Both the position numbers and the translations under genes were made by a program. Under the pieces are notes generated by a model. That model saw nothing but the letters and a program-made list of their open reading frames with translations. It made no database searches and had not been told where the DNA came from. From contig JAPLVC010000002.1 in NCBI GenBank assembly GCA_026397315.1, forward strand, positions 59,994 through 123,993: a stretch of 64,000 bases of DNA, given 5' to 3'. This document shows, piece by piece, positions 1 to 64,000 of this stretch. This DNA is from Candidatus Aenigmatarchaeota archaeon (GTDB taxonomy: Archaea > Aenigmatarchaeota > Aenigmatarchaeia > QMZP01 > QMZT01). Each line of letters begins with the position of its first letter. The stretch's first letter is position 1.

Positions 1-1
1 A

Positions 2-577
2 TACTTCCCGCCGGAAGAGTTGATGACTCTCAGGAAGTTCGGCTCGCGGCTGCAAGGGCATCCGCACAGGCTCAAGCTTAGCTGCCTCGAGACTTCTTCA
101 GGTTCGCTGGGCCAGGGCCTTTCCATCGCAAGCGGGATGGCAATCGGCCTGCGCATGGACAAGAAAAGCCCGCGCGTCTACTGCCTGATGGGCGACGGCG
201 AGTTGCAGGAAGGCCAGGTGTGGGAAGCCGCGATGACCGGCGCTCACTACAAGCTGGACAACCTCTGCGGCATCGTCGATGTCAATGGCCTGCAGATAGA
301 CGGCAGGACCAGCGACGTGAAGAACCTGGAGCCGCTCGCGGACAAGTGGAAGGCGTTCGGCTGGCATACTATCGAAGTGGATGGTCACAACGTCGAGGCG
401 CTTATCAGCGCGTTCCGCGAGGCTGAGCGGACGAAGGGAAAGCCCACGGTCATACTTGCAAAGACAGTCAAAGGCAAGGGCGTCTCCTTCATGGAAAACA
501 AAGCCGAATGGCACGGCAAGCCGCCCAGCAAAGAAGAAGCCGCGAAAGCACTGAAAGAACTTGGAGAGACATGCTGA
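2..577 (+). CDS. Transketolase, N-terminal (TPP-binding) subunit, 5' end outside window
   Basis: ETSSGSLGQGLSIASGMAIG, GDGELQEGQVWEA and DVNGLQIDG motifs; frame open to the window edge. Confidence 0.9.
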   Translation, partial: YFPPEELMTLRKFGSRLQGHPHRLKLSCLETSSGSLGQGLSIASGMAIGLRMDKKSPRVYCLMGDGELQEGQVWEAAMTGAHYKLDNLCGIVDVNGLQIDGRTSDVKNLEPLADKWKAFGWHTIEVDGHNVEALISAFREAERTKGKPTVILAKTVKGKGVSFMENKAEWHGKPPSKEEAAKALKELGETC

Positions 578-588
578 AGTGATGTTTT

Positions 589-1593
589 ATGACAGAAAAA
601 AAATCCGGATTGAACGAGACGCTGCACCTAGCTCCTAATATTTACGATAAGGTCGAGAAGATACCCACGAGGAACGGCTTCGGCCACGGACTAGTCGAAC
701 TGGGCCACGCGAACAAGAACGTCGTCGCCCTTTGCGCCGACCTTTCCGATTCGACGCGCGCGCTCTGGTTTGCCGAGAAATTTCCCGACAGGTTCATAGA
801 AGTCGGCATTTCGGAGCAGGACATGATGGGCATCGCTGCGGGTCTCGCCGCCGTAGGCAAAATACCATTCCTAAGCACATACGGCGTCTTTTCGACAGGA
901 CGCGCGTGGGACCAGATGAGGACGACGGTCGCATACGGCGATTTCAATGTAAAAATCGCGAGTGCGCACGGCGGCATCTCGGTAGGCGCGGACGGCGCGA
1001 CGCACCAGTCTCTGGAGGAGATCGCTTTGTCCCGCGTGCTGCCCAACATGAAAGTCATAGTGCCCGCGGACTACTGGGAGTCGAAGAAGGCGACTATCGC
1101 TTCCGCCTCGATTCATGGCCCCATAGTCATACGCTTCGGCCGCGAAAAAGTGCCGGTCATAACTACGGAGAAGACGCCGTTCGTTTTCGGGAAAGCCGAA
1201 ACGTTCAGGTTCGGGAACGACGTCACAGTCTTCGCGTGCGGCCCGATGGTTTACGAGGCGCTCATTGCCGCGAAGGAACTTGAAAAGAAAGGCATTGACG
1301 TGCGCGTGGTCAACATGCACACGGTCAAGCCGCTCGACGAGAAGGCGATAATAGACGCGGCGAAAGAGACGGGCGCGATAGTCACGGCCGAAGAGCACCA
1401 GGTCAACGCGGGCTTCGGCTCTGCAATCGCGGAAGTCGTGGTCGAGCACTATCCGGTGCCCATGAAACGCGTAGGTGTGATAGACCGCTTCGGCGAGTCG
1501 GGCGAGCCGGACCAGCTCATGGTGGAATTCAATCTCAAGAGCACGGACATAATAAAGGCGATAGAGGACGTGCTCAGCCGCAAGAAAAAATAA
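589..1593 (+). CDS. Transketolase, C-terminal subunit
   Basis: Pyrimidine-binding and C-terminal transketolase domains (GISEQDMMGIAAGLA, SLEEIALSRVLPNM, EEHQVNAGFGSAIAE); directly follows the N-terminal subunit. Confidence 0.93.
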   Translation: MTEKKSGLNETLHLAPNIYDKVEKIPTRNGFGHGLVELGHANKNVVALCADLSDSTRALWFAEKFPDRFIEVGISEQDMMGIAAGLAAVGKIPFLSTYGVFSTGRAWDQMRTTVAYGDFNVKIASAHGGISVGADGATHQSLEEIALSRVLPNMKVIVPADYWESKKATIASASIHGPIVIRFGREKVPVITTEKTPFVFGKAETFRFGNDVTVFACGPMVYEALIAAKELEKKGIDVRVVNMHTVKPLDEKAIIDAAKETGAIVTAEEHQVNAGFGSAIAEVVVEHYPVPMKRVGVIDRFGESGEPDQLMVEFNLKSTDIIKAIEDVLSRKKK

Positions 1594-1630
1594 TCTTTTC
1601 GTGGATGCAACATGATTAAAAGGGATTCTT

Positions 1631-2881
1631 ATGGGCACTAATGCGAGAATAGCTGAAAGGATGTCGAGGCTTGGAACCGAAACGGCGTTTTCCGTTTCTC
1701 TCGAAGCACGGGAGTTTGCGTGCAAGGGCAAAAAAATCTATCCTTTTCATCTCGGCGACATGAACATCAGGACACCCAAGAAGATTATTGATGCGGCTAG
1801 GAAAGCTATGGAAGACGGCAAAACAGGCTACTGCCCCAGTGCAGGCATCCCAGAACTCAGGGAGGCGCTGGCCAAAGACATGAGCAGCTCGCGCGGCATA
1901 AAGCTCACGGCGAAAAACGTATCGATACAGATGGGCGGCAAGCCAGTAATAATGAAGTTCGTCATGGCTTTCATGAATCCGGGGGACGAGGTGCTGTACC
2001 CGAATCCCGGATACCCGATTTACGAGTCGCAGATCCGCTTCCACGGAGGTATAGTGAAACCTTACGGTTTCAAGATGATTGACAAGGGCTTCAGCTTGGA
2101 CATGGAACAGCTCGAGACGCTTGTCACACCGAAGACCAAACTGTTCATATTCAACAACTATCACAACCCTATGGGCGCGGAATCCGACCCGTTGGAGATG
2201 AAGAGAATCGCCGATTTCTGCAAAAGGCACGACCTGCTCGTGCTGAGCGACGAGGCGTATTTCGACATCACATACGACGGCAAGCCCAAGAGCATAGTTT
2301 CCTACCCAGGCATGGCCGAGCGCACGCTGATACTTTACACGTTCTCCAAGAAGTTCGCCATGACGGGCTGGCGGCTTGGGGCGGCTGTAGGGCCGGAATG
2401 GATGATAGAGCAGATTAACCGCCTGAACGTGAATGACGAGTCGTGTTCGAACCACTTCATCCAGTGGGCCGCTGTCGAGGCGCTCAAAAACACGCAGAAG
2501 GAAACGCAACAGATACTCGACACACTGAAAAAACGCAGGGACCTTGCGTGCAAGATGCTCAGCACCATAAAGGGCATCAGAGTTTTCAAGCCCAACTCGA
2601 CTTTCTACATCTTCCCGGACGTGACCGAGGCGATGCGCAACCTGGGTTTCAACGACGTCGAAAAGTTCAGGAGGTTCATACTGGAGACGACGGGCGTATC
2701 CTTCTGCACGCGACGCCATTTCGGGACGCCGCTGGATGACGAGAAGCACGAGTTCATCCGCCTCGCTTATTCCGGCATCGACCTGAAGGACATCAGGGAA
2801 GGCCTGGCGAAGATGAAAAGCGCGATTGAGAACCCGGAAATTTCAAAAAGATGGGTTTCCGAAAAAAGCACAAAGCCTTGA
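1631..2881 (+). CDS. Class I/II PLP-dependent aminotransferase
   Basis: NPGYPIYESQIRFHGG, NNYHNPMGAE, SDEAYFDITYDG, TFSKKFAMTGWRLG (PLP lysine). Confidence 0.92.
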   Translation: MGTNARIAERMSRLGTETAFSVSLEAREFACKGKKIYPFHLGDMNIRTPKKIIDAARKAMEDGKTGYCPSAGIPELREALAKDMSSSRGIKLTAKNVSIQMGGKPVIMKFVMAFMNPGDEVLYPNPGYPIYESQIRFHGGIVKPYGFKMIDKGFSLDMEQLETLVTPKTKLFIFNNYHNPMGAESDPLEMKRIADFCKRHDLLVLSDEAYFDITYDGKPKSIVSYPGMAERTLILYTFSKKFAMTGWRLGAAVGPEWMIEQINRLNVNDESCSNHFIQWAAVEALKNTQKETQQILDTLKKRRDLACKMLSTIKGIRVFKPNSTFYIFPDVTEAMRNLGFNDVEKFRRFILETTGVSFCTRRHFGTPLDDEKHEFIRLAYSGIDLKDIREGLAKMKSAIENPEISKRWVSEKSTKP

Positions 2882-3069
2882 ACTGGGCATGAAAGCAATG
2901 GAGAACAACAAGATCCCTTAAATCCGATTTTTAATTCATGATCGAAGAATCAATTATTACCCCATTTTTTTTGTAAAATCTAAAATAAATACAAATAGAT
3001 AGCGTAGATGTTTTACTTGGTCCATTTTTTTATAGGCGGTTATGCCAGTATCAACATTCCCAAGAAGTA

Positions 3070-3306
3070 ATGAAATTCGATATAAATAAATATGGTGAAA
3101 ATATCGTAAAGAAAAAATTCGAGATGGAAATAGAAATCCCTAACAATTCGGAAGCCGAGTTCAACCAGATAATGGAATGGGTCAGGGACAAGAGCCACAA
3201 CGACAGGTGGAAGTTCGTGAAGAGAGCCTCGGCCAACAACGATTTCCTGATGTGGAAGCTGAAGAAGAAGATGGCTGCGATCAAACCCGGCTTGGCAAAA
3301 ATCTGA
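3070..3306 (+). CDS. Hypothetical protein (78 aa)
   Basis: Intact ORF in an otherwise empty interval, charged composition. Confidence 0.5.
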   Translation: MKFDINKYGENIVKKKFEMEIEIPNNSEAEFNQIMEWVRDKSHNDRWKFVKRASANNDFLMWKLKKKMAAIKPGLAKI

Positions 3307-3396
3307 ACCCGGCCCATGCTTTTTATTTTACTATTATCTCTAGCGTAGCCTTTTGACCAAAGCTTCGCCAATCATTTTAGCGTGCAAAAAAACCAA

Positions 3397-3556
3397 TGGG
3401 GCCGCTGGGATTCTCAAAGCCATTTTCCGCAAACGCTTTTGCGCGAGGCGGAAAAGGGTTTATTTGAACCCAGGTCGCCAGCACCCCAAGCTGGAATGAT
3501 CATGGCGTCAAGCTCAAAAGCTCGAGGATGACTAGACCAAGCTACACTACGGCCCC
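3397..3556 (-). tRNA. tRNA-Pro (GGG) with two introns (D-arm about 32 nt; T-loop about 52 nt)
   Basis: Minus strand: acceptor GGGGCCG/CGGCCCC, anticodon arm CCAGC-UUGGGGU-GCUGG, T-stem CUGGG...CCCAG closes only after removing an insert following UUCAAAU; D-arm insert bounded by repeated UCAU. Confidence 0.85.
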
Positions 3557-3674
3557 ACGGATTGTATCTTATTATAGGGCATGAATATATTAATTATAGA
3601 GGCCGGGCAACCGGAAAAGAAAGAAGCCCCGCTGGAAAGCGGTAAAAAGTATTTAAGCGGTTCGTGGCAATACA

Positions 3675-3839
3675 ATGTCTCATATAAAAATCGCACTTAA
3701 ACCGAGTGATATGATGAAAAACCTGGACATGATAGATATCAGGAAAACGGAAAATACGGGCAGAATAATAAGGATGCCCGAAAGCACGAGAAAGAAAGTC
3801 AAGGCCTTCCTCAACGAGGGCCACCAGTTAAGCTTTTAA
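3675..3839 (+). CDS. Small hypothetical protein (54 aa)
   Basis: MSHIKIALKPSDMMKNLDMIDIRKTENTGRIIRMPESTRKKVKAFLNEGHQLSF, just upstream of the RNAP subunit N gene. Confidence 0.45.
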   Translation: MSHIKIALKPSDMMKNLDMIDIRKTENTGRIIRMPESTRKKVKAFLNEGHQLSF

Positions 3840-3888
3840 AGCAATTACGCGATAAATAAAGACAAACCAGCGTTTAGGGGTTTTTGAT

Positions 3889-4083
3889 ATGATAATACCG
3901 ATAAGATGCATGACTTGCGGCAAGCCAGTCGGGCACCTCTGGGAGAAATACCAGAAGGCCGTCGAGGGCGGCGCTTCGCCGAAGAGTGTTCTGGATTCGC
4001 TTGGGCTGGACAGATACTGCTGCCGCGCGCTTTTCATGACGCACGTGGACATGATTGACAAGATCGGCCAGTTCAAGAAGTAA
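3889..4083 (+). CDS. rpoN: DNA-directed RNA polymerase subunit N (Rpb10 homologue)
   Basis: MIIPIRCMTCGKPVGHLWEKY...DSLGLDRYCCRALFMTHVDMID, zinc-binding CxxC...CC. Confidence 0.95.
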   Translation: MIIPIRCMTCGKPVGHLWEKYQKAVEGGASPKSVLDSLGLDRYCCRALFMTHVDMIDKIGQFKK

Positions 4084-4170
4084 AGCATAAAGCCTCCGGA
4101 ATGTCATCGGCTTTTAATTTTATTTTCAGTTTAGCTTCAGGCTTATTGACAGGCCTGGCTCTGTTTGGGT

Positions 4171-5085
4171 TTACTGGCCATATGGCACGTAGTTGGACAG
4201 CATTATGTCGAACGTCAGAGTCTCGCTGGCCAGCGGATGGTTGAAGTCGAGCTTCATGTGCGTTTCGTTTAAGTCCACGACCTTGCCGCTGCCGTATACC
4301 GTCACGATGGTGCTGCCTCTTATCGGGTTTGTTGTCATGACCAGGCTATCACCCTCGAGGTTCACGGTGCCCTTGGCGTAAACGTTGCCCAAGGCGTCCT
4401 TCATGTCGAATGTCATGCCGTTCTGCGGCTCATGCACGATCTTTACAGTTCCGTTTACAATGCTCGTCACGCGCATATCCCACACCATGTCTTCGAGGCG
4501 ATAAGTCTTTCCAACCACGGGTTCCTCGCCGAATGTCATGTTGAACACATCGGTTGATGTGCTTTCCGTCCTGTTCATCCTGTTGACCAGGGGGATGTCG
4601 AAAATCTTGCTCTCGTCGTAATAGCCGTACGCGTCCGCAGGCTTTATGACGACAGTCTTCTTATCGCCGACGCGCATGCCTATGACAGCTTCGTCAATGC
4701 CCTTTATCGCTTCACCAGCTCCGGTCTTGAACGTGAAATTGCCGGCGTCGTATATCGAGCCGTTTTCTATCTTAAGAGAATATAATATCTGCACTACATC
4801 GCCGCTTTTGACGGGCCCTGCGCCGATTCTGATGAAGCCGGGAAGGGAGAGCAGTATGACAGCTCCCAGAACAGCGACTACAGCGACGATAGCGATGGCA
4901 TACTTCATGGGAATGCCTTTCTCATTGTCCTTGACTATCTCGATTCTTTTCTTCTCCGTCAACTGGGCAGCCTTGTTTATCTTTTCGCTCTTGAGCGGTT
5001 CTAGCATTTTGTCCTTGAGCGACTCGTAATGCTTGTGCTCATCGTGAGCTTTTTCCTCATGTTTCCTGACAGACTTTTTTGCCAT
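4171..5085 (-). CDS. Membrane-anchored FKBP-type peptidyl-prolyl cis-trans isomerase
   Basis: N-terminal charged segment, one TM (YAIAIVAVVAVLGAVILLSL), SlyD-like FKBP core (GDVVQILYSLKIENGSIYDAG...AIKGIDEAVIGMRVGDKKTVVIKPADAYG). Confidence 0.85.
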   Translation of the reverse strand: MAKKSVRKHEEKAHDEHKHYESLKDKMLEPLKSEKINKAAQLTEKKRIEIVKDNEKGIPMKYAIAIVAVVAVLGAVILLSLPGFIRIGAGPVKSGDVVQILYSLKIENGSIYDAGNFTFKTGAGEAIKGIDEAVIGMRVGDKKTVVIKPADAYGYYDESKIFDIPLVNRMNRTESTSTDVFNMTFGEEPVVGKTYRLEDMVWDMRVTSIVNGTVKIVHEPQNGMTFDMKDALGNVYAKGTVNLEGDSLVMTTNPIRGSTIVTVYGSGKVVDLNETHMKLDFNHPLASETLTFDIMLSNYVPYGQ

Positions 5086-5108
5086 AATTTCACCCTCAAC
5101 ATTCTGAA

Positions 5109-5241
5109 TGCCGATGGAGGGAATTGAACCCTCGACCCCCGCGTTTCCCTCTCACTGGCGCGCATAGCATGTGTCGCGTGCCTCGAATCTCATAACTTAA
5201 AAGATATGAGCGCGGTGCTCTAACCACTGAGCCACATCGGC
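5109..5241 (-). tRNA. tRNA-Met (CAU), elongator-like, about 60-nt intron at 37/38
   Basis: Minus strand: GCCGAUG/CAUCGGC acceptor, D-stem GCUC/GAGC, CCGCG-CUCAUA...CGCGG anticodon arm interrupted, T-arm GAGGG-UUCAAUU-CCCUC. Confidence 0.88.
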
Positions 5242-5305
5242 ATTTTGAATAAATATAATTCTAATACTTTAATAAATAACTATTTTCACGGATAAGTGTT
5301 GTCAT

Positions 5306-5752
5306 ATGGCGCAAAAGATGATTCGCAGGGAATTCAGGGAAAGCGATTTGGCGCAGATAATCGAATTCAAGAAGCAGAGCGCCAAAACGAGCTTCAGGGG
5401 CCAGAAGCTGAAAGTGGACAGGTTCACTGCGAGGCTCACCGAAAGCGTGAAAAAGGACCCGGGCATGATACGCGTTCTAGAAAGCAACGGCACTATCGCT
5501 GGCTATATCTGGGTGGGCTTGAGCGAAGGCGACTTCGGCAAATACGGCTTCCTGCACCAGCTTTTCATCCACCAAGATTTTCGTGGTCGTGGCCTCGCGC
5601 AGACGCTGGTGAAAGACGCTGAGAAATATCTGGCGAAGCGCGGGGCGAAGAAAATGGAGATACTGGTCACCGGTACCAATTGCCCTGCCCACAAGCTTTA
5701 CAAGAAGCTGAAATACAAGGACACCAGAATCCAGATGGAGAAGATGCTGTAG
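5306..5752 (+). CDS. GNAT family N-acetyltransferase
   Basis: LHQLFIHQDFRGRGLAQTLVKDAEKYLAKRGAKKMEILV acetyl-CoA site. Confidence 0.88.
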   Translation: MAQKMIRREFRESDLAQIIEFKKQSAKTSFRGQKLKVDRFTARLTESVKKDPGMIRVLESNGTIAGYIWVGLSEGDFGKYGFLHQLFIHQDFRGRGLAQTLVKDAEKYLAKRGAKKMEILVTGTNCPAHKLYKKLKYKDTRIQMEKML

Positions 5753-5755
5753 TTT

Positions 5756-8221
5756 TCAGTCGCTCTTGAACTTCTCGAACTTCTCCTTGAGCTTGCGCTT
5801 CATCGACTTCTTCATGAACATGTTGAGCGAGCGCTGGCTTTCGTCGTCGCTGCCCAAAACGTCTTCTTCCGAGAAACCAAGTCCATATAGAATGCGCATG
5901 GCCGCCGGCAGTACCTGGTTGTTTATGTAATAGTCGGGGTCGTAGTTCTGCGCGTATTCGAACGGCTCGGCACGGCTTGATATCGAGCCGTCTCCGCGCG
6001 TGATTATGTAGCCGATTACAGAGCCCTCCTTGACGGCGTGACCCCGGGCCGCATATTTCCTTGCCGCGGCGACGTGCGGGCCTATCTGCTCATAAGCTTC
6101 CAGAGGACGCGACAACTGCGTGTATATGACCAGGTCCTTGGTGTCGATGTCGCCCTTGTTGATTTTGGCTACGACGTCGCGGACGATGGCAATGGCTTTA
6201 TTCTCGTCCTTGTCCCTGAGAATCGCGAACAGGATTTTCTCCTGCGTGTCTTTCGAAATTTTACACCAGTCGCGGCGGACTTTCTCGAAACCACGTATCG
6301 TTATGTTGCCATCCTTCCCCAGCAATGCGTAGCGCTTCTTCGCCGTCACGCCGCTCTTGGCAGGAACGAAGATGCCTGAAACATACATGGCGTCGAAATC
6401 GAGCTCCATGACTCCCGGTAACGTGTCGTTAACGTCTTTCAGGAACTTGGCCGCCCGCTTCTCGGTGCACTTCGAAATGAACAGCGAATCAGTATCGCCG
6501 TAAATGACGTTAAGACCCTGTTCCTTCGCGAAGTTTATGACCTTCTGTATGTAGTAGCGGCCGAAAGATGCGATGGACATGGCGCAAATCCTCGAATACC
6601 AGCGCGAACCTGCGTAGGCGTAATAGCCGTAGCTGGCGTTGGCTATTATCTTGAGGGCGTATTGCATGCTGTAAAGATCCTTGTATCTTTTCGATGACGT
6701 GTCGAGGAATTCCATCTCTTTTTTCAGCGTCACTCTCTTCTTTACTACGTCTTCGAGTATTTCCGGTATGAAGCCCTTCTTCTTCGTCGAGAAGTAATGG
6801 TCGCTGTCCGGCACTTTGTTATTCGCTCCGTCGTCTTTGTCGAGCGTCTCGGGCGAGATGTTGTGCGTGATGACGGTCGTGGGATACAGGCTCGCGAAGT
6901 CGAACAGCGCTATGTCCTCGTGTATGCCCGGTTCCGGCAGCAGGACGTAACCACCGACGTACGGCGAAGCTTCCCTCCGCTTGTCAATCTCGGACTGTTC
7001 CGGACGATTGAGCGCAGTCTCGTTTTTCTCAAACGCCTTCCGTATGAATAGCCATTCGACCAGTTGCGAATAAGTCATGCGGGAAACGTCGAATGGCGTC
7101 TGCCCCACCAGCTTCGAGAGCTCGAATATCTGGGGCATGAGCCTGTCCGCGAGATGCAGCGTCAATTCAGAATCCTTGAGGCAGTAATCAGCGACGACCT
7201 TAATGTCGCGCTTTTCTTCCCACATCTTCTCCATGTCCTTCCATTCGAGCGCTTCCTTGCCCTCGCCGAGCAGCTCCTTGGAAACCATGTCAAGCGTGAA
7301 CGTCTCCGATTGCAGCGAGTCCGCCAGTATGTTCTCTATGAACGTGTATAAGTCGAGATGTAAACGCCCGTTTATCGAAGCGGAGAACATGCGGCCGCGC
7401 TTCACGAATTCCATGGCCTTGCCGTCTCTTCCGAGCGCCAGCGATACCTTCAGCTTTTCCGCGCGCTCCTTTATCTTCACCCAGTCGAAAAGGTCGCCGT
7501 TGTACGTGACTATCACGTCCGGGTCCTTCTCGGCAATCACCGTTGCCAGGCGTTGCAGCATCGCCTTCTCATCTTCCAGGATTTCCACGTTCTCGCTAGC
7601 GCCTGACCAGCCGTGCGTCAGGACCTTTTTGTAAGAATGGTTGTAAAGCGATATCATGATTATTTCTTCTCCGTACGTCTCTATGTCTATCGCGAGCGTC
7701 GCAAGCTTGTGCGCATTGCCCTCCGCTTTATGAACGCTTTCGAGCTCCAGTATGTCCAGCTCGCCTTCCTTCTTCTCATCGCCCGTCGCGACAGCCCAGC
7801 CAGTTGGAATGAGGTCCTTATCAATCACATAGCGCCTGTAGAACGGGATGTCGTATTCGTAGGGCTTCTTTATCTCGTGCCAGTGTTCGGTCGCGTGCCT
7901 GATCTCGTTCACGTCGCCGGGCGCTTTGACGGTAACCTTGACGAACTTTTTCGGTTCGCCCAGCAGATTCCTTTCGACAGTCTCGGCTCTGATGAAGGCG
8001 CTGCCGTAATCCTTTATGGCGGCGAGCTTCTCCCTGAACAGGCTCAGGTTGAAATTCTCGATGTGCTTCTCGTCGAGCTCTAGATAAAAATAAGGCCTGA
8101 ACTTGCGGTCGAGCGCGAGGACGGTTTTGCCGCTCTTCGTCTTGCCCCACAGGCGCGTGACGGGCTCGCCGTTCTCGATTACGTAATCAGCGTCAAAAAG
8201 GCAGAATTCCACCCTACCCAT
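5756..8221 (-). CDS. polB: Family B DNA polymerase
   Basis: Exonuclease region (LAIDIETYGEEI), DFASLYPTTVITHNISPET, YGDTDSLFI, KKRYALL; no intein seen. Confidence 0.95.
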   Translation of the reverse strand: MGRVEFCLFDADYVIENGEPVTRLWGKTKSGKTVLALDRKFRPYFYLELDEKHIENFNLSLFREKLAAIKDYGSAFIRAETVERNLLGEPKKFVKVTVKAPGDVNEIRHATEHWHEIKKPYEYDIPFYRRYVIDKDLIPTGWAVATGDEKKEGELDILELESVHKAEGNAHKLATLAIDIETYGEEIIMISLYNHSYKKVLTHGWSGASENVEILEDEKAMLQRLATVIAEKDPDVIVTYNGDLFDWVKIKERAEKLKVSLALGRDGKAMEFVKRGRMFSASINGRLHLDLYTFIENILADSLQSETFTLDMVSKELLGEGKEALEWKDMEKMWEEKRDIKVVADYCLKDSELTLHLADRLMPQIFELSKLVGQTPFDVSRMTYSQLVEWLFIRKAFEKNETALNRPEQSEIDKRREASPYVGGYVLLPEPGIHEDIALFDFASLYPTTVITHNISPETLDKDDGANNKVPDSDHYFSTKKKGFIPEILEDVVKKRVTLKKEMEFLDTSSKRYKDLYSMQYALKIIANASYGYYAYAGSRWYSRICAMSIASFGRYYIQKVINFAKEQGLNVIYGDTDSLFISKCTEKRAAKFLKDVNDTLPGVMELDFDAMYVSGIFVPAKSGVTAKKRYALLGKDGNITIRGFEKVRRDWCKISKDTQEKILFAILRDKDENKAIAIVRDVVAKINKGDIDTKDLVIYTQLSRPLEAYEQIGPHVAAARKYAARGHAVKEGSVIGYIITRGDGSISSRAEPFEYAQNYDPDYYINNQVLPAAMRILYGLGFSEEDVLGSDDESQRSLNMFMKKSMKRKLKEKFEKFKSD

Positions 8222-8257
8222 AATTTAATGGTTGGTTTTCGGCTTAAAAAGAAGAAT

Positions 8258-10774
8258 TCACTGTCCGTTTTCCGCGTCTCTTATTCTGGCATAGGAAACC
8301 AGAGTGTCGCCGTCGTTGAGGCGCATGACCCTCACGCCCTGAGTAGCTCGACCAATCTCATGGACGTCCTTCGCGAATATGCGGATTACCTGGCCTTCCT
8401 TGGAGACGAACAGTATCTGGTCGTTGTCGTGCAGCGGCACGATGCCTATGACGTTGCCGTTCTTTGCGGTGACCTTGAGGTTCTTGACACCCTTGCCTCC
8501 GCGCCTCTGCTGCCTGTAAAGCTCGAATTTCGTGCGTTTTCCATACCCCTTTTCAGTGACCGTGAAAAGCGAGCCGTGCTCGAATTTGGCGTCTCCCACG
8601 ACTTCGTCCTTGCCGCGCAGGCGGATGCCGCGCACACCGTGCGAAGCGCGGCCGGTCGGCCTGACGTCCTTCTCACCGAAGCGTATGGCATAGCCGTGCT
8701 TTGTCGCTATGAGAATGTCCTCTTTACCGTTCGTCAGCCTCGCTTGTATGAGATCGTCGCCGTCGTTCAGCTTGAGCGCTATTATGCCGCAGCTTCTCGG
8801 ATTCGAATATTCGACCAGCGCTGTTTTCTTGACCAAACCTTTCTTCGTCATGAAAAATATGAATTTGCCTTCCTCGAACTTGTCCACGGGTATCATGTCT
8901 CTCAGGCGCTCGCCTTCCTCGAGGTTCAGCAGGTTGACGATGGGCTTGCCGCGCGCGTAGCGTCCGGCTTCCGGGATGCGATAAGCCTTCATCCAGTGGA
9001 CCTTGCCCTTGTTGGTGAAGCAGAGCAGGTAATCATGGCTGTTCATGACGTAGATTTCCTTGACGATGTCGCCTTCCTTGTTTTTCGCGCCGATTACACC
9101 CTTGCCTCCGCGCCTCTGTTGCTTGTATTCCTCGAGCGGTATGCGCTTCGCGTAGTCGTCGCCAGAGAACGTTATGACCACGTCCTCCTTCTTTATGAGG
9201 CGGTCGTCCTCCAGGTCCTCGACGGAATCGCCGTTGCACGATATCTGCGTTTTTCTCGCGTCGCCGTATTTTTTCTTCAGTTCATGCATCTCGCTCTTGA
9301 TTATGCCGTAAATCTTTTCCTCGTGCTCGAGTATTTCCTTGAGCTCCGCGATGAGCTTGATCAGCGACGCGTGCTCGTCTTTCACTTTCTGTCGCTCCAT
9401 CGAAGCCAGGCGCTGCAAACGCATTTCCAGTATGGCCTGCGCCTGTTTCGGGCTGAGTTTGAAGCGCTCTATTAGATGCTTCTTCGCAGTCTCGACAGTG
9501 TCCGCCGCCCTGATGGTTTTTATCACGTTGTCGATGTCGTTGAGCGCGACCAGAAGGCCTTCGAGAATATGCGCCTTGTCGCTCGCCTCGTTGAGGTCGA
9601 ACTTCGTGCGCTTCGTGATGACGTCTTTTCTGTGCTTTATGAATTCATCGATCATGTCCTTCAGGCTGAGAACGCGTGGCTGGCCGTCGACCAGCGAAAG
9701 CATGTTTATGCCGAAAGTCGTTTGTAATTGCGTGTGCTTGTAGAGATGATTGAGAACGATGTCAGCCTGCTCGTTCTGCGACACGTCGACAATGATGCGC
9801 ATGCCATCTTTGTCAGACTCGTCGCGCAGGTTGGTAACGCCCTTTATCACCTTGTCCCTCGCAAGGCGGGCCATGTCCTCTATGAGCTTCGACTTGTTCA
9901 CTTGGTATGGAATCTCGGTGATTATGATCCTTTCCTTGTCCGCCCCCCTTTTCTCGATTTGAGCCGTCCCTCGCAACGTTATGCCGCCCCTGCCGGTGGT
10001 ATAGGCCTGTATAAGGCCGGCTGTCCCCAGTATCGAGCCGCCCGTCGGGAAATCCGGGCCATGTATTATTTTCATGAGCTCGGGAAGCGTTATCTGCGGG
10101 TTGTCGACGGTTGCAATTACGCCGTCTGCGACCTCGTTGATGTTGTGCGGCGGTATGTTCGTCGCCATGCCCACCGCTATGCCGGACGAGCCGTTGACAA
10201 GGAGATTAGGGAACTTGCTCGGCAACACTGCCGGCTCCTTTAGCGAGCCGTCAAAATTCGGGACGAACTTTATGGTTTCTTTTTCTATGTCCGCAAGGAC
10301 TTCCTGTGCGGTCCTTGCCATCCGTGCCTCGGTGTAGCGCATTGCCGCCGCGCCGTCACCATCGACCGAACCGAAATTCCCTTGTCCATCGATGAGCGGG
10401 TAGCGTAACGAGAACGTCTGCACCATGCGGACCAGTGCATCGTAGACTGACTGATCGCCGTGAGGGTGGTATTTACCCAGGACTTCTCCTACGATTCTTG
10501 CAGACTTTTTATAGGGCTTGGAATGGAGCATGCCCATCTCGTGCATGGCGTAAAGAATTCTCCTGTGCACGGGTTTCAAACCGTCGCGCACGTCGGGAAG
10601 CGCTCTGCCGACGATGACTGACATGGAATAATCTAGATAGCTCTCCTTCATCTCTTCCTCGATTATTCTCGGCTTTATGTTTTCCGGCTTTTTCTCTGCA
10701 GTTTTCTCTTCCGGTTTCTTTGCCTTAGCTGCTTCCTCTTCGACTCTCTTTCCCGCTGCCATGTTTATTTTCAC
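8258..10774 (-). CDS. gyrA: DNA gyrase subunit A
   Basis: [37 protein letters not shown] active-site Tyr, QRRGGKG GyrA boxes. Confidence 0.96.
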
Positions 10775-10791
10775 CTGTCGATTATGATGAT

Positions 10792-12762
<1,971 letters not shown>

Positions 12763-12777
12763 TTAAAAGTCACTTGG

Positions 12778-12802
12778 TTAATTAATATTATATATTAATT
12801 AA
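12778..12802. repeat. Perfect AT-only inverted repeat (11-bp arms, 3-nt spacer) upstream of gyrB
   Basis: TTAATTAATAT-TAT-ATATTAATTAA. Confidence 0.8.
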
Positions 12803-12849
12803 TATATAAAGATATATTAAAAGTCCACCTTTGCCGGTTTTCTTGTGCC

Positions 12850-13221
12850 CTAAGAGTTCAGCTTTGCGAACAGGATGCCAGCGCATATGACCTGCACGAA
12901 GATGCTCAGGCTCCAGCTCACGGTCATGAGCAGCGATATCGGGAAGCTGCTGTAGGACATTATCATCCCGGGTATCGTTATGACCCAGTAACCAAGGCCG
13001 AAATAAACGCCCTTTTTAATGGCATCCGTCTCCTTTATCAGTCCTTTCGCCATGTTCCAGAACCATGCCATTATGACGCCCAGCACGAAAGGCTCGACGA
13101 AATAGAGCGACATAAGCGGGTCGGACCACGGACGGAAAAGCGCAGGATTGTTGTATTCCGCGGCCAGAGACGGGAACAGCGCATCGAGCGCGAATCCGAA
13201 GCCCATGCCCACCACGAGCAT
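12850..13221 (-). CDS. Hypothetical multi-pass membrane protein (start uncertain)
   Basis: Hydrophobic segments, e.g. YFVEPFVLGVIMAWFW and FGLGYWVITIPGMIM. Confidence 0.6.
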   Translation of the reverse strand: MLVVGMGFGFALDALFPSLAAEYNNPALFRPWSDPLMSLYFVEPFVLGVIMAWFWNMAKGLIKETDAIKKGVYFGLGYWVITIPGMIMSYSSFPISLLMTVSWSLSIFVQVICAGILFAKLNS

Positions 13222-13362
13222 CGCCGCTCCGGCAATCAGACCAGGTATGATTATTTTTTTCAGAAGATCACCATTTTATAATTTGTCAAACCCGCCTATA
13301 AGCATTCCGGCCGCTGTGACGGACGCAGAAATTTTTTATACTACACTCTTCATTATTATGCT

Positions 13363-14436
13363 ATGAGACCAACTGGTCACCACATAATCGCCGAGTTCAT
13401 ATATTGTTCTAAAGACGTTCTCAACAGCAAGGAAAAAATCGAAAAGATTCTGAGCGACGGCATAGCAAGCGCAGGCCTCTCCGTCGTCAGCATACATACT
13501 CACAAGTTCAGCCCGGCAGGCATCACATGCCTCGCCATAATAAGCGAGTCGCACATCGCGATACACACTTACCCGGAGGCGAGGCACGCGTCCGTCGACA
13601 TTTTCACCTGCTCGCCAGGCCCGGAAAAACCGTTCGCGCTTCTCAATTATCTCAAGAAGCAGCTCAGGCCCAAGACGCTGCGCGTCGGCCACGTCTGCCG
13701 CGGCAACCCGCTGGAGATAAAGTACGCGGACTGGATGGAGGGTTTTTCGACGGTCGGCTTCGAGGTGCGCTATCACGTCAAGAAAATCGTCCACAGCAGC
13801 CGCTCGAAGTTCCAGCAGATAGACATCATAGAAAACGACAACTTCGGTCGCATGCTGCTCCTCGACAAGGACGTGCAGATAGCGGAGAAGGACGCGAATG
13901 CCTACACCAAGAACCTCGTCATGCCGCTCGTCGCGTCCGGCAACAGCCTCGAGAAAGTCATGATACTGGGCGGAGGCGACGGCGCTGCAGCCGCGGAGCT
14001 CATGCAGAACGGCGCGAAAAGGATTGCAGTCGTCGATATAGACAAGGAAGTCATAGCCGTCTCGATGAAGTATCTGAGGAAGATTAACAGGAATGTTTTC
14101 AAGAACCCGAAAGTCAAAGTCACCATAGGCGACGCCTACAGGGTCGTGGCCAGCAGCAGGAAATACGACGCAATCATCTACGACCTCACCATACACCCGG
14201 AGGCCTTCATAAAAATAGACAGGGAAGCGTATCTCTCGAAACTTTTCATGAGGATGAAGAAAAGCCTCAACAGCGGCGGCATGGTGACGGTCCAGTGCGG
14301 TCCGGAATTCGATTATGAGACTTGCAGAATGATGAAGAGGATACTGAAGAAGCATTTCATCGACGTCAATTTCTCGTCGTCCTTCATACCATCCTACTGC
14401 GCCAACTGGGTTTTCGCCTCGGCGAAGAAGAAGTGA
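13363..14436 (+). CDS. Fusion: S-adenosylmethionine decarboxylase (SpeD) domain + spermine/spermidine-synthase-like aminopropyltransferase
   Basis: N-term MRPTGHHIIAEF...SESHIAIHTYPEARHASVDIFTCS (class I AdoMetDC); C-term DVQIAEKDANAYTKNLV, VMILGGGDGAAAAEL, DAIIYDLTIHPEAF, IPSYCANWVFASAKKK. Confidence 0.9.
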   Translation: MRPTGHHIIAEFIYCSKDVLNSKEKIEKILSDGIASAGLSVVSIHTHKFSPAGITCLAIISESHIAIHTYPEARHASVDIFTCSPGPEKPFALLNYLKKQLRPKTLRVGHVCRGNPLEIKYADWMEGFSTVGFEVRYHVKKIVHSSRSKFQQIDIIENDNFGRMLLLDKDVQIAEKDANAYTKNLVMPLVASGNSLEKVMILGGGDGAAAAELMQNGAKRIAVVDIDKEVIAVSMKYLRKINRNVFKNPKVKVTIGDAYRVVASSRKYDAIIYDLTIHPEAFIKIDREAYLSKLFMRMKKSLNSGGMVTVQCGPEFDYETCRMMKRILKKHFIDVNFSSSFIPSYCANWVFASAKKK

Positions 14437-14468
14437 GCCGTGTTTTTCAGGGTTTCTGCTTTGGCGAT

Positions 14469-15407
14469 TTACACGATTCTTGTCGTCAGCATCGTTATTA
14501 TGAAGATTACGTAGAGCAGGATGAACACTATGCCCTGCTTGTGGCCTATGCCTTCGTGCTTTACCATGCTGTAGAAAAGGAACGTGTTGGCGATGATTAT
14601 GAAGGCGAGGGGGATGGTGTAGCTCATCAGCGCCATGCCGCCTATGGGCGACATGACCAGGACGGTTCCCAGTATGAGCGTCAGGTTGACGACGGTGCTG
14701 CCCAGTATGTCGCCTATCGCCAGCGCGCACTGACCCTTTCTTATGGCGGTGAAATCGAGCGCGAGCTCAGGCAGTGTCGTGCCGAAGGATATGAGCGTCA
14801 GGCCTATGACCGCTTCGGATACGCCGAAGAAGGCCGCTATTTCCGCTGCTGAGCCGACAACATATTGGGAGCTTGCCACGACGATGATCATGCCAAACAG
14901 GAAAAGCATTATCGACCTTCTCCATTCCCTTTTCGTGACGCCTTCCCTTATGTTAAGGCTGAACTTGTCCTTGAAGATGAAGAAGCAGTAAAGGCAAAAC
15001 ACAATTAACAGTATCATGCCTTCTATCGGGCCAACTACGCCTTTCGAGAGTATGACTGCCGGCACTATGCTTATTAGGAGCAGCAGTTCCGCGCTTTCAA
15101 TCGTGTGCAATCGCTCGACACGCACCTTTCTCATCAGCGTCACGACCCCGAGCACCAGGCATATGTTCGCTATGCTAGAACCCAGCACGTCGCCGATCGC
15201 CATCGGCGCCTTCTGTATCGCGGTTGCCGTGACGGAAACAATGAAATCGGGCATCGAGACCGAGAAGGCAATCAGAATAAAGCCTATCGCCAGCTGCGAG
15301 ATGCCGGTATACTCGGATATCGCTATCGCCGCGTCTATGACCCACTTGGAGGCGAATATCAGCGCCGCGAGAGCGATGATGAAAATTATGACCGCAATTA
15401 TTATCAT
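14469..15407 (-). CDS. Sodium/calcium exchanger family membrane protein (CaCA/YrbG-like)
   Basis: Two alpha-repeats: GDVLGSSIANICLVLG and SFGTTLPELALDFTAIRKGQCALAIGDILGSTVVNLTLILG. Confidence 0.92.
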   Translation of the reverse strand: MIIIAVIIFIIALAALIFASKWVIDAAIAISEYTGISQLAIGFILIAFSVSMPDFIVSVTATAIQKAPMAIGDVLGSSIANICLVLGVVTLMRKVRVERLHTIESAELLLLISIVPAVILSKGVVGPIEGMILLIVFCLYCFFIFKDKFSLNIREGVTKREWRRSIMLFLFGMIIVVASSQYVVGSAAEIAAFFGVSEAVIGLTLISFGTTLPELALDFTAIRKGQCALAIGDILGSTVVNLTLILGTVLVMSPIGGMALMSYTIPLAFIIIANTFLFYSMVKHEGIGHKQGIVFILLYVIFIITMLTTRIV

Positions 15408-15465
15408 AATTTATTATTTGAGGCCGCCCGGATAAATGCTTAACCGCGAAAAATCAAAAGCAGAA

Positions 15466-16095
15466 TCACTCAATCTCGAAATACTCGAGCCACTCGTCCT
15501 TCGCCAAACGCTCGGGAATTTCCCTGACCTGGTCCTTCGTCCCCTCTACAAGATAGCTCACGCTTATCTTGCCGTTCTTCTTGTCGACCTTGACGAAGAC
15601 TTTCTTGAAGTTCGAGCCCAGCTCCTTCTCTATTTCCTTCTCGTCTATTATCCTGTTGGTCGTTATCGTTAGCTTGCGCTGGTAGGAGCCGACGCCGTGC
15701 GTCTTCAGCTTGCCGTCGACGGCTATTACGGCCCATATCATTATGTAGATTAGGATGCCCGTCAGGTATTCGCCCACGCCGATGATCAGGCCGAATATCG
15801 CGAAAAGCCAGACTGACGCCGCACTCGTGAAGCCGTAAATCTTGTCCGTCGTCTTTATCAGCGCGCCCGCGCCGAGGAAGCCGATGCCGCTCACTACTGC
15901 TCCGAGCAGCGAAAGTGGATTCTCGGGGTAAAGGTTCAGCGCGGTTATCGCGAGACCGCAGGAGCCTATCGCTACGAACGTGAAGGTGCCGAAGCCGACC
16001 GGCTTGTGGGCGCGCTGCCTGTGGAAGCCGAAAGCCATGGACAGGATGAATGTTATGATGAGCCTGGGGAGTATGACCAAAAATATCTCTTCCAT
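15466..16095 (-). CDS. MgtC/SapB family membrane protein
   Basis: LIITFILSMAFGFHRQRAHKPVGFGTFTFVAIGSCGLAI...VVSGIGFLGAGALIKTTDKIYGFTSAASVW. Confidence 0.9.
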   Translation of the reverse strand: MEEIFLVILPRLIITFILSMAFGFHRQRAHKPVGFGTFTFVAIGSCGLAITALNLYPENPLSLLGAVVSGIGFLGAGALIKTTDKIYGFTSAASVWLFAIFGLIIGVGEYLTGILIYIMIWAVIAVDGKLKTHGVGSYQRKLTITTNRIIDEKEIEKELGSNFKKVFVKVDKKNGKISVSYLVEGTKDQVREIPERLAKDEWLEYFEIE

Positions 16096-16329
16096 GCTAT
16101 TCTTTTGGTGCGGGCCAGTAATTAAAGTTCTTTTCTGCGAAGGCCTGTGAGGCAGTTTCTAGTCGCAAATGGCCGCCGGAAGGGATGCATTTAAATACTT
16201 TATAAAGATATTATGACAATATGTTTATAGAAATTATAAATTCTGAAAAAGCCCAGAAGATATGTTCAAAAAAGGAGTAATTAGTTCTAAAGAAAAAGGA
16301 ATTTTTTATTAGGAGGTGGGCAAAAGCAT

Positions 16330-16689
16330 ATGAGCAATAAACCATTTGGGTGGGATTTGTGCGTAGACCTATACGGTTGCAAATACGAAAAGATAAGGAA
16401 CAGGAAGTTTGTTTTGGAATTTATACGTGTATTGTGTGATGATGTTCTAAAGGTAAGACGCGAGGGCAAGCCTGTGCTGAAGCGCTATGGCAAGGAGCAC
16501 CTCACGGGTTACTCGTTCATACAGTTAATTGAAGTCAGTTCTATAACCGGACATTTGTCGGAGGAGAGGCTTTCAGCCCACATAGACATTTTCAGCTGCG
16601 CGCCGTTCAACGACAAGAACGTCGAAAACTTCACCAGGGAGTTCTTCGAGGCGAAGAAATCGGTCGCTAGAAAAATCATAAGGAAATAG
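16330..16689 (+). CDS. S-adenosylmethionine decarboxylase family (SpeD-like) protein
   Basis: LTGYSFIQLIEVSSITGHLSEERLSAHIDIFSCAPFNDKNVENFTREFFEAKK; SD-like aggaggtg upstream; adjacent to spermidine synthase. Confidence 0.78.
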   Translation: MSNKPFGWDLCVDLYGCKYEKIRNRKFVLEFIRVLCDDVLKVRREGKPVLKRYGKEHLTGYSFIQLIEVSSITGHLSEERLSAHIDIFSCAPFNDKNVENFTREFFEAKKSVARKIIRK

Positions 16690-16694
16690 AGGCG

Positions 16695-17537
16695 ATGCCC
16701 GAGACGAACGACGGCTGGTTCAGGGAGATTGATTCAAAAGACACCATTAGCGTGAGCCTCAAGGTCTCCAAGAAGCTTTTCGAGGGAAAAAGCAAGTTCC
16801 AGGACATAAAGATAATACGCAACCCGGAGTTCGGCAACGTGCTCATCCTCGATGACGGTTTCCAGACCACGGAGTTCGACGAATTCCTTTATCACGAGAT
16901 GCTGGTCCACGTCCCCATGGCGACCCACCCCAACCCCCAAGAAGTGCTGATAGTCGGAGCAGGAGACGGCGGCGCTCTCAGGGAAACGCTGAAGCATCCG
17001 GTTAAGAAAGTGGTCATGGTCGAGCTCGATGGCAAGGTCATAGACGTCTCTAAAAAATTCCTCCCTTCCCTCAGCAACGGCGCTTTCGAGGATAAGCGCG
17101 CGGAGGTCATAGTCGGCGACGGCGCGGACTACATGGCAAAATGCAAGAACAGGTTCGACGTCATAATCCTCGACCTGACCGACCCGATAATGGACGAAGC
17201 CAAGAACCTTTACACCCCGGTTTTCTTCAAGAACCTTTTTGGCGCGCTTAAAGCCGATGGCGTGTTCTCAATGCAGGGAGGCTGCAAGTTTTTCAGGTCC
17301 GACCTGATAAAGAACTATTCTTTCGTTCCCGTGTCGCAGTTCTTCCCCATAACCAAGGTTTACCTGTGCGACATACCAGCGTATGGCACGACGTGGCCGC
17401 TGATTATCGGCTCCAAGAAGCACGACCCGGAGAAGCCGAGAACGCTGAAAATATCCGGCCTGAAGTGCTACAACACCGACTACCACAAAGCGGCGTTCAA
17501 GCTGCCCAATTTCCTGGCGCAGGCTCTTTACGGTTGA
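16695..17537 (+). CDS. speE: Polyamine aminopropyltransferase (spermidine synthase)
   Basis: DDGFQTTEFDEFLYHEMLVHVPMATHPNPQEVLIVGAGDGGALRETLKH, DVIILDLTDP. Confidence 0.93.
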   Translation: MPETNDGWFREIDSKDTISVSLKVSKKLFEGKSKFQDIKIIRNPEFGNVLILDDGFQTTEFDEFLYHEMLVHVPMATHPNPQEVLIVGAGDGGALRETLKHPVKKVVMVELDGKVIDVSKKFLPSLSNGAFEDKRAEVIVGDGADYMAKCKNRFDVIILDLTDPIMDEAKNLYTPVFFKNLFGALKADGVFSMQGGCKFFRSDLIKNYSFVPVSQFFPITKVYLCDIPAYGTTWPLIIGSKKHDPEKPRTLKISGLKCYNTDYHKAAFKLPNFLAQALYG

Positions 17538-17620
17538 TTTTTTGGGCTGCACTTTCCTTTTCTCCGATTTCGCATCCGGGGTTTATATTTAAATACAGAG
17601 CGCACTTATTTTATTTCATC

Positions 17621-18187
17621 ATGATACCTGCGAAAGTTTTTTTCGTAAAGGGCGTAGGAGTCCACAAGGACAAGCTTGCTTCTTTCGAAGCCGCCTTGAG
17701 GCAGGCAGGCATAGCGCCGTTTAATCTCGTGAACGTTTCAAGCATACTGCCGCCAAAATGCGAAGTGGTCACAAGGGACCATGGACTCAAGTACCTCAAT
17801 CCGGGCGAAGTGGTTTTTTGCGTGATGGCGAGAACGGACACTAACGAGCCCAACAGGCTCATATCGGTGGCCATAGGCCTTGCTCTGCCCAAAGACAGGG
17901 GTCATTACGGTTATCTTTCCGAGCACCACGGATTCGGCGAGAAGGGCGAGAAAGCCGGCGAGTATGCGGAAGATCTCGCGGCCACGATGCTTGCCACGAC
18001 GCTGGGCGTTCCCTTCGATGCGGACAAGGCATGGGACGAAAGAAGGCAGCAGTACAAAACGAGCGGGCACATATTCAAGACGACGCACATCTGCCAGTCC
18101 GCGGAAGGCCACAAGGACGGCCTGTGGACGAGCGTGATATGCGCTGCAGTTTTCGTGCCGCCTGCAACGGTCGTTTCTGGGCAATAA
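17621..18187 (+). CDS. pdaD: Pyruvoyl-dependent arginine decarboxylase
   Basis: MIPAKVFFVKGVGVHKDKLASFEAALRQAGIAPFNLVNVSSILPPKCEVV (Ser-Ser self-cleavage site); neighbours agmatinase. Confidence 0.95.
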   Translation: MIPAKVFFVKGVGVHKDKLASFEAALRQAGIAPFNLVNVSSILPPKCEVVTRDHGLKYLNPGEVVFCVMARTDTNEPNRLISVAIGLALPKDRGHYGYLSEHHGFGEKGEKAGEYAEDLAATMLATTLGVPFDADKAWDERRQQYKTSGHIFKTTHICQSAEGHKDGLWTSVICAAVFVPPATVVSGQ

Positions 18188-18211
18188 AAAGCTTTATTGG
18201 CAGGATGAAAT

Positions 18212-19096
18212 ATGAAAAGCGATTTTTCCGGCAAATTCATGAACCTTCCTCCGGAGTTTTCTGACTGTAAGAAATCAAAGATAGTAATCCTTCCGGTGCC
18301 TTTCGACGGCACAAGCACATGGATGAAAGGGGCGGACAAAGGTCCTGAAGCCCTGATTTCAGCTTCTGGGTATCTTGAGTACTGCGAGCCTGAGACAAAG
18401 GCTGAGGTTTGTGAAAAGGGCATTTACACTGACAAGCCCGTCGTTTCCAAAATACCGGAAAGCATGGTAAAAGACGCGTATGGGCGGGTGAAAGCGCTGC
18501 TCGCGGATGGCAAGTTCGTAGTCACGCTCGGCGGCGAGCATTCGGTCTCGATAGGCCCGATTCGCGCGCATGCCGAGCGCTTCGGCGGAATGAGCGTCCT
18601 CCATCTGGACGCGCACGGCGACAGGCGCGACGAATACCATGGCAGCAGATGCAACCACGGCTGCGTAATCGCGCGTGCAAAGGAACATGTCAAAAACGTC
18701 GTCTCCGTGGGCATACGCAGTTTCGACTCCTCCGAGATGGAAAGCCTGGATGAAGACAAGGTATTCTACGCACATGAAATCCACGGCAGGGACGACTGGA
18801 TAAGCAAGGCAGTCAATTCGCTCTCGAATAATGTTTACATAACCATCGACTTGGACGTTTTCGAGATAGGGCTGATGCCATCCACGGGCACGCCGGAACC
18901 TGGCGGCCTCGGCTGGTACGAAGTTACCCGCCTGCTGCGAGCAGTCGCCGAGAAGAAGAACATAGTCGGCTTCGACGTCGTCGAGCTCTGCCCGGACGAG
19001 CGCAACAAGGCGCCGGATTTCCTGGCGGCGAAGCTTGTGCAGGTCCTGCTGAGCTACATATTTTTTCTGGGCAAGCACGCGGAAAAGAAAAGATAA
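18212..19096 (+). CDS. speB: Agmatinase (ureohydrolase family)
   Basis: GGEHSVSIGPIRAHA, LHLDAHGDRRDEY, ITIDLDVFEIGLMPSTGTPEPGGLGW. Confidence 0.94.
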   Translation: MKSDFSGKFMNLPPEFSDCKKSKIVILPVPFDGTSTWMKGADKGPEALISASGYLEYCEPETKAEVCEKGIYTDKPVVSKIPESMVKDAYGRVKALLADGKFVVTLGGEHSVSIGPIRAHAERFGGMSVLHLDAHGDRRDEYHGSRCNHGCVIARAKEHVKNVVSVGIRSFDSSEMESLDEDKVFYAHEIHGRDDWISKAVNSLSNNVYITIDLDVFEIGLMPSTGTPEPGGLGWYEVTRLLRAVAEKKNIVGFDVVELCPDERNKAPDFLAAKLVQVLLSYIFFLGKHAEKKR

Positions 19097-19121
19097 AAGC
19101 CACGTTCTCAAATAACAACAC

Positions 19122-19784
19122 ATGGAAAAGATGGAGCAGGTTTTCCCGGGCGTGTGGAAGGACGGCAAGCACATTTTCACCAAGAACCTCCTGCCCGGCG
19201 ACAAGACATACTGCAGGACGTTCGTTGAAGAAGACGGTCACGAGTTCAGGGAGTGGAACCCCAACCGCTCGAAACCGGCGGCCGCGATAGCGAACGGGCT
19301 GAAATTCTTCCCGCTGGCGGACAAGGCGAAAGTCCTGTATCTAGGCATCGCTAGCGGGCAGACATCGACTTTCTTTTCCGACATAATCGGTCCGGAAGGC
19401 ATCATCTACGGAGTCGAGATTTCCGAGCGCTGCGTGCGTGACCTGAATCCCGTCGCTGAAAAAAGAGGTAACATCGTGCCCATAGTCGCAGACGCGCGGA
19501 AGCCGGAGGAGTATGGCTGGATTGAGAAAGTCGACGTTGTCTTCGAAGACGTCGCTTCCGACGACCAGAGCGCCATCATGATACGCAATTGCGAGCGCTT
19601 CCTGAAGCCGGACGGCTTCGCCATGATTGCCATAAAATCGAGGTCGATTGACGTCATCAAAAACCCGGAAGAAATCTACAGGCAGGAAATCGCCAAGCTG
19701 GAGGAGCATTTCAAAATCCTGAGCAAAGTCAGACTGGACCCGTTTGAAAAAGACCACATGTTCCTGGTCATGAAAAGAAAGTAG
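19122..19784 (+). CDS. flpA: Fibrillarin-like rRNA/tRNA 2'-O-methyltransferase
   Basis: NPNRSKPAAAIANGLK, VLYLGIASGQTSTFFSDIIGPEGIIYGVEIS, FEDVASDDQSAIMIRN. Confidence 0.95.
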   Translation: MEKMEQVFPGVWKDGKHIFTKNLLPGDKTYCRTFVEEDGHEFREWNPNRSKPAAAIANGLKFFPLADKAKVLYLGIASGQTSTFFSDIIGPEGIIYGVEISERCVRDLNPVAEKRGNIVPIVADARKPEEYGWIEKVDVVFEDVASDDQSAIMIRNCERFLKPDGFAMIAIKSRSIDVIKNPEEIYRQEIAKLEEHFKILSKVRLDPFEKDHMFLVMKRK

Positions 19785-19823
19785 TCTGCATTTTATTCAG
19801 AAGAAGGTTTTCGTTTTTAGTTT

Positions 19824-20837
19824 TTAGAAAAGCATGCCCGTAGCGTGCTCCGCGTTTCCGATGGCCTTGCCGAGCTCCTTTGACGTGATTTTCGTTCCAC
19901 TCGCCTTGTCTTCGAGCTCGATGTCGGCTATGGTGGCCGGATACTCGTTGTAAACGAGCTTGTTAGGTATGACGCCGCGCGACTTCTTGCGGAAAGTCCA
20001 TGAAGAGTGGGCGTAGGAAACGACGGAGAAGCTTATCCTTTCCTGCTCGTTTTCTCCCGTGACCCTGAAAGTCGGCAGCGCTTCTCCGGACCTTTTCACT
20101 TTTATCCTGTCGAACTTGTGCACCTCTTTCCCGTCGAAAAGCGATATGTCCTTTCTTATGGACTTCCCGAGCACCATGTGGTTCGTGTATGTCATGACGG
20201 CCCCGCGGTCGAAATGGAATATGCCCCAGTACCACGGTATGGCCGGAGCGTTGACGAAGACTCTCTGAAAATATGCGGAGCCGTTTATCTTTTCGCCGTT
20301 CACGCTTCCCGTCAGGTCCGCGTGATTGACCTTCATTATCGAATATCCCTTGTTACCTATGAAATTCCTGTTGTGGTAGCATGCCTTTCTGAAGTCGTGG
20401 CTGGCGTTCTCGATAGCGACGAATTCGAATTTATCACCTATTCTGATTACGCTTCTCTTCCCGTTGATGGAGAATGAGGTCGGTGTTCCGGACTCGGATA
20501 TCAGGCCTTTGTCGTTGACCTTTATGTTGCACTGTTCGAGAAGGAAGTTGTGGTGCATCCGCTCGCCGTCGAAATACCACGTGGCAACGGCTCCGTCAAG
20601 GTTCCCCTTGTCAAGCGGCAGTTTCACGCTTATATCGAGATTGTTGCAGTTTATTTTCTTCACGTTCTTGGCGGACCACAGTATCATCAGCTGGCGGGGC
20701 TTGGACGGGTCTTTCGGGTTGTCGAAGAAGAAGAGCCAGAACCACCACCACCACGCCCCTCCGGGCATCCGCTCGTTCTTAATATCGAAGACCCTCTTTT
20801 CCAGATCAACGTGCTTGTCTTTTCTTCCGGCTTTCAT
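19824..20837 (-). CDS. Conserved hypothetical; possible CrtC/AttH-like lipocalin-fold hydratase
   Basis: WYFDGERMHHNF..., GYSIMKVNHADLTGSVNGEKINGSAYFQRVFVNAPAIPWYWGIFHFDRGAVMTY; family call tentative. Confidence 0.5.
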   Translation of the reverse strand: MKAGRKDKHVDLEKRVFDIKNERMPGGAWWWWFWLFFFDNPKDPSKPRQLMILWSAKNVKKINCNNLDISVKLPLDKGNLDGAVATWYFDGERMHHNFLLEQCNIKVNDKGLISESGTPTSFSINGKRSVIRIGDKFEFVAIENASHDFRKACYHNRNFIGNKGYSIMKVNHADLTGSVNGEKINGSAYFQRVFVNAPAIPWYWGIFHFDRGAVMTYTNHMVLGKSIRKDISLFDGKEVHKFDRIKVKRSGEALPTFRVTGENEQERISFSVVSYAHSSWTFRKKSRGVIPNKLVYNEYPATIADIELEDKASGTKITSKELGKAIGNAEHATGMLF

Positions 20838-21943
20838 TGGCCTTCATCTCCGCCAGAACCTTTGATGAGCGCTTTGACCTTGTTATCGAGGTCTTCTCCC
20901 ATCTGCCTGCTGTCGTCGCGCTTGGAATAGAAATCCATCTTGGCCGCCAGCGAAAGCTTTGAAGCGATGAGCCTCGCGACCTTGCCCCTGAGATGCTTCG
21001 GCGCCTGCTGTATGAGCGGGTGTCCGAAAAGCACGCCGTATTTGGGCGCCCTGCCCTGCCCCTTGAGATGGCGGAACAGCGCTTTCTCAGCTCCCAGTAG
21101 TTGTATGGTCGAGCTGGGCATCTTGGCTATTTTTTCCAGGCCGCCCGCCTGGGCGACCAGTCTCGCAGCCAGCAAATGCCCGGCTATTACCGAAAGGTTG
21201 GGCATGGTCTCGGCGCAAACGAGCTCGAGATACTTGGACAGTTTTTCCCTGGTCTTCGTCATCTCAAGAACGGACTTGGCAAAAACGGAAGCGATTTGCG
21301 CGTCTTCTTCGTTAAAATTCATGCCTATCGATTTCGCAGCCAAGTTAGCCAGCTGCTCGTCGCTTATTTTGTCTCGCGAGCCGTATTTCTGCACGATTTC
21401 TGCGAATCTCTCGTGCGACTTCATTTCCTTCGATAGCTCGGGGAAGTGCAGGCCGTACCATTCGCGCAGGCGCTCGTAAAGCGAGTTGAGGTCGTTCTCG
21501 AGCTCATCGACTACTCCTATGACCTGAATTATGACCTTGTCCTTGCTGACGGACTTTATCTTCCTGCCGGCGAGGATGACGTTTACCTTGCTCATGAGCA
21601 CGTTTATCTGGGCAGGCGTGACTATCCATTCCGCTTCGGCTGCGAGTTTCCTGAAATCGTCGCTAGCGAGCTTCTTGCCCTTATGGTCCTGCTGCACGAT
21701 TATGTTCAGCCCGTCGATGCGCGCCACCTTGTCCATGACTATCTCAACGAATCCCTTCTTCCTCAGCTCCTCGAGGACGGCGCGCTCCTCGTCTATCAGG
21801 CCGCCCGCGCGCGAGGCGTCAAGCCGCTCGGCTATCGCTTCCGCGTCTTTCGGGAAGAGACGCATGGCTATGACCTTGCCGTGCTCGTCGAACGCGAACA
21901 CGCCTGCAATGTTATGCGCAACGTAGGCTTTCATGAAAATCAC
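20834..21943 (-). CDS. Nop5/Nop56-like C/D box RNP core protein
   Basis: NOP domain: VIAGHLLAARLVAQAGGLEKIAKMPSSTIQLLGAEKALFRHLKGQGRAPKYGVLFGHPLIQQAPKHLRGKVARLIASKLSLAAKMDFY. Confidence 0.95.
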   Translation of the reverse strand: MIFMKAYVAHNIAGVFAFDEHGKVIAMRLFPKDAEAIAERLDASRAGGLIDEERAVLEELRKKGFVEIVMDKVARIDGLNIIVQQDHKGKKLASDDFRKLAAEAEWIVTPAQINVLMSKVNVILAGRKIKSVSKDKVIIQVIGVVDELENDLNSLYERLREWYGLHFPELSKEMKSHERFAEIVQKYGSRDKISDEQLANLAAKSIGMNFNEEDAQIASVFAKSVLEMTKTREKLSKYLELVCAETMPNLSVIAGHLLAARLVAQAGGLEKIAKMPSSTIQLLGAEKALFRHLKGQGRAPKYGVLFGHPLIQQAPKHLRGKVARLIASKLSLAAKMDFYSKRDDSRQMGEDLDNKVKALIKGSGGDEGQ

Positions 21944-22005
21944 TTATAGTATATTTACTGACGTTTTATAAAACCGTTTTTATAAGGGCCGCTCAAATAT
22001 TTATT

Positions 22006-22833
22006 ATGGACATGCAGAAGGCGATACTCGTTCTCATAGTCGTCGTCCTGCTCGGAGGCCTGGCTTTCGAGCTCAAGTACATTGAGGAGGCGCTGGTGGG
22101 GGCGACACTCTCCGTCGAGGAGCAGTGCAACAAGATGTGCTCGCAGAAAGGCGAAGTCGCTTACGTGACCGAGAACACCTGTTACTGCAAGGAGCCCATC
22201 ACCTTTCGCAATCAATGGAGATGCTTCTGGAACGTGACATTCGAGAATGACGATGAGTTCTCGCCAAAGGTCAACACGAGCGCGGTACGCAACATAGCCG
22301 TCAAGTCAGTGGTCAAATATTCCGCTCCGAATGCGCCGGCGACAAAAGTCTTCGGCGTCTACAACGAGGTCTCCAACAGGATCTATTATGTCTCCGACCC
22401 GAGGAAAGACGAATATGTTGCAACTCCAATGGAGACGTGGGATGCGATGGGAGGCGACTGCGACGACTATTCAATCCTGCTCACCAGCATGTATGAGGCG
22501 ATAGGCATGGACGCCAGCATCGTCGAAGTTTACAGGCCGGACAAGGGACACGTTTTCATCATATTGAAGGTGGAGCAGGACCTGGACTCGTTCCTGAAGT
22601 TCTACAAGAACATACTGGAGAGGTATACGCCATACTTCAGCGAGAAGCCGTTCAACTTCGTTGTTTTCGGCGAGAACAGCAAGGAGTGCGAGACGCTCCA
22701 GAAGACGCTCGAGATGGGCAAGAACATCGACTCTTTCTATATCGTCATTGACAGCACGACCGGCGACTATCCCGGCAGCCGCGACGCTTTCGATGGCTAC
22801 GACACTACTACGTTCATAAACACGGGCGAATAG
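22006..22833 (+). CDS. Membrane-anchored transglutaminase-like protein
   Basis: N-terminal TM; WDAMGGDCDDYSILLTSMYEAIGMDASIVEVYRPDKGHVFIILKV (Cys-His-Asp triad). Confidence 0.8.
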   Translation: MDMQKAILVLIVVVLLGGLAFELKYIEEALVGATLSVEEQCNKMCSQKGEVAYVTENTCYCKEPITFRNQWRCFWNVTFENDDEFSPKVNTSAVRNIAVKSVVKYSAPNAPATKVFGVYNEVSNRIYYVSDPRKDEYVATPMETWDAMGGDCDDYSILLTSMYEAIGMDASIVEVYRPDKGHVFIILKVEQDLDSFLKFYKNILERYTPYFSEKPFNFVVFGENSKECETLQKTLEMGKNIDSFYIVIDSTTGDYPGSRDAFDGYDTTTFINTGE

Positions 22834-22988
22834 TTCGCTAGTTCGCATAACGTTCAATGTAACAAATAGTATATTCATATAAAATTTTAAGCGGCTTTTT
22901 TCTCGCCATAACAAACGGTTAATGTTCAGGAACGGGGGGTGGGTCTGAAAGGGGTGACTGGAAATAGTACAAACGTATGAGTATTCGC

Positions 22989-23840
22989 CTAAAAATTGAA
23001 ATCCGTTGCAATGGAATTGCCGTTGTTCGAGAGCATCCACCAGCCGCGCACTTTGCTATCCTTGATGTAAAATCTGAGTTTTCTCATCTCGTTCTTGACC
23101 GTGTATACGTCCACGTCGAACAGTTCGTCGCTTTCGCTGTAGCCGAATACTCTTCTGACTTCAGCCGCATAAATGGGGGAGTGGTCGCCGTTCATGAGAT
23201 GCTCCGCAACGACGTCTCTCACGTTTTGCAGATAAGCTGGCAGCGAACGGTAATATTTGTCCAGTATTCTCTGCGGCCTTTCCCTTGTCCTGTCGTCTAT
23301 GCCGCTTTGCTCTATAAGATGTGTAATGTCGCCGCTGTGGCCGCAGTCTATGGCCGAGCCGAACGCAAGAAACTGCATGTCCTCCGGCTTGAGGAGGGTT
23401 TTGCTCTTCCTCGTTTCGCGCAGGAGCTTCTGCGCGGTCTTTGGGTCGCTCAGCAGGAGTTTGTAAAGAATGCGGACATCCCCTGTATTACTGTTGACGT
23501 ATTCGCCGCCGTTGTATTTCTTAATCCATGCGTATATGTTTCTCGCGACGTCTTCGGTCACGCCTTCAATGCCGTGCACTTCAGGGTTGGCCGTGGCGAC
23601 GTCGTCGGGGACTGGTCCCTTGAATTCATCGATTGCCCAGACGCTGCCTTTCGGATCCATTTGCACTCTGTTAGATGTAAGCACGCCCAAAAGAATCAAT
23701 GCGGGAATGAAACCTGATTTTCTTTTTGGCGACTCTCCGGTTTCAATTTCCAAGTTCACGACTTTTTTGGCGTCCAACATGTCGGGCGTGTATTTTTCAA
23801 GGGCTGCTTTCCACGGATCCGGTTTGGCATGCTTCCACAT
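22989..23840 (-). CDS. Hypothetical protein (283 aa) with one predicted TM segment
   Basis: Intact ORF; SGFIPALILLGVLT hydrophobic stretch; no family recognised. Confidence 0.6.
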   Translation of the reverse strand: MWKHAKPDPWKAALEKYTPDMLDAKKVVNLEIETGESPKRKSGFIPALILLGVLTSNRVQMDPKGSVWAIDEFKGPVPDDVATANPEVHGIEGVTEDVARNIYAWIKKYNGGEYVNSNTGDVRILYKLLLSDPKTAQKLLRETRKSKTLLKPEDMQFLAFGSAIDCGHSGDITHLIEQSGIDDRTRERPQRILDKYYRSLPAYLQNVRDVVAEHLMNGDHSPIYAAEVRRVFGYSESDELFDVDVYTVKNEMRKLRFYIKDSKVRGWWMLSNNGNSIATDFNF

Positions 23841-23918
23841 AATATCACAATATGTATATTTGTCACTTGATAGTAAGAATTTATAGAAAGAGGATTTTTA
23901 AAGCCTTTCAGGATGTTT

Positions 23919-24974
23919 TCAGGCCTTCTCGATGTAAAGGAACGCGCGCTCCTTGAACGTTTCCCAGTTGTTGACCAGCGCGCCCGATGATTTCACGTGC
24001 CCGCCGCCCGAGCCTATGCCGTCAGAAGCGAATTTCGCCAGATCGCCGACGTTCACTTTGCCTTCCTGGCAGCGCAGGGATATCTTCCAAAAGTCACCGG
24101 ATTTCTTTCTTATTATGATTATCGCTTCAGGGTGCTTCTCCGCGGTTATGGTCGCTATTATCGACGTGATGTTCATCTTGCTGCGTATCTCGTAGAATAT
24201 GATTTTCTTGTCGGGTACGGTCTCCTTATTCTTCTCGAAATCGTCCACTATTTTCTTGACCTCGCCCTGGACTATTTCATTCCATCGTTTGAGCTCTTCC
24301 GAACTTCTAAGATCGTCGTATTTCTGGCTCCTGACTATGAGATTCAGCGACTTCCCCGCGCCTTCCGCTCCCTTGAGGGTTATAGAAGATGAGATGATAT
24401 CGGACGCGCGGAAAAGCGACTCGCACGGCGGGTCCATCTTCTTCTCATCATACTCTTTCATCATCCACGCGCAGTCCTTCATGCCGTAGTCGCCTATCAG
24501 GCCGATGATGGCAATCCACATCCAGCGGTCGACTTCGAAACCCATGCTCTTGAGCAGTTGGAACATCACGCACGACGCCGGTATGTAGGCGTCGCCATGG
24601 AACATGGGGTTTATGTGCACCAGCGTTTCGCAGTTCATGTCCTTTACGGGAATGTGGTGGTCGAGTATCATCATCTTCATGCCAGCGACGTTCTCCTGAA
24701 GTTTATGGATTTTCTTCCATTCCTGGTCCACGGGTATGTCCAGGAAGACGAGAACGTCGGGCCTTTTTTCAATCAATGACTTGAGAAAATCGTTGTCTAT
24801 GACCGGCCCTTCGCGCGGCAGGGTCTCGAAGCCCGAGAAGAACTTGAGAAACAACGAAGCAGAGCATACGCCGTCGGCGTCCCTGTGGTAAACGAGAATC
24901 TTGCGTCCGCTACCGTCCATCCATGCCTTTATCCTGGCGATGTCGGGTTTGCCTATGATTTTATCTGCCCGCAT
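23919..24974 (-). CDS. DHH family phosphoesterase (RecJ-like)
   Basis: VYHRDADGVCSASLFLKFF, MMILDHHIPVKDM, GSGGGHVKSSGALV (DHHA1). Confidence 0.9.
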   Translation of the reverse strand: MRADKIIGKPDIARIKAWMDGSGRKILVYHRDADGVCSASLFLKFFSGFETLPREGPVIDNDFLKSLIEKRPDVLVFLDIPVDQEWKKIHKLQENVAGMKMMILDHHIPVKDMNCETLVHINPMFHGDAYIPASCVMFQLLKSMGFEVDRWMWIAIIGLIGDYGMKDCAWMMKEYDEKKMDPPCESLFRASDIISSSITLKGAEGAGKSLNLIVRSQKYDDLRSSEELKRWNEIVQGEVKKIVDDFEKNKETVPDKKIIFYEIRSKMNITSIIATITAEKHPEAIIIIRKKSGDFWKISLRCQEGKVNVGDLAKFASDGIGSGGGHVKSSGALVNNWETFKERAFLYIEKA

Positions 24975-25030
24975 AAAGCATGTTCTAATTTATGATATTT
25001 AAAGGTTTTTCTGCCCTTCAGTCAATCAGT

Positions 25031-25153
25031 TTAAACGTGCGGAAAAAAGTAGACTATCAGGAAAAGTATTATGCCCAGGATGAGCATCGGTATGCCCATC
25101 TTCATGCTCTCGCGGCCGGAGCCGAGTAATAATATGCCCACGACGAAGCCCAC
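25031..25153 (-). CDS. Possible 40-aa membrane mini-protein (GTG start)
   Basis: Frame reads VGFVVGILLLGSGRESMKMGIPMLILGIILFLIVYFFPHV, directly after ileS stop. Confidence 0.3.
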   Translation of the reverse strand: MGFVVGILLLGSGRESMKMGIPMLILGIILFLIVYFFPHV

Positions 25154-25155
25154 GA

Positions 25156-28100
25156 CTATGTATATGACCGCGAACCGGCGCGCTCGAAATAGACCTTGAC
25201 TTTCTTGCCTTCGAACTCGAGCGTGCCCTTTATTCCGACCTTGTGCGGCAGGCCCTTGTGCAGCTTCTGCGCGCCCACTTCCCTGAGAACCATCTCTTTG
25301 CTGCGCTCTAACAACGTCTCGGCCTTGCCTTCCGCTTCGACCCAGAGCTCAATCCTTTCGTTCACGTTCAGGCCTTCCTTCTTCCTCGCCATCTGTATCG
25401 TTCTCATGAGCTCGCGCGCGAAAGCCTTGTCTTCCAGAACGTCGCCCAACGCTAGTTCTCCGTGCTCGAACGCCAGCTTCTCTTTCTGCTCAAGACCCTT
25501 GACGAATACGACCTTCTCGACGTTGGCCATGTTGCGCAGAATCGGGCTCATGTTTTTCAGCGCGCTCTCGGCCGCCTCGCCATTCGCCGCGATTATCAGC
25601 TCTGACACGGGCCACTTCAGCTTTATCTCGGTCTTCTGGCGCAGCGAATTCGCGGCCTCTATCGCCGTCTTCGCGAGAACCATGGAATCTTCGATATCCT
25701 TCTCGACGAGCCCGTCGTCGGCTTTGGGCCACGCGCACAGGTGGACTGAAAGCGGCCTGCCTTTCGAGTAGAACAGCTTCCTGTAAATCTTTTCAGTCAC
25801 GAACGGCGTGACGGGCGCCATTAGCCTGACGAGATTCTCCAGCACGTAAAGCACCGTGAACTGGGCCGTGCGCTTGTCTTCGCCTTCATACCACGGCGAA
25901 AGCCTGTCTCGAATCAGCTTGATGTACCAGCGCGAGAAATCGTTGAGTATGAAATCCTCGAAGTTCTTGCCCACGTAGTGGAGCCTGAAGTTTTCCAGGT
26001 CGTCCGTAGTGGATTTTATGAGCGAGTTGAGGCGCGAGATTATCCACTTGTCCTCCAGAGCGAGGTTCTTGAAATGTATTTTTTCCCCGGTTATCCTGGT
26101 GTCGGCGTAGCTCTCGGCGAACACGCTCGTGTTCCATAGCACGTCGAGCACGCGGCGTAGCTCCTTTGCTATTTTCAGCGAGAATAACTGCGTCTCCCAC
26201 GGGGCGACGGACCAGCAGTAGTAAAGGCGCAGCACGTCGGCTTCGACGGCCTTGAGCGCGTCATCGGCGTAAACGACGTTCCCTAGCGATTTCGACATTT
26301 TCTCCCCTTTCTCGTCCAGCGTCCATCCGGTCATGCTGACCGCGTTGTATGGCTTTTTGTCGAAAGCGCCTACGCCGCAGAACATCAGGGAATAGAACCA
26401 TCCCCTTATCTGGTCCTGCGACTCGCAAATCATGTCAACCGGCCACAACGCTTCGAACGTTTGCTTGTTCTTAAGCGGGTAGCCCAGCGAAGCCCAAGGC
26501 GAAATGCCCGAGTCGAACCAGACGTTCATGGTGTCCGGCACGCGCGTCATGTGCTTGCCGCACTGCGAACATTTGAGATGAATCTTGTCGACCGAGTTCT
26601 TGTGCAGGTCGATTTCTTCATCGACCTTTTCGACCGCCTTCTCCCTCAGCTCCTTGCGCGAGCCGATCACGTCTTTATGGCCGCACGCGTCGCATATCCA
26701 GATGGGCAACGGTATACCCCAGAATCGCTGGACTGAAACTGCCCAGTCGTTCGCGTTCTCGAGCCATTTTTCGAAGCGCTCGCCCGCGAATTCGGGAAGC
26801 CATTTCACGCTCTTGTTTTCCTTGAGCATGCGCTCCTTTATCACGTCGACAGTCAGGAACCACTGCTTGCTGAGCCTGTAAATAAGCGGCGTCTTGCATC
26901 TCCAGCATAACGGATACGAGTGCGTGACCTTCAGCGTTTTAAGCAGCCGGCCACGCTCTTCCAGATATTCTATTATTTTTTTGTCAGCATCCTTTACGAA
27001 CAAACCAGTGAACTCGCCCGTGTCGCTGGTCAGCTTGCCTTCATCATCAACTGGCGACGGTTTTGGCAGCTTGTAATGTTCGCCGACTCGAAAGTCGGTT
27101 TCTCCGTGCCCCGGTGCAGTGTGAACACATCCGCTGCCCGTGTCCATGGTCACGAATTCCTCGACATTCTCGCCGTCATCGGCTTTCATGGCCGTCTTTG
27201 CGAGCAGCTTGCCTGAGACGCCTTTCTTGAAAAGCGGGATTGAAAGTATGACCTGGTGCGCGTTCTCGTTCTTCTTCAATTCGTCCTGCAACGGAATCTG
27301 TATGGCGGGCTCGTATTTCATGCCCGCAAGCGACGAGCCTTTCATCTTCTCCACGATTTCATATTTTTCTATCTCGGCGTCCTTCATCACGTCCTTGAGG
27401 CGCTTTTCGGCGAGAATGAGATACTCGCTTCTCACCTTGACTTTGACATACGTCTCGTCAGGATGGACGGCTATCGCCACGTTCGCCGGCAACGTCCATG
27501 GCGTCGTGGTCCATATGATTATCGAAGTGAACTCCTGGTCAACCAGCGGGAACTTTACGTAAATCGAGAAGTCCGTTATGTCAGTGTAGGAATCCGTCAC
27601 CTCGTAGCCTGAAAGCGTCGTCTCACATCTCGGGCACCAGAACACTGGCTTCTCGCCCTCGACGAGCATGCCTTTCTCCCACATCTTCTTGACAGTCCAC
27701 CATCCGCTTTCGAGATAATAATTCCTGTAGGTCATGTAAGGCTCGAGCCATCCTCGCCACGCGCCCAGCTGCTTGTAGGTGTCCAGCCACACGCTTTTGT
27801 TGCCTTCGGCCATGGCCTTGCACTCGGCTATGAACCTGTCTATGCCTATGCGCTCGGTTATGTCCTTCTTCGACTTCACGCCCAGATTCTTCTCGACGGC
27901 ATGCTCGATCGGCAGGCCGCCACAATCGAAACCGGGCTGCCACCAGCACTGGTGACCCTGCATGGTCTTGAACTTGGAACATATGTCCTTCGTCGTCGTC
28001 GTCTTGACGTGGCCCACGTGCGGCACGCCGTTCACATATGGCGGGCCGTCCAGCAGGTAGTACTTCGTTCGCTTCACGTCGAGCGTCTTCATGTCGAAGT

Positions 28101-28182
28101 TGACTATCTGGTCGGGTATTCTGTTCTCTAGCCAGAACTGCATCACTTCTTCCTGTATTTTGCGCGGGTCGTACCTTTCCAT
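25156..28182 (-). CDS. ileS: Isoleucyl-tRNA synthetase
   Basis: LLDGPPYVNGVPHVGHVKTTTTKDICSKFKTMQG, GWTLDEKGEKMSKSLGN (KMSKS), editing domain; ORF could extend to 28212. Confidence 0.96.
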   Translation of the reverse strand: MERYDPRKIQEEVMQFWLENRIPDQIVNFDMKTLDVKRTKYYLLDGPPYVNGVPHVGHVKTTTTKDICSKFKTMQGHQCWWQPGFDCGGLPIEHAVEKNLGVKSKKDITERIGIDRFIAECKAMAEGNKSVWLDTYKQLGAWRGWLEPYMTYRNYYLESGWWTVKKMWEKGMLVEGEKPVFWCPRCETTLSGYEVTDSYTDITDFSIYVKFPLVDQEFTSIIIWTTTPWTLPANVAIAVHPDETYVKVKVRSEYLILAEKRLKDVMKDAEIEKYEIVEKMKGSSLAGMKYEPAIQIPLQDELKKNENAHQVILSIPLFKKGVSGKLLAKTAMKADDGENVEEFVTMDTGSGCVHTAPGHGETDFRVGEHYKLPKPSPVDDEGKLTSDTGEFTGLFVKDADKKIIEYLEERGRLLKTLKVTHSYPLCWRCKTPLIYRLSKQWFLTVDVIKERMLKENKSVKWLPEFAGERFEKWLENANDWAVSVQRFWGIPLPIWICDACGHKDVIGSRKELREKAVEKVDEEIDLHKNSVDKIHLKCSQCGKHMTRVPDTMNVWFDSGISPWASLGYPLKNKQTFEALWPVDMICESQDQIRGWFYSLMFCGVGAFDKKPYNAVSMTGWTLDEKGEKMSKSLGNVVYADDALKAVEADVLRLYYCWSVAPWETQLFSLKIAKELRRVLDVLWNTSVFAESYADTRITGEKIHFKNLALEDKWIISRLNSLIKSTTDDLENFRLHYVGKNFEDFILNDFSRWYIKLIRDRLSPWYEGEDKRTAQFTVLYVLENLVRLMAPVTPFVTEKIYRKLFYSKGRPLSVHLCAWPKADDGLVEKDIEDSMVLAKTAIEAANSLRQKTEIKLKWPVSELIIAANGEAAESALKNMSPILRNMANVEKVVFVKGLEQKEKLAFEHGELALGDVLEDKAFARELMRTIQMARKKEGLNVNERIELWVEAEGKAETLLERSKEMVLREVGAQKLHKGLPHKVGIKGTLEFEGKKVKVYFERAGSRSYT

Positions 28183-28266
28183 TTTTTCGCCTGTTAAAAG
28201 TTGTATAAACAATATTAATTAATTTGAGAAAACAACGCTAATAAATCTAACTACCAAGAACAAATC

Positions 28267-28488
28267 ATGGAAATGGAGAAAACGGGCGTCATTGTCGCCG
28301 CTCTGGTCATATTCGCCGTCCTTGCGGTAGCGATAACGGCCAACATGACGGGCAACATCATAAGCGACGTGGAAAGCGCCACCAGCCCGGTTATCGGCCT
28401 TATTATCTTGCTGGCGTTCATCGTGGCAGGTTACTTCGTTACGAGAGGCGTTTTGTCAGAGGGCAAATATCACGTAGATGCGCAGTAA
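28267..28488 (+). CDS. Small membrane protein (73 aa)
   Basis: Two hydrophobic helices (VIVAALVIFAVLAVAITANMTG; PVIGLIILLAFIVAGYFVT). Confidence 0.55.
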   Translation: MEMEKTGVIVAALVIFAVLAVAITANMTGNIISDVESATSPVIGLIILLAFIVAGYFVTRGVLSEGKYHVDAQ

Positions 28489-28561
28489 AACCAAAATCAA
28501 AAAAACTGTGCATGCATAATACATTTAAGAAAGTCCGAATAATTGTTAGTCAAGGTGAACT

Positions 28562-28714
28562 ATGAGAGAAGATTTCAGATGCGTTTCCTGCGGCCACACT
28601 TTTGAATACGACTTCAGCAGCGGCAGAGAAAAGGCGTTACACTGCCCCAAATGCAAGCAGCTGTGGAAGATAGAGCAGGGCACGGGCAGCTTCAGGCTGA
28701 GCATGTGGATTTGA
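28562..28714 (+). CDS. Small zinc-ribbon protein (50 aa)
   Basis: MREDFRCVSCGHTFEYDFSSGREKALHCPKCKQLWKIEQGTGSFRLSMWI; paired CxxC. Confidence 0.65.
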   Translation: MREDFRCVSCGHTFEYDFSSGREKALHCPKCKQLWKIEQGTGSFRLSMWI

Positions 28715-28766
28715 GCACATTTCGAACAAATTCAAATTATTGGCTTTTCGGAATATATCATGCCTA

Positions 28767-29234
28767 TTAGATAACCTTGCTCAGCAGTTTGTATATCTGT
28801 TCCCCTGCTCCTATCGCTACGCCCAAATCTAGCGCGTGAGTCATAATTCTTCCAGTTATATATCCCGGTCGATAACCCTCTTTCTGCTTTAACTCATCTT
28901 TCCATTCATTTTTCACATCTAACAGGTCGAAATTCAGGAAGTTTTTATATAGTTTTCCAAAACCAAATCTCTGAGGTAAACTCATTAGTATCCCGTCAGA
29001 TATTCCTAGTCCGAGTCCTTGCATGAAAATTGGCAACTTTCTCGGTTCACCATATCTACCAGATGTTGCATTGTAAACCTCATTTAAAAATACATGTTCA
29101 TCAGGCTGATCTCCGTTCACTCCCAGTAGATGCTTTTTGGTAAGTTCAACTACAGCATCCATTTCCTCTTTACTCATAATTTTTTTCTCAGTCATTTTCA
29201 TCACCTCACTTATACTCTTAATATCCCTGGCCAA
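28767..29234 (-). CDS. Hypothetical protein (155 aa)
   Basis: AT-rich ORF overlapping the upstream ORF (29210-29656). Confidence 0.55.
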   Translation of the reverse strand: MARDIKSISEVMKMTEKKIMSKEEMDAVVELTKKHLLGVNGDQPDEHVFLNEVYNATSGRYGEPRKLPIFMQGLGLGISDGILMSLPQRFGFGKLYKNFLNFDLLDVKNEWKDELKQKEGYRPGYITGRIMTHALDLGVAIGAGEQIYKLLSKVI

Positions 29235-29656
29235 AGTTCCTCTGTTACTTTAATGTCATCGCGAAATTCAGGATCATTGTAATATCCCTTTTCTACCAGA
29301 GCTTCTTTTAATTTTTTTGTTAATCCCCGAACAACCTTGCTGCTATCAAGAAATTTGCGAGTGTCTGTTTGGTTGAAAAGACCACTAACTGTTTTTAGAT
29401 ATGAATTTTTTAGACCTGGATAATGCAGAAAATCAGGTTCTTCTACAACTAATTTCAAAACCTCCCTCAACGCATACACTCCGGCAGCAGCCACTTTACC
29501 TGTTGAAAGAGGAGTTTTTGTTGGAACGTCGTATCCCATTCCTGCACGACAAATGATATCGATAAGATCTTGTCCGCTACCTAGGCCATCTTTCTGCAGT
29601 CTCCTCGCAGTTGATCTATATCCATTCATGAATTCCTTTTGATATTGATTCATCAC
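29210..29656 (-). CDS. Hypothetical protein (148 aa)
   Basis: Intact ORF, likely co-transcribed with 28767-29234; divergent from the TrmB-type regulator. Confidence 0.55.
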   Translation of the reverse strand: MMNQYQKEFMNGYRSTARRLQKDGLGSGQDLIDIICRAGMGYDVPTKTPLSTGKVAAAGVYALREVLKLVVEEPDFLHYPGLKNSYLKTVSGLFNQTDTRKFLDSSKVVRGLTKKLKEALVEKGYYNDPEFRDDIKVTEELWPGILRV

Positions 29657-29741
29657 ATCACCCCTATTTCTGAATATTTTTTATTTGTAATTTTTTATCA
29701 CCTAATGATAGTATCGTATTGGGATATAAAAATTTAACCAC

Positions 29742-29753
29742 CTACCATGGTAG
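29742..29753. promoter_or_regulatory. 12-bp perfect palindrome, candidate operator between divergent genes
   Basis: CTACCATGGTAG inside ACCACCTACCATGGTAGTGGT (29737-29757). Confidence 0.55.
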
Positions 29754-29796
29754 TGGTAAAAATAACATTTAAAAACCCGCTTGGCGATATATTTTT

Positions 29797-30546
29797 ATGG
29801 ATACGAAAATCCTGAACCAGCTGGGCATGGCAGATTCGGAAATAAGGGTCTATTTTGCCCTCCTCAAGCTGGAAACAAGCACGGTAGGCCCTATCATTGG
29901 TGAGGCAAAAGTCCCTGATTCAAAGATATATGCAATCCTCGAAAAACTGAAGGAAAAGGGTCTGGTGAGCTTCGTCATAAAAAACAACGTGAAACATTTC
30001 CAGGCGTCTGACCCTAAAAACCTTCTCAGAATCCTTGATGGCAAAGAACGGGAAATTCTTGAGCAGAAGAAAGAGCTTGAAGATAAAATCATCCCGCAAA
30101 TAGAACAAAAGAGAAAGCTCACCGAAGAAAAACAGGAAGCGACAGTTTATGAATATTTCGAAGGTCTGAAATCGGCGTTTAATCTTATTTTGAATGCACT
30201 GAATCCTGGAGAGGAATATCAGGCTTTCATGCTAGGAAAAGCATTGGAAGAGAAGCGGGTGATAAGATTTTTCAGGAATTATCACGCAAAAAGGATTGAA
30301 AAAGGAATCAAGGTAAGGCTTCTTTCCCAAAACATTTTCAAAGAGGTCATAAACAAATCGCACAAATATCAAGGCATGAAAATAAGGTTTTCGGATCAGA
30401 AACTTCCCGTCGGAGTTTTCATTTTCAGAAATCATGTCATGACCGTGATCTGGGAAGAAAAACCGACCGCTTTTGTCATAAAATCAAGGAAAAACTACGA
30501 GTATTACAAAGAATTTTTTGAAGATCTTTGGTTAGCATCAAAATAA
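29797..30546 (+). CDS. TrmB family transcriptional regulator
   Basis: N-terminal wHTH LGMADSEIRVYFALLKLETSTVGPIIGEAKVPDSKIYAILEKLKEKGLVSFVIKNNVKHFQASDP plus C-terminal effector domain. Confidence 0.88.
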   Translation: MDTKILNQLGMADSEIRVYFALLKLETSTVGPIIGEAKVPDSKIYAILEKLKEKGLVSFVIKNNVKHFQASDPKNLLRILDGKEREILEQKKELEDKIIPQIEQKRKLTEEKQEATVYEYFEGLKSAFNLILNALNPGEEYQAFMLGKALEEKRVIRFFRNYHAKRIEKGIKVRLLSQNIFKEVINKSHKYQGMKIRFSDQKLPVGVFIFRNHVMTVIWEEKPTAFVIKSRKNYEYYKEFFEDLWLASK

Positions 30547-30552
30547 CGTTAG

Positions 30553-31125
30553 TTACTTGGCCAATTTCAGGACGACCTGCGCCACGTGCCTTCCGAGGTT
30601 TCTCGACGTCTCCTGACCTTCCGCGTCCTTGGCCGCGTCTCCATAGCTCGCGCCGCCGAAATGCATGGTTTTCTCGTCTCCCACGACGAGCATGCCCTGT
30701 ATCAGGAAGAAGTTATGAATCTGGCGGATGACCAGCTCCTGGCCGCCGTTGCGCGAGCCGCCCGTCGCTAGTGCGCCGCCGACCTTGTCCTTCAGTCGCT
30801 CGTTACGTCTTAGATAACGCGTCCTGTCCATGAACGCCTTGATCTGGGCGGAAACGCAGCCGAAATAGACCGGCGAGCCGATTATGACACCGTCCGCCTG
30901 TTCCAGTTTGTCGGCGACGGCCTGGAAATCGTCGTCTATGGCGCATCGTCCCTCTTTTCTGCAGCGCTCGCAGTCGACGCATGGTGCGATGTCCATCTTG
31001 CCTAGGTGAACCAGTTCCGTCTCAAGGCCGAGCTTTTTGCATTCTGCCAGCGCTAGCGTGACTAGCGTCTTGGTGTTGCGTTCCCTAGGCGAACCTACAA
31101 GGCCCAGAACTTTCATAGAAATCAT
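30553..31125 (-). CDS. NADPH-dependent FMN reductase / iron-sulfur flavoprotein family
   Basis: MKVLGLVGSPRERNTKTLVTLAL...CVDCERCRKEGRC...GVIIGSPVYFGCVSAQIKAFMDR. Confidence 0.88.
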   Translation of the reverse strand: MISMKVLGLVGSPRERNTKTLVTLALAECKKLGLETELVHLGKMDIAPCVDCERCRKEGRCAIDDDFQAVADKLEQADGVIIGSPVYFGCVSAQIKAFMDRTRYLRRNERLKDKVGGALATGGSRNGGQELVIRQIHNFFLIQGMLVVGDEKTMHFGGASYGDAAKDAEGQETSRNLGRHVAQVVLKLAK

Positions 31126-31143
31126 TTGGAACGGATATTAAAA

Positions 31144-32244
31144 TTATTTTTTTACCTTCGAGCCTGAAGTTGTGTATTTCCTCAGACTTTTGACAGAAAT
31201 CTTGGCGACGCTCCTGGCAAATTCGGATGCTTGGTTGCGTTTCTTTTTAGCGGCTTCTTTTTTCACTGTAGGTGCTTCCTTGTCTTCTTTTTTATCTTCC
31301 GTTTTCTCCTTTTCCGCAACCGCTTCCTTGATGTCTTCCGCTTCCTTTTTCACTCCCGTCGCTTCCGCGGGTTCTGCCTTGACGTCATTGCTTTCCGGCT
31401 CTGGCAGGAATTCCATCAGAACCTGCGGTATCTTTTCTATTATGTCCGTCGCCAGCAACGGGCGCTTCTCCTTTGCCGCAAGGTCTCCCGCGTATCCGCT
31501 GAGATACGCACCTGCGCAGCCTGCCTTGAAAGGTGGAATTTTCTGCGCCATAAGCGCGCCGCATATGCCTGTCAAGACGTCGCCGGTTCCGCCGACCGTC
31601 ATGAACGTGTTGCCGGTCTTGTTCATCGCCGTCTCGCGCCCATCTGAAATTATATCGATCGCTCCCTTCAGAAGGATGGTGACGCCTATCTTCCTGGCGT
31701 GCTTCCTGACCAGTTCCGCGCGGCTCATCACATCGTACTTGGGCTTGTCGCCTGTCATGCTAAAGAATTCGTAGGCGTGCGGTGTGAGAAGGAACTTGTC
31801 ATCAAGCGTGCCTTTTATCGCCTTTATGGCGTCGGCGTCGATTACACAGGGCTTCTTCACCCTGTCGACAAAGCCGGTGATGAACTTTTGCGTTTCTTTT
31901 TCAAGGCCCATGCCCGTGCCTATGACCACCGCATCGAATCCCTTCGCCAGCTCGAGCGCTTTTTTCAGATGATCGTGCCTGAAAAAATCGCCATCGAAAG
32001 GCACTGTTATAAGGTTCGGGGAATATTTGGCAGCCATGTCAGCCGCTCTCTCAGGAGCCGCGACAGTCACGAGATCGACGCCTGTTCTCAGCGCGGCCAT
32101 CGCTCCGTATGCCGCGAGCGCGGGCGAACCGGTGTATATTTTCGAGCCGCCGATGACCAGCAGCTTTCCGAAGTCGCCTTTATGGCTCCATTTGGCGCGT
32201 TCCCTGAAAACTTCATTCAGAATCGAGGCGTCGACTGTAATCAT
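31144..32244 (-). CDS. nnrD: NAD(P)H-hydrate dehydratase with long Lys/Glu-rich C-terminal extension
   Basis: KGDFGKLLVIGGSKIYTGSPALAAYGAMAALRTGVDLVTV, VIGTGMG, GGTGDVLTGICGALMAQ. Confidence 0.9.
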   Translation of the reverse strand: MITVDASILNEVFRERAKWSHKGDFGKLLVIGGSKIYTGSPALAAYGAMAALRTGVDLVTVAAPERAADMAAKYSPNLITVPFDGDFFRHDHLKKALELAKGFDAVVIGTGMGLEKETQKFITGFVDRVKKPCVIDADAIKAIKGTLDDKFLLTPHAYEFFSMTGDKPKYDVMSRAELVRKHARKIGVTILLKGAIDIISDGRETAMNKTGNTFMTVGGTGDVLTGICGALMAQKIPPFKAGCAGAYLSGYAGDLAAKEKRPLLATDIIEKIPQVLMEFLPEPESNDVKAEPAEATGVKKEAEDIKEAVAEKEKTEDKKEDKEAPTVKKEAAKKKRNQASEFARSVAKISVKSLRKYTTSGSKVKK

Positions 32245-32330
32245 GCCTATCTCTTGCTTTTCATATTAATAAAAATGATAGAAAAATGCAAAGTATCTTG
32301 GCGCGAGACTACTTCCTGACTTCCAAGCTT

Positions 32331-32420
32331 TCACACCTTGCCGCCTTTGTGCTGCATCGGATATTTCGTCCGCCTTGACAGACGCTTCGCGTCAAGTTTT
32401 TTATTTGTTTTTTTGCCCAT
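32331..32420 (-). CDS. Possible 29-aa very basic mini-protein
   Basis: MGKKTNKKLDAKRLSRRTKYPMQHKGGKV between nnrD and gap. Confidence 0.35.
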   Translation of the reverse strand: MGKKTNKKLDAKRLSRRTKYPMQHKGGKV

Positions 32421-32437
32421 GCTTATCACTCCCTCGC

Positions 32438-33490
32438 TTATTTTTTTCCGAACATCTCGGTGACGTCTAGTAGTCGATTCGAATAGCCGCGCTCGTTGTC
32501 ATACCAGGACCACACGACTATCTGTTTCCCATCGATTACGTTGGTCAGCGGCTTGTCGATGATGCCGGATTCGCTGCGCCCGATTATGTAGGACGAAACG
32601 ATTTCCTTGTCCGTGCATGCCAGAACGCCTTTCAGCGACGAGTTGCATTCTTTATCGATAATTTTGTTCACCTCGTCGCGAGTCGTCGTTTTCCTGACGT
32701 CCGCGATGAGCCCGACTATCGAGCCGGTCATCGCCCCGGGGACGCGCATCGAGACGGCATCAATCTTGCCCTTCAGTTCGGGAATGATCTTGGCGACGGC
32801 CTTCGCGGCGCCCGTAGAAGTGGGTATTATGTTATTGATGAGAGAGCGCGCCCTGCGTATGTCCTTGTGGCTGCCGTCGAGAATGTTCTGGTCCTCAGTC
32901 GGGGCGTGAACGGTTATGACATAACCCCTTTCTATGCCCCAGTTGTCGTTCACGATTTTGGTCACGGCCGCGATGGCGTTCGTCGTGCACGAGGCGCAGT
33001 CGATTACAGTCTCGTTTGCTGGTATGTCCTGCCTGACCCCCATAACTATCGACGTAGTCACGTCTTCCTTGCCCGGCGCGGAGATTATGACCTTGCGCGC
33101 GCCGGCCTTTATGTGACCTTCCACTTCTTTGCGCTTCCTGAACGCGCCGGTGGATTCGATGACTATGTCTACCGCGTGCTTCTTCCATGGTAAAGTCGAA
33201 AGGTCGCCGCGGTTGTTGTAAAGATGAATCCTCTGTCCCAGGACATTGACCCATGCGGTGCCGTCGGTTTCTCTCCCGAAAGGCACGCTTTCGAAATGAT
33301 GGCCGTGCGTCGAGTCGAATTTCAAAAGTTCAGTGAAGAATTCGACGTTCTTGTCTTCTTCGACTCCTCGCACGCCGTTTATGGCGACTATTTCAATATC
33401 CGTTTTACCGTGTTTCTTCCTGTCGGCCCAGGACCATATGAAATTCCTGCCAATTCTGCCCGGACCGTTAACCGCGACTTTGATTGCCAT
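32438..33490 (-). CDS. gap: Glyceraldehyde-3-phosphate dehydrogenase, bacterial (class I) type
   Basis: KVAVNGPGRIGRNFIW, SCTTNAIAAVTKIVND, ARSLINNIIPTSTGAAKAVAKIIPELKGKIDAVSMRVP. Confidence 0.95.
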   Translation of the reverse strand: MAIKVAVNGPGRIGRNFIWSWADRKKHGKTDIEIVAINGVRGVEEDKNVEFFTELLKFDSTHGHHFESVPFGRETDGTAWVNVLGQRIHLYNNRGDLSTLPWKKHAVDIVIESTGAFRKRKEVEGHIKAGARKVIISAPGKEDVTTSIVMGVRQDIPANETVIDCASCTTNAIAAVTKIVNDNWGIERGYVITVHAPTEDQNILDGSHKDIRRARSLINNIIPTSTGAAKAVAKIIPELKGKIDAVSMRVPGAMTGSIVGLIADVRKTTTRDEVNKIIDKECNSSLKGVLACTDKEIVSSYIIGRSESGIIDKPLTNVIDGKQIVVWSWYDNERGYSNRLLDVTEMFGKK

Positions 33491-33500
33491 AACCCACCCC

Positions 33501-34709
33501 TCACTCAACCTTCTTTTTAATAGCATGACTGTGTATCTCGTACGAGTGCTTCAGCGCCTCGATACCGGGGAACGAGTCTTTCGTTATGAAGTCCGCGAAA
33601 GCGCCGCCGCCCGTTGAAAGATGTGTCATCTTCTCCACCATGTTCAATCGCTTCATAGCCGATATGCTGTCGCCGCCGCCGACTAACGTTTTAGCGTCAA
33701 GCCCTGCCATGAAGCTAGCGATGTAAAGCGTGCCTTTCTCGTACGGTTTCTTCTCGAAGAAGCCGAGCGGCCCGGTCCAGACGACCGTTTTCGCCGGCCT
33801 GAGCACATTCTTGTAGTGCACTATCGTCTCTGGTCCGATGTCGAGGATTTTCATGCCTTTCCTGACCTCGGATATCGGCAGGTTCTCGGGCTCGCCGCGT
33901 ATCTCGACCATCACGTCCTGCGGGAGCATTATCTTGTCGCCGCAGCTCTTGAGTATGCCTTCCGCTCGCGTTACGAGCGCCTCGTCGCATTTGGAATCGC
34001 CTATCTCATATCCGGCAGCCTTGAGAAACGTGTTGCCTATGATGCCGCCCATGAGTATGCGGTCGACCTTCGGCAGCAGGCTCTCGATGCAGAGCATCTT
34101 GTCCTCCTTGGCGCCGCCTATTATGGCGACGTAAGGCCTGTCCGGGTTTTTCACGATGCTGTTTATCATGTTGACTTCCCTCAGAAAGCTCAGGCCGCAG
34201 CAGCTGGGCATGTATTTCGGGATGCCGGTTATGGATGCGTGGCTTCTGTGCGACGCCGCGAACGCCTCGTTGACGTATATGTCGCCGAGCCTCGCGAGCT
34301 TTTTGGCGAATTCGTCGCGTGTCGCTTCGTTCTTCTCGGTTTCCTCGCCGTAGAACCTTATGTTTTCCAGCAGCACGATGTCCCCGGGCTTCATCTTCTT
34401 GACGCACATCTCGACGTCGTCGCCCGAGCAGTAGTCCAACTTTTTGACAGGCACGCCGATTATGTCGGACAAACGCTCGGCTACGACGTCCATTTTCAAA
34501 TGTTCTTCCCTGCTCTTGGGTCTTCCGAGATGAGAAATGAGAACGATCTTACCGCCATTATTGAGAATATAATATATCGTCTTGAGCGTCGTGCTTATGC
34601 GCGTGTGGTCCGTCACCCTGCCATTCTCGTCGAGCGGCAGGTTGTAATCGACCCTCATGATTACAGTCTTGCCTTCAACGTCCAGGTCCCTTATCGATGG
34701 GATTTCCAT
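33501..34709 (-). CDS. pgk: Phosphoglycerate kinase
   Basis: VIMRVDYNLPLDENGRVTDHTRI, LISHLGRPK, HRSHASITGI, GGAKEDKMLCIESLLPKVDRILMGG. Confidence 0.96.
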   Translation of the reverse strand: MEIPSIRDLDVEGKTVIMRVDYNLPLDENGRVTDHTRISTTLKTIYYILNNGGKIVLISHLGRPKSREEHLKMDVVAERLSDIIGVPVKKLDYCSGDDVEMCVKKMKPGDIVLLENIRFYGEETEKNEATRDEFAKKLARLGDIYVNEAFAASHRSHASITGIPKYMPSCCGLSFLREVNMINSIVKNPDRPYVAIIGGAKEDKMLCIESLLPKVDRILMGGIIGNTFLKAAGYEIGDSKCDEALVTRAEGILKSCGDKIMLPQDVMVEIRGEPENLPISEVRKGMKILDIGPETIVHYKNVLRPAKTVVWTGPLGFFEKKPYEKGTLYIASFMAGLDAKTLVGGGDSISAMKRLNMVEKMTHLSTGGGAFADFITKDSFPGIEALKHSYEIHSHAIKKKVE

Positions 34710-34821
34710 GCAAAAGCACCGTTCCTAAAAGGTATGATGATGTAATATATCGTATGAAGATTTTTAAGCTTTGCGCCATGACGCATACCCGTCATCGCCG
34801 CCGAAGCGGGATGGATAGTCT

Positions 34822-35571
34822 TTATTGTGATATCTCGACTTTTATGTGTTTCTTTTCAGGCCTGGCCCTCTTTATGTAAATGAACTGCAAATCGCTGGTC
34901 ACGCCGCAGTCCTGCAGGCCGGCGCATTTGACCAGCGCTTCTGCTTCACTCTTTTTATACGACGCCATGAATGAATGCTTCAGTTCGCTGTAAACCATGT
35001 CCTTTTTCAGCAGATGGGTTATCGTCTTTACAAAGGGAATCATGGCTCCGAAGGCGTCGCGTCTCAAATCGCCGATGAGAATGACGCCGTTCGCTTTCGT
35101 CACGCGCTCAATTTCGTTCAGTACCTGCACAGGGTTCTCCCAGTGGTGCATGTCGAAGCCGCTCACTACCAGGTCGAACGAGTGATCTGCGAAGGGCAGC
35201 GATTCCTGCTTACCGAGCGCCCATCTTATTTTTTCCTCGACCATGTCTTTCTCTGCGAATTTCTTGCCCGTGTTCATGAACCTGCGGCTGTCCTGGAAGC
35301 AGGTTATGTCAAAATCAAAATCCTGTTTCGCCAGCGAAATCGCACACAGGCCGAACTGCGTGCCCAAGTCAAGCGCTTTCCCGCTCCTGACTCCGAGGTC
35401 CAGCGAGGAAAATACGAGGTTTTCGTAGAAATGGCTGAGCTTCTCGCTAGCGACTCTGGCGTAGTCGTCTGCGTTGTCCACCCTGAGAGCGATGTCTACA
35501 AGCCTGTCCTTTGTCGTGTCGAGTATTATCCTTTCGGCTTCTTTACTTAATGCCAAGCTTTTTTCTCGCAT
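34822..35571 (-). CDS. SAM-dependent class I methyltransferase
   Basis: ALDLGTQFGLCAISLAK, SFDLVVSGFDMHHWENPVQVLNEIERVTKANGVILIGDL. Confidence 0.82.
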   Translation of the reverse strand: MREKSLALSKEAERIILDTTKDRLVDIALRVDNADDYARVASEKLSHFYENLVFSSLDLGVRSGKALDLGTQFGLCAISLAKQDFDFDITCFQDSRRFMNTGKKFAEKDMVEEKIRWALGKQESLPFADHSFDLVVSGFDMHHWENPVQVLNEIERVTKANGVILIGDLRRDAFGAMIPFVKTITHLLKKDMVYSELKHSFMASYKKSEAEALVKCAGLQDCGVTSDLQFIYIKRARPEKKHIKVEISQ

Positions 35572-35899
35572 CTTGCGTCATCCTTTCGGGCGTCCACGGC
35601 GGATCGAAAACTAATTCGACGTTGACTTTCACGTCTCCGAAAGCCATCTTTAGCGCGGATTCGACTTCGTGAGTGAACATGGAATGCATCGGGCAGCCGG
35701 GATTCGTGAGCGTCATGCGCACATGCACGTCTTTCCCCTTTACGTCGACGCCGTAGATGAAGCCCAGGTCGACTATGTCCATCCCTATCTCGGGATCTAT
35801 GACGTTTTTCAGGACTTTAAGCACGCTTTCTTTCGTGATGGCGGAAGCGTTTTTCTTTGCCGCAGGACTCTTAGAAACCTTTTCCGCAGCTTTCTTCAT
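35543..35899 (-). CDS. DUF59/MIP18 (PaaD-like) iron-sulfur assembly protein
   Basis: VLKNVIDPEIGMDIVDLGFIYGVDVKGKDVHVRMTLTNPGCPMHSM. Confidence 0.92.
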   Translation of the reverse strand: MKKAAEKVSKSPAAKKNASAITKESVLKVLKNVIDPEIGMDIVDLGFIYGVDVKGKDVHVRMTLTNPGCPMHSMFTHEVESALKMAFGDVKVNVELVFDPPWTPERMTQDARKKLGIK

Positions 35900-36086
35900 G
35901 ACAACACCCCAAAACGTGTTATCTTAAATCTTTGTGCCGCGACTTTTTATATTTGCGGAAAGGTTCGCTTTCCGAACATTCGCTAGCGTCGTCCGCGGAA
36001 GCGATTCCAATCTTAATAAACTTGCGACTATATTAATAATAAACATGAAGAGCGCGCGCTAAGGGCGCTCCGAATGTTGATGGCCA

Positions 36087-36803
36087 ATGCTGGACGAAAA
36101 CAAAATTCTTGATTTTATCAAATCCGATTACACGTGGGAGCAGATAATATACGAGGTCATAGCATGGGAAGGCCTCGACCCGTGGGACCTCGACGTCTGC
36201 AAGCTGTCGAGCGGCTTCATGACTTACCTTAGGAAAATGAAGGAAATGGACTTCCGTTTCCCAGCGAAATACATCATGGTCGCCGCGATTCTTCTTAAAA
36301 TGAAGTCAGACTATCTCCGCCAGTTCAAGGAGCAGGTAACAGGCGAAGCGGAACAGCAGATGCAGGAAGCGCTGCAGCCGGACGCGGTCGCTAGCGACGC
36401 TTTCGTGTTCGACCCGCTCAGCATGCCGCCGCGCAGGGAGCCCGTGCGAGGCATAGTGATCACAGAGCTGGTGAACGCCCTGAAAAAGGTGCTCAATGCG
36501 CACGACAGGCGCGTCTACAGGGAGGAGAAGCTCCGCAGGGACGTGCAGGTCTCCGATGAGAAAAACATAAACGAGAGGATAAAAATGCTTTACGCTAAGC
36601 TCAATTCATTGCTGGCGCGCGTCAGGAACGAAGAGGTCGAGTTCTCGAAAATAGTCGGCGAATGGGATCGGGAGAATGTAGTCAACAGCTTCGTGCCCCT
36701 CATCCACCTCGAACAGCAGAAGAGGGTCGCTGCCCGCCAGGAAGAGATGTTCGATGAAATATGGGTAAGCAAGAGGAACGACAAGCTTGCTAAGAAGGGG
36801 TAG
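36087..36803 (+). CDS. scpA: Segregation and condensation protein A
   Basis: ITWEQ..WEGLDPWDLDVCKLSSGFMTYLRKMKEMDFRFPAKYIMVAAILLKMKSDYL kleisin-type N-terminus; C-terminal winged helix with FSKIVGEWDRENVVNSFVPLIHLEQQKRV. Confidence 0.93.
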   Translation: MLDENKILDFIKSDYTWEQIIYEVIAWEGLDPWDLDVCKLSSGFMTYLRKMKEMDFRFPAKYIMVAAILLKMKSDYLRQFKEQVTGEAEQQMQEALQPDAVASDAFVFDPLSMPPRREPVRGIVITELVNALKKVLNAHDRRVYREEKLRRDVQVSDEKNINERIKMLYAKLNSLLARVRNEEVEFSKIVGEWDRENVVNSFVPLIHLEQQKRVAARQEEMFDEIWVSKRNDKLAKKG

Positions 36804-36806
36804 GCG

Positions 36807-38927
36807 ATGAAAGGCCTCAAGCCCATTGCTTTTTTTGCACTGATTGCGATTATTTCAGTCTCGCTTTTCCAGAGCGCCTTGGCTGCAGGCATAGAGGACA
36901 ACGTCCTCAAGAACCCTGCTAACGTTAACGAACTCGTGGTAAACATCACGCAGTCCGGCACCATCATAACCGACGGCCAGCCGACCAAGATAACCGTCAG
37001 CATGAACATCCCGCAGGACGACGACAGGCAGGACGTCTCCATGGACGTCACGCGCATTAGGGACGAACTGGGGACAGACTTAGGTATTATAGAGCAGGCA
37101 AGCCCGGGAAACAGGTTCTCTTACAGCATCGAAGGCGTCGTCAAGTCGAGGGCGAGCCATCTCACTTCGTTGCCAGCGTCGTATTCGATACCGAACGACG
37201 TCAAGGCCTACATGCAGCCCACGAAAAACATCCAGTCCGGCGACGCCAGCATAAAGAGCCTCGCCCTGGAAATCACCAAAGACTCAAAGGACGATTTCGA
37301 GCGCGTCGCGAAGCTGGCCATGTGGGTGCACGACCATCTCGATTATGACCTTTCATATTCGGGCAGGAATCTCGATGCTTTGTCAGTCCTTGCAGGCAGG
37401 CGCGGCGTATGTTCGGAATATACGACGTTGTTCATTGCCTTCGCGCGCTCGATGGGCATACCCGCGAAATTCGTGTCCGGCTATTCATACGGCGAGCGGG
37501 GATGGGAGCGCCATGCGTATTCGGAAGTTTATCTCGGCAAATGGGTGCCAGTTGATGCGTTATGGCTCGAAATCGGATACATGGATGCGACGCACATAAA
37601 GTTCGGCAGCCATCTCGACAGCGTTGTCAAGAACAACGTCGAAATCACCGGCTACAACGTCAACAGCATAAACTGGGCCGATGACGACGTGGTCTTATCC
37701 ACCATAACTTATTCTCCCGTCGCTAGGGAGGACGCGTACAACCTCACAATATCCGGCCAGAACTTCAGGCGCGGCGACGAGGGCGTCGTCTCGCTCACGC
37801 TGGTGCCGACGGAATTCATAGTGGGCAGCATCGTACTGGAGCCGTGCGCTGGCGATTACAGCGTCGTCGACGTGATAGACAAACAGCAGAACGTCATCCT
37901 CAGGCCAGGCGTCAGGGAGCAGGTCTACTGGAAGATTAAAATCAGCGAAGACCTGCCCAATAACCTTTTGTTTACCTGTCCGCTCACTCTCAATTCAAGA
38001 TCGCTAGCTCTGCGCACGACGGACGCGTTCGTGAACACCCAATACCCGTCGCGCGGGACGCGCAGCCTTTCGGCGCATGTCGCTTCCAGCATGGTCGAGC
38101 TGGGCGACGAGCAGAAAGTCTACATAACGGTCAAGGACCTGGCGAAAGACGCGAAAGTCGGCGTTATAGCGGGCGACGCGCAAGAGGAATGGAGCATCGA
38201 CGGCGATTTCCAGACTTTCTTCACGTTCAAGCCAAAAGAACTGGGCGAGAAGGAAGTGGTGGTTTACCTTTCGGAAGGCGAGCTCGTCTCACTCAAATAC
38301 ACGGTCACCAGCCAGATGCAGGTCACACTCGACGACGTGACCGTGCCTGCGTACCTTAAAGTCGGCGAGAAGAAAAACGTTTCCGCCTTCATAGTCAACC
38401 ACGGCTCAAGCGAGGAAAGCGTGCACATGAACATCAACATCGACGGCACGGACAACTTCGCGAGCTTCATGTTAAAGACTAAATATTTCGTATCGCTCCC
38501 AGTGTCATTCAGCGAGAAAGGCGCCAAGACCATTCTCTTTGAGGCGTCGGTGGCGGGAATGAACATATCGGAGGCGCATGTCATAGAGGTTTACGAAGAG
38601 CCGGTCATAGTTTACGACACTGACTACAGCGACGGCAAGGCGATCCTGAAGCTCGACGTGCGCAATTCAAAGGCCAAAAATATTTCGATAACGATAGCAG
38701 GGCAGGAGAAGAAGCTGGTCGAGGCGTTCGGCAAAACGTCAGTCGAATTCGCGCTCGCGCCCGGTCAATACCAGATGGAGATCAACTGCTACGACGTCGC
38801 CGGCAATCGATACGTTACGCCTGCGACCATCGAATTCCGCGAGAAGAACTTCTTCGAGCAGCTGCTAGCGTTGCTAAATGAAATGATAGCGCCTCTATTT
38901 TCACTTTTTAACAAGGCCGTGCAGTGA
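36807..38927 (+). CDS. Secreted/surface transglutaminase-like domain protein
   Basis: Signal sequence; DALSVLAGRRGVCSEYTTLFIAFARSMGIPAKFVSGYSYGERGWERHAYSEVYLGKWVPVDALW; C-terminal beta-rich region. Confidence 0.9.
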   Translation: MKGLKPIAFFALIAIISVSLFQSALAAGIEDNVLKNPANVNELVVNITQSGTIITDGQPTKITVSMNIPQDDDRQDVSMDVTRIRDELGTDLGIIEQASPGNRFSYSIEGVVKSRASHLTSLPASYSIPNDVKAYMQPTKNIQSGDASIKSLALEITKDSKDDFERVAKLAMWVHDHLDYDLSYSGRNLDALSVLAGRRGVCSEYTTLFIAFARSMGIPAKFVSGYSYGERGWERHAYSEVYLGKWVPVDALWLEIGYMDATHIKFGSHLDSVVKNNVEITGYNVNSINWADDDVVLSTITYSPVAREDAYNLTISGQNFRRGDEGVVSLTLVPTEFIVGSIVLEPCAGDYSVVDVIDKQQNVILRPGVREQVYWKIKISEDLPNNLLFTCPLTLNSRSLALRTTDAFVNTQYPSRGTRSLSAHVASSMVELGDEQKVYITVKDLAKDAKVGVIAGDAQEEWSIDGDFQTFFTFKPKELGEKEVVVYLSEGELVSLKYTVTSQMQVTLDDVTVPAYLKVGEKKNVSAFIVNHGSSEESVHMNINIDGTDNFASFMLKTKYFVSLPVSFSEKGAKTILFEASVAGMNISEAHVIEVYEEPVIVYDTDYSDGKAILKLDVRNSKAKNISITIAGQEKKLVEAFGKTSVEFALAPGQYQMEINCYDVAGNRYVTPATIEFREKNFFEQLLALLNEMIAPLFSLFNKAVQ

Positions 38928-38981
38928 AAAGTTTAGTTTCTGAACCGCATGGTATTTAAGGCGGAAACTGAATAAATTTTC

Positions 38982-39035
38982 ATGGTCAAAAAGAAAAGCG
39001 CAAAGAAGAAAGAATCCGGTTGCTCGTGCTGTTAA
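38982..39035 (+). CDS. Micro-ORF, 17 aa: MVKKKSAKKKESGCSCC
   Basis: Direct translation; TATA-like tatttaag about 28 nt upstream. Confidence 0.4.
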   Translation: MVKKKSAKKKESGCSCC

Positions 39036-39046
39036 GTTCCTAGCGC

Positions 39047-39079
39047 AACCGGGCCACCGGTTTATTCTTAGTTTTTTTA
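39047..39079 (+). terminator. Terminator/attenuator-like hairpin followed by T-rich tract
   Basis: AACCGG-gcca-CCGGTT then tttattcttagttttttta. Confidence 0.5.
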
Positions 39080-39120
39080 GTTCCTAGAGGTAGTTCCACT
39101 TTTAAAGCTTGCTCCCAAGT

Positions 39121-39201
39121 ATGCTTATGACGACAGTAAACGGCATTACCGAGAAGAGAACGCTGGCCAGAAATTTTAGTTCTTGCTGTTGTCGTTGTTA
39201 A
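39121..39201 (+). CDS. Micro-ORF, 26 aa: MLMTTVNGITEKRTLARNFSSCCCRC
   Basis: Direct translation; TATA-like ttttaaag about 20-25 nt upstream. Confidence 0.4.
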   Translation: MLMTTVNGITEKRTLARNFSSCCCRC

Positions 39202-39273
39202 TTTTGAGCACTGGCTTTTTACACCGGTTTTTTGGAAATTTAAAAAATTTTGGAGGTCATAACATGAAAAAGG

Positions 39274-40203
39274 GTGAACGACTCTGCTGAAGACGGAGCG
39301 AAAAGGACATACGACAATATACTGGACACGATAGGCAACACGCCGCTTGTGAGAATAAACAGGCTGAATCCTAACAAGAACGTGACCATATACGCGAAAT
39401 TCGAGGGCACCAACCCCACGGGCAGCATAAAGGACCGCATCGCCTTGAAAATGATAGAGCAGGCGGAGAGCGAAGGTGTGCTGGTTCCAGAAAAAACGAT
39501 AATAGAGCCCACGTCGGGCAACACGGGCATCGGCCTGGCGATGATAGGCGCGGTCAAGGGGTACGAAGTCGAGATAGTGATGAGCGAGGCGGTTTCTATA
39601 GAGCGCCAGAAAATGATACAGGCGTTCGGCGCAAAAATAACTTTGACTGAAGCCAAGCACGGCACGGACGGCGCCATAAGGAAAGCGAGGGAGCTTGTGG
39701 GCGCGAACCCTGAAAAATATTTCATGCCCGACCAGTTCTCGAACGAATACAACAGGATTGCCCATTATAAAACGACTGCGGAAGAGATATGGCGCGACGC
39801 TGGTGGCAAAATCGATTACATGGTTTCGGCCATCGGCACGTCAGGAACGATCATGGGCGTAGGCATGGGCCTGAAAGAGAAGAACAAAAACATAAAAATC
39901 ATCTGCGCCTATCCGCACAAAGGGCATTACATACAGGGACTGAAAAACATGGAGGAAGCGATGGTGCCGTCAATATACAGGCCGTCCGAAATCGACGAGA
40001 ACATAACGGTCGACAGCGAAGTCGCCTTCGAGTGGGCCCGGCGAATCGTGAAAGAAGAAGGCATATTCGTGGGCATGAGCAGCGGGGCCGCGATGTACGC
40101 GGCAGTCGAAGTCGCGAAGAAAATAAGCGGAGGCACGATAGTGGTGATATTTCCGGACAGGGGGGAAAAATACCTGAGCACAAAATTATTCAATGGCGGA
40201 TGA
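39274..40203 (+). CDS. cysK: Cysteine synthase (O-acetylserine sulfhydrylase type), GTG start
   Basis: ILDTIGNTPLVRINRLNPN, KFEGTNPTGSIKDRIALKMIEQAE, EPTSGNTGIGLAM, GTSGTIMGVGMGL. Confidence 0.93.
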   Translation: MNDSAEDGAKRTYDNILDTIGNTPLVRINRLNPNKNVTIYAKFEGTNPTGSIKDRIALKMIEQAESEGVLVPEKTIIEPTSGNTGIGLAMIGAVKGYEVEIVMSEAVSIERQKMIQAFGAKITLTEAKHGTDGAIRKARELVGANPEKYFMPDQFSNEYNRIAHYKTTAEEIWRDAGGKIDYMVSAIGTSGTIMGVGMGLKEKNKNIKIICAYPHKGHYIQGLKNMEEAMVPSIYRPSEIDENITVDSEVAFEWARRIVKEEGIFVGMSSGAAMYAAVEVAKKISGGTIVVIFPDRGEKYLSTKLFNGG

Positions 40204-40216
40204 TGAGAAGAAGAAA

Positions 40217-40358
40217 TGGACCGGTCGGGATTTGAACCCGAGGCCTCCACCAATTTGGAATTCGTAAGCCAGGAAGCGTAAGCTCCTGGTTTTCGATTAA
40301 GCCTTTTGAGTAAAAGGCTTATTGCCAAGGTGGCGATCTACCGCTGATCTACCGGCCC
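40217..40358 (-). tRNA. tRNA-Ala (GGC) with about 70-nt intron at 37/38
   Basis: Minus strand: GGGCCGG/CCGGUCC with G3:U70, D-stem GAUC/GAUC, CCACC-UUGGCA...GGUGG, UCGGG-UUCAAAU-CCCGA. Confidence 0.9.
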
Positions 40359-40420
40359 GCATATATCTTCTAGGGAGAATGGTTTAAATAAATTGATTTG
40401 AACCTGTCGGACAGAAATGT

Positions 40421-40639
40421 CTACTCTTTGGATTCCTTCGTGACGATGGTCGACTCGCTCTTGTTGGCCATCTGCTCGACTCGCTTCCTCAGCAGTTTCT
40501 CTATCTCGCCGGATATCGTGGTCTCGTTGAGAACGCAGAACGCCTTGAATTTCAGAAACAGGTCTTTGTCAACCTCTATGGTAGTCGTTATGGTCTCCGG
40601 TTTTTCCACTTTTTCCTGTCTTAGTTCCTCTGAAGACAT
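40421..40639 (-). CDS. Ribbon-helix-helix-like small protein (72 aa)
   Basis: ETITTTIEVDKDLFLKFKAFCVLNETTISGEIEKLLRKRVEQM. Confidence 0.65.
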   Translation of the reverse strand: MSSEELRQEKVEKPETITTTIEVDKDLFLKFKAFCVLNETTISGEIEKLLRKRVEQMANKSESTIVTKESKE

Positions 40640-40789
40640 GGTAAATAAATACTTTCATGCTTTTTAAAGTTTTCTGCCTGGTCTGCTTAAATTTTTAAAT
40701 ATGTAGATATACAAATAGTTAAATATAATATATTAAGTTCATCAAAATGCGCTCAATGGGCGTGTTTTGCGTTTGTCGGGGGTGTGTGT

Positions 40790-41824
40790 ATGTGTCCAGA
40801 TGCGAGTGAAGTTTTTGATGCCTATCAGGCAAAGATAATGGTTTTTGGTTGCGGCGGCGGAGGAAGCAACACGATTACCAGGCTCACAGACATGAACATT
40901 CAGGGCGCGACGACGGTTGCGGTCAACACGGACGCGAAGCATCTCGCAGTCACGAAGGCCCACAAGAAGATTCTGATAGGGAAGGAGCTGACCAAAGGAA
41001 TGGGCGCGGGAGGCTTCCCTGACGTGGGAAGGAAAGCCGCGGAGGAATCGAAGGAAGCCATAAAAGCCGCGCTCATGGGATGTGACCTCCTGTTCATTTC
41101 GTGCGGCCTTGGCGGAGGAACTGGAACCGGAGCCGCTCCTGCCATAGCAAAGATGGCGAAAGAACTTGGCGCGATAGTCATCGCTCCAGTCACGCTGCCT
41201 TTCAAGATGGAAGGTGCGAGGATACGCAAGGCCGAGGACGGCCTCATGAAGCTACGCGATGCCTGCGACACTGTCATAGTCATCGAGAACCAGAAGCTTC
41301 TCGAGCTGGCTGGCAACAAGCCGCTCGGCGACGCTTTCGCGGTCGCGGACAACCTCATAGCGACGATGATAAAGGGCGTGACGGAAACGATTTCCCAGCC
41401 ATCGCTTGTCAATCTCGACTATGCAGACGTTAAAGCGATAATGCACTCTGGAGGCGTCGCGACGATAGGCGTGGGAATATCCGACACGAAGCACAGGGCG
41501 CAGGAAGCGATTGATAACGCTTTGAACCACCCGCTGCTCGACGTCGACTACGAGGGAGCAACAGGCGCGCTTATACAGATAATCGGCGGAGACGACCTCA
41601 CACTCGAAGAAGTAAGCCTTATCGGCGAGACCGTTTCGAAAAAGATGAATCCGGATGCGACAGTCATGTGGGGCGCGCGTGTCCTGCCTGAATTCAAAGG
41701 GAAGCTGCAGGTCATAACGATAATAACGGGCGTCAGTTCCCCGTACATCCTGGGCAGCAAGACCGAGGAGACGAAGAAAGTCGACAAGTTGTTCAGCAAG
41801 GACCTCGGCATCCAGATGTACTGA
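40790..41824 (+). CDS. ftsZ: Cell division protein FtsZ (ORF open from 40784)
   Basis: KIMVFGCGGGGSNTITRL, CGLGGGTGTGAAPAIAKMAKELGAIVI, NLDYADVKAIM. Confidence 0.96.
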   Translation: MCPDASEVFDAYQAKIMVFGCGGGGSNTITRLTDMNIQGATTVAVNTDAKHLAVTKAHKKILIGKELTKGMGAGGFPDVGRKAAEESKEAIKAALMGCDLLFISCGLGGGTGTGAAPAIAKMAKELGAIVIAPVTLPFKMEGARIRKAEDGLMKLRDACDTVIVIENQKLLELAGNKPLGDAFAVADNLIATMIKGVTETISQPSLVNLDYADVKAIMHSGGVATIGVGISDTKHRAQEAIDNALNHPLLDVDYEGATGALIQIIGGDDLTLEEVSLIGETVSKKMNPDATVMWGARVLPEFKGKLQVITIITGVSSPYILGSKTEETKKVDKLFSKDLGIQMY

Positions 41825-41932
41825 GCGGGCGGGCCGGAATGACATTTCCGGCATTTTTCCTTTTCTGACTTTTTCTAACTTTTTATTTTACCAAACCAAA
41901 CTATTCCTATCGAGATGCGTGGGGTGTGGGGT

Positions 41933-43417
41933 ATGTTCAGGACTTATCTTAATTACATAAACGGCAAATGGATGAAAGCGTCGTCAGGAAAGACGTTCAA
42001 AAAAATAAATCCGGCGACCGGCGAGACGATATTCGAATGCCAGGCAGGCAGCGAGCGCGACGTGGAGCAGGCCGTGCGCGCGGCGCAAGACGCTTTCGCT
42101 GACTGGAAGCTTCTGCCGCCGCCGCATAAGGGCGAGATATTATACAAGGCCGCGCACATACTCGAGCAGCGCAAAGAGGAGCTAGCGCCGTTGCTGACGA
42201 AAGAGAACGGCAAGAACATCGAGGAGGCGAGAGGCGAAGTTCAGGAAGCGATAGACATAACCAAATACGTCGCGGCCGAAGGCCGACGTCTTCTCGGAGA
42301 GACTACGACGTCAGAACTGCCGCACAAGTTCGCCATGTTCATACGCGAGCCGAAAGGCGTCTGCGGCATAATAACGCCCTGGAATTTCCCGATTGCGATA
42401 CCCGCATGGAAGATTCCCGCCGCGCTGATATGCGGCAACACGGTCGTTTTCAAGCCGTCCAGCGACGCGCCCGCGTGCGGCATAGAGCTGGTTAAGATTC
42501 TTGAAGAGGCTGGAGTCCCTCCAGGCGTGCTTAACATGGTCACGGGTTCTGGAGCAGCGGTTGGTGACGTCATAGCCAAGCACAAAGGCGTGGACCACCT
42601 CTCATTCACAGGTTCGACGGAAACAGGAACTCACATTTACACCGAGGGAGCAAAAAAGCTGGATTCGGTCGAGCTGGAGATGGGCGGCAAGAACCCGCAG
42701 ATCGTTCTGGCGGACGCTGATCTCGAACTGGCGGTGGACGGCGCGCTGTGGGGCGCTTTCGGCACGTCGGGACAGAGATGCACCGCGACTTCGAGAATAA
42801 TAGTTGAAAAACCAGTCGCTAAAGAGTTCACTGAGCGCCTGCTGAAGCGCGTGAAAAAGCTGCGCGTTGGCAACGGCCTCAAGAAAGGCGTGGTCATGGG
42901 ACCGATAATAAACGCGGCCCAGATGACCAAGATTCTAGGCTACATAGACAAGGGGCGCAAAGAGGGAGCGAAGCTGCTTTACGGCGGTCACAGGCTGAGC
43001 GACGCCGAACACAGCCGCGGCTTCTTTATCGCGCCGACCATTTTCACCCACGTCATGCCGGACATGACCATCGCGAAAGAGGAGATATTCGGCCCCGTGG
43101 TATGCATAATAGAAGCGAATGATTTCGAGCACGCGGTTAAGATAGCGAACGACGTCGAATACGGCTTGTCGTGGTCAATCTACACGAAGGACATCAACAG
43201 GGCCATGAAGGCCATGCGCCTCGCGGAGTCGGGTATAGTTTACATAAACGCTCCGACCATCGGAGCAGAAGTGCACCTGCCGTTCGGCGGCGTTAAAGGC
43301 ACTGGCAACGGCGGCAGGGAAGCGGGCACGGAGGCCATAAAAGAGTTCACGGAAATAAAGACGGTCTTCATCGACTACTCCGGCCACCTGCAGAAGGCGC
43401 AGATTGACGTCGATTAA
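41933..43417 (+). CDS. NAD(P)-dependent aldehyde dehydrogenase
   Basis: [68 protein letters not shown]. Confidence 0.95.
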
Positions 43418-43457
43418 GATAAATATCCGATAAGCGAAATAATATACAAGGTAAATT

Positions 43458-43709
43458 ATGGACGAAGAAAGCGAGCGGAAAAGGGCATTGTGGCTTCCAC
43501 TTGTGACGTGGGTTTTCGGAGTGATACTCATAACAGCATTGCTGTTCTTCTTTTACAAGTTTTCGCCAACCATAATAACCGCATACCTAGTCATAGTCTT
43601 CTCCGGCTTTTACATACTGTGGAGAAGCAGGAAGCGGGGCATAAAAACCGGGAAAAAGAAAAATGATAAAAGTAAAAAAGCTGTTTCTGTGCGCGGGAAG
43701 CGAAAGTGA
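43458..43709 (+). CDS. Small membrane protein (83 aa)
   Basis: Two TM helices then a basic tail; overlaps the start of the hydrogenase protease ORF. Confidence 0.55.
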   Translation: MDEESERKRALWLPLVTWVFGVILITALLFFFYKFSPTIITAYLVIVFSGFYILWRSRKRGIKTGKKKNDKSKKAVSVRGKRK

Positions 43710-44058
43710 AGGCGACTCGCTGGCATTCGAAATAAAGGACATCCTCGAAAGCAGGCTTAAGAATCACCGCTTCTGCGACTGCCGTGATTCGACGGAGATG
43801 GCAGGTTACCTGAGGAAGAATATCGAAGTCGTCATAATCGACGTTGTCAAAGGCCTGAAGAAAACACAGCTTTTCGACGGAGCAGACGCCTTTGCCAAAA
43901 CTCACAGCGCGACTGCACACGACCTCGATGCAGGCACCATGCTCAAGATATTCGAGGCCGCGGCCGGAAGGAAATACAGGATAATCGGCGTGCCTTTCGG
44001 CCATGAAAAGACGAAAGCTGCGCTGGAAGTCGAGAAAATCATTTCTTCTTTAGGTTGA
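43663..44058 (+). CDS. Hydrogenase maturation protease (HycI/HyaD-like)
   Basis: KLFLCAGSESEGDSLAFEIKDIL...VVIIDVVKGLK...THSATAHDLDAGTMLKIFEA...RIIGVPF; convergent with hydrogenase large subunit. Confidence 0.82.
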   Translation: MIKVKKLFLCAGSESEGDSLAFEIKDILESRLKNHRFCDCRDSTEMAGYLRKNIEVVIIDVVKGLKKTQLFDGADAFAKTHSATAHDLDAGTMLKIFEAAAGRKYRIIGVPFGHEKTKAALEVEKIISSLG

Positions 44059-45328
44059 GCTCCAGGAAATGCGCGGAGCATGAGAAACAAGGATCATAAG
44101 CCCTTATCAGCATCTCTAACGAGAGTTTCACTTTACTTGCAGGCTTGCCGTGCATGGTAGGCAGGAAAATGGAGATGTCATCTTCCATTCTCGCCGCGTT
44201 CTGGGAAGTCGGTGTTATGACGTTCGCGTATTTTATCCTGCCGTCGCTGCCGATGCCGTAATGGTGGAACAGCAGCCCTCTCGGCGCTTCGCAGCATCCC
44301 ACGCCTTCGCCTTCCCTGGGAGTGACAGCGTATTTTTCCTGTTTCATCCCGTTCCTGTATTTCTCGAGTATGCTCTTCGCTTCGTCAGCGAAGTGGACCA
44401 TCTCTATCGCCTGCGCCATGTTATTGTGGAACGGGTTATTAGAAGGGAGCTTGAGACGCGATTTTTTCACCAGCGCCTTCGCGTCGTCCGAAAGTTTCGC
44501 GTAGTTGGCGTTCAGCCTAGGCAGCGCGCCCGTCATGTAGCTCATGCCGCGCAGTTTCGCGTGTTTCGAATTCGAATACTCCATGACGCCCTCGATAATG
44601 TTCTTTTTGTAGTCGCGCGGCCTGAAGATGATGCCGTCGTTAGAGGTTATCATGCCGTCATAAAGCGCGTATTCGTTTTTGTTTTTCATGCAAACGTGCC
44701 TGCTTCTCGCTTCCAGCTCCGGTACTTCCAAACCGGAGAACAGGCGGGCAGTCCTTAACGAAAGCCTCTTGACGCCTTCAAGCCTTTTTAGTAACGCGGC
44801 GATTTTTTTCTCATCCGGGACGGAGTGGAAGCCGCCTATCATCGGCGTCACGGGATGGAGCGCGCGGCCTCCGATTATTTTCACCATGTCGCTCGACATC
44901 TGCTGGAGGTCGAGAGCGAGATGTATGTATGCATGCTTCGCTTTCGATAGCTCTATTACGTCGCCGAAGCCCAGGTAGTCCGGCAGCGCGAAGAAGAAAA
45001 GGTGCGCCGTGTGGCTGTGTATGTTGCTGGCATAAAGCAGGAGCTTGCGCAGGTCGACAGTCTGTTCCGACGGGGTGAACTCGAGCGCATCCTCGACTGC
45101 CTTTATGGATGCGAGCGTGTGGACGACCGAGCATATGCCGCATATCTTCTGCGTTATGGCCGGCGCTTCCCTGTAGTCGCGGCCCAGCAACAGCGACTCG
45201 AAATATCTGGACGCTTCGTATACTTCTAGCTTAGTGTTTTTGACTACGTTGCCTTCCATCTCCACGCTGAGCTTCGCGTGGCCCTCGAGCTTCGTAAGTT
45301 CCTCCAGAGTGAATCCCTGATGGCTCAT
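44039..45328 (-). CDS. NiFe hydrogenase large subunit (group 3b / sulfhydrogenase alpha type)
   Basis: ITQKICGICSVVHTLAS and C-terminal DPCFSCSAHFLELNLKKK (Ni-binding CxxC pairs). Confidence 0.93.
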   Translation of the reverse strand: MSHQGFTLEELTKLEGHAKLSVEMEGNVVKNTKLEVYEASRYFESLLLGRDYREAPAITQKICGICSVVHTLASIKAVEDALEFTPSEQTVDLRKLLLYASNIHSHTAHLFFFALPDYLGFGDVIELSKAKHAYIHLALDLQQMSSDMVKIIGGRALHPVTPMIGGFHSVPDEKKIAALLKRLEGVKRLSLRTARLFSGLEVPELEARSRHVCMKNKNEYALYDGMITSNDGIIFRPRDYKKNIIEGVMEYSNSKHAKLRGMSYMTGALPRLNANYAKLSDDAKALVKKSRLKLPSNNPFHNNMAQAIEMVHFADEAKSILEKYRNGMKQEKYAVTPREGEGVGCCEAPRGLLFHHYGIGSDGRIKYANVITPTSQNAARMEDDISIFLPTMHGKPASKVKLSLEMLIRAYDPCFSCSAHFLELNLKKK

Positions 45329-46092
45329 CTTGCAACCTCATCCTTTACCTTTTCAAATTTTTCAGCAACGTTATTGTATTTGCTGAAAATCAGCTTAAGA
45401 TCGTCTTCGGTTATGCCGTGGTCTTTGAGCAGCTGGACTTCCGCACCGATGTTCCTATCCGGTAACGGGCCTCGACAGCCGTCGCATGGCGTCCTGCTTT
45501 CCGGGCACGGGGCGTTGCAGCCGGCGTATGTGACCGGGCCCATGCAGACTTTCCCTTCCTTGAACAAACATTTGGTCTCGCGCTTCTTGCATTCGACGCA
45601 GACGCAGTATTCCTTCTCGCTGGGTTTTTTACCCGTGAGCAGGTTCACTATCACTTCGAAAGCCTCGTCCTCGTTGACCGGGCAGCCGCGCATGTAATAG
45701 TCGACTTTCACGTGCCTGTCTATCGGGTCTACCGTGGCTCTCGATGTGAATTTAGGCTCCTGCGGATAAACAAGGCTTCTGTAGTTAACAGCCGAGTTCC
45801 TTAGCGCCGGCACGCCTCCCCAGCACGCGCACGTGCCGTATGCTATTAGGAACTTCGTGCGCTCCCGCACGCTTTTCAGCTCCTCGAGCTCGCGGTCAGT
45901 CGAGACCGCGCCGTCCATGAATACGACATCGTATTTGCCTCGTTTGTCGTTGAATTCCTTGAGCATCCAGAAATTCGTTATCTGCACGTTGTCGAAAACT
46001 GCGGTAATCCTTCTGTTCAGCAACAGGAACTCGAAAAAGCACCCTTTGCACGAAGTCATGCCGATGAACGCGACTTTGGCTTTGGTTTTCAT
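45325..46092 (-). CDS. NiFe hydrogenase small subunit (sulfhydrogenase delta type)
   Basis: KVAFIGMTSCKGCFFEFLLLN, YGTCACWGGVPALRN, YYMRGCPVNEDEAFEVIVNLLTGKKP. Confidence 0.92.
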   Translation of the reverse strand: MKTKAKVAFIGMTSCKGCFFEFLLLNRRITAVFDNVQITNFWMLKEFNDKRGKYDVVFMDGAVSTDRELEELKSVRERTKFLIAYGTCACWGGVPALRNSAVNYRSLVYPQEPKFTSRATVDPIDRHVKVDYYMRGCPVNEDEAFEVIVNLLTGKKPSEKEYCVCVECKKRETKCLFKEGKVCMGPVTYAGCNAPCPESRTPCDGCRGPLPDRNIGAEVQLLKDHGITEDDLKLIFSKYNNVAEKFEKVKDEVAR

Positions 46093-46103
46093 GATTTCAC
46101 TTT

Positions 46104-46931
46104 TCATTTCCATATTTTTTCGGTGAGTTCGTTGAGCTCGTCTTTCCTGAAGACGGGGCCGTCCATGCACACGTATTTCCTGCCTATGTTGCAATGGCCG
46201 CACTTGCCTATGCCGCACTGCATCATGCGCTCCAGTGAAAAATAAATATCGCCGTCTTTTATGCCCATCTTGTTGAATTCAACGTAGATGTCTTTCAGCA
46301 TCCTCGGCGGGCCGCAGCATATCGCCACGTCGGCCTTTATGCCGTGTTTCTCGAACATCGGCTCCACGTGGCCGACTTCTCCGTTCCATTTCATGTCACA
46401 CGTTTTCGTAACGGTTGCGATAGACTCGATGCCGTTCTTGCTCCACCTGTTCATCCTCGCGTTGAATATGGCATTCTCTGGGCAATGCGTCCCGTAGAGC
46501 AGCCACACCTTGCCGTATTCCTGCCTGTGCGCGATTATGTGCTCTACCACGGGCGATAAAGGAGCGATTCCGACGCCGCCGGCAACGACGACGATGTTCC
46601 TGCCCTTGAAGCTGTCCATGGGATACCAGTTGCCGTACGGACCTCGAATGCCTATAAGGCCGCCTTTTTTCATTTTGAACAACGCTTCAGTCACGCTGCC
46701 TGCCTTCTTGACCGTTACGTCGAAATTATGCTTCTCCAGCGGCGACGATGAAATGGATATCGGGACCTCGCCCACGCCGAATACCGCCACTTCCACGAAC
46801 TGCCCGGGCTGGAACTCGATTTTGTCTTTCTTGTTCCTGAGTCTGCAGCTGAAAGTGTAGATGTCGCTGCATTCCTTCTTCACCGCGGTTATCTCCGCTA
46901 TCTTCGGCTCGAAATCATTTTTTGCTCTCAT
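46104..46931 (-). CDS. Hydrogenase FAD/NAD(P)-binding subunit (sulfhydrogenase gamma type)
   Basis: FQPGQFVEVAVFGVGEVPISISS, GPYGNWYP, VVAGGVGIAPLSPV, SLERMMQCGIGKCGHCNIGRKYVCMDGPVF (2Fe-2S). Confidence 0.93.
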   Translation of the reverse strand: MRAKNDFEPKIAEITAVKKECSDIYTFSCRLRNKKDKIEFQPGQFVEVAVFGVGEVPISISSSPLEKHNFDVTVKKAGSVTEALFKMKKGGLIGIRGPYGNWYPMDSFKGRNIVVVAGGVGIAPLSPVVEHIIAHRQEYGKVWLLYGTHCPENAIFNARMNRWSKNGIESIATVTKTCDMKWNGEVGHVEPMFEKHGIKADVAICCGPPRMLKDIYVEFNKMGIKDGDIYFSLERMMQCGIGKCGHCNIGRKYVCMDGPVFRKDELNELTEKIWK

Positions 46932-47949
46932 ACTCGCTCCTCGCTTTCGCGGCCTCTTCAGTTATGTCTATCTTAGTCATGCATTCCCTTATGCAACGGC
47001 CGCAGCCGACGCAGTGCAGCTTGCCCTGGTTTTCCTTTCCATACAAAAGCTTGTGGTAGAAGAACTGCTTTACTCGTTCTGTTCTCGATTCGCGCGTCAC
47101 CTCGCCTCCTGCGACGCGTGTGAACGGCTGGAGCATGCAGTAATTCCACGTGCGCGATATATTTACTTTTTCAATCCCCTTTTCAGACGGTTCAGCGTCG
47201 TGGTGCACGTCGAAACAATAGCAGGTCGGGCAGACGCTCGTGCAGGACGCGCAGGACAGGCAGCGCTTCGCAGTCTCGTCCCAGAATTCGCTCGAGAAAG
47301 ACGAGCGCATGACCTCTTCGAGATTCTCGGTGTTTATCTGCTTTCTGAACACAAGCTTCGCTTTCGCTGCTGGGCTTCCTGTTTTTCTGAAAAGCTTGTT
47401 GTTAACGAGCGAATGTCCCTTTTCGCTGCCTACTTCAACATGAAATCCATTTCCCGTTTCGGTGAAAAGCAGGTCGAACCCAATCGCCTTGTCCGTGCCC
47501 ATGGAACCGCAGAAGCATTCGTCACCAGCGCTCTTGCAATTGAGCGCCAAAATAAGTGTCGAGCCTCTCGCTTTCTTGTAATAAGCGTCTACGTAACCGT
47601 CTGTCATGACCCTGTCCAAGACGTCAAGCGCGTGCGTGTCGCACGGCCTCACGCCGAACAGCGCAATCTTCCCCGTCTTGGCGCGCTGCCTGACCCTCGA
47701 GCCGGCGAATTCCATCATGAGTAGGCCGTTAGGGTGCAGGAATTTCTTGGGAGGAAACTCGACATTCACATAATTGCCAAGTTTCATCTCGCTGACGGTT
47801 TTGACCTGCCTGAAATTGTGCTCGTCACCAGCTTCGACGGGCGCGAAAACTTTATACTTTCTTGTCAAAGATTCGAAGAATTTGCCGAAATCAGCTTTTT
47901 TTATGGTGTAAAATGCAGGCTTTTCATTCATGTCGTGGGTAGCGGCCAT
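46915..47949 (-). CDS. Hydrogenase 4Fe-4S subunit (sulfhydrogenase beta type)
   Basis: GVRPCDTHALDVLDRVM, CLSCASCTSVCPTCYCFDV, CVGCGRCIRECMTKIDI. Confidence 0.92.
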   Translation of the reverse strand: MAATHDMNEKPAFYTIKKADFGKFFESLTRKYKVFAPVEAGDEHNFRQVKTVSEMKLGNYVNVEFPPKKFLHPNGLLMMEFAGSRVRQRAKTGKIALFGVRPCDTHALDVLDRVMTDGYVDAYYKKARGSTLILALNCKSAGDECFCGSMGTDKAIGFDLLFTETGNGFHVEVGSEKGHSLVNNKLFRKTGSPAAKAKLVFRKQINTENLEEVMRSSFSSEFWDETAKRCLSCASCTSVCPTCYCFDVHHDAEPSEKGIEKVNISRTWNYCMLQPFTRVAGGEVTRESRTERVKQFFYHKLLYGKENQGKLHCVGCGRCIRECMTKIDITEEAAKARSEYESKK

Positions 47950-47979
47950 ATAATATATTATCATCCCCTAAATAAAATT

Positions 47980-49128
47980 ATGTCATCGAAAAATCATAAG
48001 TTCAGGTTCAGCGACAAGCTGGAGTGGGGTCTCGACGCGACGTTCGTCCCCAACAAGCGCTTTCCGGTCTACAACTGGTTCTATTACAAGGAGGGCTATT
48101 CCCGCGACCTGGTCCTCAAGACGCTGGAGATGCTCAAGTTCAGCCCGGCTTCCAAAGATTTCGTGCTCGACCCATTCTGCGGTTCCGGGACGACGAACCT
48201 AGCGTGCAAGGAAGCAGGGATAAACTCCGTCGGCTTCGACCTTTCCCCGCTAGCGCTGCTGGCCGCAAGGGTCAAGTGCAGGACATACAATGCAAAAAAG
48301 CTGGCTGAGGCGCTGGTCTCGCTTCGCGAGGCGCATTTCGAGCCGCAGGACCGCTCATGGGTCCCTGGCGACGTCGCACACTATTTCAACCCCCACACGC
48401 TGGATGACGTCATATTCTTCGGCAAAACCGTCGCCAGAATCCAGGACGAGGAGACCCGCGATTTCTTCCGCCTCGGCCTGATAAACTCCGCGACGCGCTG
48501 CTCATACATGTTCAAGGACGGCAGTGTGGTCAAGATGCAGAAACATCACGTCCCGCCGTTCCGCAAGTTCTACTTCGCCCACATGAAGCACATGATACAC
48601 GACGCCAAGAAATTCAAGGCGGGCGGGAAGAAATGCAAGACCATCATCGAGGAAGGCGATGCAAGGGCGATACGCCTGGAGGACAGCTCTATCGGCTGCG
48701 TCATAACTTCGCCTCCTTACCTGAACAAGATTGAATACACGAAAATCTACAGGATAGAGGAATTCCTGTTCTTCGGCGGGCGCGAAGGGAAGGACAGGGG
48801 CGTCCGCTCGTTCATCGGCTCTAAAGCCGATACAGACATTCTGTTCCCCGACATTCCCGCTTCAGCTAACGCGTACTTCTCCGACATGAACCGCGTGATG
48901 CGCGAGCTTTATCGTGTCTGCAAGCCCAGAGCGAAACTGGCGATCGTGGTTGGTAACGGCTGCTTCCCGGACCGCGTGGTGGACAGCGACGTTCTTCTCG
49001 CCGAGCTAGCCGAGCAGGCCGGGTTCAAGGTGAACAGCATCCTCGTCCTGAACAGGCGCTGGTGCACGCGCAATCGTGTCGAAAAGGTAGGCGAGCTCAG
49101 GGAGAGCATGCTGGTGCTGGAAAAATAA
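47980..49128 (+). CDS. Site-specific DNA methyltransferase-like protein (SPPY motif)
   Basis: VLDPFCGSGTTNLACKEAGINSVGFDLSPLALLAARVK and CVITSPPYLNKIEYTKIYRIEEFLFF; upstream part of the track ORF is antisense to hydB. Confidence 0.82.
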   Translation: MSSKNHKFRFSDKLEWGLDATFVPNKRFPVYNWFYYKEGYSRDLVLKTLEMLKFSPASKDFVLDPFCGSGTTNLACKEAGINSVGFDLSPLALLAARVKCRTYNAKKLAEALVSLREAHFEPQDRSWVPGDVAHYFNPHTLDDVIFFGKTVARIQDEETRDFFRLGLINSATRCSYMFKDGSVVKMQKHHVPPFRKFYFAHMKHMIHDAKKFKAGGKKCKTIIEEGDARAIRLEDSSIGCVITSPPYLNKIEYTKIYRIEEFLFFGGREGKDRGVRSFIGSKADTDILFPDIPASANAYFSDMNRVMRELYRVCKPRAKLAIVVGNGCFPDRVVDSDVLLAELAEQAGFKVNSILVLNRRWCTRNRVEKVGELRESMLVLEK

Positions 49129-49154
49129 ATTGCCTTCCAATAGCCTTCCAGCAT

Positions 49155-49724
49155 TTACCCGAATTTTGACAGGATCTGCTGCCCTATTCTTGTAACATGC
49201 TCTCCAGCTTCCTGGTTCCTTCCACCAGAAATAATGTGGATGAGGTACATATCTTTGCAAATCCAGAGATGGTAATAGTAGACGCCCGGCTCATTGAACT
49301 GGCCCCCGTAATCATTCACATTGTTGACACGGAATCTGCTCTGGTCCCCATAAACATTCTCGCTTATGAGGCCCTCAACACTGAACAGGTGCAGGGAGCT
49401 ATATTGGTATGAGCCATTTAGGGCTTCGAGATTTGCAAATTTCTGCAATTCAACCACCACTTCAGTATCATTCAAGCTGCTAATGGTGTAGTTGCAGAAG
49501 CTGTATTGTCCCAGCGATGAATCTACGACATTTCCATAATTTTCATCCGTTTGACAATCATTTTCGGTCATCCCGAGCTGCTGAAGGTCTTGCGCGTTAA
49601 GCACCAGCTCCTGGGTTCCTGATATTGTATGGGTTGTCTTTCCATCTTGCATTATTGAGTATCCTACGATAAAGCATCCTCCGATAAGTATCAGGAGAAT
49701 TGCTAAAATTATAGCCAGTTTCAT
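49155..49724 (-). CDS. Hypothetical membrane-anchored/secreted protein (189 aa)
   Basis: N-terminal hydrophobic anchor KLAIILAILLILIGGCFIVGYSIM. Confidence 0.65.
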   Translation of the reverse strand: MKLAIILAILLILIGGCFIVGYSIMQDGKTTHTISGTQELVLNAQDLQQLGMTENDCQTDENYGNVVDSSLGQYSFCNYTISSLNDTEVVVELQKFANLEALNGSYQYSSLHLFSVEGLISENVYGDQSRFRVNNVNDYGGQFNEPGVYYYHLWICKDMYLIHIISGGRNQEAGEHVTRIGQQILSKFG

Positions 49725-49890
49725 AATATCACCTTCATTTTAGAAAGAGATTATTATATTTAAATACTCTTAATAAGGAGTGCCAACTGGGATTGACTTG
49801 CAATAAGCCATACATCAGGATGGGCGCTGCTTGTTGTCTTGATAAAGACAACGCCAAAAACTTTAATTAACCTTTCCATAAACTTAAGAT

Positions 49891-50250
49891 ATGGAAATAA
49901 ATGCCATGTCTGTTTTGGCCTTTATGTGCATTTTGTTGGCCGTAGTTATTGCTTCCGGATGCACAGGCCAACCAGCTATGCCCTCGTGCGATAACGGCGA
50001 CTGGAGCTGCATATGCGCCAGAATCACCGGCGAAGTCGGATGCAAAAGCTACCCGGACTGCACGTGGACGAATTTCCACTCGAACGACTTCTACTGCATG
50101 GAGCAGTTCTGCATGGATTACGACGAGAAAGAATGCGCCTTGCACAGCCGCTGCATGTGGCTTCTGGACAAGAACGGCGGCAACGAGTATTGCGAGGGAG
50201 CGGCTTATTTCGACCCGGAAAGGCATGCTTTAGTCAACGAAACGGGCTAA
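49891..50250 (+). CDS. Cys-rich putative lipoprotein (119 aa)
   Basis: Lipobox-like VVIASGCTG then many cysteines. Confidence 0.6.
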   Translation: MEINAMSVLAFMCILLAVVIASGCTGQPAMPSCDNGDWSCICARITGEVGCKSYPDCTWTNFHSNDFYCMEQFCMDYDEKECALHSRCMWLLDKNGGNEYCEGAAYFDPERHALVNETG

Positions 50251-50271
50251 TTCGATTAGAAAGAAAATGAA

Positions 50272-50484
50272 TCACGGAAAAAACGTGTCATGCAAACCGT
50301 ATTTTGCCATTATTGCTACCTGCGCTGGTGTAAATTTTCCTATTCCCGGTGCGTTGTAAATATGACCGTCTGGACAATGGAAACGATATTCTAGTTCAAC
50401 CCCTAGTTCTAATGAAATCTTTTTCAATACGTCGGGTGCGAATTCTCTGTCGGCCCAGCAAGCAACATCCGTATCATTCGTCAT
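50272..50484 (-). CDS. Hypothetical protein (70 aa)
   Basis: Intact small ORF with Cys/His residues. Confidence 0.4.
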   Translation of the reverse strand: MTNDTDVACWADREFAPDVLKKISLELGVELEYRFHCPDGHIYNAPGIGKFTPAQVAIMAKYGLHDTFFP

Positions 50485-50529
50485 TTTTATGATATCCCAG
50501 ATAGTTTTATAAAATCTTATTTATCCAAG

Positions 50530-51024
50530 TCAGATGTCCCTCGTCATCCTGAGAAATAACTCCTGCCTGTAGGACTCCAGCTTTTCCGCGCTCTTTTCTT
50601 TCGCCAGCCTGTCTTCGAGCTTCTTGAAGCCGGGGCGAAACCGCCTGTAAGCGAATATCGCGGAGGCAAGCGCCGACTTCTCATGGTCATTCAGCCGGCT
50701 TCCAAACACGACCTCCCTTTCCTTGATGTGGTCCTCGATGAGAATGCGCTTCTTTTTCTTTGTCATATTCTTCGCAGGCAGGACCATTTTCGCCGCGATG
50801 GAAGCTGCGATTTTCCTGACCTGCGACGGCGGCTTCGCCCGGTCCGTCGAAAGCACGAGAACGTTGCCCAGCTCGGTGATGCATTCGAGCACGTCCGAGT
50901 TCTGCGGGTGCACGAAAGTGTCGAGATAGAGTACATTACCGGCCAAATCAAGAAGCGCGACCGAAGTGTGGTGGCCAACGTCTATGCCGCCTATCAGAAT
51001 CCGCCTTTTTACGCGCGAAACCAT
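50530..51024 (-). CDS. DUF460-like RNase H-fold protein
   Basis: RILIGGIDVGHHTSVALLDLAGNVLYLDT...NDHEKSALASAIFAYR. Confidence 0.75.
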   Translation of the reverse strand: MVSRVKRRILIGGIDVGHHTSVALLDLAGNVLYLDTFVHPQNSDVLECITELGNVLVLSTDRAKPPSQVRKIAASIAAKMVLPAKNMTKKKKRILIEDHIKEREVVFGSRLNDHEKSALASAIFAYRRFRPGFKKLEDRLAKEKSAEKLESYRQELFLRMTRDI

Positions 51025-51076
51025 TCAATTTTTAATTACCGCTAAAATTTAAAAGCGCTCGCCCATTTACCTACAT

Positions 51077-51730
51077 ATGCCCGAAAAAAATGGAATAAAG
51101 GCAGTCATATTCGACTTCGACGGCGTGATAGCGGACTCGAAGAGCACGATATACGCGATTTACAGGGTCGTGCTGGCCGAGATGAAAAAGAAATTCCCGT
51201 TGACAATCGAGGAGTTCACGGACGTGCTCGACGGCAACTACAGGAACTTCTATGCTTCCATGGGAGTCGAAGAGAACGAGATAGAGAAGGCGAACGAGAT
51301 TTACAAAAGGCATTATATGCAGCTGGAAAAGGACATACGCCCGTTCCATGGCGTGTCCGAAGTGCTTTCCGAGCTGAGGAAAAGGGGCTACAAAATAGGC
51401 ATCTCCTCGAACACGCACGAGTTCATAATCAGGCGATTGCTGGCGCAGTTCGGCTTCGAGAGCCACGTTGACGCCGTCGTAGGCGGCAAGGACATAAACA
51501 AGCTCAAGCCCGACCCAGCGCAGATACTGCTGGTAATGGAGAAGCTGGGTGTGAAACACACTGAATGCGTCTTCATCGGTGACATGGAGGTCGACATGCT
51601 CGCCGGCAAGGCGGCTAAGGTGGCGAAACTCATAGCAGCAACGTATGGCTACCATCCGCGCGAGCGCCTGGAAAAATTCGGCCCGGACGCGTTCGTCAAC
51701 AACCCCTTCCAGATTCTCGGCTACTTATAA
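51077..51730 (+). CDS. HAD superfamily hydrolase (phosphoglycolate phosphatase-like)
   Basis: AVIFDFDGVIADS, ISSNTHEF, KLKPDPAQILLVMEKLGV, VFIGDMEVDM. Confidence 0.9.
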   Translation: MPEKNGIKAVIFDFDGVIADSKSTIYAIYRVVLAEMKKKFPLTIEEFTDVLDGNYRNFYASMGVEENEIEKANEIYKRHYMQLEKDIRPFHGVSEVLSELRKRGYKIGISSNTHEFIIRRLLAQFGFESHVDAVVGGKDINKLKPDPAQILLVMEKLGVKHTECVFIGDMEVDMLAGKAAKVAKLIAATYGYHPRERLEKFGPDAFVNNPFQILGYL

Positions 51731-51766
51731 AAGATACAAAAGACGATGATTAGAACCAAAAACTAC

Positions 51767-52540
51767 TTATTTCTTCAGCTTTTCCCTGCCCACGTCCTTG
51801 GTGAACTGAACCAGTTTCTTCGCCATGCCCAGCGGGTCCTGCGCGTGCTGGACCATCGAAGCGACGTGAATGCCGTCAGCACCGGCCATGAGCGTCGTCT
51901 TTATGTCGTCCAGCGTCTTACTCGAACCAGCGCATATGACCGGGTGGCCGACCGCCTGCTTGACCGCGCGGAACATCTCCGGCGATGAAGGACCGGGTGC
52001 GCCAGAACCGCGTTCCAGAATCGTGACTCTCTGCCCGAGCAGCTTGCCGGCCAGCGCATACGCCACAGCGATGTCCGGTTTATGATATGGGATGGGCTTA
52101 GCCTCTCCTATCCAGCCGACCGTCTCGCCCGGTTCGACTATTAGCAAAGAAGTGGGAATCGCTTCCATCTTGTTCATGGTTATCATGGGAGCAGCGAGCG
52201 CCTGCGCGCCGGTTATCCAGTAGGGATTGTTCGAATTCAGCAGGCTCATGAAGTAAAGCGCGTCCGCGTATTTGGTCACGCCTCCGATGTTGCCGGGGAA
52301 CAGGACGACCGGCTTGTTCGTGGTTTCCTTTATCCTCTTGACGACGTTGTTGAGGAGGTCGCCTTCCGCTCCTATTGAGCCGCCTATAAGTATGATGTCA
52401 GCGCCCGCTTCATCGAAAACCTTGGCGAATTTGAATGGATTTTCTCTCTTGTCATCCATCGGGTCTATGAGGCCGAAGAAGACCGATCCGTCCTTCTCGA
52501 TGACCTCGTGCAGATACGTCTCGACTTTGCCAATTTTCAT
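51767..52540 (-). CDS. Geranylgeranylglyceryl phosphate synthase
   Basis: FFGLIDPMDDKRENPFKFAKVFDEAGADIILIGGSIG, VVLFPGNIGGVTKYADALYFMSLLNS, AGSSKTLDDIKTTLMAGADGIHVAS. Confidence 0.94.
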   Translation of the reverse strand: MKIGKVETYLHEVIEKDGSVFFGLIDPMDDKRENPFKFAKVFDEAGADIILIGGSIGAEGDLLNNVVKRIKETTNKPVVLFPGNIGGVTKYADALYFMSLLNSNNPYWITGAQALAAPMITMNKMEAIPTSLLIVEPGETVGWIGEAKPIPYHKPDIAVAYALAGKLLGQRVTILERGSGAPGPSSPEMFRAVKQAVGHPVICAGSSKTLDDIKTTLMAGADGIHVASMVQHAQDPLGMAKKLVQFTKDVGREKLKK

Positions 52541-52703
52541 AGTTTTAAATTGGCGACTGTAGATATAAATATGCTTTTGGTCAATTCGCGATTATCTTCA
52601 TTTGACGCATATGATTCGATTTTAATGTAGTTTAAAAATAGACCACTTTAAAGTAACAAAAAGCTTATAAATACACAAGATAATTTACTTATAGAGTGAT
52701 GAG

Positions 52704-53150
52704 ATGTTACCATACTTGCGTAAAGGTTTGCCGGAAGAAACCAGTATTAACACTGAAATTCGGGGCGGTTACAAGCTCACTGTAAAATGTTACGGTGTGA
52801 AAACTTTCGGGGGAAAAAACAGGGGATGCCCGGTTGGTAGAGTGGTTTTTGAAAGCTATAGAGACAAAGAAGCCCAGAAAATGGCAGATGAATACAATAA
52901 TGAACATAGATTGTGGGAAGAAAAAATCATTTACAGGCCGTTTAAAATGGGAATTGGAAATATTTTCAAGCCAGTGAATCTGTTTAGAGGACATTTTGTA
53001 TTACGCGAATTAAATAGAAGGATGCACGAGCATCCAAATAAAAAATATGAGATGATTTCAGATAAACTATTAGATGAATTGGGTGCTAAGGCATTCGAAC
53101 CATATGTCAATAGCGGAATAAAGACCAATTTCTGTCCAGATTTTTACTAA
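52704..53150 (+). CDS. Hypothetical protein (148 aa), low-GC
   Basis: Intact ORF in an AT-rich interval. Confidence 0.55.
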   Translation: MLPYLRKGLPEETSINTEIRGGYKLTVKCYGVKTFGGKNRGCPVGRVVFESYRDKEAQKMADEYNNEHRLWEEKIIYRPFKMGIGNIFKPVNLFRGHFVLRELNRRMHEHPNKKYEMISDKLLDELGAKAFEPYVNSGIKTNFCPDFY

Positions 53151-53196
53151 TAGAACGTAATAAAGGATTTTATATAGCTTCACCAAACAAATTCAT

Positions 53197-54120
53197 ATGT
53201 TGTTGGTCACGGGTGCAACGGGTTTTCTGGGCTCCAGCGTCATGCGGGCGATTGCCAGCGGACGGAGGGATGTGCGCATACTCAGCTACGACTACGAAGC
53301 CGCCAAAACGATGTATCCGCAGTTCGATGTAGTCAAAGGCGACATCACCAGGCCGCAGTCGCTGAAGGGCATAGGCAAGAACGTCGATACCATAATCCAC
53401 CTGGCGGGCATAGTCTCCTACACGAAGCCCAAGGACGAGCTTTTCGAAATCAACGTTGAAGGCACGAAAAACATGCTCGAAGCATGCGATGCGTCGAAGA
53501 AAATCATTTTCGCGTCCAGCGTTTCCGTATATGGAGAGATACCCGCTTCCAAAGGCCCGGCCAGCGAGAACTACCCGACACGACCAGCGAACCTCTACGG
53601 CTGGTCGAAGCTCGAAGCGGAAAGGCTTATCGCCGATTCCGGCATGAAATACGTCGTGCTCAGAATAGCGCCCGTTTACGGCGCAGGGTCGCCGCAATGG
53701 TTCAGGAACCTCTCGCTTCTCGAAAAGGGATTCCCTATCCCGAAAACCAGGAACCTGACGCACGTCGCTCACATATCAAACGTGGCGCAGGCGTTCGCGC
53801 TGGCTCTCAAACCCAGGGCAGAAGGCATATACAATATCGCCGACGAGAAGCCGGTCGCTTTCACCGAGTTCGCCAGCGAGCTGGTCACGCTGCTGGGCGG
53901 CCGCCCGAAGCTGATGCCGGGGTGGCTGGTCGGCCTCGGCGCGCGCGCCAAGGGCATGAAGGCGTACCTCGACGTTCTCACGATAAACAGGAATTACGAC
54001 ATCTCCAGCGCAAAGAAGCAGCTCGGCTACAGGCCGAAAGTCGAATTTAACACTGAGTTGAAGAAAATGATAAACTGGTATCTGGACATGAAACAAAAAC
54101 CAAAAGAAAAAGAAATATGA
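53197..54120 (+). CDS. NAD-dependent epimerase/dehydratase (extended SDR)
   Basis: MLLVTGATGFLGSSVMRAI, IHLAGIVSYTKP, NLYGWSKLEAERL. Confidence 0.92.
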   Translation: MLLVTGATGFLGSSVMRAIASGRRDVRILSYDYEAAKTMYPQFDVVKGDITRPQSLKGIGKNVDTIIHLAGIVSYTKPKDELFEINVEGTKNMLEACDASKKIIFASSVSVYGEIPASKGPASENYPTRPANLYGWSKLEAERLIADSGMKYVVLRIAPVYGAGSPQWFRNLSLLEKGFPIPKTRNLTHVAHISNVAQAFALALKPRAEGIYNIADEKPVAFTEFASELVTLLGGRPKLMPGWLVGLGARAKGMKAYLDVLTINRNYDISSAKKQLGYRPKVEFNTELKKMINWYLDMKQKPKEKEI

Positions 54121-54148
54121 ACAGTCCGAACAATGCAACAATCAGAAT

Positions 54149-54289
54149 TTAACCGCCAATCTTGAAAACTTTAGTGCCGCAGTCCGGGCAGATGCCTTTC
54201 TTGGCTGGTTTTCCGTTCTTGAGTTTTACGCTCTGCTCGTCTTTTATGTCTACTTTTTTCCTGCATTTCACGCAATAAGCCTGTGACAT
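54149..54289 (-). CDS. Small zinc-ribbon protein, DUF5679-like (46 aa)
   Basis: MSQAYCVKCRKKVDIKDEQSVKLKNGKPAKKGICPDCGTKVFKIGG. Confidence 0.8.
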   Translation of the reverse strand: MSQAYCVKCRKKVDIKDEQSVKLKNGKPAKKGICPDCGTKVFKIGG

Positions 54290-54453
54290 GTTTTACCTCC
54301 AACCGTTTCGAATATTGATTAATGGCGACGCAGGCTTATAAACTTTAGAAAAAAATAAAGTCTCCCGTTTCTCCTTTTTAGTTTCTTTGTGCGTGCGCGC
54401 ATGCGCAAACCGCTAAAAAAAGTTTTTTCCGTTCCCTTTTGCGCCGAAAAACG

Positions 54454-54465
54454 TTTATAAACGAT
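54454..54465. promoter_or_regulatory. Palindrome overlapping the likely TATA region upstream of the histone gene
   Basis: CGTTTATAAACG (perfect 12-bp palindrome). Confidence 0.5.
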
Positions 54466-54522
54466 TATTTACAAAAATAAAAGAAAGAGAATCCCTTTCG
54501 TCATTTTCAAGGAGGAATCAAA

Positions 54523-54738
54523 ATGTCCGAAAAGAAACAGCGATTGCCGCTAGCTCCGTTCGAGCGCATACTAAAGGACGCGGGGGCGAAGCGCGTCTCT
54601 AAGTCCGCGATGAAGGAGTTCGCGATAGTCATTGAAGGAATGTCCGACGGCATCGCGCAGGACGCGGTCAAGTTCGCCAAGCATGCGGGAAGAAAGACGG
54701 TCACAGGAGAAGACATACGTCTCGTGAAGAGGCAGTGA
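54523..54738 (+). CDS. Archaeal histone
   Basis: LPLAPFERILKDAGAKRVSKSAMKEFAIVIEGMSDGIAQDAVKFAKHAGRKTVTGEDIRLVKRQ; SD aaggagg upstream. Confidence 0.95.
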   Translation: MSEKKQRLPLAPFERILKDAGAKRVSKSAMKEFAIVIEGMSDGIAQDAVKFAKHAGRKTVTGEDIRLVKRQ

Positions 54739-54771
54739 ACGCATTAAAACCAAAAACACATAGATGATAAT

Positions 54772-55350
54772 ATGAAAATACTGAGCGTCTGCGGAAGTCC
54801 GAGAAAAGGAAACTCGGAAGCCGTTCTTTTGAGATTGAAGCAACTGCTCGAAAAAAAAGGAGCCGAAAACGAGATAATTCTTCTCAGGGAGAAAAAGATA
54901 GAGAGATGCACGGGCTGCGTCGAATACTGCAACAAAAATCTCGACTGTCACAAAAAGGACGACATGGTGAAAATTTTCGAGAAAATAAGAAGCGCGGATG
55001 GCTATGTTTTCATAACTCCCAATTACTTCAAGATGCCTACCGGCATTTTCAAGGACTTCATAGACAGGTGCAGCATTTTCTACACGGCGCAGACCAACAT
55101 GTCCGGCAAGAGAGCGATAGTCATCACAGTTGGCGCGGACGTAGAAAGGGAAATAGACGTTTGCCTGAGAAATGTCACGGACAATTTCTGCAAAACCCTT
55201 GGCATCCCGGTTGTCGCCAAAAAGAGCTTCCGTTCAAAGAGCGAACTCAAGGGAAACTACAACGACATTTTTGAGAACGGCCTCAATCCTGACATAGAAA
55301 AACAACTGGAGAAGATGGCAGACGAATTATTCAAAAGTCTTAAGAAATGA
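54772..55350 (+). CDS. NADPH-dependent FMN reductase family protein
   Basis: MKILSVCGSPRKGNSEAVLLRL...CTGCVEYCNKNLDC...VFITPNYFKMPTGIFKDFIDR. Confidence 0.88.
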   Translation: MKILSVCGSPRKGNSEAVLLRLKQLLEKKGAENEIILLREKKIERCTGCVEYCNKNLDCHKKDDMVKIFEKIRSADGYVFITPNYFKMPTGIFKDFIDRCSIFYTAQTNMSGKRAIVITVGADVEREIDVCLRNVTDNFCKTLGIPVVAKKSFRSKSELKGNYNDIFENGLNPDIEKQLEKMADELFKSLKK

Positions 55351-55353
55351 TAT

Positions 55354-55926
55354 TCAGAAAGTCCTTTTAGCTTTCTTCCAGAAGACGAGGTTTTCCATTT
55401 CGTCTATGCCCTTGTCCTTGCAGTATTTCTGGTAGAGCTCGAGATACGTTTCCTTTATTCCCTTTTTCGTATCGAGGCCGAGTTTGGCTATCGCGCTTCG
55501 TATGCCTGCTTCGGAACCCTCGATTTCCATGAACTTGCCGAAGGGCAGGCGGTCTATGTCTATCGCTGTTCCACCCAGGACGTACTTGGTCTTCTCCTTT
55601 TCGTAAATCCACCATATCTCGTAGCCGAGGCCCGTGAGGATTTCCTTTGCCTTGGCGAAGTCGCTGACTTCTATCTCGATCTCGTTTGCTTCCTTGAACT
55701 CTTTCTTGCGTATGGTGGTCTTTATGGTGAGGACGTTTTTCCCGCTGGGCGTTTTGCGCAGTCGCAGGAGAATGCCGCGCTTGCGGATGTCTCCGTTGTC
55801 AAAAACAATGTTATGCTCCAGTCCCTCGGACATCTTCTGCGCGCCAAGCGCGAGCAGACGACTAACGAGTTTCTCCTCGTTATCCACCGGGAACTTTATC
55901 TCTATCTCCCTGCCCATAGAATCCAC
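55354..55926 (-). CDS. CYTH domain protein (class IV adenylate cyclase-like)
   Basis: REIEIKFPVDNEEKLVSRL, ILLRLRKT, NVLTIKTTIRKKEFKEANEIEIEV, GTAIDIDRLPFGKFMEIEG. Confidence 0.9.
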   Translation of the reverse strand: MDSMGREIEIKFPVDNEEKLVSRLLALGAQKMSEGLEHNIVFDNGDIRKRGILLRLRKTPSGKNVLTIKTTIRKKEFKEANEIEIEVSDFAKAKEILTGLGYEIWWIYEKEKTKYVLGGTAIDIDRLPFGKFMEIEGSEAGIRSAIAKLGLDTKKGIKETYLELYQKYCKDKGIDEMENLVFWKKAKRTF

Positions 55927-55984
55927 CCTAACCGTATCTAAATTGTAATATAATAAAAATGATGAAAGGGTAAATAAAAAAGGT

Positions 55985-56398
55985 TTACTTGTCTGCCTTC
56001 GGCTTGACAGTAGGCATCGGCAGCGGCGGAGGAAGTTGCAAATCTTCCGCTATCACCGAAACCTTTATCAGGCATCTCCTGAACAGGTAGTTAAGGATTT
56101 CGAGCGACGGCTTTTCCGGGATTTTCTTTTCCTTCTCCCACTGCTTGAGCATAGCCTTGTTGTCATCCGTGAGGTAAAGAATGTCCCCGCCGATTTTGAT
56201 TTCGCCGACTTTCGGGTCGTAACTCGTGACGAACTCGAAGTCCATCGACAGGACCTTCTTGCTTCCAAGCGAAGGCACCGAAACTTCTCTCATGTCGTTT
56301 ATCCTTGGCACAGAATTGACCTTTATCTCAGCGCCGGACATCTGTTCCCTGTCCCTCCTCGCTTCGACTGAATTCAGACTCAAGCCAACTATTGTCAT
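55985..56398 (-). CDS. Conserved hypothetical protein (137 aa)
   Basis: FEFVTSYDPKVGEIKIGGDILYL...LNYLFRRCLIKVSVIAEDLQLPPPLPMP; compact conserved-looking domain. Confidence 0.7.
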   Translation of the reverse strand: MTIVGLSLNSVEARRDREQMSGAEIKVNSVPRINDMREVSVPSLGSKKVLSMDFEFVTSYDPKVGEIKIGGDILYLTDDNKAMLKQWEKEKKIPEKPSLEILNYLFRRCLIKVSVIAEDLQLPPPLPMPTVKPKADK

Positions 56399-56508
56399 AT
56401 TTTACCTCCAAATTGAAAATGATATCAAGTCGTTTTTTGCTTAAGCTTTTTTCTAAAAAGCTTAATTGATTATCCGCGTTGATATTTAAATGCTTTTTAC
56501 GTCCGAAA

Positions 56509-57810
56509 TTATGCGATTTCCCCGTAGCCGACGAGACGCCATCGAGCCGAGAAAAGCTTGGATATCGCGACCTTCTCTCCCTTGTCCGCGCACAGCGGAC
56601 TCTTCAGGACGACGTCTATCTCTCCCGGCCTGCCGGAGACGACGGAACCTGTCGTTCTCATCGTAGCCAGCGTGACCAGCAGCACGTCGCCGGTCTTTAT
56701 GCCACCAGCGTCTGTCTGGACGCCCACGACCCTTTTCAGAAGAGTCGTTTTCATCTTCAGTTTGCTCACGACCGGCGGCAGCTTTCCCGGAACGCTTGCC
56801 ACGCTTCCGGAAAGGGAATCGGATTTGGTCAAGTATGGATCCAGTGTCGTCGAAACGCCTGCAAGGCCGCCAGGGCCTATCTCGTCCAGGTTCTTGCCGG
56901 CCTTCTGCATGCTCGTTATCTTGGTCTTGACGGGTTCGTATTTGTCCTTCACCTTGACGCCCGGCTTTATCTCTAACTCGTCGCCTATTTTGAGCTTGCC
57001 TTGAATAAGGGAACCGCCTATGACGCCGCCCTGCAGCTTCTCTATCAAAGTGCCGGGTTTGTTGACGTCGAATGAGCGTGCTATGAGGAATTTCGGCGTT
57101 TTATTCGGGTCTCGCTCAGCCGGCTTCATGACGTGGTCTATCGTTTCCAGAAGCGCGTCGAGGTTGACCCTCTGCCTTGAAGAAATGGGAATTATCGGGG
57201 CGTTTTCAGCAATCGTCCCCTTGATGAAGTTCTTTATCTGCTGGTAATTGGCGAGCGCCTGCTCCTTTGTCACCAGGTCGATCTTCGTCTGGACTATGAT
57301 TACCTTGCTTATGCCCGTTATGTTGAGCGCCACGAGATGCTCGTACGTTTGTGGTTGAGGGCATTCCTCGTTGGCAGCTATGACCAGCAGCGCGCCGTCC
57401 ATCAGGGACGCGCCTGACAAAACCGTGGCCATCAGCGTCTCGTGGCCGGGCGCGTCGACAAATGAAATCGTGCGCACGGGCTCGCCCGCCGAGAAGCAGT
57501 TTATGCATTTTTTATTTGTGGAGTATGCCTTTGCATCTTTGCACTTCGGGCATTTGTAAAGCGTGATGTCAGCGTAGCCGAGACGGATCGAGATGCCTCG
57601 TTTTATCTCTTCAGAATGCGTGTCCGTCCATTTCCCGGTGAGCGCTTCGGTGAGAGTCGTCTTGCCGTGGTCCACGTGGCCGACTATGCCTATGTTAAAA
57701 TCAGGTATCAATCGCGGGTCGGCTTTTTCCGCCTTCCCGTGACTTTCGCTTTTTTCCGGCTTGCCTGCCTTCTCGTGCTTTTCAGTTTTTTCAGCTATCA
57801 GAACCACCAT
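56509..57810 (-). CDS. Translation initiation factor aIF2, gamma subunit
   Basis: FNIGIVGHVDHGKTTLTEALTGKWTDTHSEEIKRGISIRLGYAD, CFSAGEPVRTISFVDAPGHETLMATVLSGASLMDGALLVIAANEECPQPQT. Confidence 0.97.
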   Translation of the reverse strand: MVVLIAEKTEKHEKAGKPEKSESHGKAEKADPRLIPDFNIGIVGHVDHGKTTLTEALTGKWTDTHSEEIKRGISIRLGYADITLYKCPKCKDAKAYSTNKKCINCFSAGEPVRTISFVDAPGHETLMATVLSGASLMDGALLVIAANEECPQPQTYEHLVALNITGISKVIIVQTKIDLVTKEQALANYQQIKNFIKGTIAENAPIIPISSRQRVNLDALLETIDHVMKPAERDPNKTPKFLIARSFDVNKPGTLIEKLQGGVIGGSLIQGKLKIGDELEIKPGVKVKDKYEPVKTKITSMQKAGKNLDEIGPGGLAGVSTTLDPYLTKSDSLSGSVASVPGKLPPVVSKLKMKTTLLKRVVGVQTDAGGIKTGDVLLVTLATMRTTGSVVSGRPGEIDVVLKSPLCADKGEKVAISKLFSARWRLVGYGEIA

Positions 57811-57879
57811 CGAATATGATGAATATATGCGTCTTGGTTTATAAAAGCGATTTTTAAATGCTTAATTCAATTTAAAAAT

Positions 57880-58644
57880 ATGGTCGATTATCTTAAGGCA
57901 CTTAAGAGACCATTTAGCGACTTGGATAAATTTATTGTCGGAATCATTCTTAACTTACCTATACCACTTGTAAAATTAGTTTCCAATACCATCGTGCAGG
58001 GATACGTGTTGAGATGCGGCAGGACGGCATACGAAAAAAAATACGAATTGCCATCATGGAAAGACGTAATACAATTGTGGATTAGAGGCTTCTTGTCAGG
58101 ATTGATTGCTTTGATTTATTCATTGCCATCATTAATTATTTTATTTTTCTTTTTACCGACTATATTAAATGATGTTGTCTCGGATCCGTTTAACGTGCTA
58201 TACAACACAATTAACCCATTTTACTTCATTAACACATATGGTTATGCAATTGTGATTGCATGGCTATTTTCACTGATTACATCATATATTATTCCCGTAG
58301 CTTTAATGAGATGGACTGTCGAGGATGATATTAAAAATGCTTTTGAATTGCGAACAATATTTGAAAATGTTTTGACAAAAAAATACATCGTTGTACGGTC
58401 AATCACACTGCTGATAACCTATGCCGCTGTAATTCTATTTTTAGCCATAAACTTTGCCATATTTGGAGATGTGAAAAATACAACGACTTGGAACACCGTA
58501 TCCTTACTACTCCCTGCAATCGGCATCTTGGTGATTTCTTCGATAAAAGATTACATCATATCCATATTTAGTTATTCGCTTTATGGCGATGTCTTAGGAG
58601 AAATAAAAAAAGATGGACGTGAACATTCGAGAAAACCTAAATGA
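57880..58644 (+). CDS. DUF4013-like multi-pass membrane protein
   Basis: MVDYLKALKRPFSDLDKFIVGIILNLPIPLVKLVSNTIVQGYVLRCGRTA and several TM helices. Confidence 0.75.
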   Translation: MVDYLKALKRPFSDLDKFIVGIILNLPIPLVKLVSNTIVQGYVLRCGRTAYEKKYELPSWKDVIQLWIRGFLSGLIALIYSLPSLIILFFFLPTILNDVVSDPFNVLYNTINPFYFINTYGYAIVIAWLFSLITSYIIPVALMRWTVEDDIKNAFELRTIFENVLTKKYIVVRSITLLITYAAVILFLAINFAIFGDVKNTTTWNTVSLLLPAIGILVISSIKDYIISIFSYSLYGDVLGEIKKDGREHSRKPK

Positions 58645-59098
58645 GCTCCACCGGCATGCGTTTCGCCTTGGGCAGCTGGTTCTTTATGTCGCCGTTGCGC
58701 AGCAGCCCGCATCCCAGCGGGAAGCCGTTATATTTGATTATAACATAGCCGTCTGAGCATGCGTTTTCCTTGGCCATGATGTCGAATCCCGCCATGTAAT
58801 CTTTCGCCTTGTTTCTATCGACGTGCACTATGCCTTTCGTCGCGCGGGCGCCGAACATCTGTATCATCATCGACGTCGGCTTCGTCGCGCCATCGAAGCG
58901 CATGAATGGCAGGCTTGCGGACATTATGTTGTTGCGGTTGCAGAAGACGGCGTTGCGCTCGTTCATCGCGAATATCTTGCCCTTGCCGTTGTCCATGAAC
59001 TCGAGGCCTTCGAACGCGTTTCTTGGAATGCCGAACCTGTTCTCCATAAACTCGAGCATTGCTTCAGCTTCCTTTGGCCGTATTGGTGCGAGTTTCAT
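58637..59098 (-). CDS. PUA/RsmF-C-terminal-like RNA-binding protein
   Basis: KIFAMNERNAVFCNRN...IVHVDRNKAKDYMAGFDI...GYVIIKYNGFPLGCGLLRNGDIKNQLPKAKRMPVELI; overlaps the m5C methyltransferase stop. Confidence 0.7.
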   Translation of the reverse strand: MKLAPIRPKEAEAMLEFMENRFGIPRNAFEGLEFMDNGKGKIFAMNERNAVFCNRNNIMSASLPFMRFDGATKPTSMMIQMFGARATKGIVHVDRNKAKDYMAGFDIMAKENACSDGYVIIKYNGFPLGCGLLRNGDIKNQLPKAKRMPVELI

Positions 59099-60039
59099 GA
59101 CATTCCCTCCTTCGGTTTCCTTATCTTTGCCACGAAGAAGCCGCCCGTGTCGCTGTGATGCGGCCAGACTCTAGCGGCTTTCGCCACGTCGCTAGCGAAC
59201 GTTCTGTCTTTCCACGCCTTCACGGTTCCGGACAATTTCAAACCCTTGACTTCAATCCTTTCGAGTTTGCAATCGCTTTTTGATAACAAGTAATCCACCA
59301 CGCCTTCGTTCTCTTCTGGAGCGAAGGTGCACGTCGAGTAAACCATGAGCCCGCCGGGCCTGAGCATTTCGTAGCATCTGGTAATCATATGTTTCTGCAG
59401 CCCGGAGGTCGATATTATCTCTTTTTCGTTCCACCTTGAAAGGACTTCGCGGTTTTTGCGTATCGTCCCTTCGGACGAGCAGGGCGCGTCCAGCAGGATG
59501 CAGTCGAACTGCATGTCCGTCTTGAAGAAGCGGATGTCGTGGTTGACGACCGCGACGTTCATGCAGCCCAGCTTTTCGAGGTTGTGCTTGATTATTTTCA
59601 GTCGGTTGAACGCGGCATCGTTAGCCACGATAAGGCCGCGGTTTTTCATGAGCGCGGACAGCTGCGTTGTTTTCGAGCCCGGCGCAGCGCATGCGTCGAG
59701 GACCGTCATGTCAGGGTTTGCCTTAATCTCTTCTTTCAGCATGAGCGGCGGGAGCATGGAGACCAGCTCCTGTATGTAAATGTGACCCATGAAGTGTTCC
59801 AGCGTCGCTCCCGTCTTGTCGCTTGGCGTGACGAAGGCGTCGTCGCTCCACGCGACATTCATCGCCTCGATGCCATAGCCTTGCAGCCGCTCCAGGACTT
59901 TATCGACGTCGGCTTTCAGCGTGTTCACTCGAAACGCCTTGGGCAGCGGCCTGCTAAGCGAGGCGAAAAACGCTTCCGGGTCGTCTACTATCGCTGCGTA
60001 TCGCTCCCGAAACCTTTGCGGTATGTTAAAATGAACCAT
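59095..60039 (-). CDS. NOL1/NOP2/Sun family RNA cytosine-C5 methyltransferase
   Basis: VLDACAAPGSKTTQLSALMKNRG, CILLDAPCSSEGTIRKN, VYSTCTFAPEENEGVVDYLL. Confidence 0.95.
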   Translation of the reverse strand: MVHFNIPQRFRERYAAIVDDPEAFFASLSRPLPKAFRVNTLKADVDKVLERLQGYGIEAMNVAWSDDAFVTPSDKTGATLEHFMGHIYIQELVSMLPPLMLKEEIKANPDMTVLDACAAPGSKTTQLSALMKNRGLIVANDAAFNRLKIIKHNLEKLGCMNVAVVNHDIRFFKTDMQFDCILLDAPCSSEGTIRKNREVLSRWNEKEIISTSGLQKHMITRCYEMLRPGGLMVYSTCTFAPEENEGVVDYLLSKSDCKLERIEVKGLKLSGTVKAWKDRTFASDVAKAARVWPHHSDTGGFFVAKIRKPKEGMS

Positions 60040-60101
60040 ATTTGGTTAATTCTAAATTCAATTTAAATAAATCTTAAAAGACAGGAAAACTAATTTTCTA
60101 C

Positions 60102-62453
60102 ATGATTACGCGGGTCAAGATGGTCAACTGGAAGTCGCATCTCGATTCGGAACTCAAGTTCTCTAAAGGCGTCAACGCGCTGATAGGCATAATGGGCTCC
60201 GGCAAGACGAGCGTCATGCAGGCAATCGCTTTCGGGCTTTTCGGCACGTTTTCCGCGCTCGGCTCGAAGAAGCTGGCGCTCGACGACCTCGTCATGTCAA
60301 AGCCGCACAAGAAGCAGCACGCGATGGTGGAAGTAGAGTTCACTGTAGGCGACGGTGGCAATAAATACATGGTGCGCAGGACGATAGAGCGGGAGAAAGG
60401 GACTGTCGCCGCCGAGATACGCGAGGACGGCAAGCTGCTCGAAGTCAGCCCGCAGGGCGTGACGCGCGAAGTCGAACGCGTCCTCCAGATGGACTACGAC
60501 CTGTTCCAGCGCGCTATCTATTCTGAGCAAAACGCACTCGATTACTTCCTCCAAATCCCAAAGGGCAAGCGCATGCAGCAGATCGACGAAATGCTCAAGC
60601 TCGACCGCTACGAGAAGGCGAGGGAGTCAGCAGTTTCGATAAAGAACAACATACTGGCAAGGCGCAAGGAAATGGTGCGTGTGGTCGAGGACCTGAAGAC
60701 GCGCAAGCTCGACGAGAAGTTGGTCGCGCTAGAGAACGAAATAAAGAAGCTGGACGAGGAGAAGCGAGACCTCGACAAGACTCTCGGCTCTCTTGAAAAG
60801 GAAAGGAAGAAACTGTCCGAGAACGTCGTCCAATACGAAGCGTCGCACGACATGCTTAACGAAGCGGTAAGAAAGAGCGAATCGCTTTCGTCGCGCCTGG
60901 ACGAAATGAAGCGACAGGCGAACATGAAGAGGAAAAAACTCGGCGCGGCCAAAGCCGACCCCGAGTCGCTGAAGGCCATGGCGTCCGAGATAACGAAACT
61001 CGAGACTGCGCTCGCCGACGACGTGAGAGAAGTCCGCATTCTCAGGGAGACGCTTTCGCTCATGAACGGCAAGATGCTCTTCCTGCGCGACCAGATGAAG
61101 GATACGAAAGCGAAGCTCGCCGGTGTGAAAGGCAAGGACAGGCGGCTCAAAATACTGGGCAAGACGCTTGGAAGCGACCCGGAAAAGAAGATGACTATCA
61201 TGCTCGAAGGCGTGGAGGCAATCAAGAAGACGCTTTATGCGCTCATGGCCGAGAAGACTGAGATGGAAAAGAGCCTGTCCGACCTGAAGCGCGCCGGGGA
61301 CAAATGCCCGGTCTGCGACTCACATCTCGAAGACGAGAAGAAGAAGGATCTCATGGGTCATCGCATGCAGCATATCGTCGACGTAGACCTCAGGATACGC
61401 GAGACCAAGGAGAAGCTGACCGGCGAAAGCGCCAAGAGCGAGGAGTTCAGGAAAAACGTCCTTGAGCATGCGGAACTCAAACGCGACCTCAAGGATTTCG
61501 ATTTCCTTACAACCAGGATGAGGGACGGCACCTCCAAACGAAAGCTTCTGGACAGCGAGATAAAGACGGTCGTGTCACAGATACGCGCGCAAGAGCGCAA
61601 GGAGAAAGCTTCGAGAAAGGCGCTCGATAAGCTTAAGCTGGCGAAAGAGCGCTCGGAAGACGTTCTCAAGGAGCGCGGTTCGCTCGAAACGCTGCTGAAA
61701 GAGATGGAGTCGGCTGAGAGACATCTGGACGAGGCGGCGAAGCAGAAGAAAGCGCTCGAGAAAAAGCTCTCAGGCAAGGACATAAAAGTAATGAGAAGCG
61801 AGCTCCAGGAAACAATCGCTAGGTCGAGAGGCATCGAGGCGAAACTGACCGGCATCTCGCAGAGAGTGCAGGAAAAGAAGGCCGGCGCCAAAGAGATAGA
61901 AGAGCAGGCGAGCACGCTCGCTAAATACAAGAAGGACATCGAGAACTACGCCAGCATATCGGAGTCGATGGATGTATTTGTCAACGTCCTGCGCAGCACG
62001 CAGGACCAGCTAAGGGACGAGTTCCTCAAGACGGTCAACTTCATAATGAGCCAGATATGGGGCGAGCTTTACCCATACGACGATTTCAGCGAGGTTCGTT
62101 TGCTAGTCGACAAGGATTATGTTTTGCAGCTCAAGAGCAGGAAAGAATGGATGAACGCAGATATTGTTTCAGGCGGCGAGCGGTCGCTGGCGTGCCTCGC
62201 ATTGCGCATAGCCTTCGCGCTCGCGTTCACTCCCAACCTCCGCTGGCTCATCCTCGACGAGCCGACGCACAACCTCGACAGGAGCGCGATAGAGCATTTC
62301 GGTTCCGTCCTTAAGGACAGGATGGAGAACATCATAGACCAGGTCTTCCTCATCACACACGAGGAGCGCCTGTCCGATTACATAACAGGCTCGACATATC
62401 ATCTAACGAGGGACAAGGAAAGCGACGGCGTGACGAGAATGGCCGAAGTCTGA
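60102..62453 (+). CDS. rad50: Rad50-like SMC-family ATPase
   Basis: Walker A IGIMGSGKTSVMQAIAFGLFG, zinc hook CPVCDSHL, signature VSGGERSLACLALRIAFAL, Walker B WLILDEPTHNLD. Confidence 0.93.
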   Translation: MITRVKMVNWKSHLDSELKFSKGVNALIGIMGSGKTSVMQAIAFGLFGTFSALGSKKLALDDLVMSKPHKKQHAMVEVEFTVGDGGNKYMVRRTIEREKGTVAAEIREDGKLLEVSPQGVTREVERVLQMDYDLFQRAIYSEQNALDYFLQIPKGKRMQQIDEMLKLDRYEKARESAVSIKNNILARRKEMVRVVEDLKTRKLDEKLVALENEIKKLDEEKRDLDKTLGSLEKERKKLSENVVQYEASHDMLNEAVRKSESLSSRLDEMKRQANMKRKKLGAAKADPESLKAMASEITKLETALADDVREVRILRETLSLMNGKMLFLRDQMKDTKAKLAGVKGKDRRLKILGKTLGSDPEKKMTIMLEGVEAIKKTLYALMAEKTEMEKSLSDLKRAGDKCPVCDSHLEDEKKKDLMGHRMQHIVDVDLRIRETKEKLTGESAKSEEFRKNVLEHAELKRDLKDFDFLTTRMRDGTSKRKLLDSEIKTVVSQIRAQERKEKASRKALDKLKLAKERSEDVLKERGSLETLLKEMESAERHLDEAAKQKKALEKKLSGKDIKVMRSELQETIARSRGIEAKLTGISQRVQEKKAGAKEIEEQASTLAKYKKDIENYASISESMDVFVNVLRSTQDQLRDEFLKTVNFIMSQIWGELYPYDDFSEVRLLVDKDYVLQLKSRKEWMNADIVSGGERSLACLALRIAFALAFTPNLRWLILDEPTHNLDRSAIEHFGSVLKDRMENIIDQVFLITHEERLSDYITGSTYHLTRDKESDGVTRMAEV

Positions 62454-62499
62454 TATCTAAGTTTGATATAATTAATATTAAAAACGCAAATACTATAAT

Positions 62500-62934
62500 A
62501 TGAAAAATATGAAAAGGTTATTTCTGGCCGCTATTTTTCTGGTCTTTGTGTTATTGTTGCCTTTACATGCAAGTGCCTCGGACAATAACGCTCAGTTCGT
62601 TTCGCAGTCTGTTCCGAGGGGAAATACGATTTATTATAGCCCTAAATGGCCTGAAATCAGTAGAATAATGCTGGCAGACAACGAACAGGTCCTGCCAGGA
62701 GCGACAAAAACATTTTCCTTTAATGCGACTGCGCCGGTTTCGCCAGGCAATTATAACTTCCAATGGAGGATGGTGAAAGAAGGCGTAGAATACTTCGGAA
62801 ACCTAACTCCGAACATGGATATAAAGGTGAACGCCGCTCCGCCTATACCAGGGAAGATAATGATAAGGACTGTTAATGGCGTTCCGGAATTCTATGAAAG
62901 TGTAATAGGAAGCCTTGATAAAGATGAGGAATGA
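62500..62934 (+). CDS. Secreted protein with NBR1-like Ig domain; probable N-terminal part of the downstream glycoside hydrolase
   Basis: Signal peptide; LPGATKTFSFNATAPVSPGNYNFQWRMVKEGVEYFG; ends SLDKDEE where +1 reading would join the next ORF. Confidence 0.7.
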   Translation: MKNMKRLFLAAIFLVFVLLLPLHASASDNNAQFVSQSVPRGNTIYYSPKWPEISRIMLADNEQVLPGATKTFSFNATAPVSPGNYNFQWRMVKEGVEYFGNLTPNMDIKVNAAPPIPGKIMIRTVNGVPEFYESVIGSLDKDEE

Positions 62935-64000
62935 TGGATACAATACAGTCCGTGTTCTTTTGAGCTATACCGGATTACAGCAAAACCAGACTCAGCCCGG
63001 GCTCGATGCGACTTACATGAATAATTTCAAAGATTTCTTAGGGCTGGCAAAAAATAACAATATGAAAGTGATCATAACAGCATCCCGCCCAAGGAATTAC
63101 AAACCCATCGCGGATCAAGTACCGTATCCTTCTAACATGCCTTATGTTCTCGGGAACCCGAACATACAGTTCTTACATCAGGGGACGATTATTGCATATA
63201 AACAGTTCTGGAGAGATTTGATAAACAATATCAAAGGGACAGACCCGGCACTTCTTGATGCGGTATTCGCGTATGAGATTTGGAGCGAGCCACTCTTCAA
63301 TCATAATCTCCCGCCATTTTCATTGGGCAGCGGCACAATAACTGTCGCAGAAGGCGGAACATATGACATATCAGATGCGCAGCAAATGACTGCGATGGAA
63401 GATAACAGCATAGCGTATTTCGCAAACCAAATTTACGATGCAATCAGACCAGTCGATCCCCAAACACTCATTACCGTTGGCGTATGTTGCCCAGGTACCC
63501 AATTCGCGCGCTTGCTAGCAGTTGATAAATCAAAAGTTGATTATCTTGATATCCACCTATATCCTGGTGATGGTGGTGATGGTAGCACTTCACTTGAAAG
63601 ATTGAATCGTTTTCTTGCAGCTGCAGAGATAGAGAAGAGAGACAAGTCGAGGCCTATCATAGCAGGTGAGTTCGGGGTGACTTATCAAACGTATCCGACC
63701 TCGACTGAGGCGACTGCTGCAGCTGTTGAGATGCAGACAGTCACATGCAGCAAAGGCTTTAGCGGATGGATGCTCTGGACATGGGACACATTCAGCAACG
63801 AGCAACCGACCCCAAATACTTCTTCATTCCGGTCCGCACTCGCGGAGAATGAAACCCTGAACAAAGTGCTCGCCCCGATATACAGACCTGATCCGTGCAG
63901 CAATACTACCTGCGATGATTGTCAGAACTCAGACGTATTCCTCAAAATGAATCTCGACAACAACCTTTCTATAGGAGAGACTGCCACCAAAGCCGTGGAC
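62924..64000 (+). CDS. Glycoside hydrolase (cellulase/GH5-like) catalytic domain, 3' end outside window
   Basis: Open frame to window end: MRNDGYNTVRVLLSYTG, VFAYEIWSEPLFNH, DIHLYPGDGG, RPIIAGEFGVTY, FSGWMLWTWD. Confidence 0.78.
   Translation, partial: MRNDGYNTVRVLLSYTGLQQNQTQPGLDATYMNNFKDFLGLAKNNNMKVIITASRPRNYKPIADQVPYPSNMPYVLGNPNIQFLHQGTIIAYKQFWRDLINNIKGTDPALLDAVFAYEIWSEPLFNHNLPPFSLGSGTITVAEGGTYDISDAQQMTAMEDNSIAYFANQIYDAIRPVDPQTLITVGVCCPGTQFARLLAVDKSKVDYLDIHLYPGDGGDGSTSLERLNRFLAAAEIEKRDKSRPIIAGEFGVTYQTYPTSTEATAAAVEMQTVTCSKGFSGWMLWTWDTFSNEQPTPNTSSFRSALAENETLNKVLAPIYRPDPCSNTTCDDCQNSDVFLKMNLDNNLSIGETATKAVD

Follow-up and report, generated by a model that had tools for sequence, protein, structure and literature searches.

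An archaeal AdoMet decarboxylase–aminopropyltransferase fusion related to animal spermine synthase: a candidate bifunctional polyamine enzyme

Does a single archaeal polypeptide both produce decarboxylated AdoMet and use it for a second aminopropyl transfer? The question is raised by an open reading frame (ORF) at positions 13363–14436 (plus strand) of a 64,000-nucleotide stretch of Candidatus Aenigmatarchaeota DNA (the window), which lies on contig C1 of a 1.05 Mb genome that is 91% complete. An earlier note on this DNA had described the ORF as an archaeal SpeD-SpeE fusion resembling animal spermine synthase (SMS), possibly an ancestral-type bifunctional enzyme. The reading favored here, with moderate confidence, is that the gene product (P0001) is a bifunctional polyamine enzyme that makes a tetraamine and shares its aminopropyl donor with a separate spermidine synthase. 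The archaeal origin of the sequence is confirmed by the presence of a related fusion (L006; G160:C41:4873–5943) in another Candidatus Aenigmatarchaeota genome of the same order, as well as by a fibrillarin gene that the contig carries at a distance of 5 kb. Downstream of fibrillarin, a 337-aa protein without a Pfam match is encoded on the minus strand (19824–20837).

Layout of the fusion gene and its AdoMet decarboxylase half

As read from the window sequence, the ORF starts with ATG, contains no internal stop codons and encodes 357 aa, the stop codon being included in the coordinates. Residues 1–117 (13363–13713, plus strand) form a class 1b AdoMet decarboxylase (AdoMetDC) domain, which scores 106.3 bits against TIGR03330 (cut-off, 75.65) and matches Pfam AdoMet_dc (PF02675) over residues 7–114 (108.7 bits; cut-off, 25). 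Residues 121–357 (13723–14433, plus strand) constitute an aminopropyltransferase domain that trees place in a clade of fusions and SMS; Pfam matches to Spermine_synt_N (residues 124–175, 51.9 bits) and Spermine_synth (residues 191–356, 102.5 bits) are both far over their cut-offs. A TATA-like A/T-rich box, TTTTTTATAC (13333–13342, plus strand), was read from the sequence about 26 bp 5' of the start codon, a position that would fit a leaderless archaeal transcript of the fusion gene. The base composition of the gene equals that of its neighbors and thus gives no sign of recent transfer, for which reason a recent foreign origin was dropped from consideration.

The processing motif of the N-terminal half (SESH..HTYPE..DIFTC) is complete, with E62, S63, H68, P71 and C83 all present, and in an alignment of 17 sequences these five residues, together with H64, are invariant. 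The codon of Ser63 (13549–13551, plus strand) marks the predicted site of self-cleavage and pyruvoyl formation, a role transferred from the homologous SpeD of T. maritima (PMC10407285). The proline that separates AdoMetDC from arginine decarboxylases is also present, being P71 in our own mapping. The active-looking AdoMetDC half with an intact class I motif, claimed previously, is thus borne out by the residues kept and by the TIGR03330 score. Judging from these intact residues, the N-terminal half would cleave itself between E62 and S63, converting S63 to a pyruvoyl group, and would decarboxylate AdoMet.

Transferase half and its relationship to spermine synthase

In the C-terminal half, AYTK stands where spermidine synthases have YHE, and YDLTIHPEA where they have DSTDP; YDLTIHPEA retains the catalytic Asp and has a loop longer by one residue, as in human SMS (NDLTAVP). 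The loss of both motifs had been noticed in the earlier note, and the four stretches of SMS similarity that it listed proved to be real after the SMS sequence was checked letter by letter against PDB 3c6k and aligned. Both P0001 and human SMS end right past the transferase core and lack the C-terminal tail of about 40 residues found in spermidine synthases. Against the spermidine synthase profile TIGR00417, P0001 scores 136.4 bits, far under the cut-off of 249.55.

In a tree of 46 sequences, all of the fusions, human SMS and a standalone archaeal transferase (L060) are separated from every spermidine and thermospermine synthase (support, 99/99, or 100/100 without the degenerate fusion L018). 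A C-terminal half placed firmly inside ordinary spermidine synthases, the outcome that was to tell against the SMS-like reading, was thus not recovered by phylogeny. Human SMS itself is on a very long branch, apparently outside the fusion family; its placement just outside the fusions and L060 is not rejected (p-AU 0.405), and a tree that unites it with the spermidine synthases of human, worm and plant is rejected (p-AU 0.009). Used as a query, human SMS scores 74–100 bits with each of the intact fusions, P0001 giving the lowest of these values, and no spermidine synthase exceeds 70 bits; identity of the family to human SMS reaches 33% over the transferase half. On the strength of tree, motifs and profile cut-off, the identification of P0001 as an ordinary spermidine synthase was abandoned. 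With regard to thermospermine synthases, motif 2 of P0001 has Asp, not Glu, and the protein is placed away from the clade of plant and Thermus enzymes.

Structure prediction, which the earlier note had proposed as a check, gave a divided answer. AlphaFold2 modelled P0001 with a mean pLDDT of 87.9 for the whole protein, the linker (residues 113–134) being poorly predicted, and the C-terminal domain alone with 92.7. In a Foldseek search with the whole model, the first eight matches were SMS chains (rmsd of about 12, with the uncertain linker), so human SMS is the top full-length match; the C-terminal domain alone retrieved E. coli SpeE first and SMS second and does not single out SMS. SMS as a specific structural twin was dropped accordingly, and the models back the two-domain layout shared with SMS, not specificity.

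Among the active-site residues of SMS, D201, D276 and Y177 have equivalents in P0001: D206 (codon 13978–13980, plus strand), within GGGDGA; D274 (codon 14182–14184, plus strand), within YDLTIHPEA; and Y181. W349 is intact as well. Based on these four residues and on tested homologues, the C-terminal half may be expected to carry out aminopropyl transfer. It could be argued that activity is confined to the AdoMetDC half, with the transferase half surviving as a relic or serving as a structural partner: two relatives, L018 (5995–7050) and L013 (2599–3672), have an intact AdoMetDC half and have lost the catalytic transferase Asp to Thr or Asn, and a canonical SpeE is present in the host genome. 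Since P0001 keeps the Tyr, both catalytic Asp, the Gln and the Trp of the transferase site in an ordinary, well-predicted fold, we regard this explanation as very improbable. L018 and L013 are in effect a mirror image of animal SMS, with AdoMetDC intact and transferase broken; L018 is also without the GGGDG motif, and the genome of L013 carries a separate SpeE.

The acceptor side of the site is less regular. The Glu of SMS E353 is shared by 17 of 17 family members outside one small archaeal group, a count that takes in the degenerate L013 and L018, and by L060 as well; the group consists of P0001 (A347; codon 14401–14403, plus strand), L006 (Val) and L014 (Gln). In the SMS structure, E353 presumably contacts the polyamine, and a literature search for the Snyder-Robinson variant E353K in support of this role found no paper. 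At motif 2, D(G/C)G occurs in all spermine synthases tested (PMC11107197); P0001 has the Asp (D206), and the Gly two residues on is Ala in P0001 (A208) and L014 and Gly in all other fusions. The motif 3 Glu of the same rule is Asp in P0001 (D225), as in about half of the fusion family, and says little on spermine synthase status. Because of A347 and GGGDGA, spermine specificity is uncertain for P0001, L006 and L014, and spermine in particular is not a secure product of P0001.

These changes invite another reading of the bifunctional fusion, with a different acceptor, in which the Glu-less archaeal subgroup makes thermospermine, aminopropylagmatine or another product instead of spermine. The three Glu-less proteins group together, two of them (P0001 and L014) also carry DGA, agmatine would be available through the arginine decarboxylase described below, and corals have converted an SMS homologue to a thermospermine synthase, according to PMC12803844. 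Motif 2 of most thermospermine synthases is Glu, not the Asp of P0001, and all other SMS-like features are kept in P0001; the significance of A347 itself depends on the presumed role of E353. We consider this a possible but minority explanation. In its most specific form, to which only tentative weight is given, the group lost the acceptor-side Glu and gained a new acceptor specificity, so that one self-supplying enzyme would yield a non-spermine tetraamine or a guanidino-polyamine.

Within the fusion family, P0001, L006 and L014 form a group with support of 92/91 in the full-length tree, 90/90 in that of the C-terminal half and 95/89 in another tree, and in the full-length tree this group sits beside two deltaproteobacterial fusions (90/93). 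The archaeal fusions do not form a single clade in the best tree, such a clade being not rejected (p-AU 0.153).

Polyamine genes around the fusion and the proposed pathway

The fusion gene is followed, on the same strand, by a further set of polyamine genes. A second SpeD homologue (P0002, 119 aa; 16330–16689) is located directly upstream of speE, has a G+C content (0.447) below that of its neighbors, and is related to SpeDC pyruvoyl ornithine decarboxylases: some of its relatives carry the signature of SpeDC ornithine decarboxylases, and P0002 itself keeps the Ser, His and Cys residues, with only one of the four SpeDC diagnostic residues in our own mapping. Then follow, in this order, a canonical spermidine synthase SpeE (P0003; 16695–17537), which is over the TIGR00417 cut-off and 2.3 kb from the fusion, a pyruvoyl-dependent arginine decarboxylase (PvlArgDC; 17621–18187, start read from the ORF; PF01862, 203.7 bits), and an agmatinase-type ureohydrolase of the arginase family (SpeB; 18212–19096; PF00491, 214.1 bits).

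Family searches of the whole host genome matched two proteins to AdoMet_dc, namely the fusion and P0002, and revealed one SpeE besides the fusion. Since P0002 is SpeDC-like, the genome probably has no AdoMet decarboxylase other than the fusion. A deoxyhypusine synthase is present, which implies that the host needs spermidine. No BpsA branched-polyamine enzyme was found over the cut-off in the host genome; the sole sub-threshold match was to the fusion itself, and BpsA was dropped as a candidate.

The pathway that we propose begins with arginine: PvlArgDC and agmatinase would supply putrescine, from which SpeE would make spermidine. The C-terminal half of P0001 would then use decarboxylated AdoMet to aminopropylate a polyamine; with spermidine, the most likely acceptor, this would yield a tetraamine. 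On balance, a tetraamine does seem the likely product, with spermine more likely than thermospermine. Because the fusion carries the only ordinary AdoMetDC found, its N-terminal half probably also feeds decarboxylated AdoMet to SpeE, as suggested by the gene content of a genome that is 91% complete. The second aminopropyl transfer suggested previously is in keeping with bacterial homologues that make spermine; A347, GGGDGA, the lowest SMS score among the intact fusions and the apparent need for the fusion to make spermidine in most of its bacterial hosts count against it, and spermine is the part of that claim left insecure.

The same gene content bears on a simpler proposal, that P0001 is a plain bifunctional spermidine synthase, limited to AdoMet decarboxylation and putrescine aminopropylation and redundant with SpeE. 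Apart from the fusion, most of the bacterial genomes that carry it have no SpeD and no transferase that reaches canonical size and score, further PF01564 matches being mostly long proteins (>500 aa) or weak; as the only recognizable canonical transferase, the fusion must also make spermidine there. Moreover, bacterial AdoMetDC–spermidine synthase fusions are known, being cited in PMC12803844. The C-terminal half of P0001 nevertheless lies outside all spermidine synthases and well below the SpeE cut-off, its genome already has a canonical SpeE nearby, and the tested fusions described as nearest to SMS make spermine, which renders this proposal improbable for P0001. A separate SpeE occurs in the window genome, G171, G173 and G400 (L126). 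At L126, from a DPANN genome, the fusion adjoins SpeE and PvlArgDC, an adjacency expected for a second aminopropyl step, as the favored tetraamine reading supposes.

Distribution and comparison with known systems

A single scan of 85,462 species genomes, which finds close relatives only and therefore gives a lower bound on the spread of the family, detected 15 full-length relatives at 45–54% identity and one degenerate relative at 33%. The fusion hosts belong to Nitrospirota, Deltaproteobacteria, KSB1, WOR-3, a PVC bacterium, Marinimicrobia, Aenigmatarchaeota and Ca. Iainarchaeum. Whole-genome searches found the fusion, besides the window, in two of 160 Aenigmatarchaeota genomes, where, of two more matches, one is a fusion of another kind and the other a transferase that stands alone; it was also found in one of 93 genomes of the Iainarchaeum phylum, in one of 380 sampled genomes from the phylum of the Woesearchaeota record, and in 3 of 296 sampled genomes of the Nitrospirota set. 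In archaea, the family is thus rare and patchy. Viral contigs gave no full-length fusion match, only short SpeD-like ones.

Several other archaeal proteins were observed during these searches. L059 (minus strand, 425-aa ORF) from G007, a genome of the same class as the window genome, represents a second, independent SpeD–transferase fusion of Aenigmatarchaeota, whose transferase half carries Glu at motif 2 and clusters with the thermospermine-type enzymes of Thermus and plants. The standalone transferase L060 (minus strand, 238-aa ORF; G079), whose genome has SpeD on another contig, is possibly an unfused relative of the C-terminal half of the fusions. Two Woesearchaeota ORFs of about 450 aa, L045 (2879–4228) and L046 (2158–3501), look on reading like SpeD joined to a deoxyhypusine-synthase-like (SpeY-type) part, and a Diapherotrites SpeD homologue, L048 (5398–6699), has an apparent membrane domain ahead of it in the same frame.

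This distribution bears on the suggested ancestral-type enzyme. The part of that suggestion concerning the C-terminal half, which goes with SMS and lies outside spermidine synthases, holds; P0001 itself nests among bacterial fusions in a family rare in archaea, and this copy does not appear specially ancestral. Transfer from bacteria into DPANN archaea would be the simplest reading of the tree.

The main idea is already published. According to the passages of Li et al. (December 2025; PMC12803844) concerned, the closest bacterial relatives of animal SMS are mostly AdoMetDC–aminopropyltransferase fusions (30–32% identity); those of Deltaproteobacterium MBW2649524 (358 aa) and Ca. Krumholzibacteria MCK4773364 (376 aa) proved active in both halves, as AdoMetDC and in the formation of spermine, and the deltaproteobacterial one prefers spermine over thermospermine about 10,000-fold. 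The animal lineage, in their conclusion, gained such a fusion and then lost AdoMetDC activity. P0001 shares the domain order, size, class 1b AdoMetDC and SMS-related C-terminal half of these two proteins: it is one chain of about 360 residues, AdoMetDC followed by aminopropyltransferase. By description, length and similarity to SMS, the fusions found here very probably represent the same family. Those passages discuss bacterial fusions only, and a literature search on Aenigmatarchaeota and polyamines returned no paper on such a fusion; archaeal members thus appear undescribed. What is new here is their patchy occurrence, a fusion that is probably the only ordinary AdoMetDC within its pathway context, and the loss of the Glu in P0001 and two DPANN relatives. 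These archaeal members extend the bacterial relatives of animal SMS to archaea, and natural acceptor-site variants (Glu to Ala, Val or Gln) within one small group offer a way to ask what sets spermine apart from other products. They also suggest that a tiny DPANN genome may run a full route from arginine through agmatine, putrescine and spermidine to a tetraamine, with a single fused protein as its sole AdoMet decarboxylase.

Compared with the bacterial fusions examined here, P0001 is archaeal and has Ala for the E353-equivalent Glu and DGA for DGG. The Pelagibacter AdoMetDC–aminopropyltransferase fusions (PMC11107197), set beside P0001 by description, are bifunctional, with active AdoMetDC and spermine/thermospermine as products. 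With canonical SpeE (P0003), P0001 shares the transferase fold and the core that binds decarboxylated AdoMet, whereas it lies outside that clade and is without the YHE/YQE motif, the D(S/C)(T/S)DP motif and the C-terminal tail. With human SMS (PDB 3c6k/3c6m), it shares the two domains, ILGGGDG, YDLT/NDLT and the extra loop residue, AYT where spermidine synthases have YHE, PSY..W close to the C-terminus, the missing tail and the clade. The two proteins differ at E353, and also in the N-terminal domain: that of SMS (PF17950, SpmSyn_N; 169 bits) is a dead AdoMetDC, whereas P0001 has no PF17950 match and instead an N-terminal half of the PF02675 type with its residues intact.
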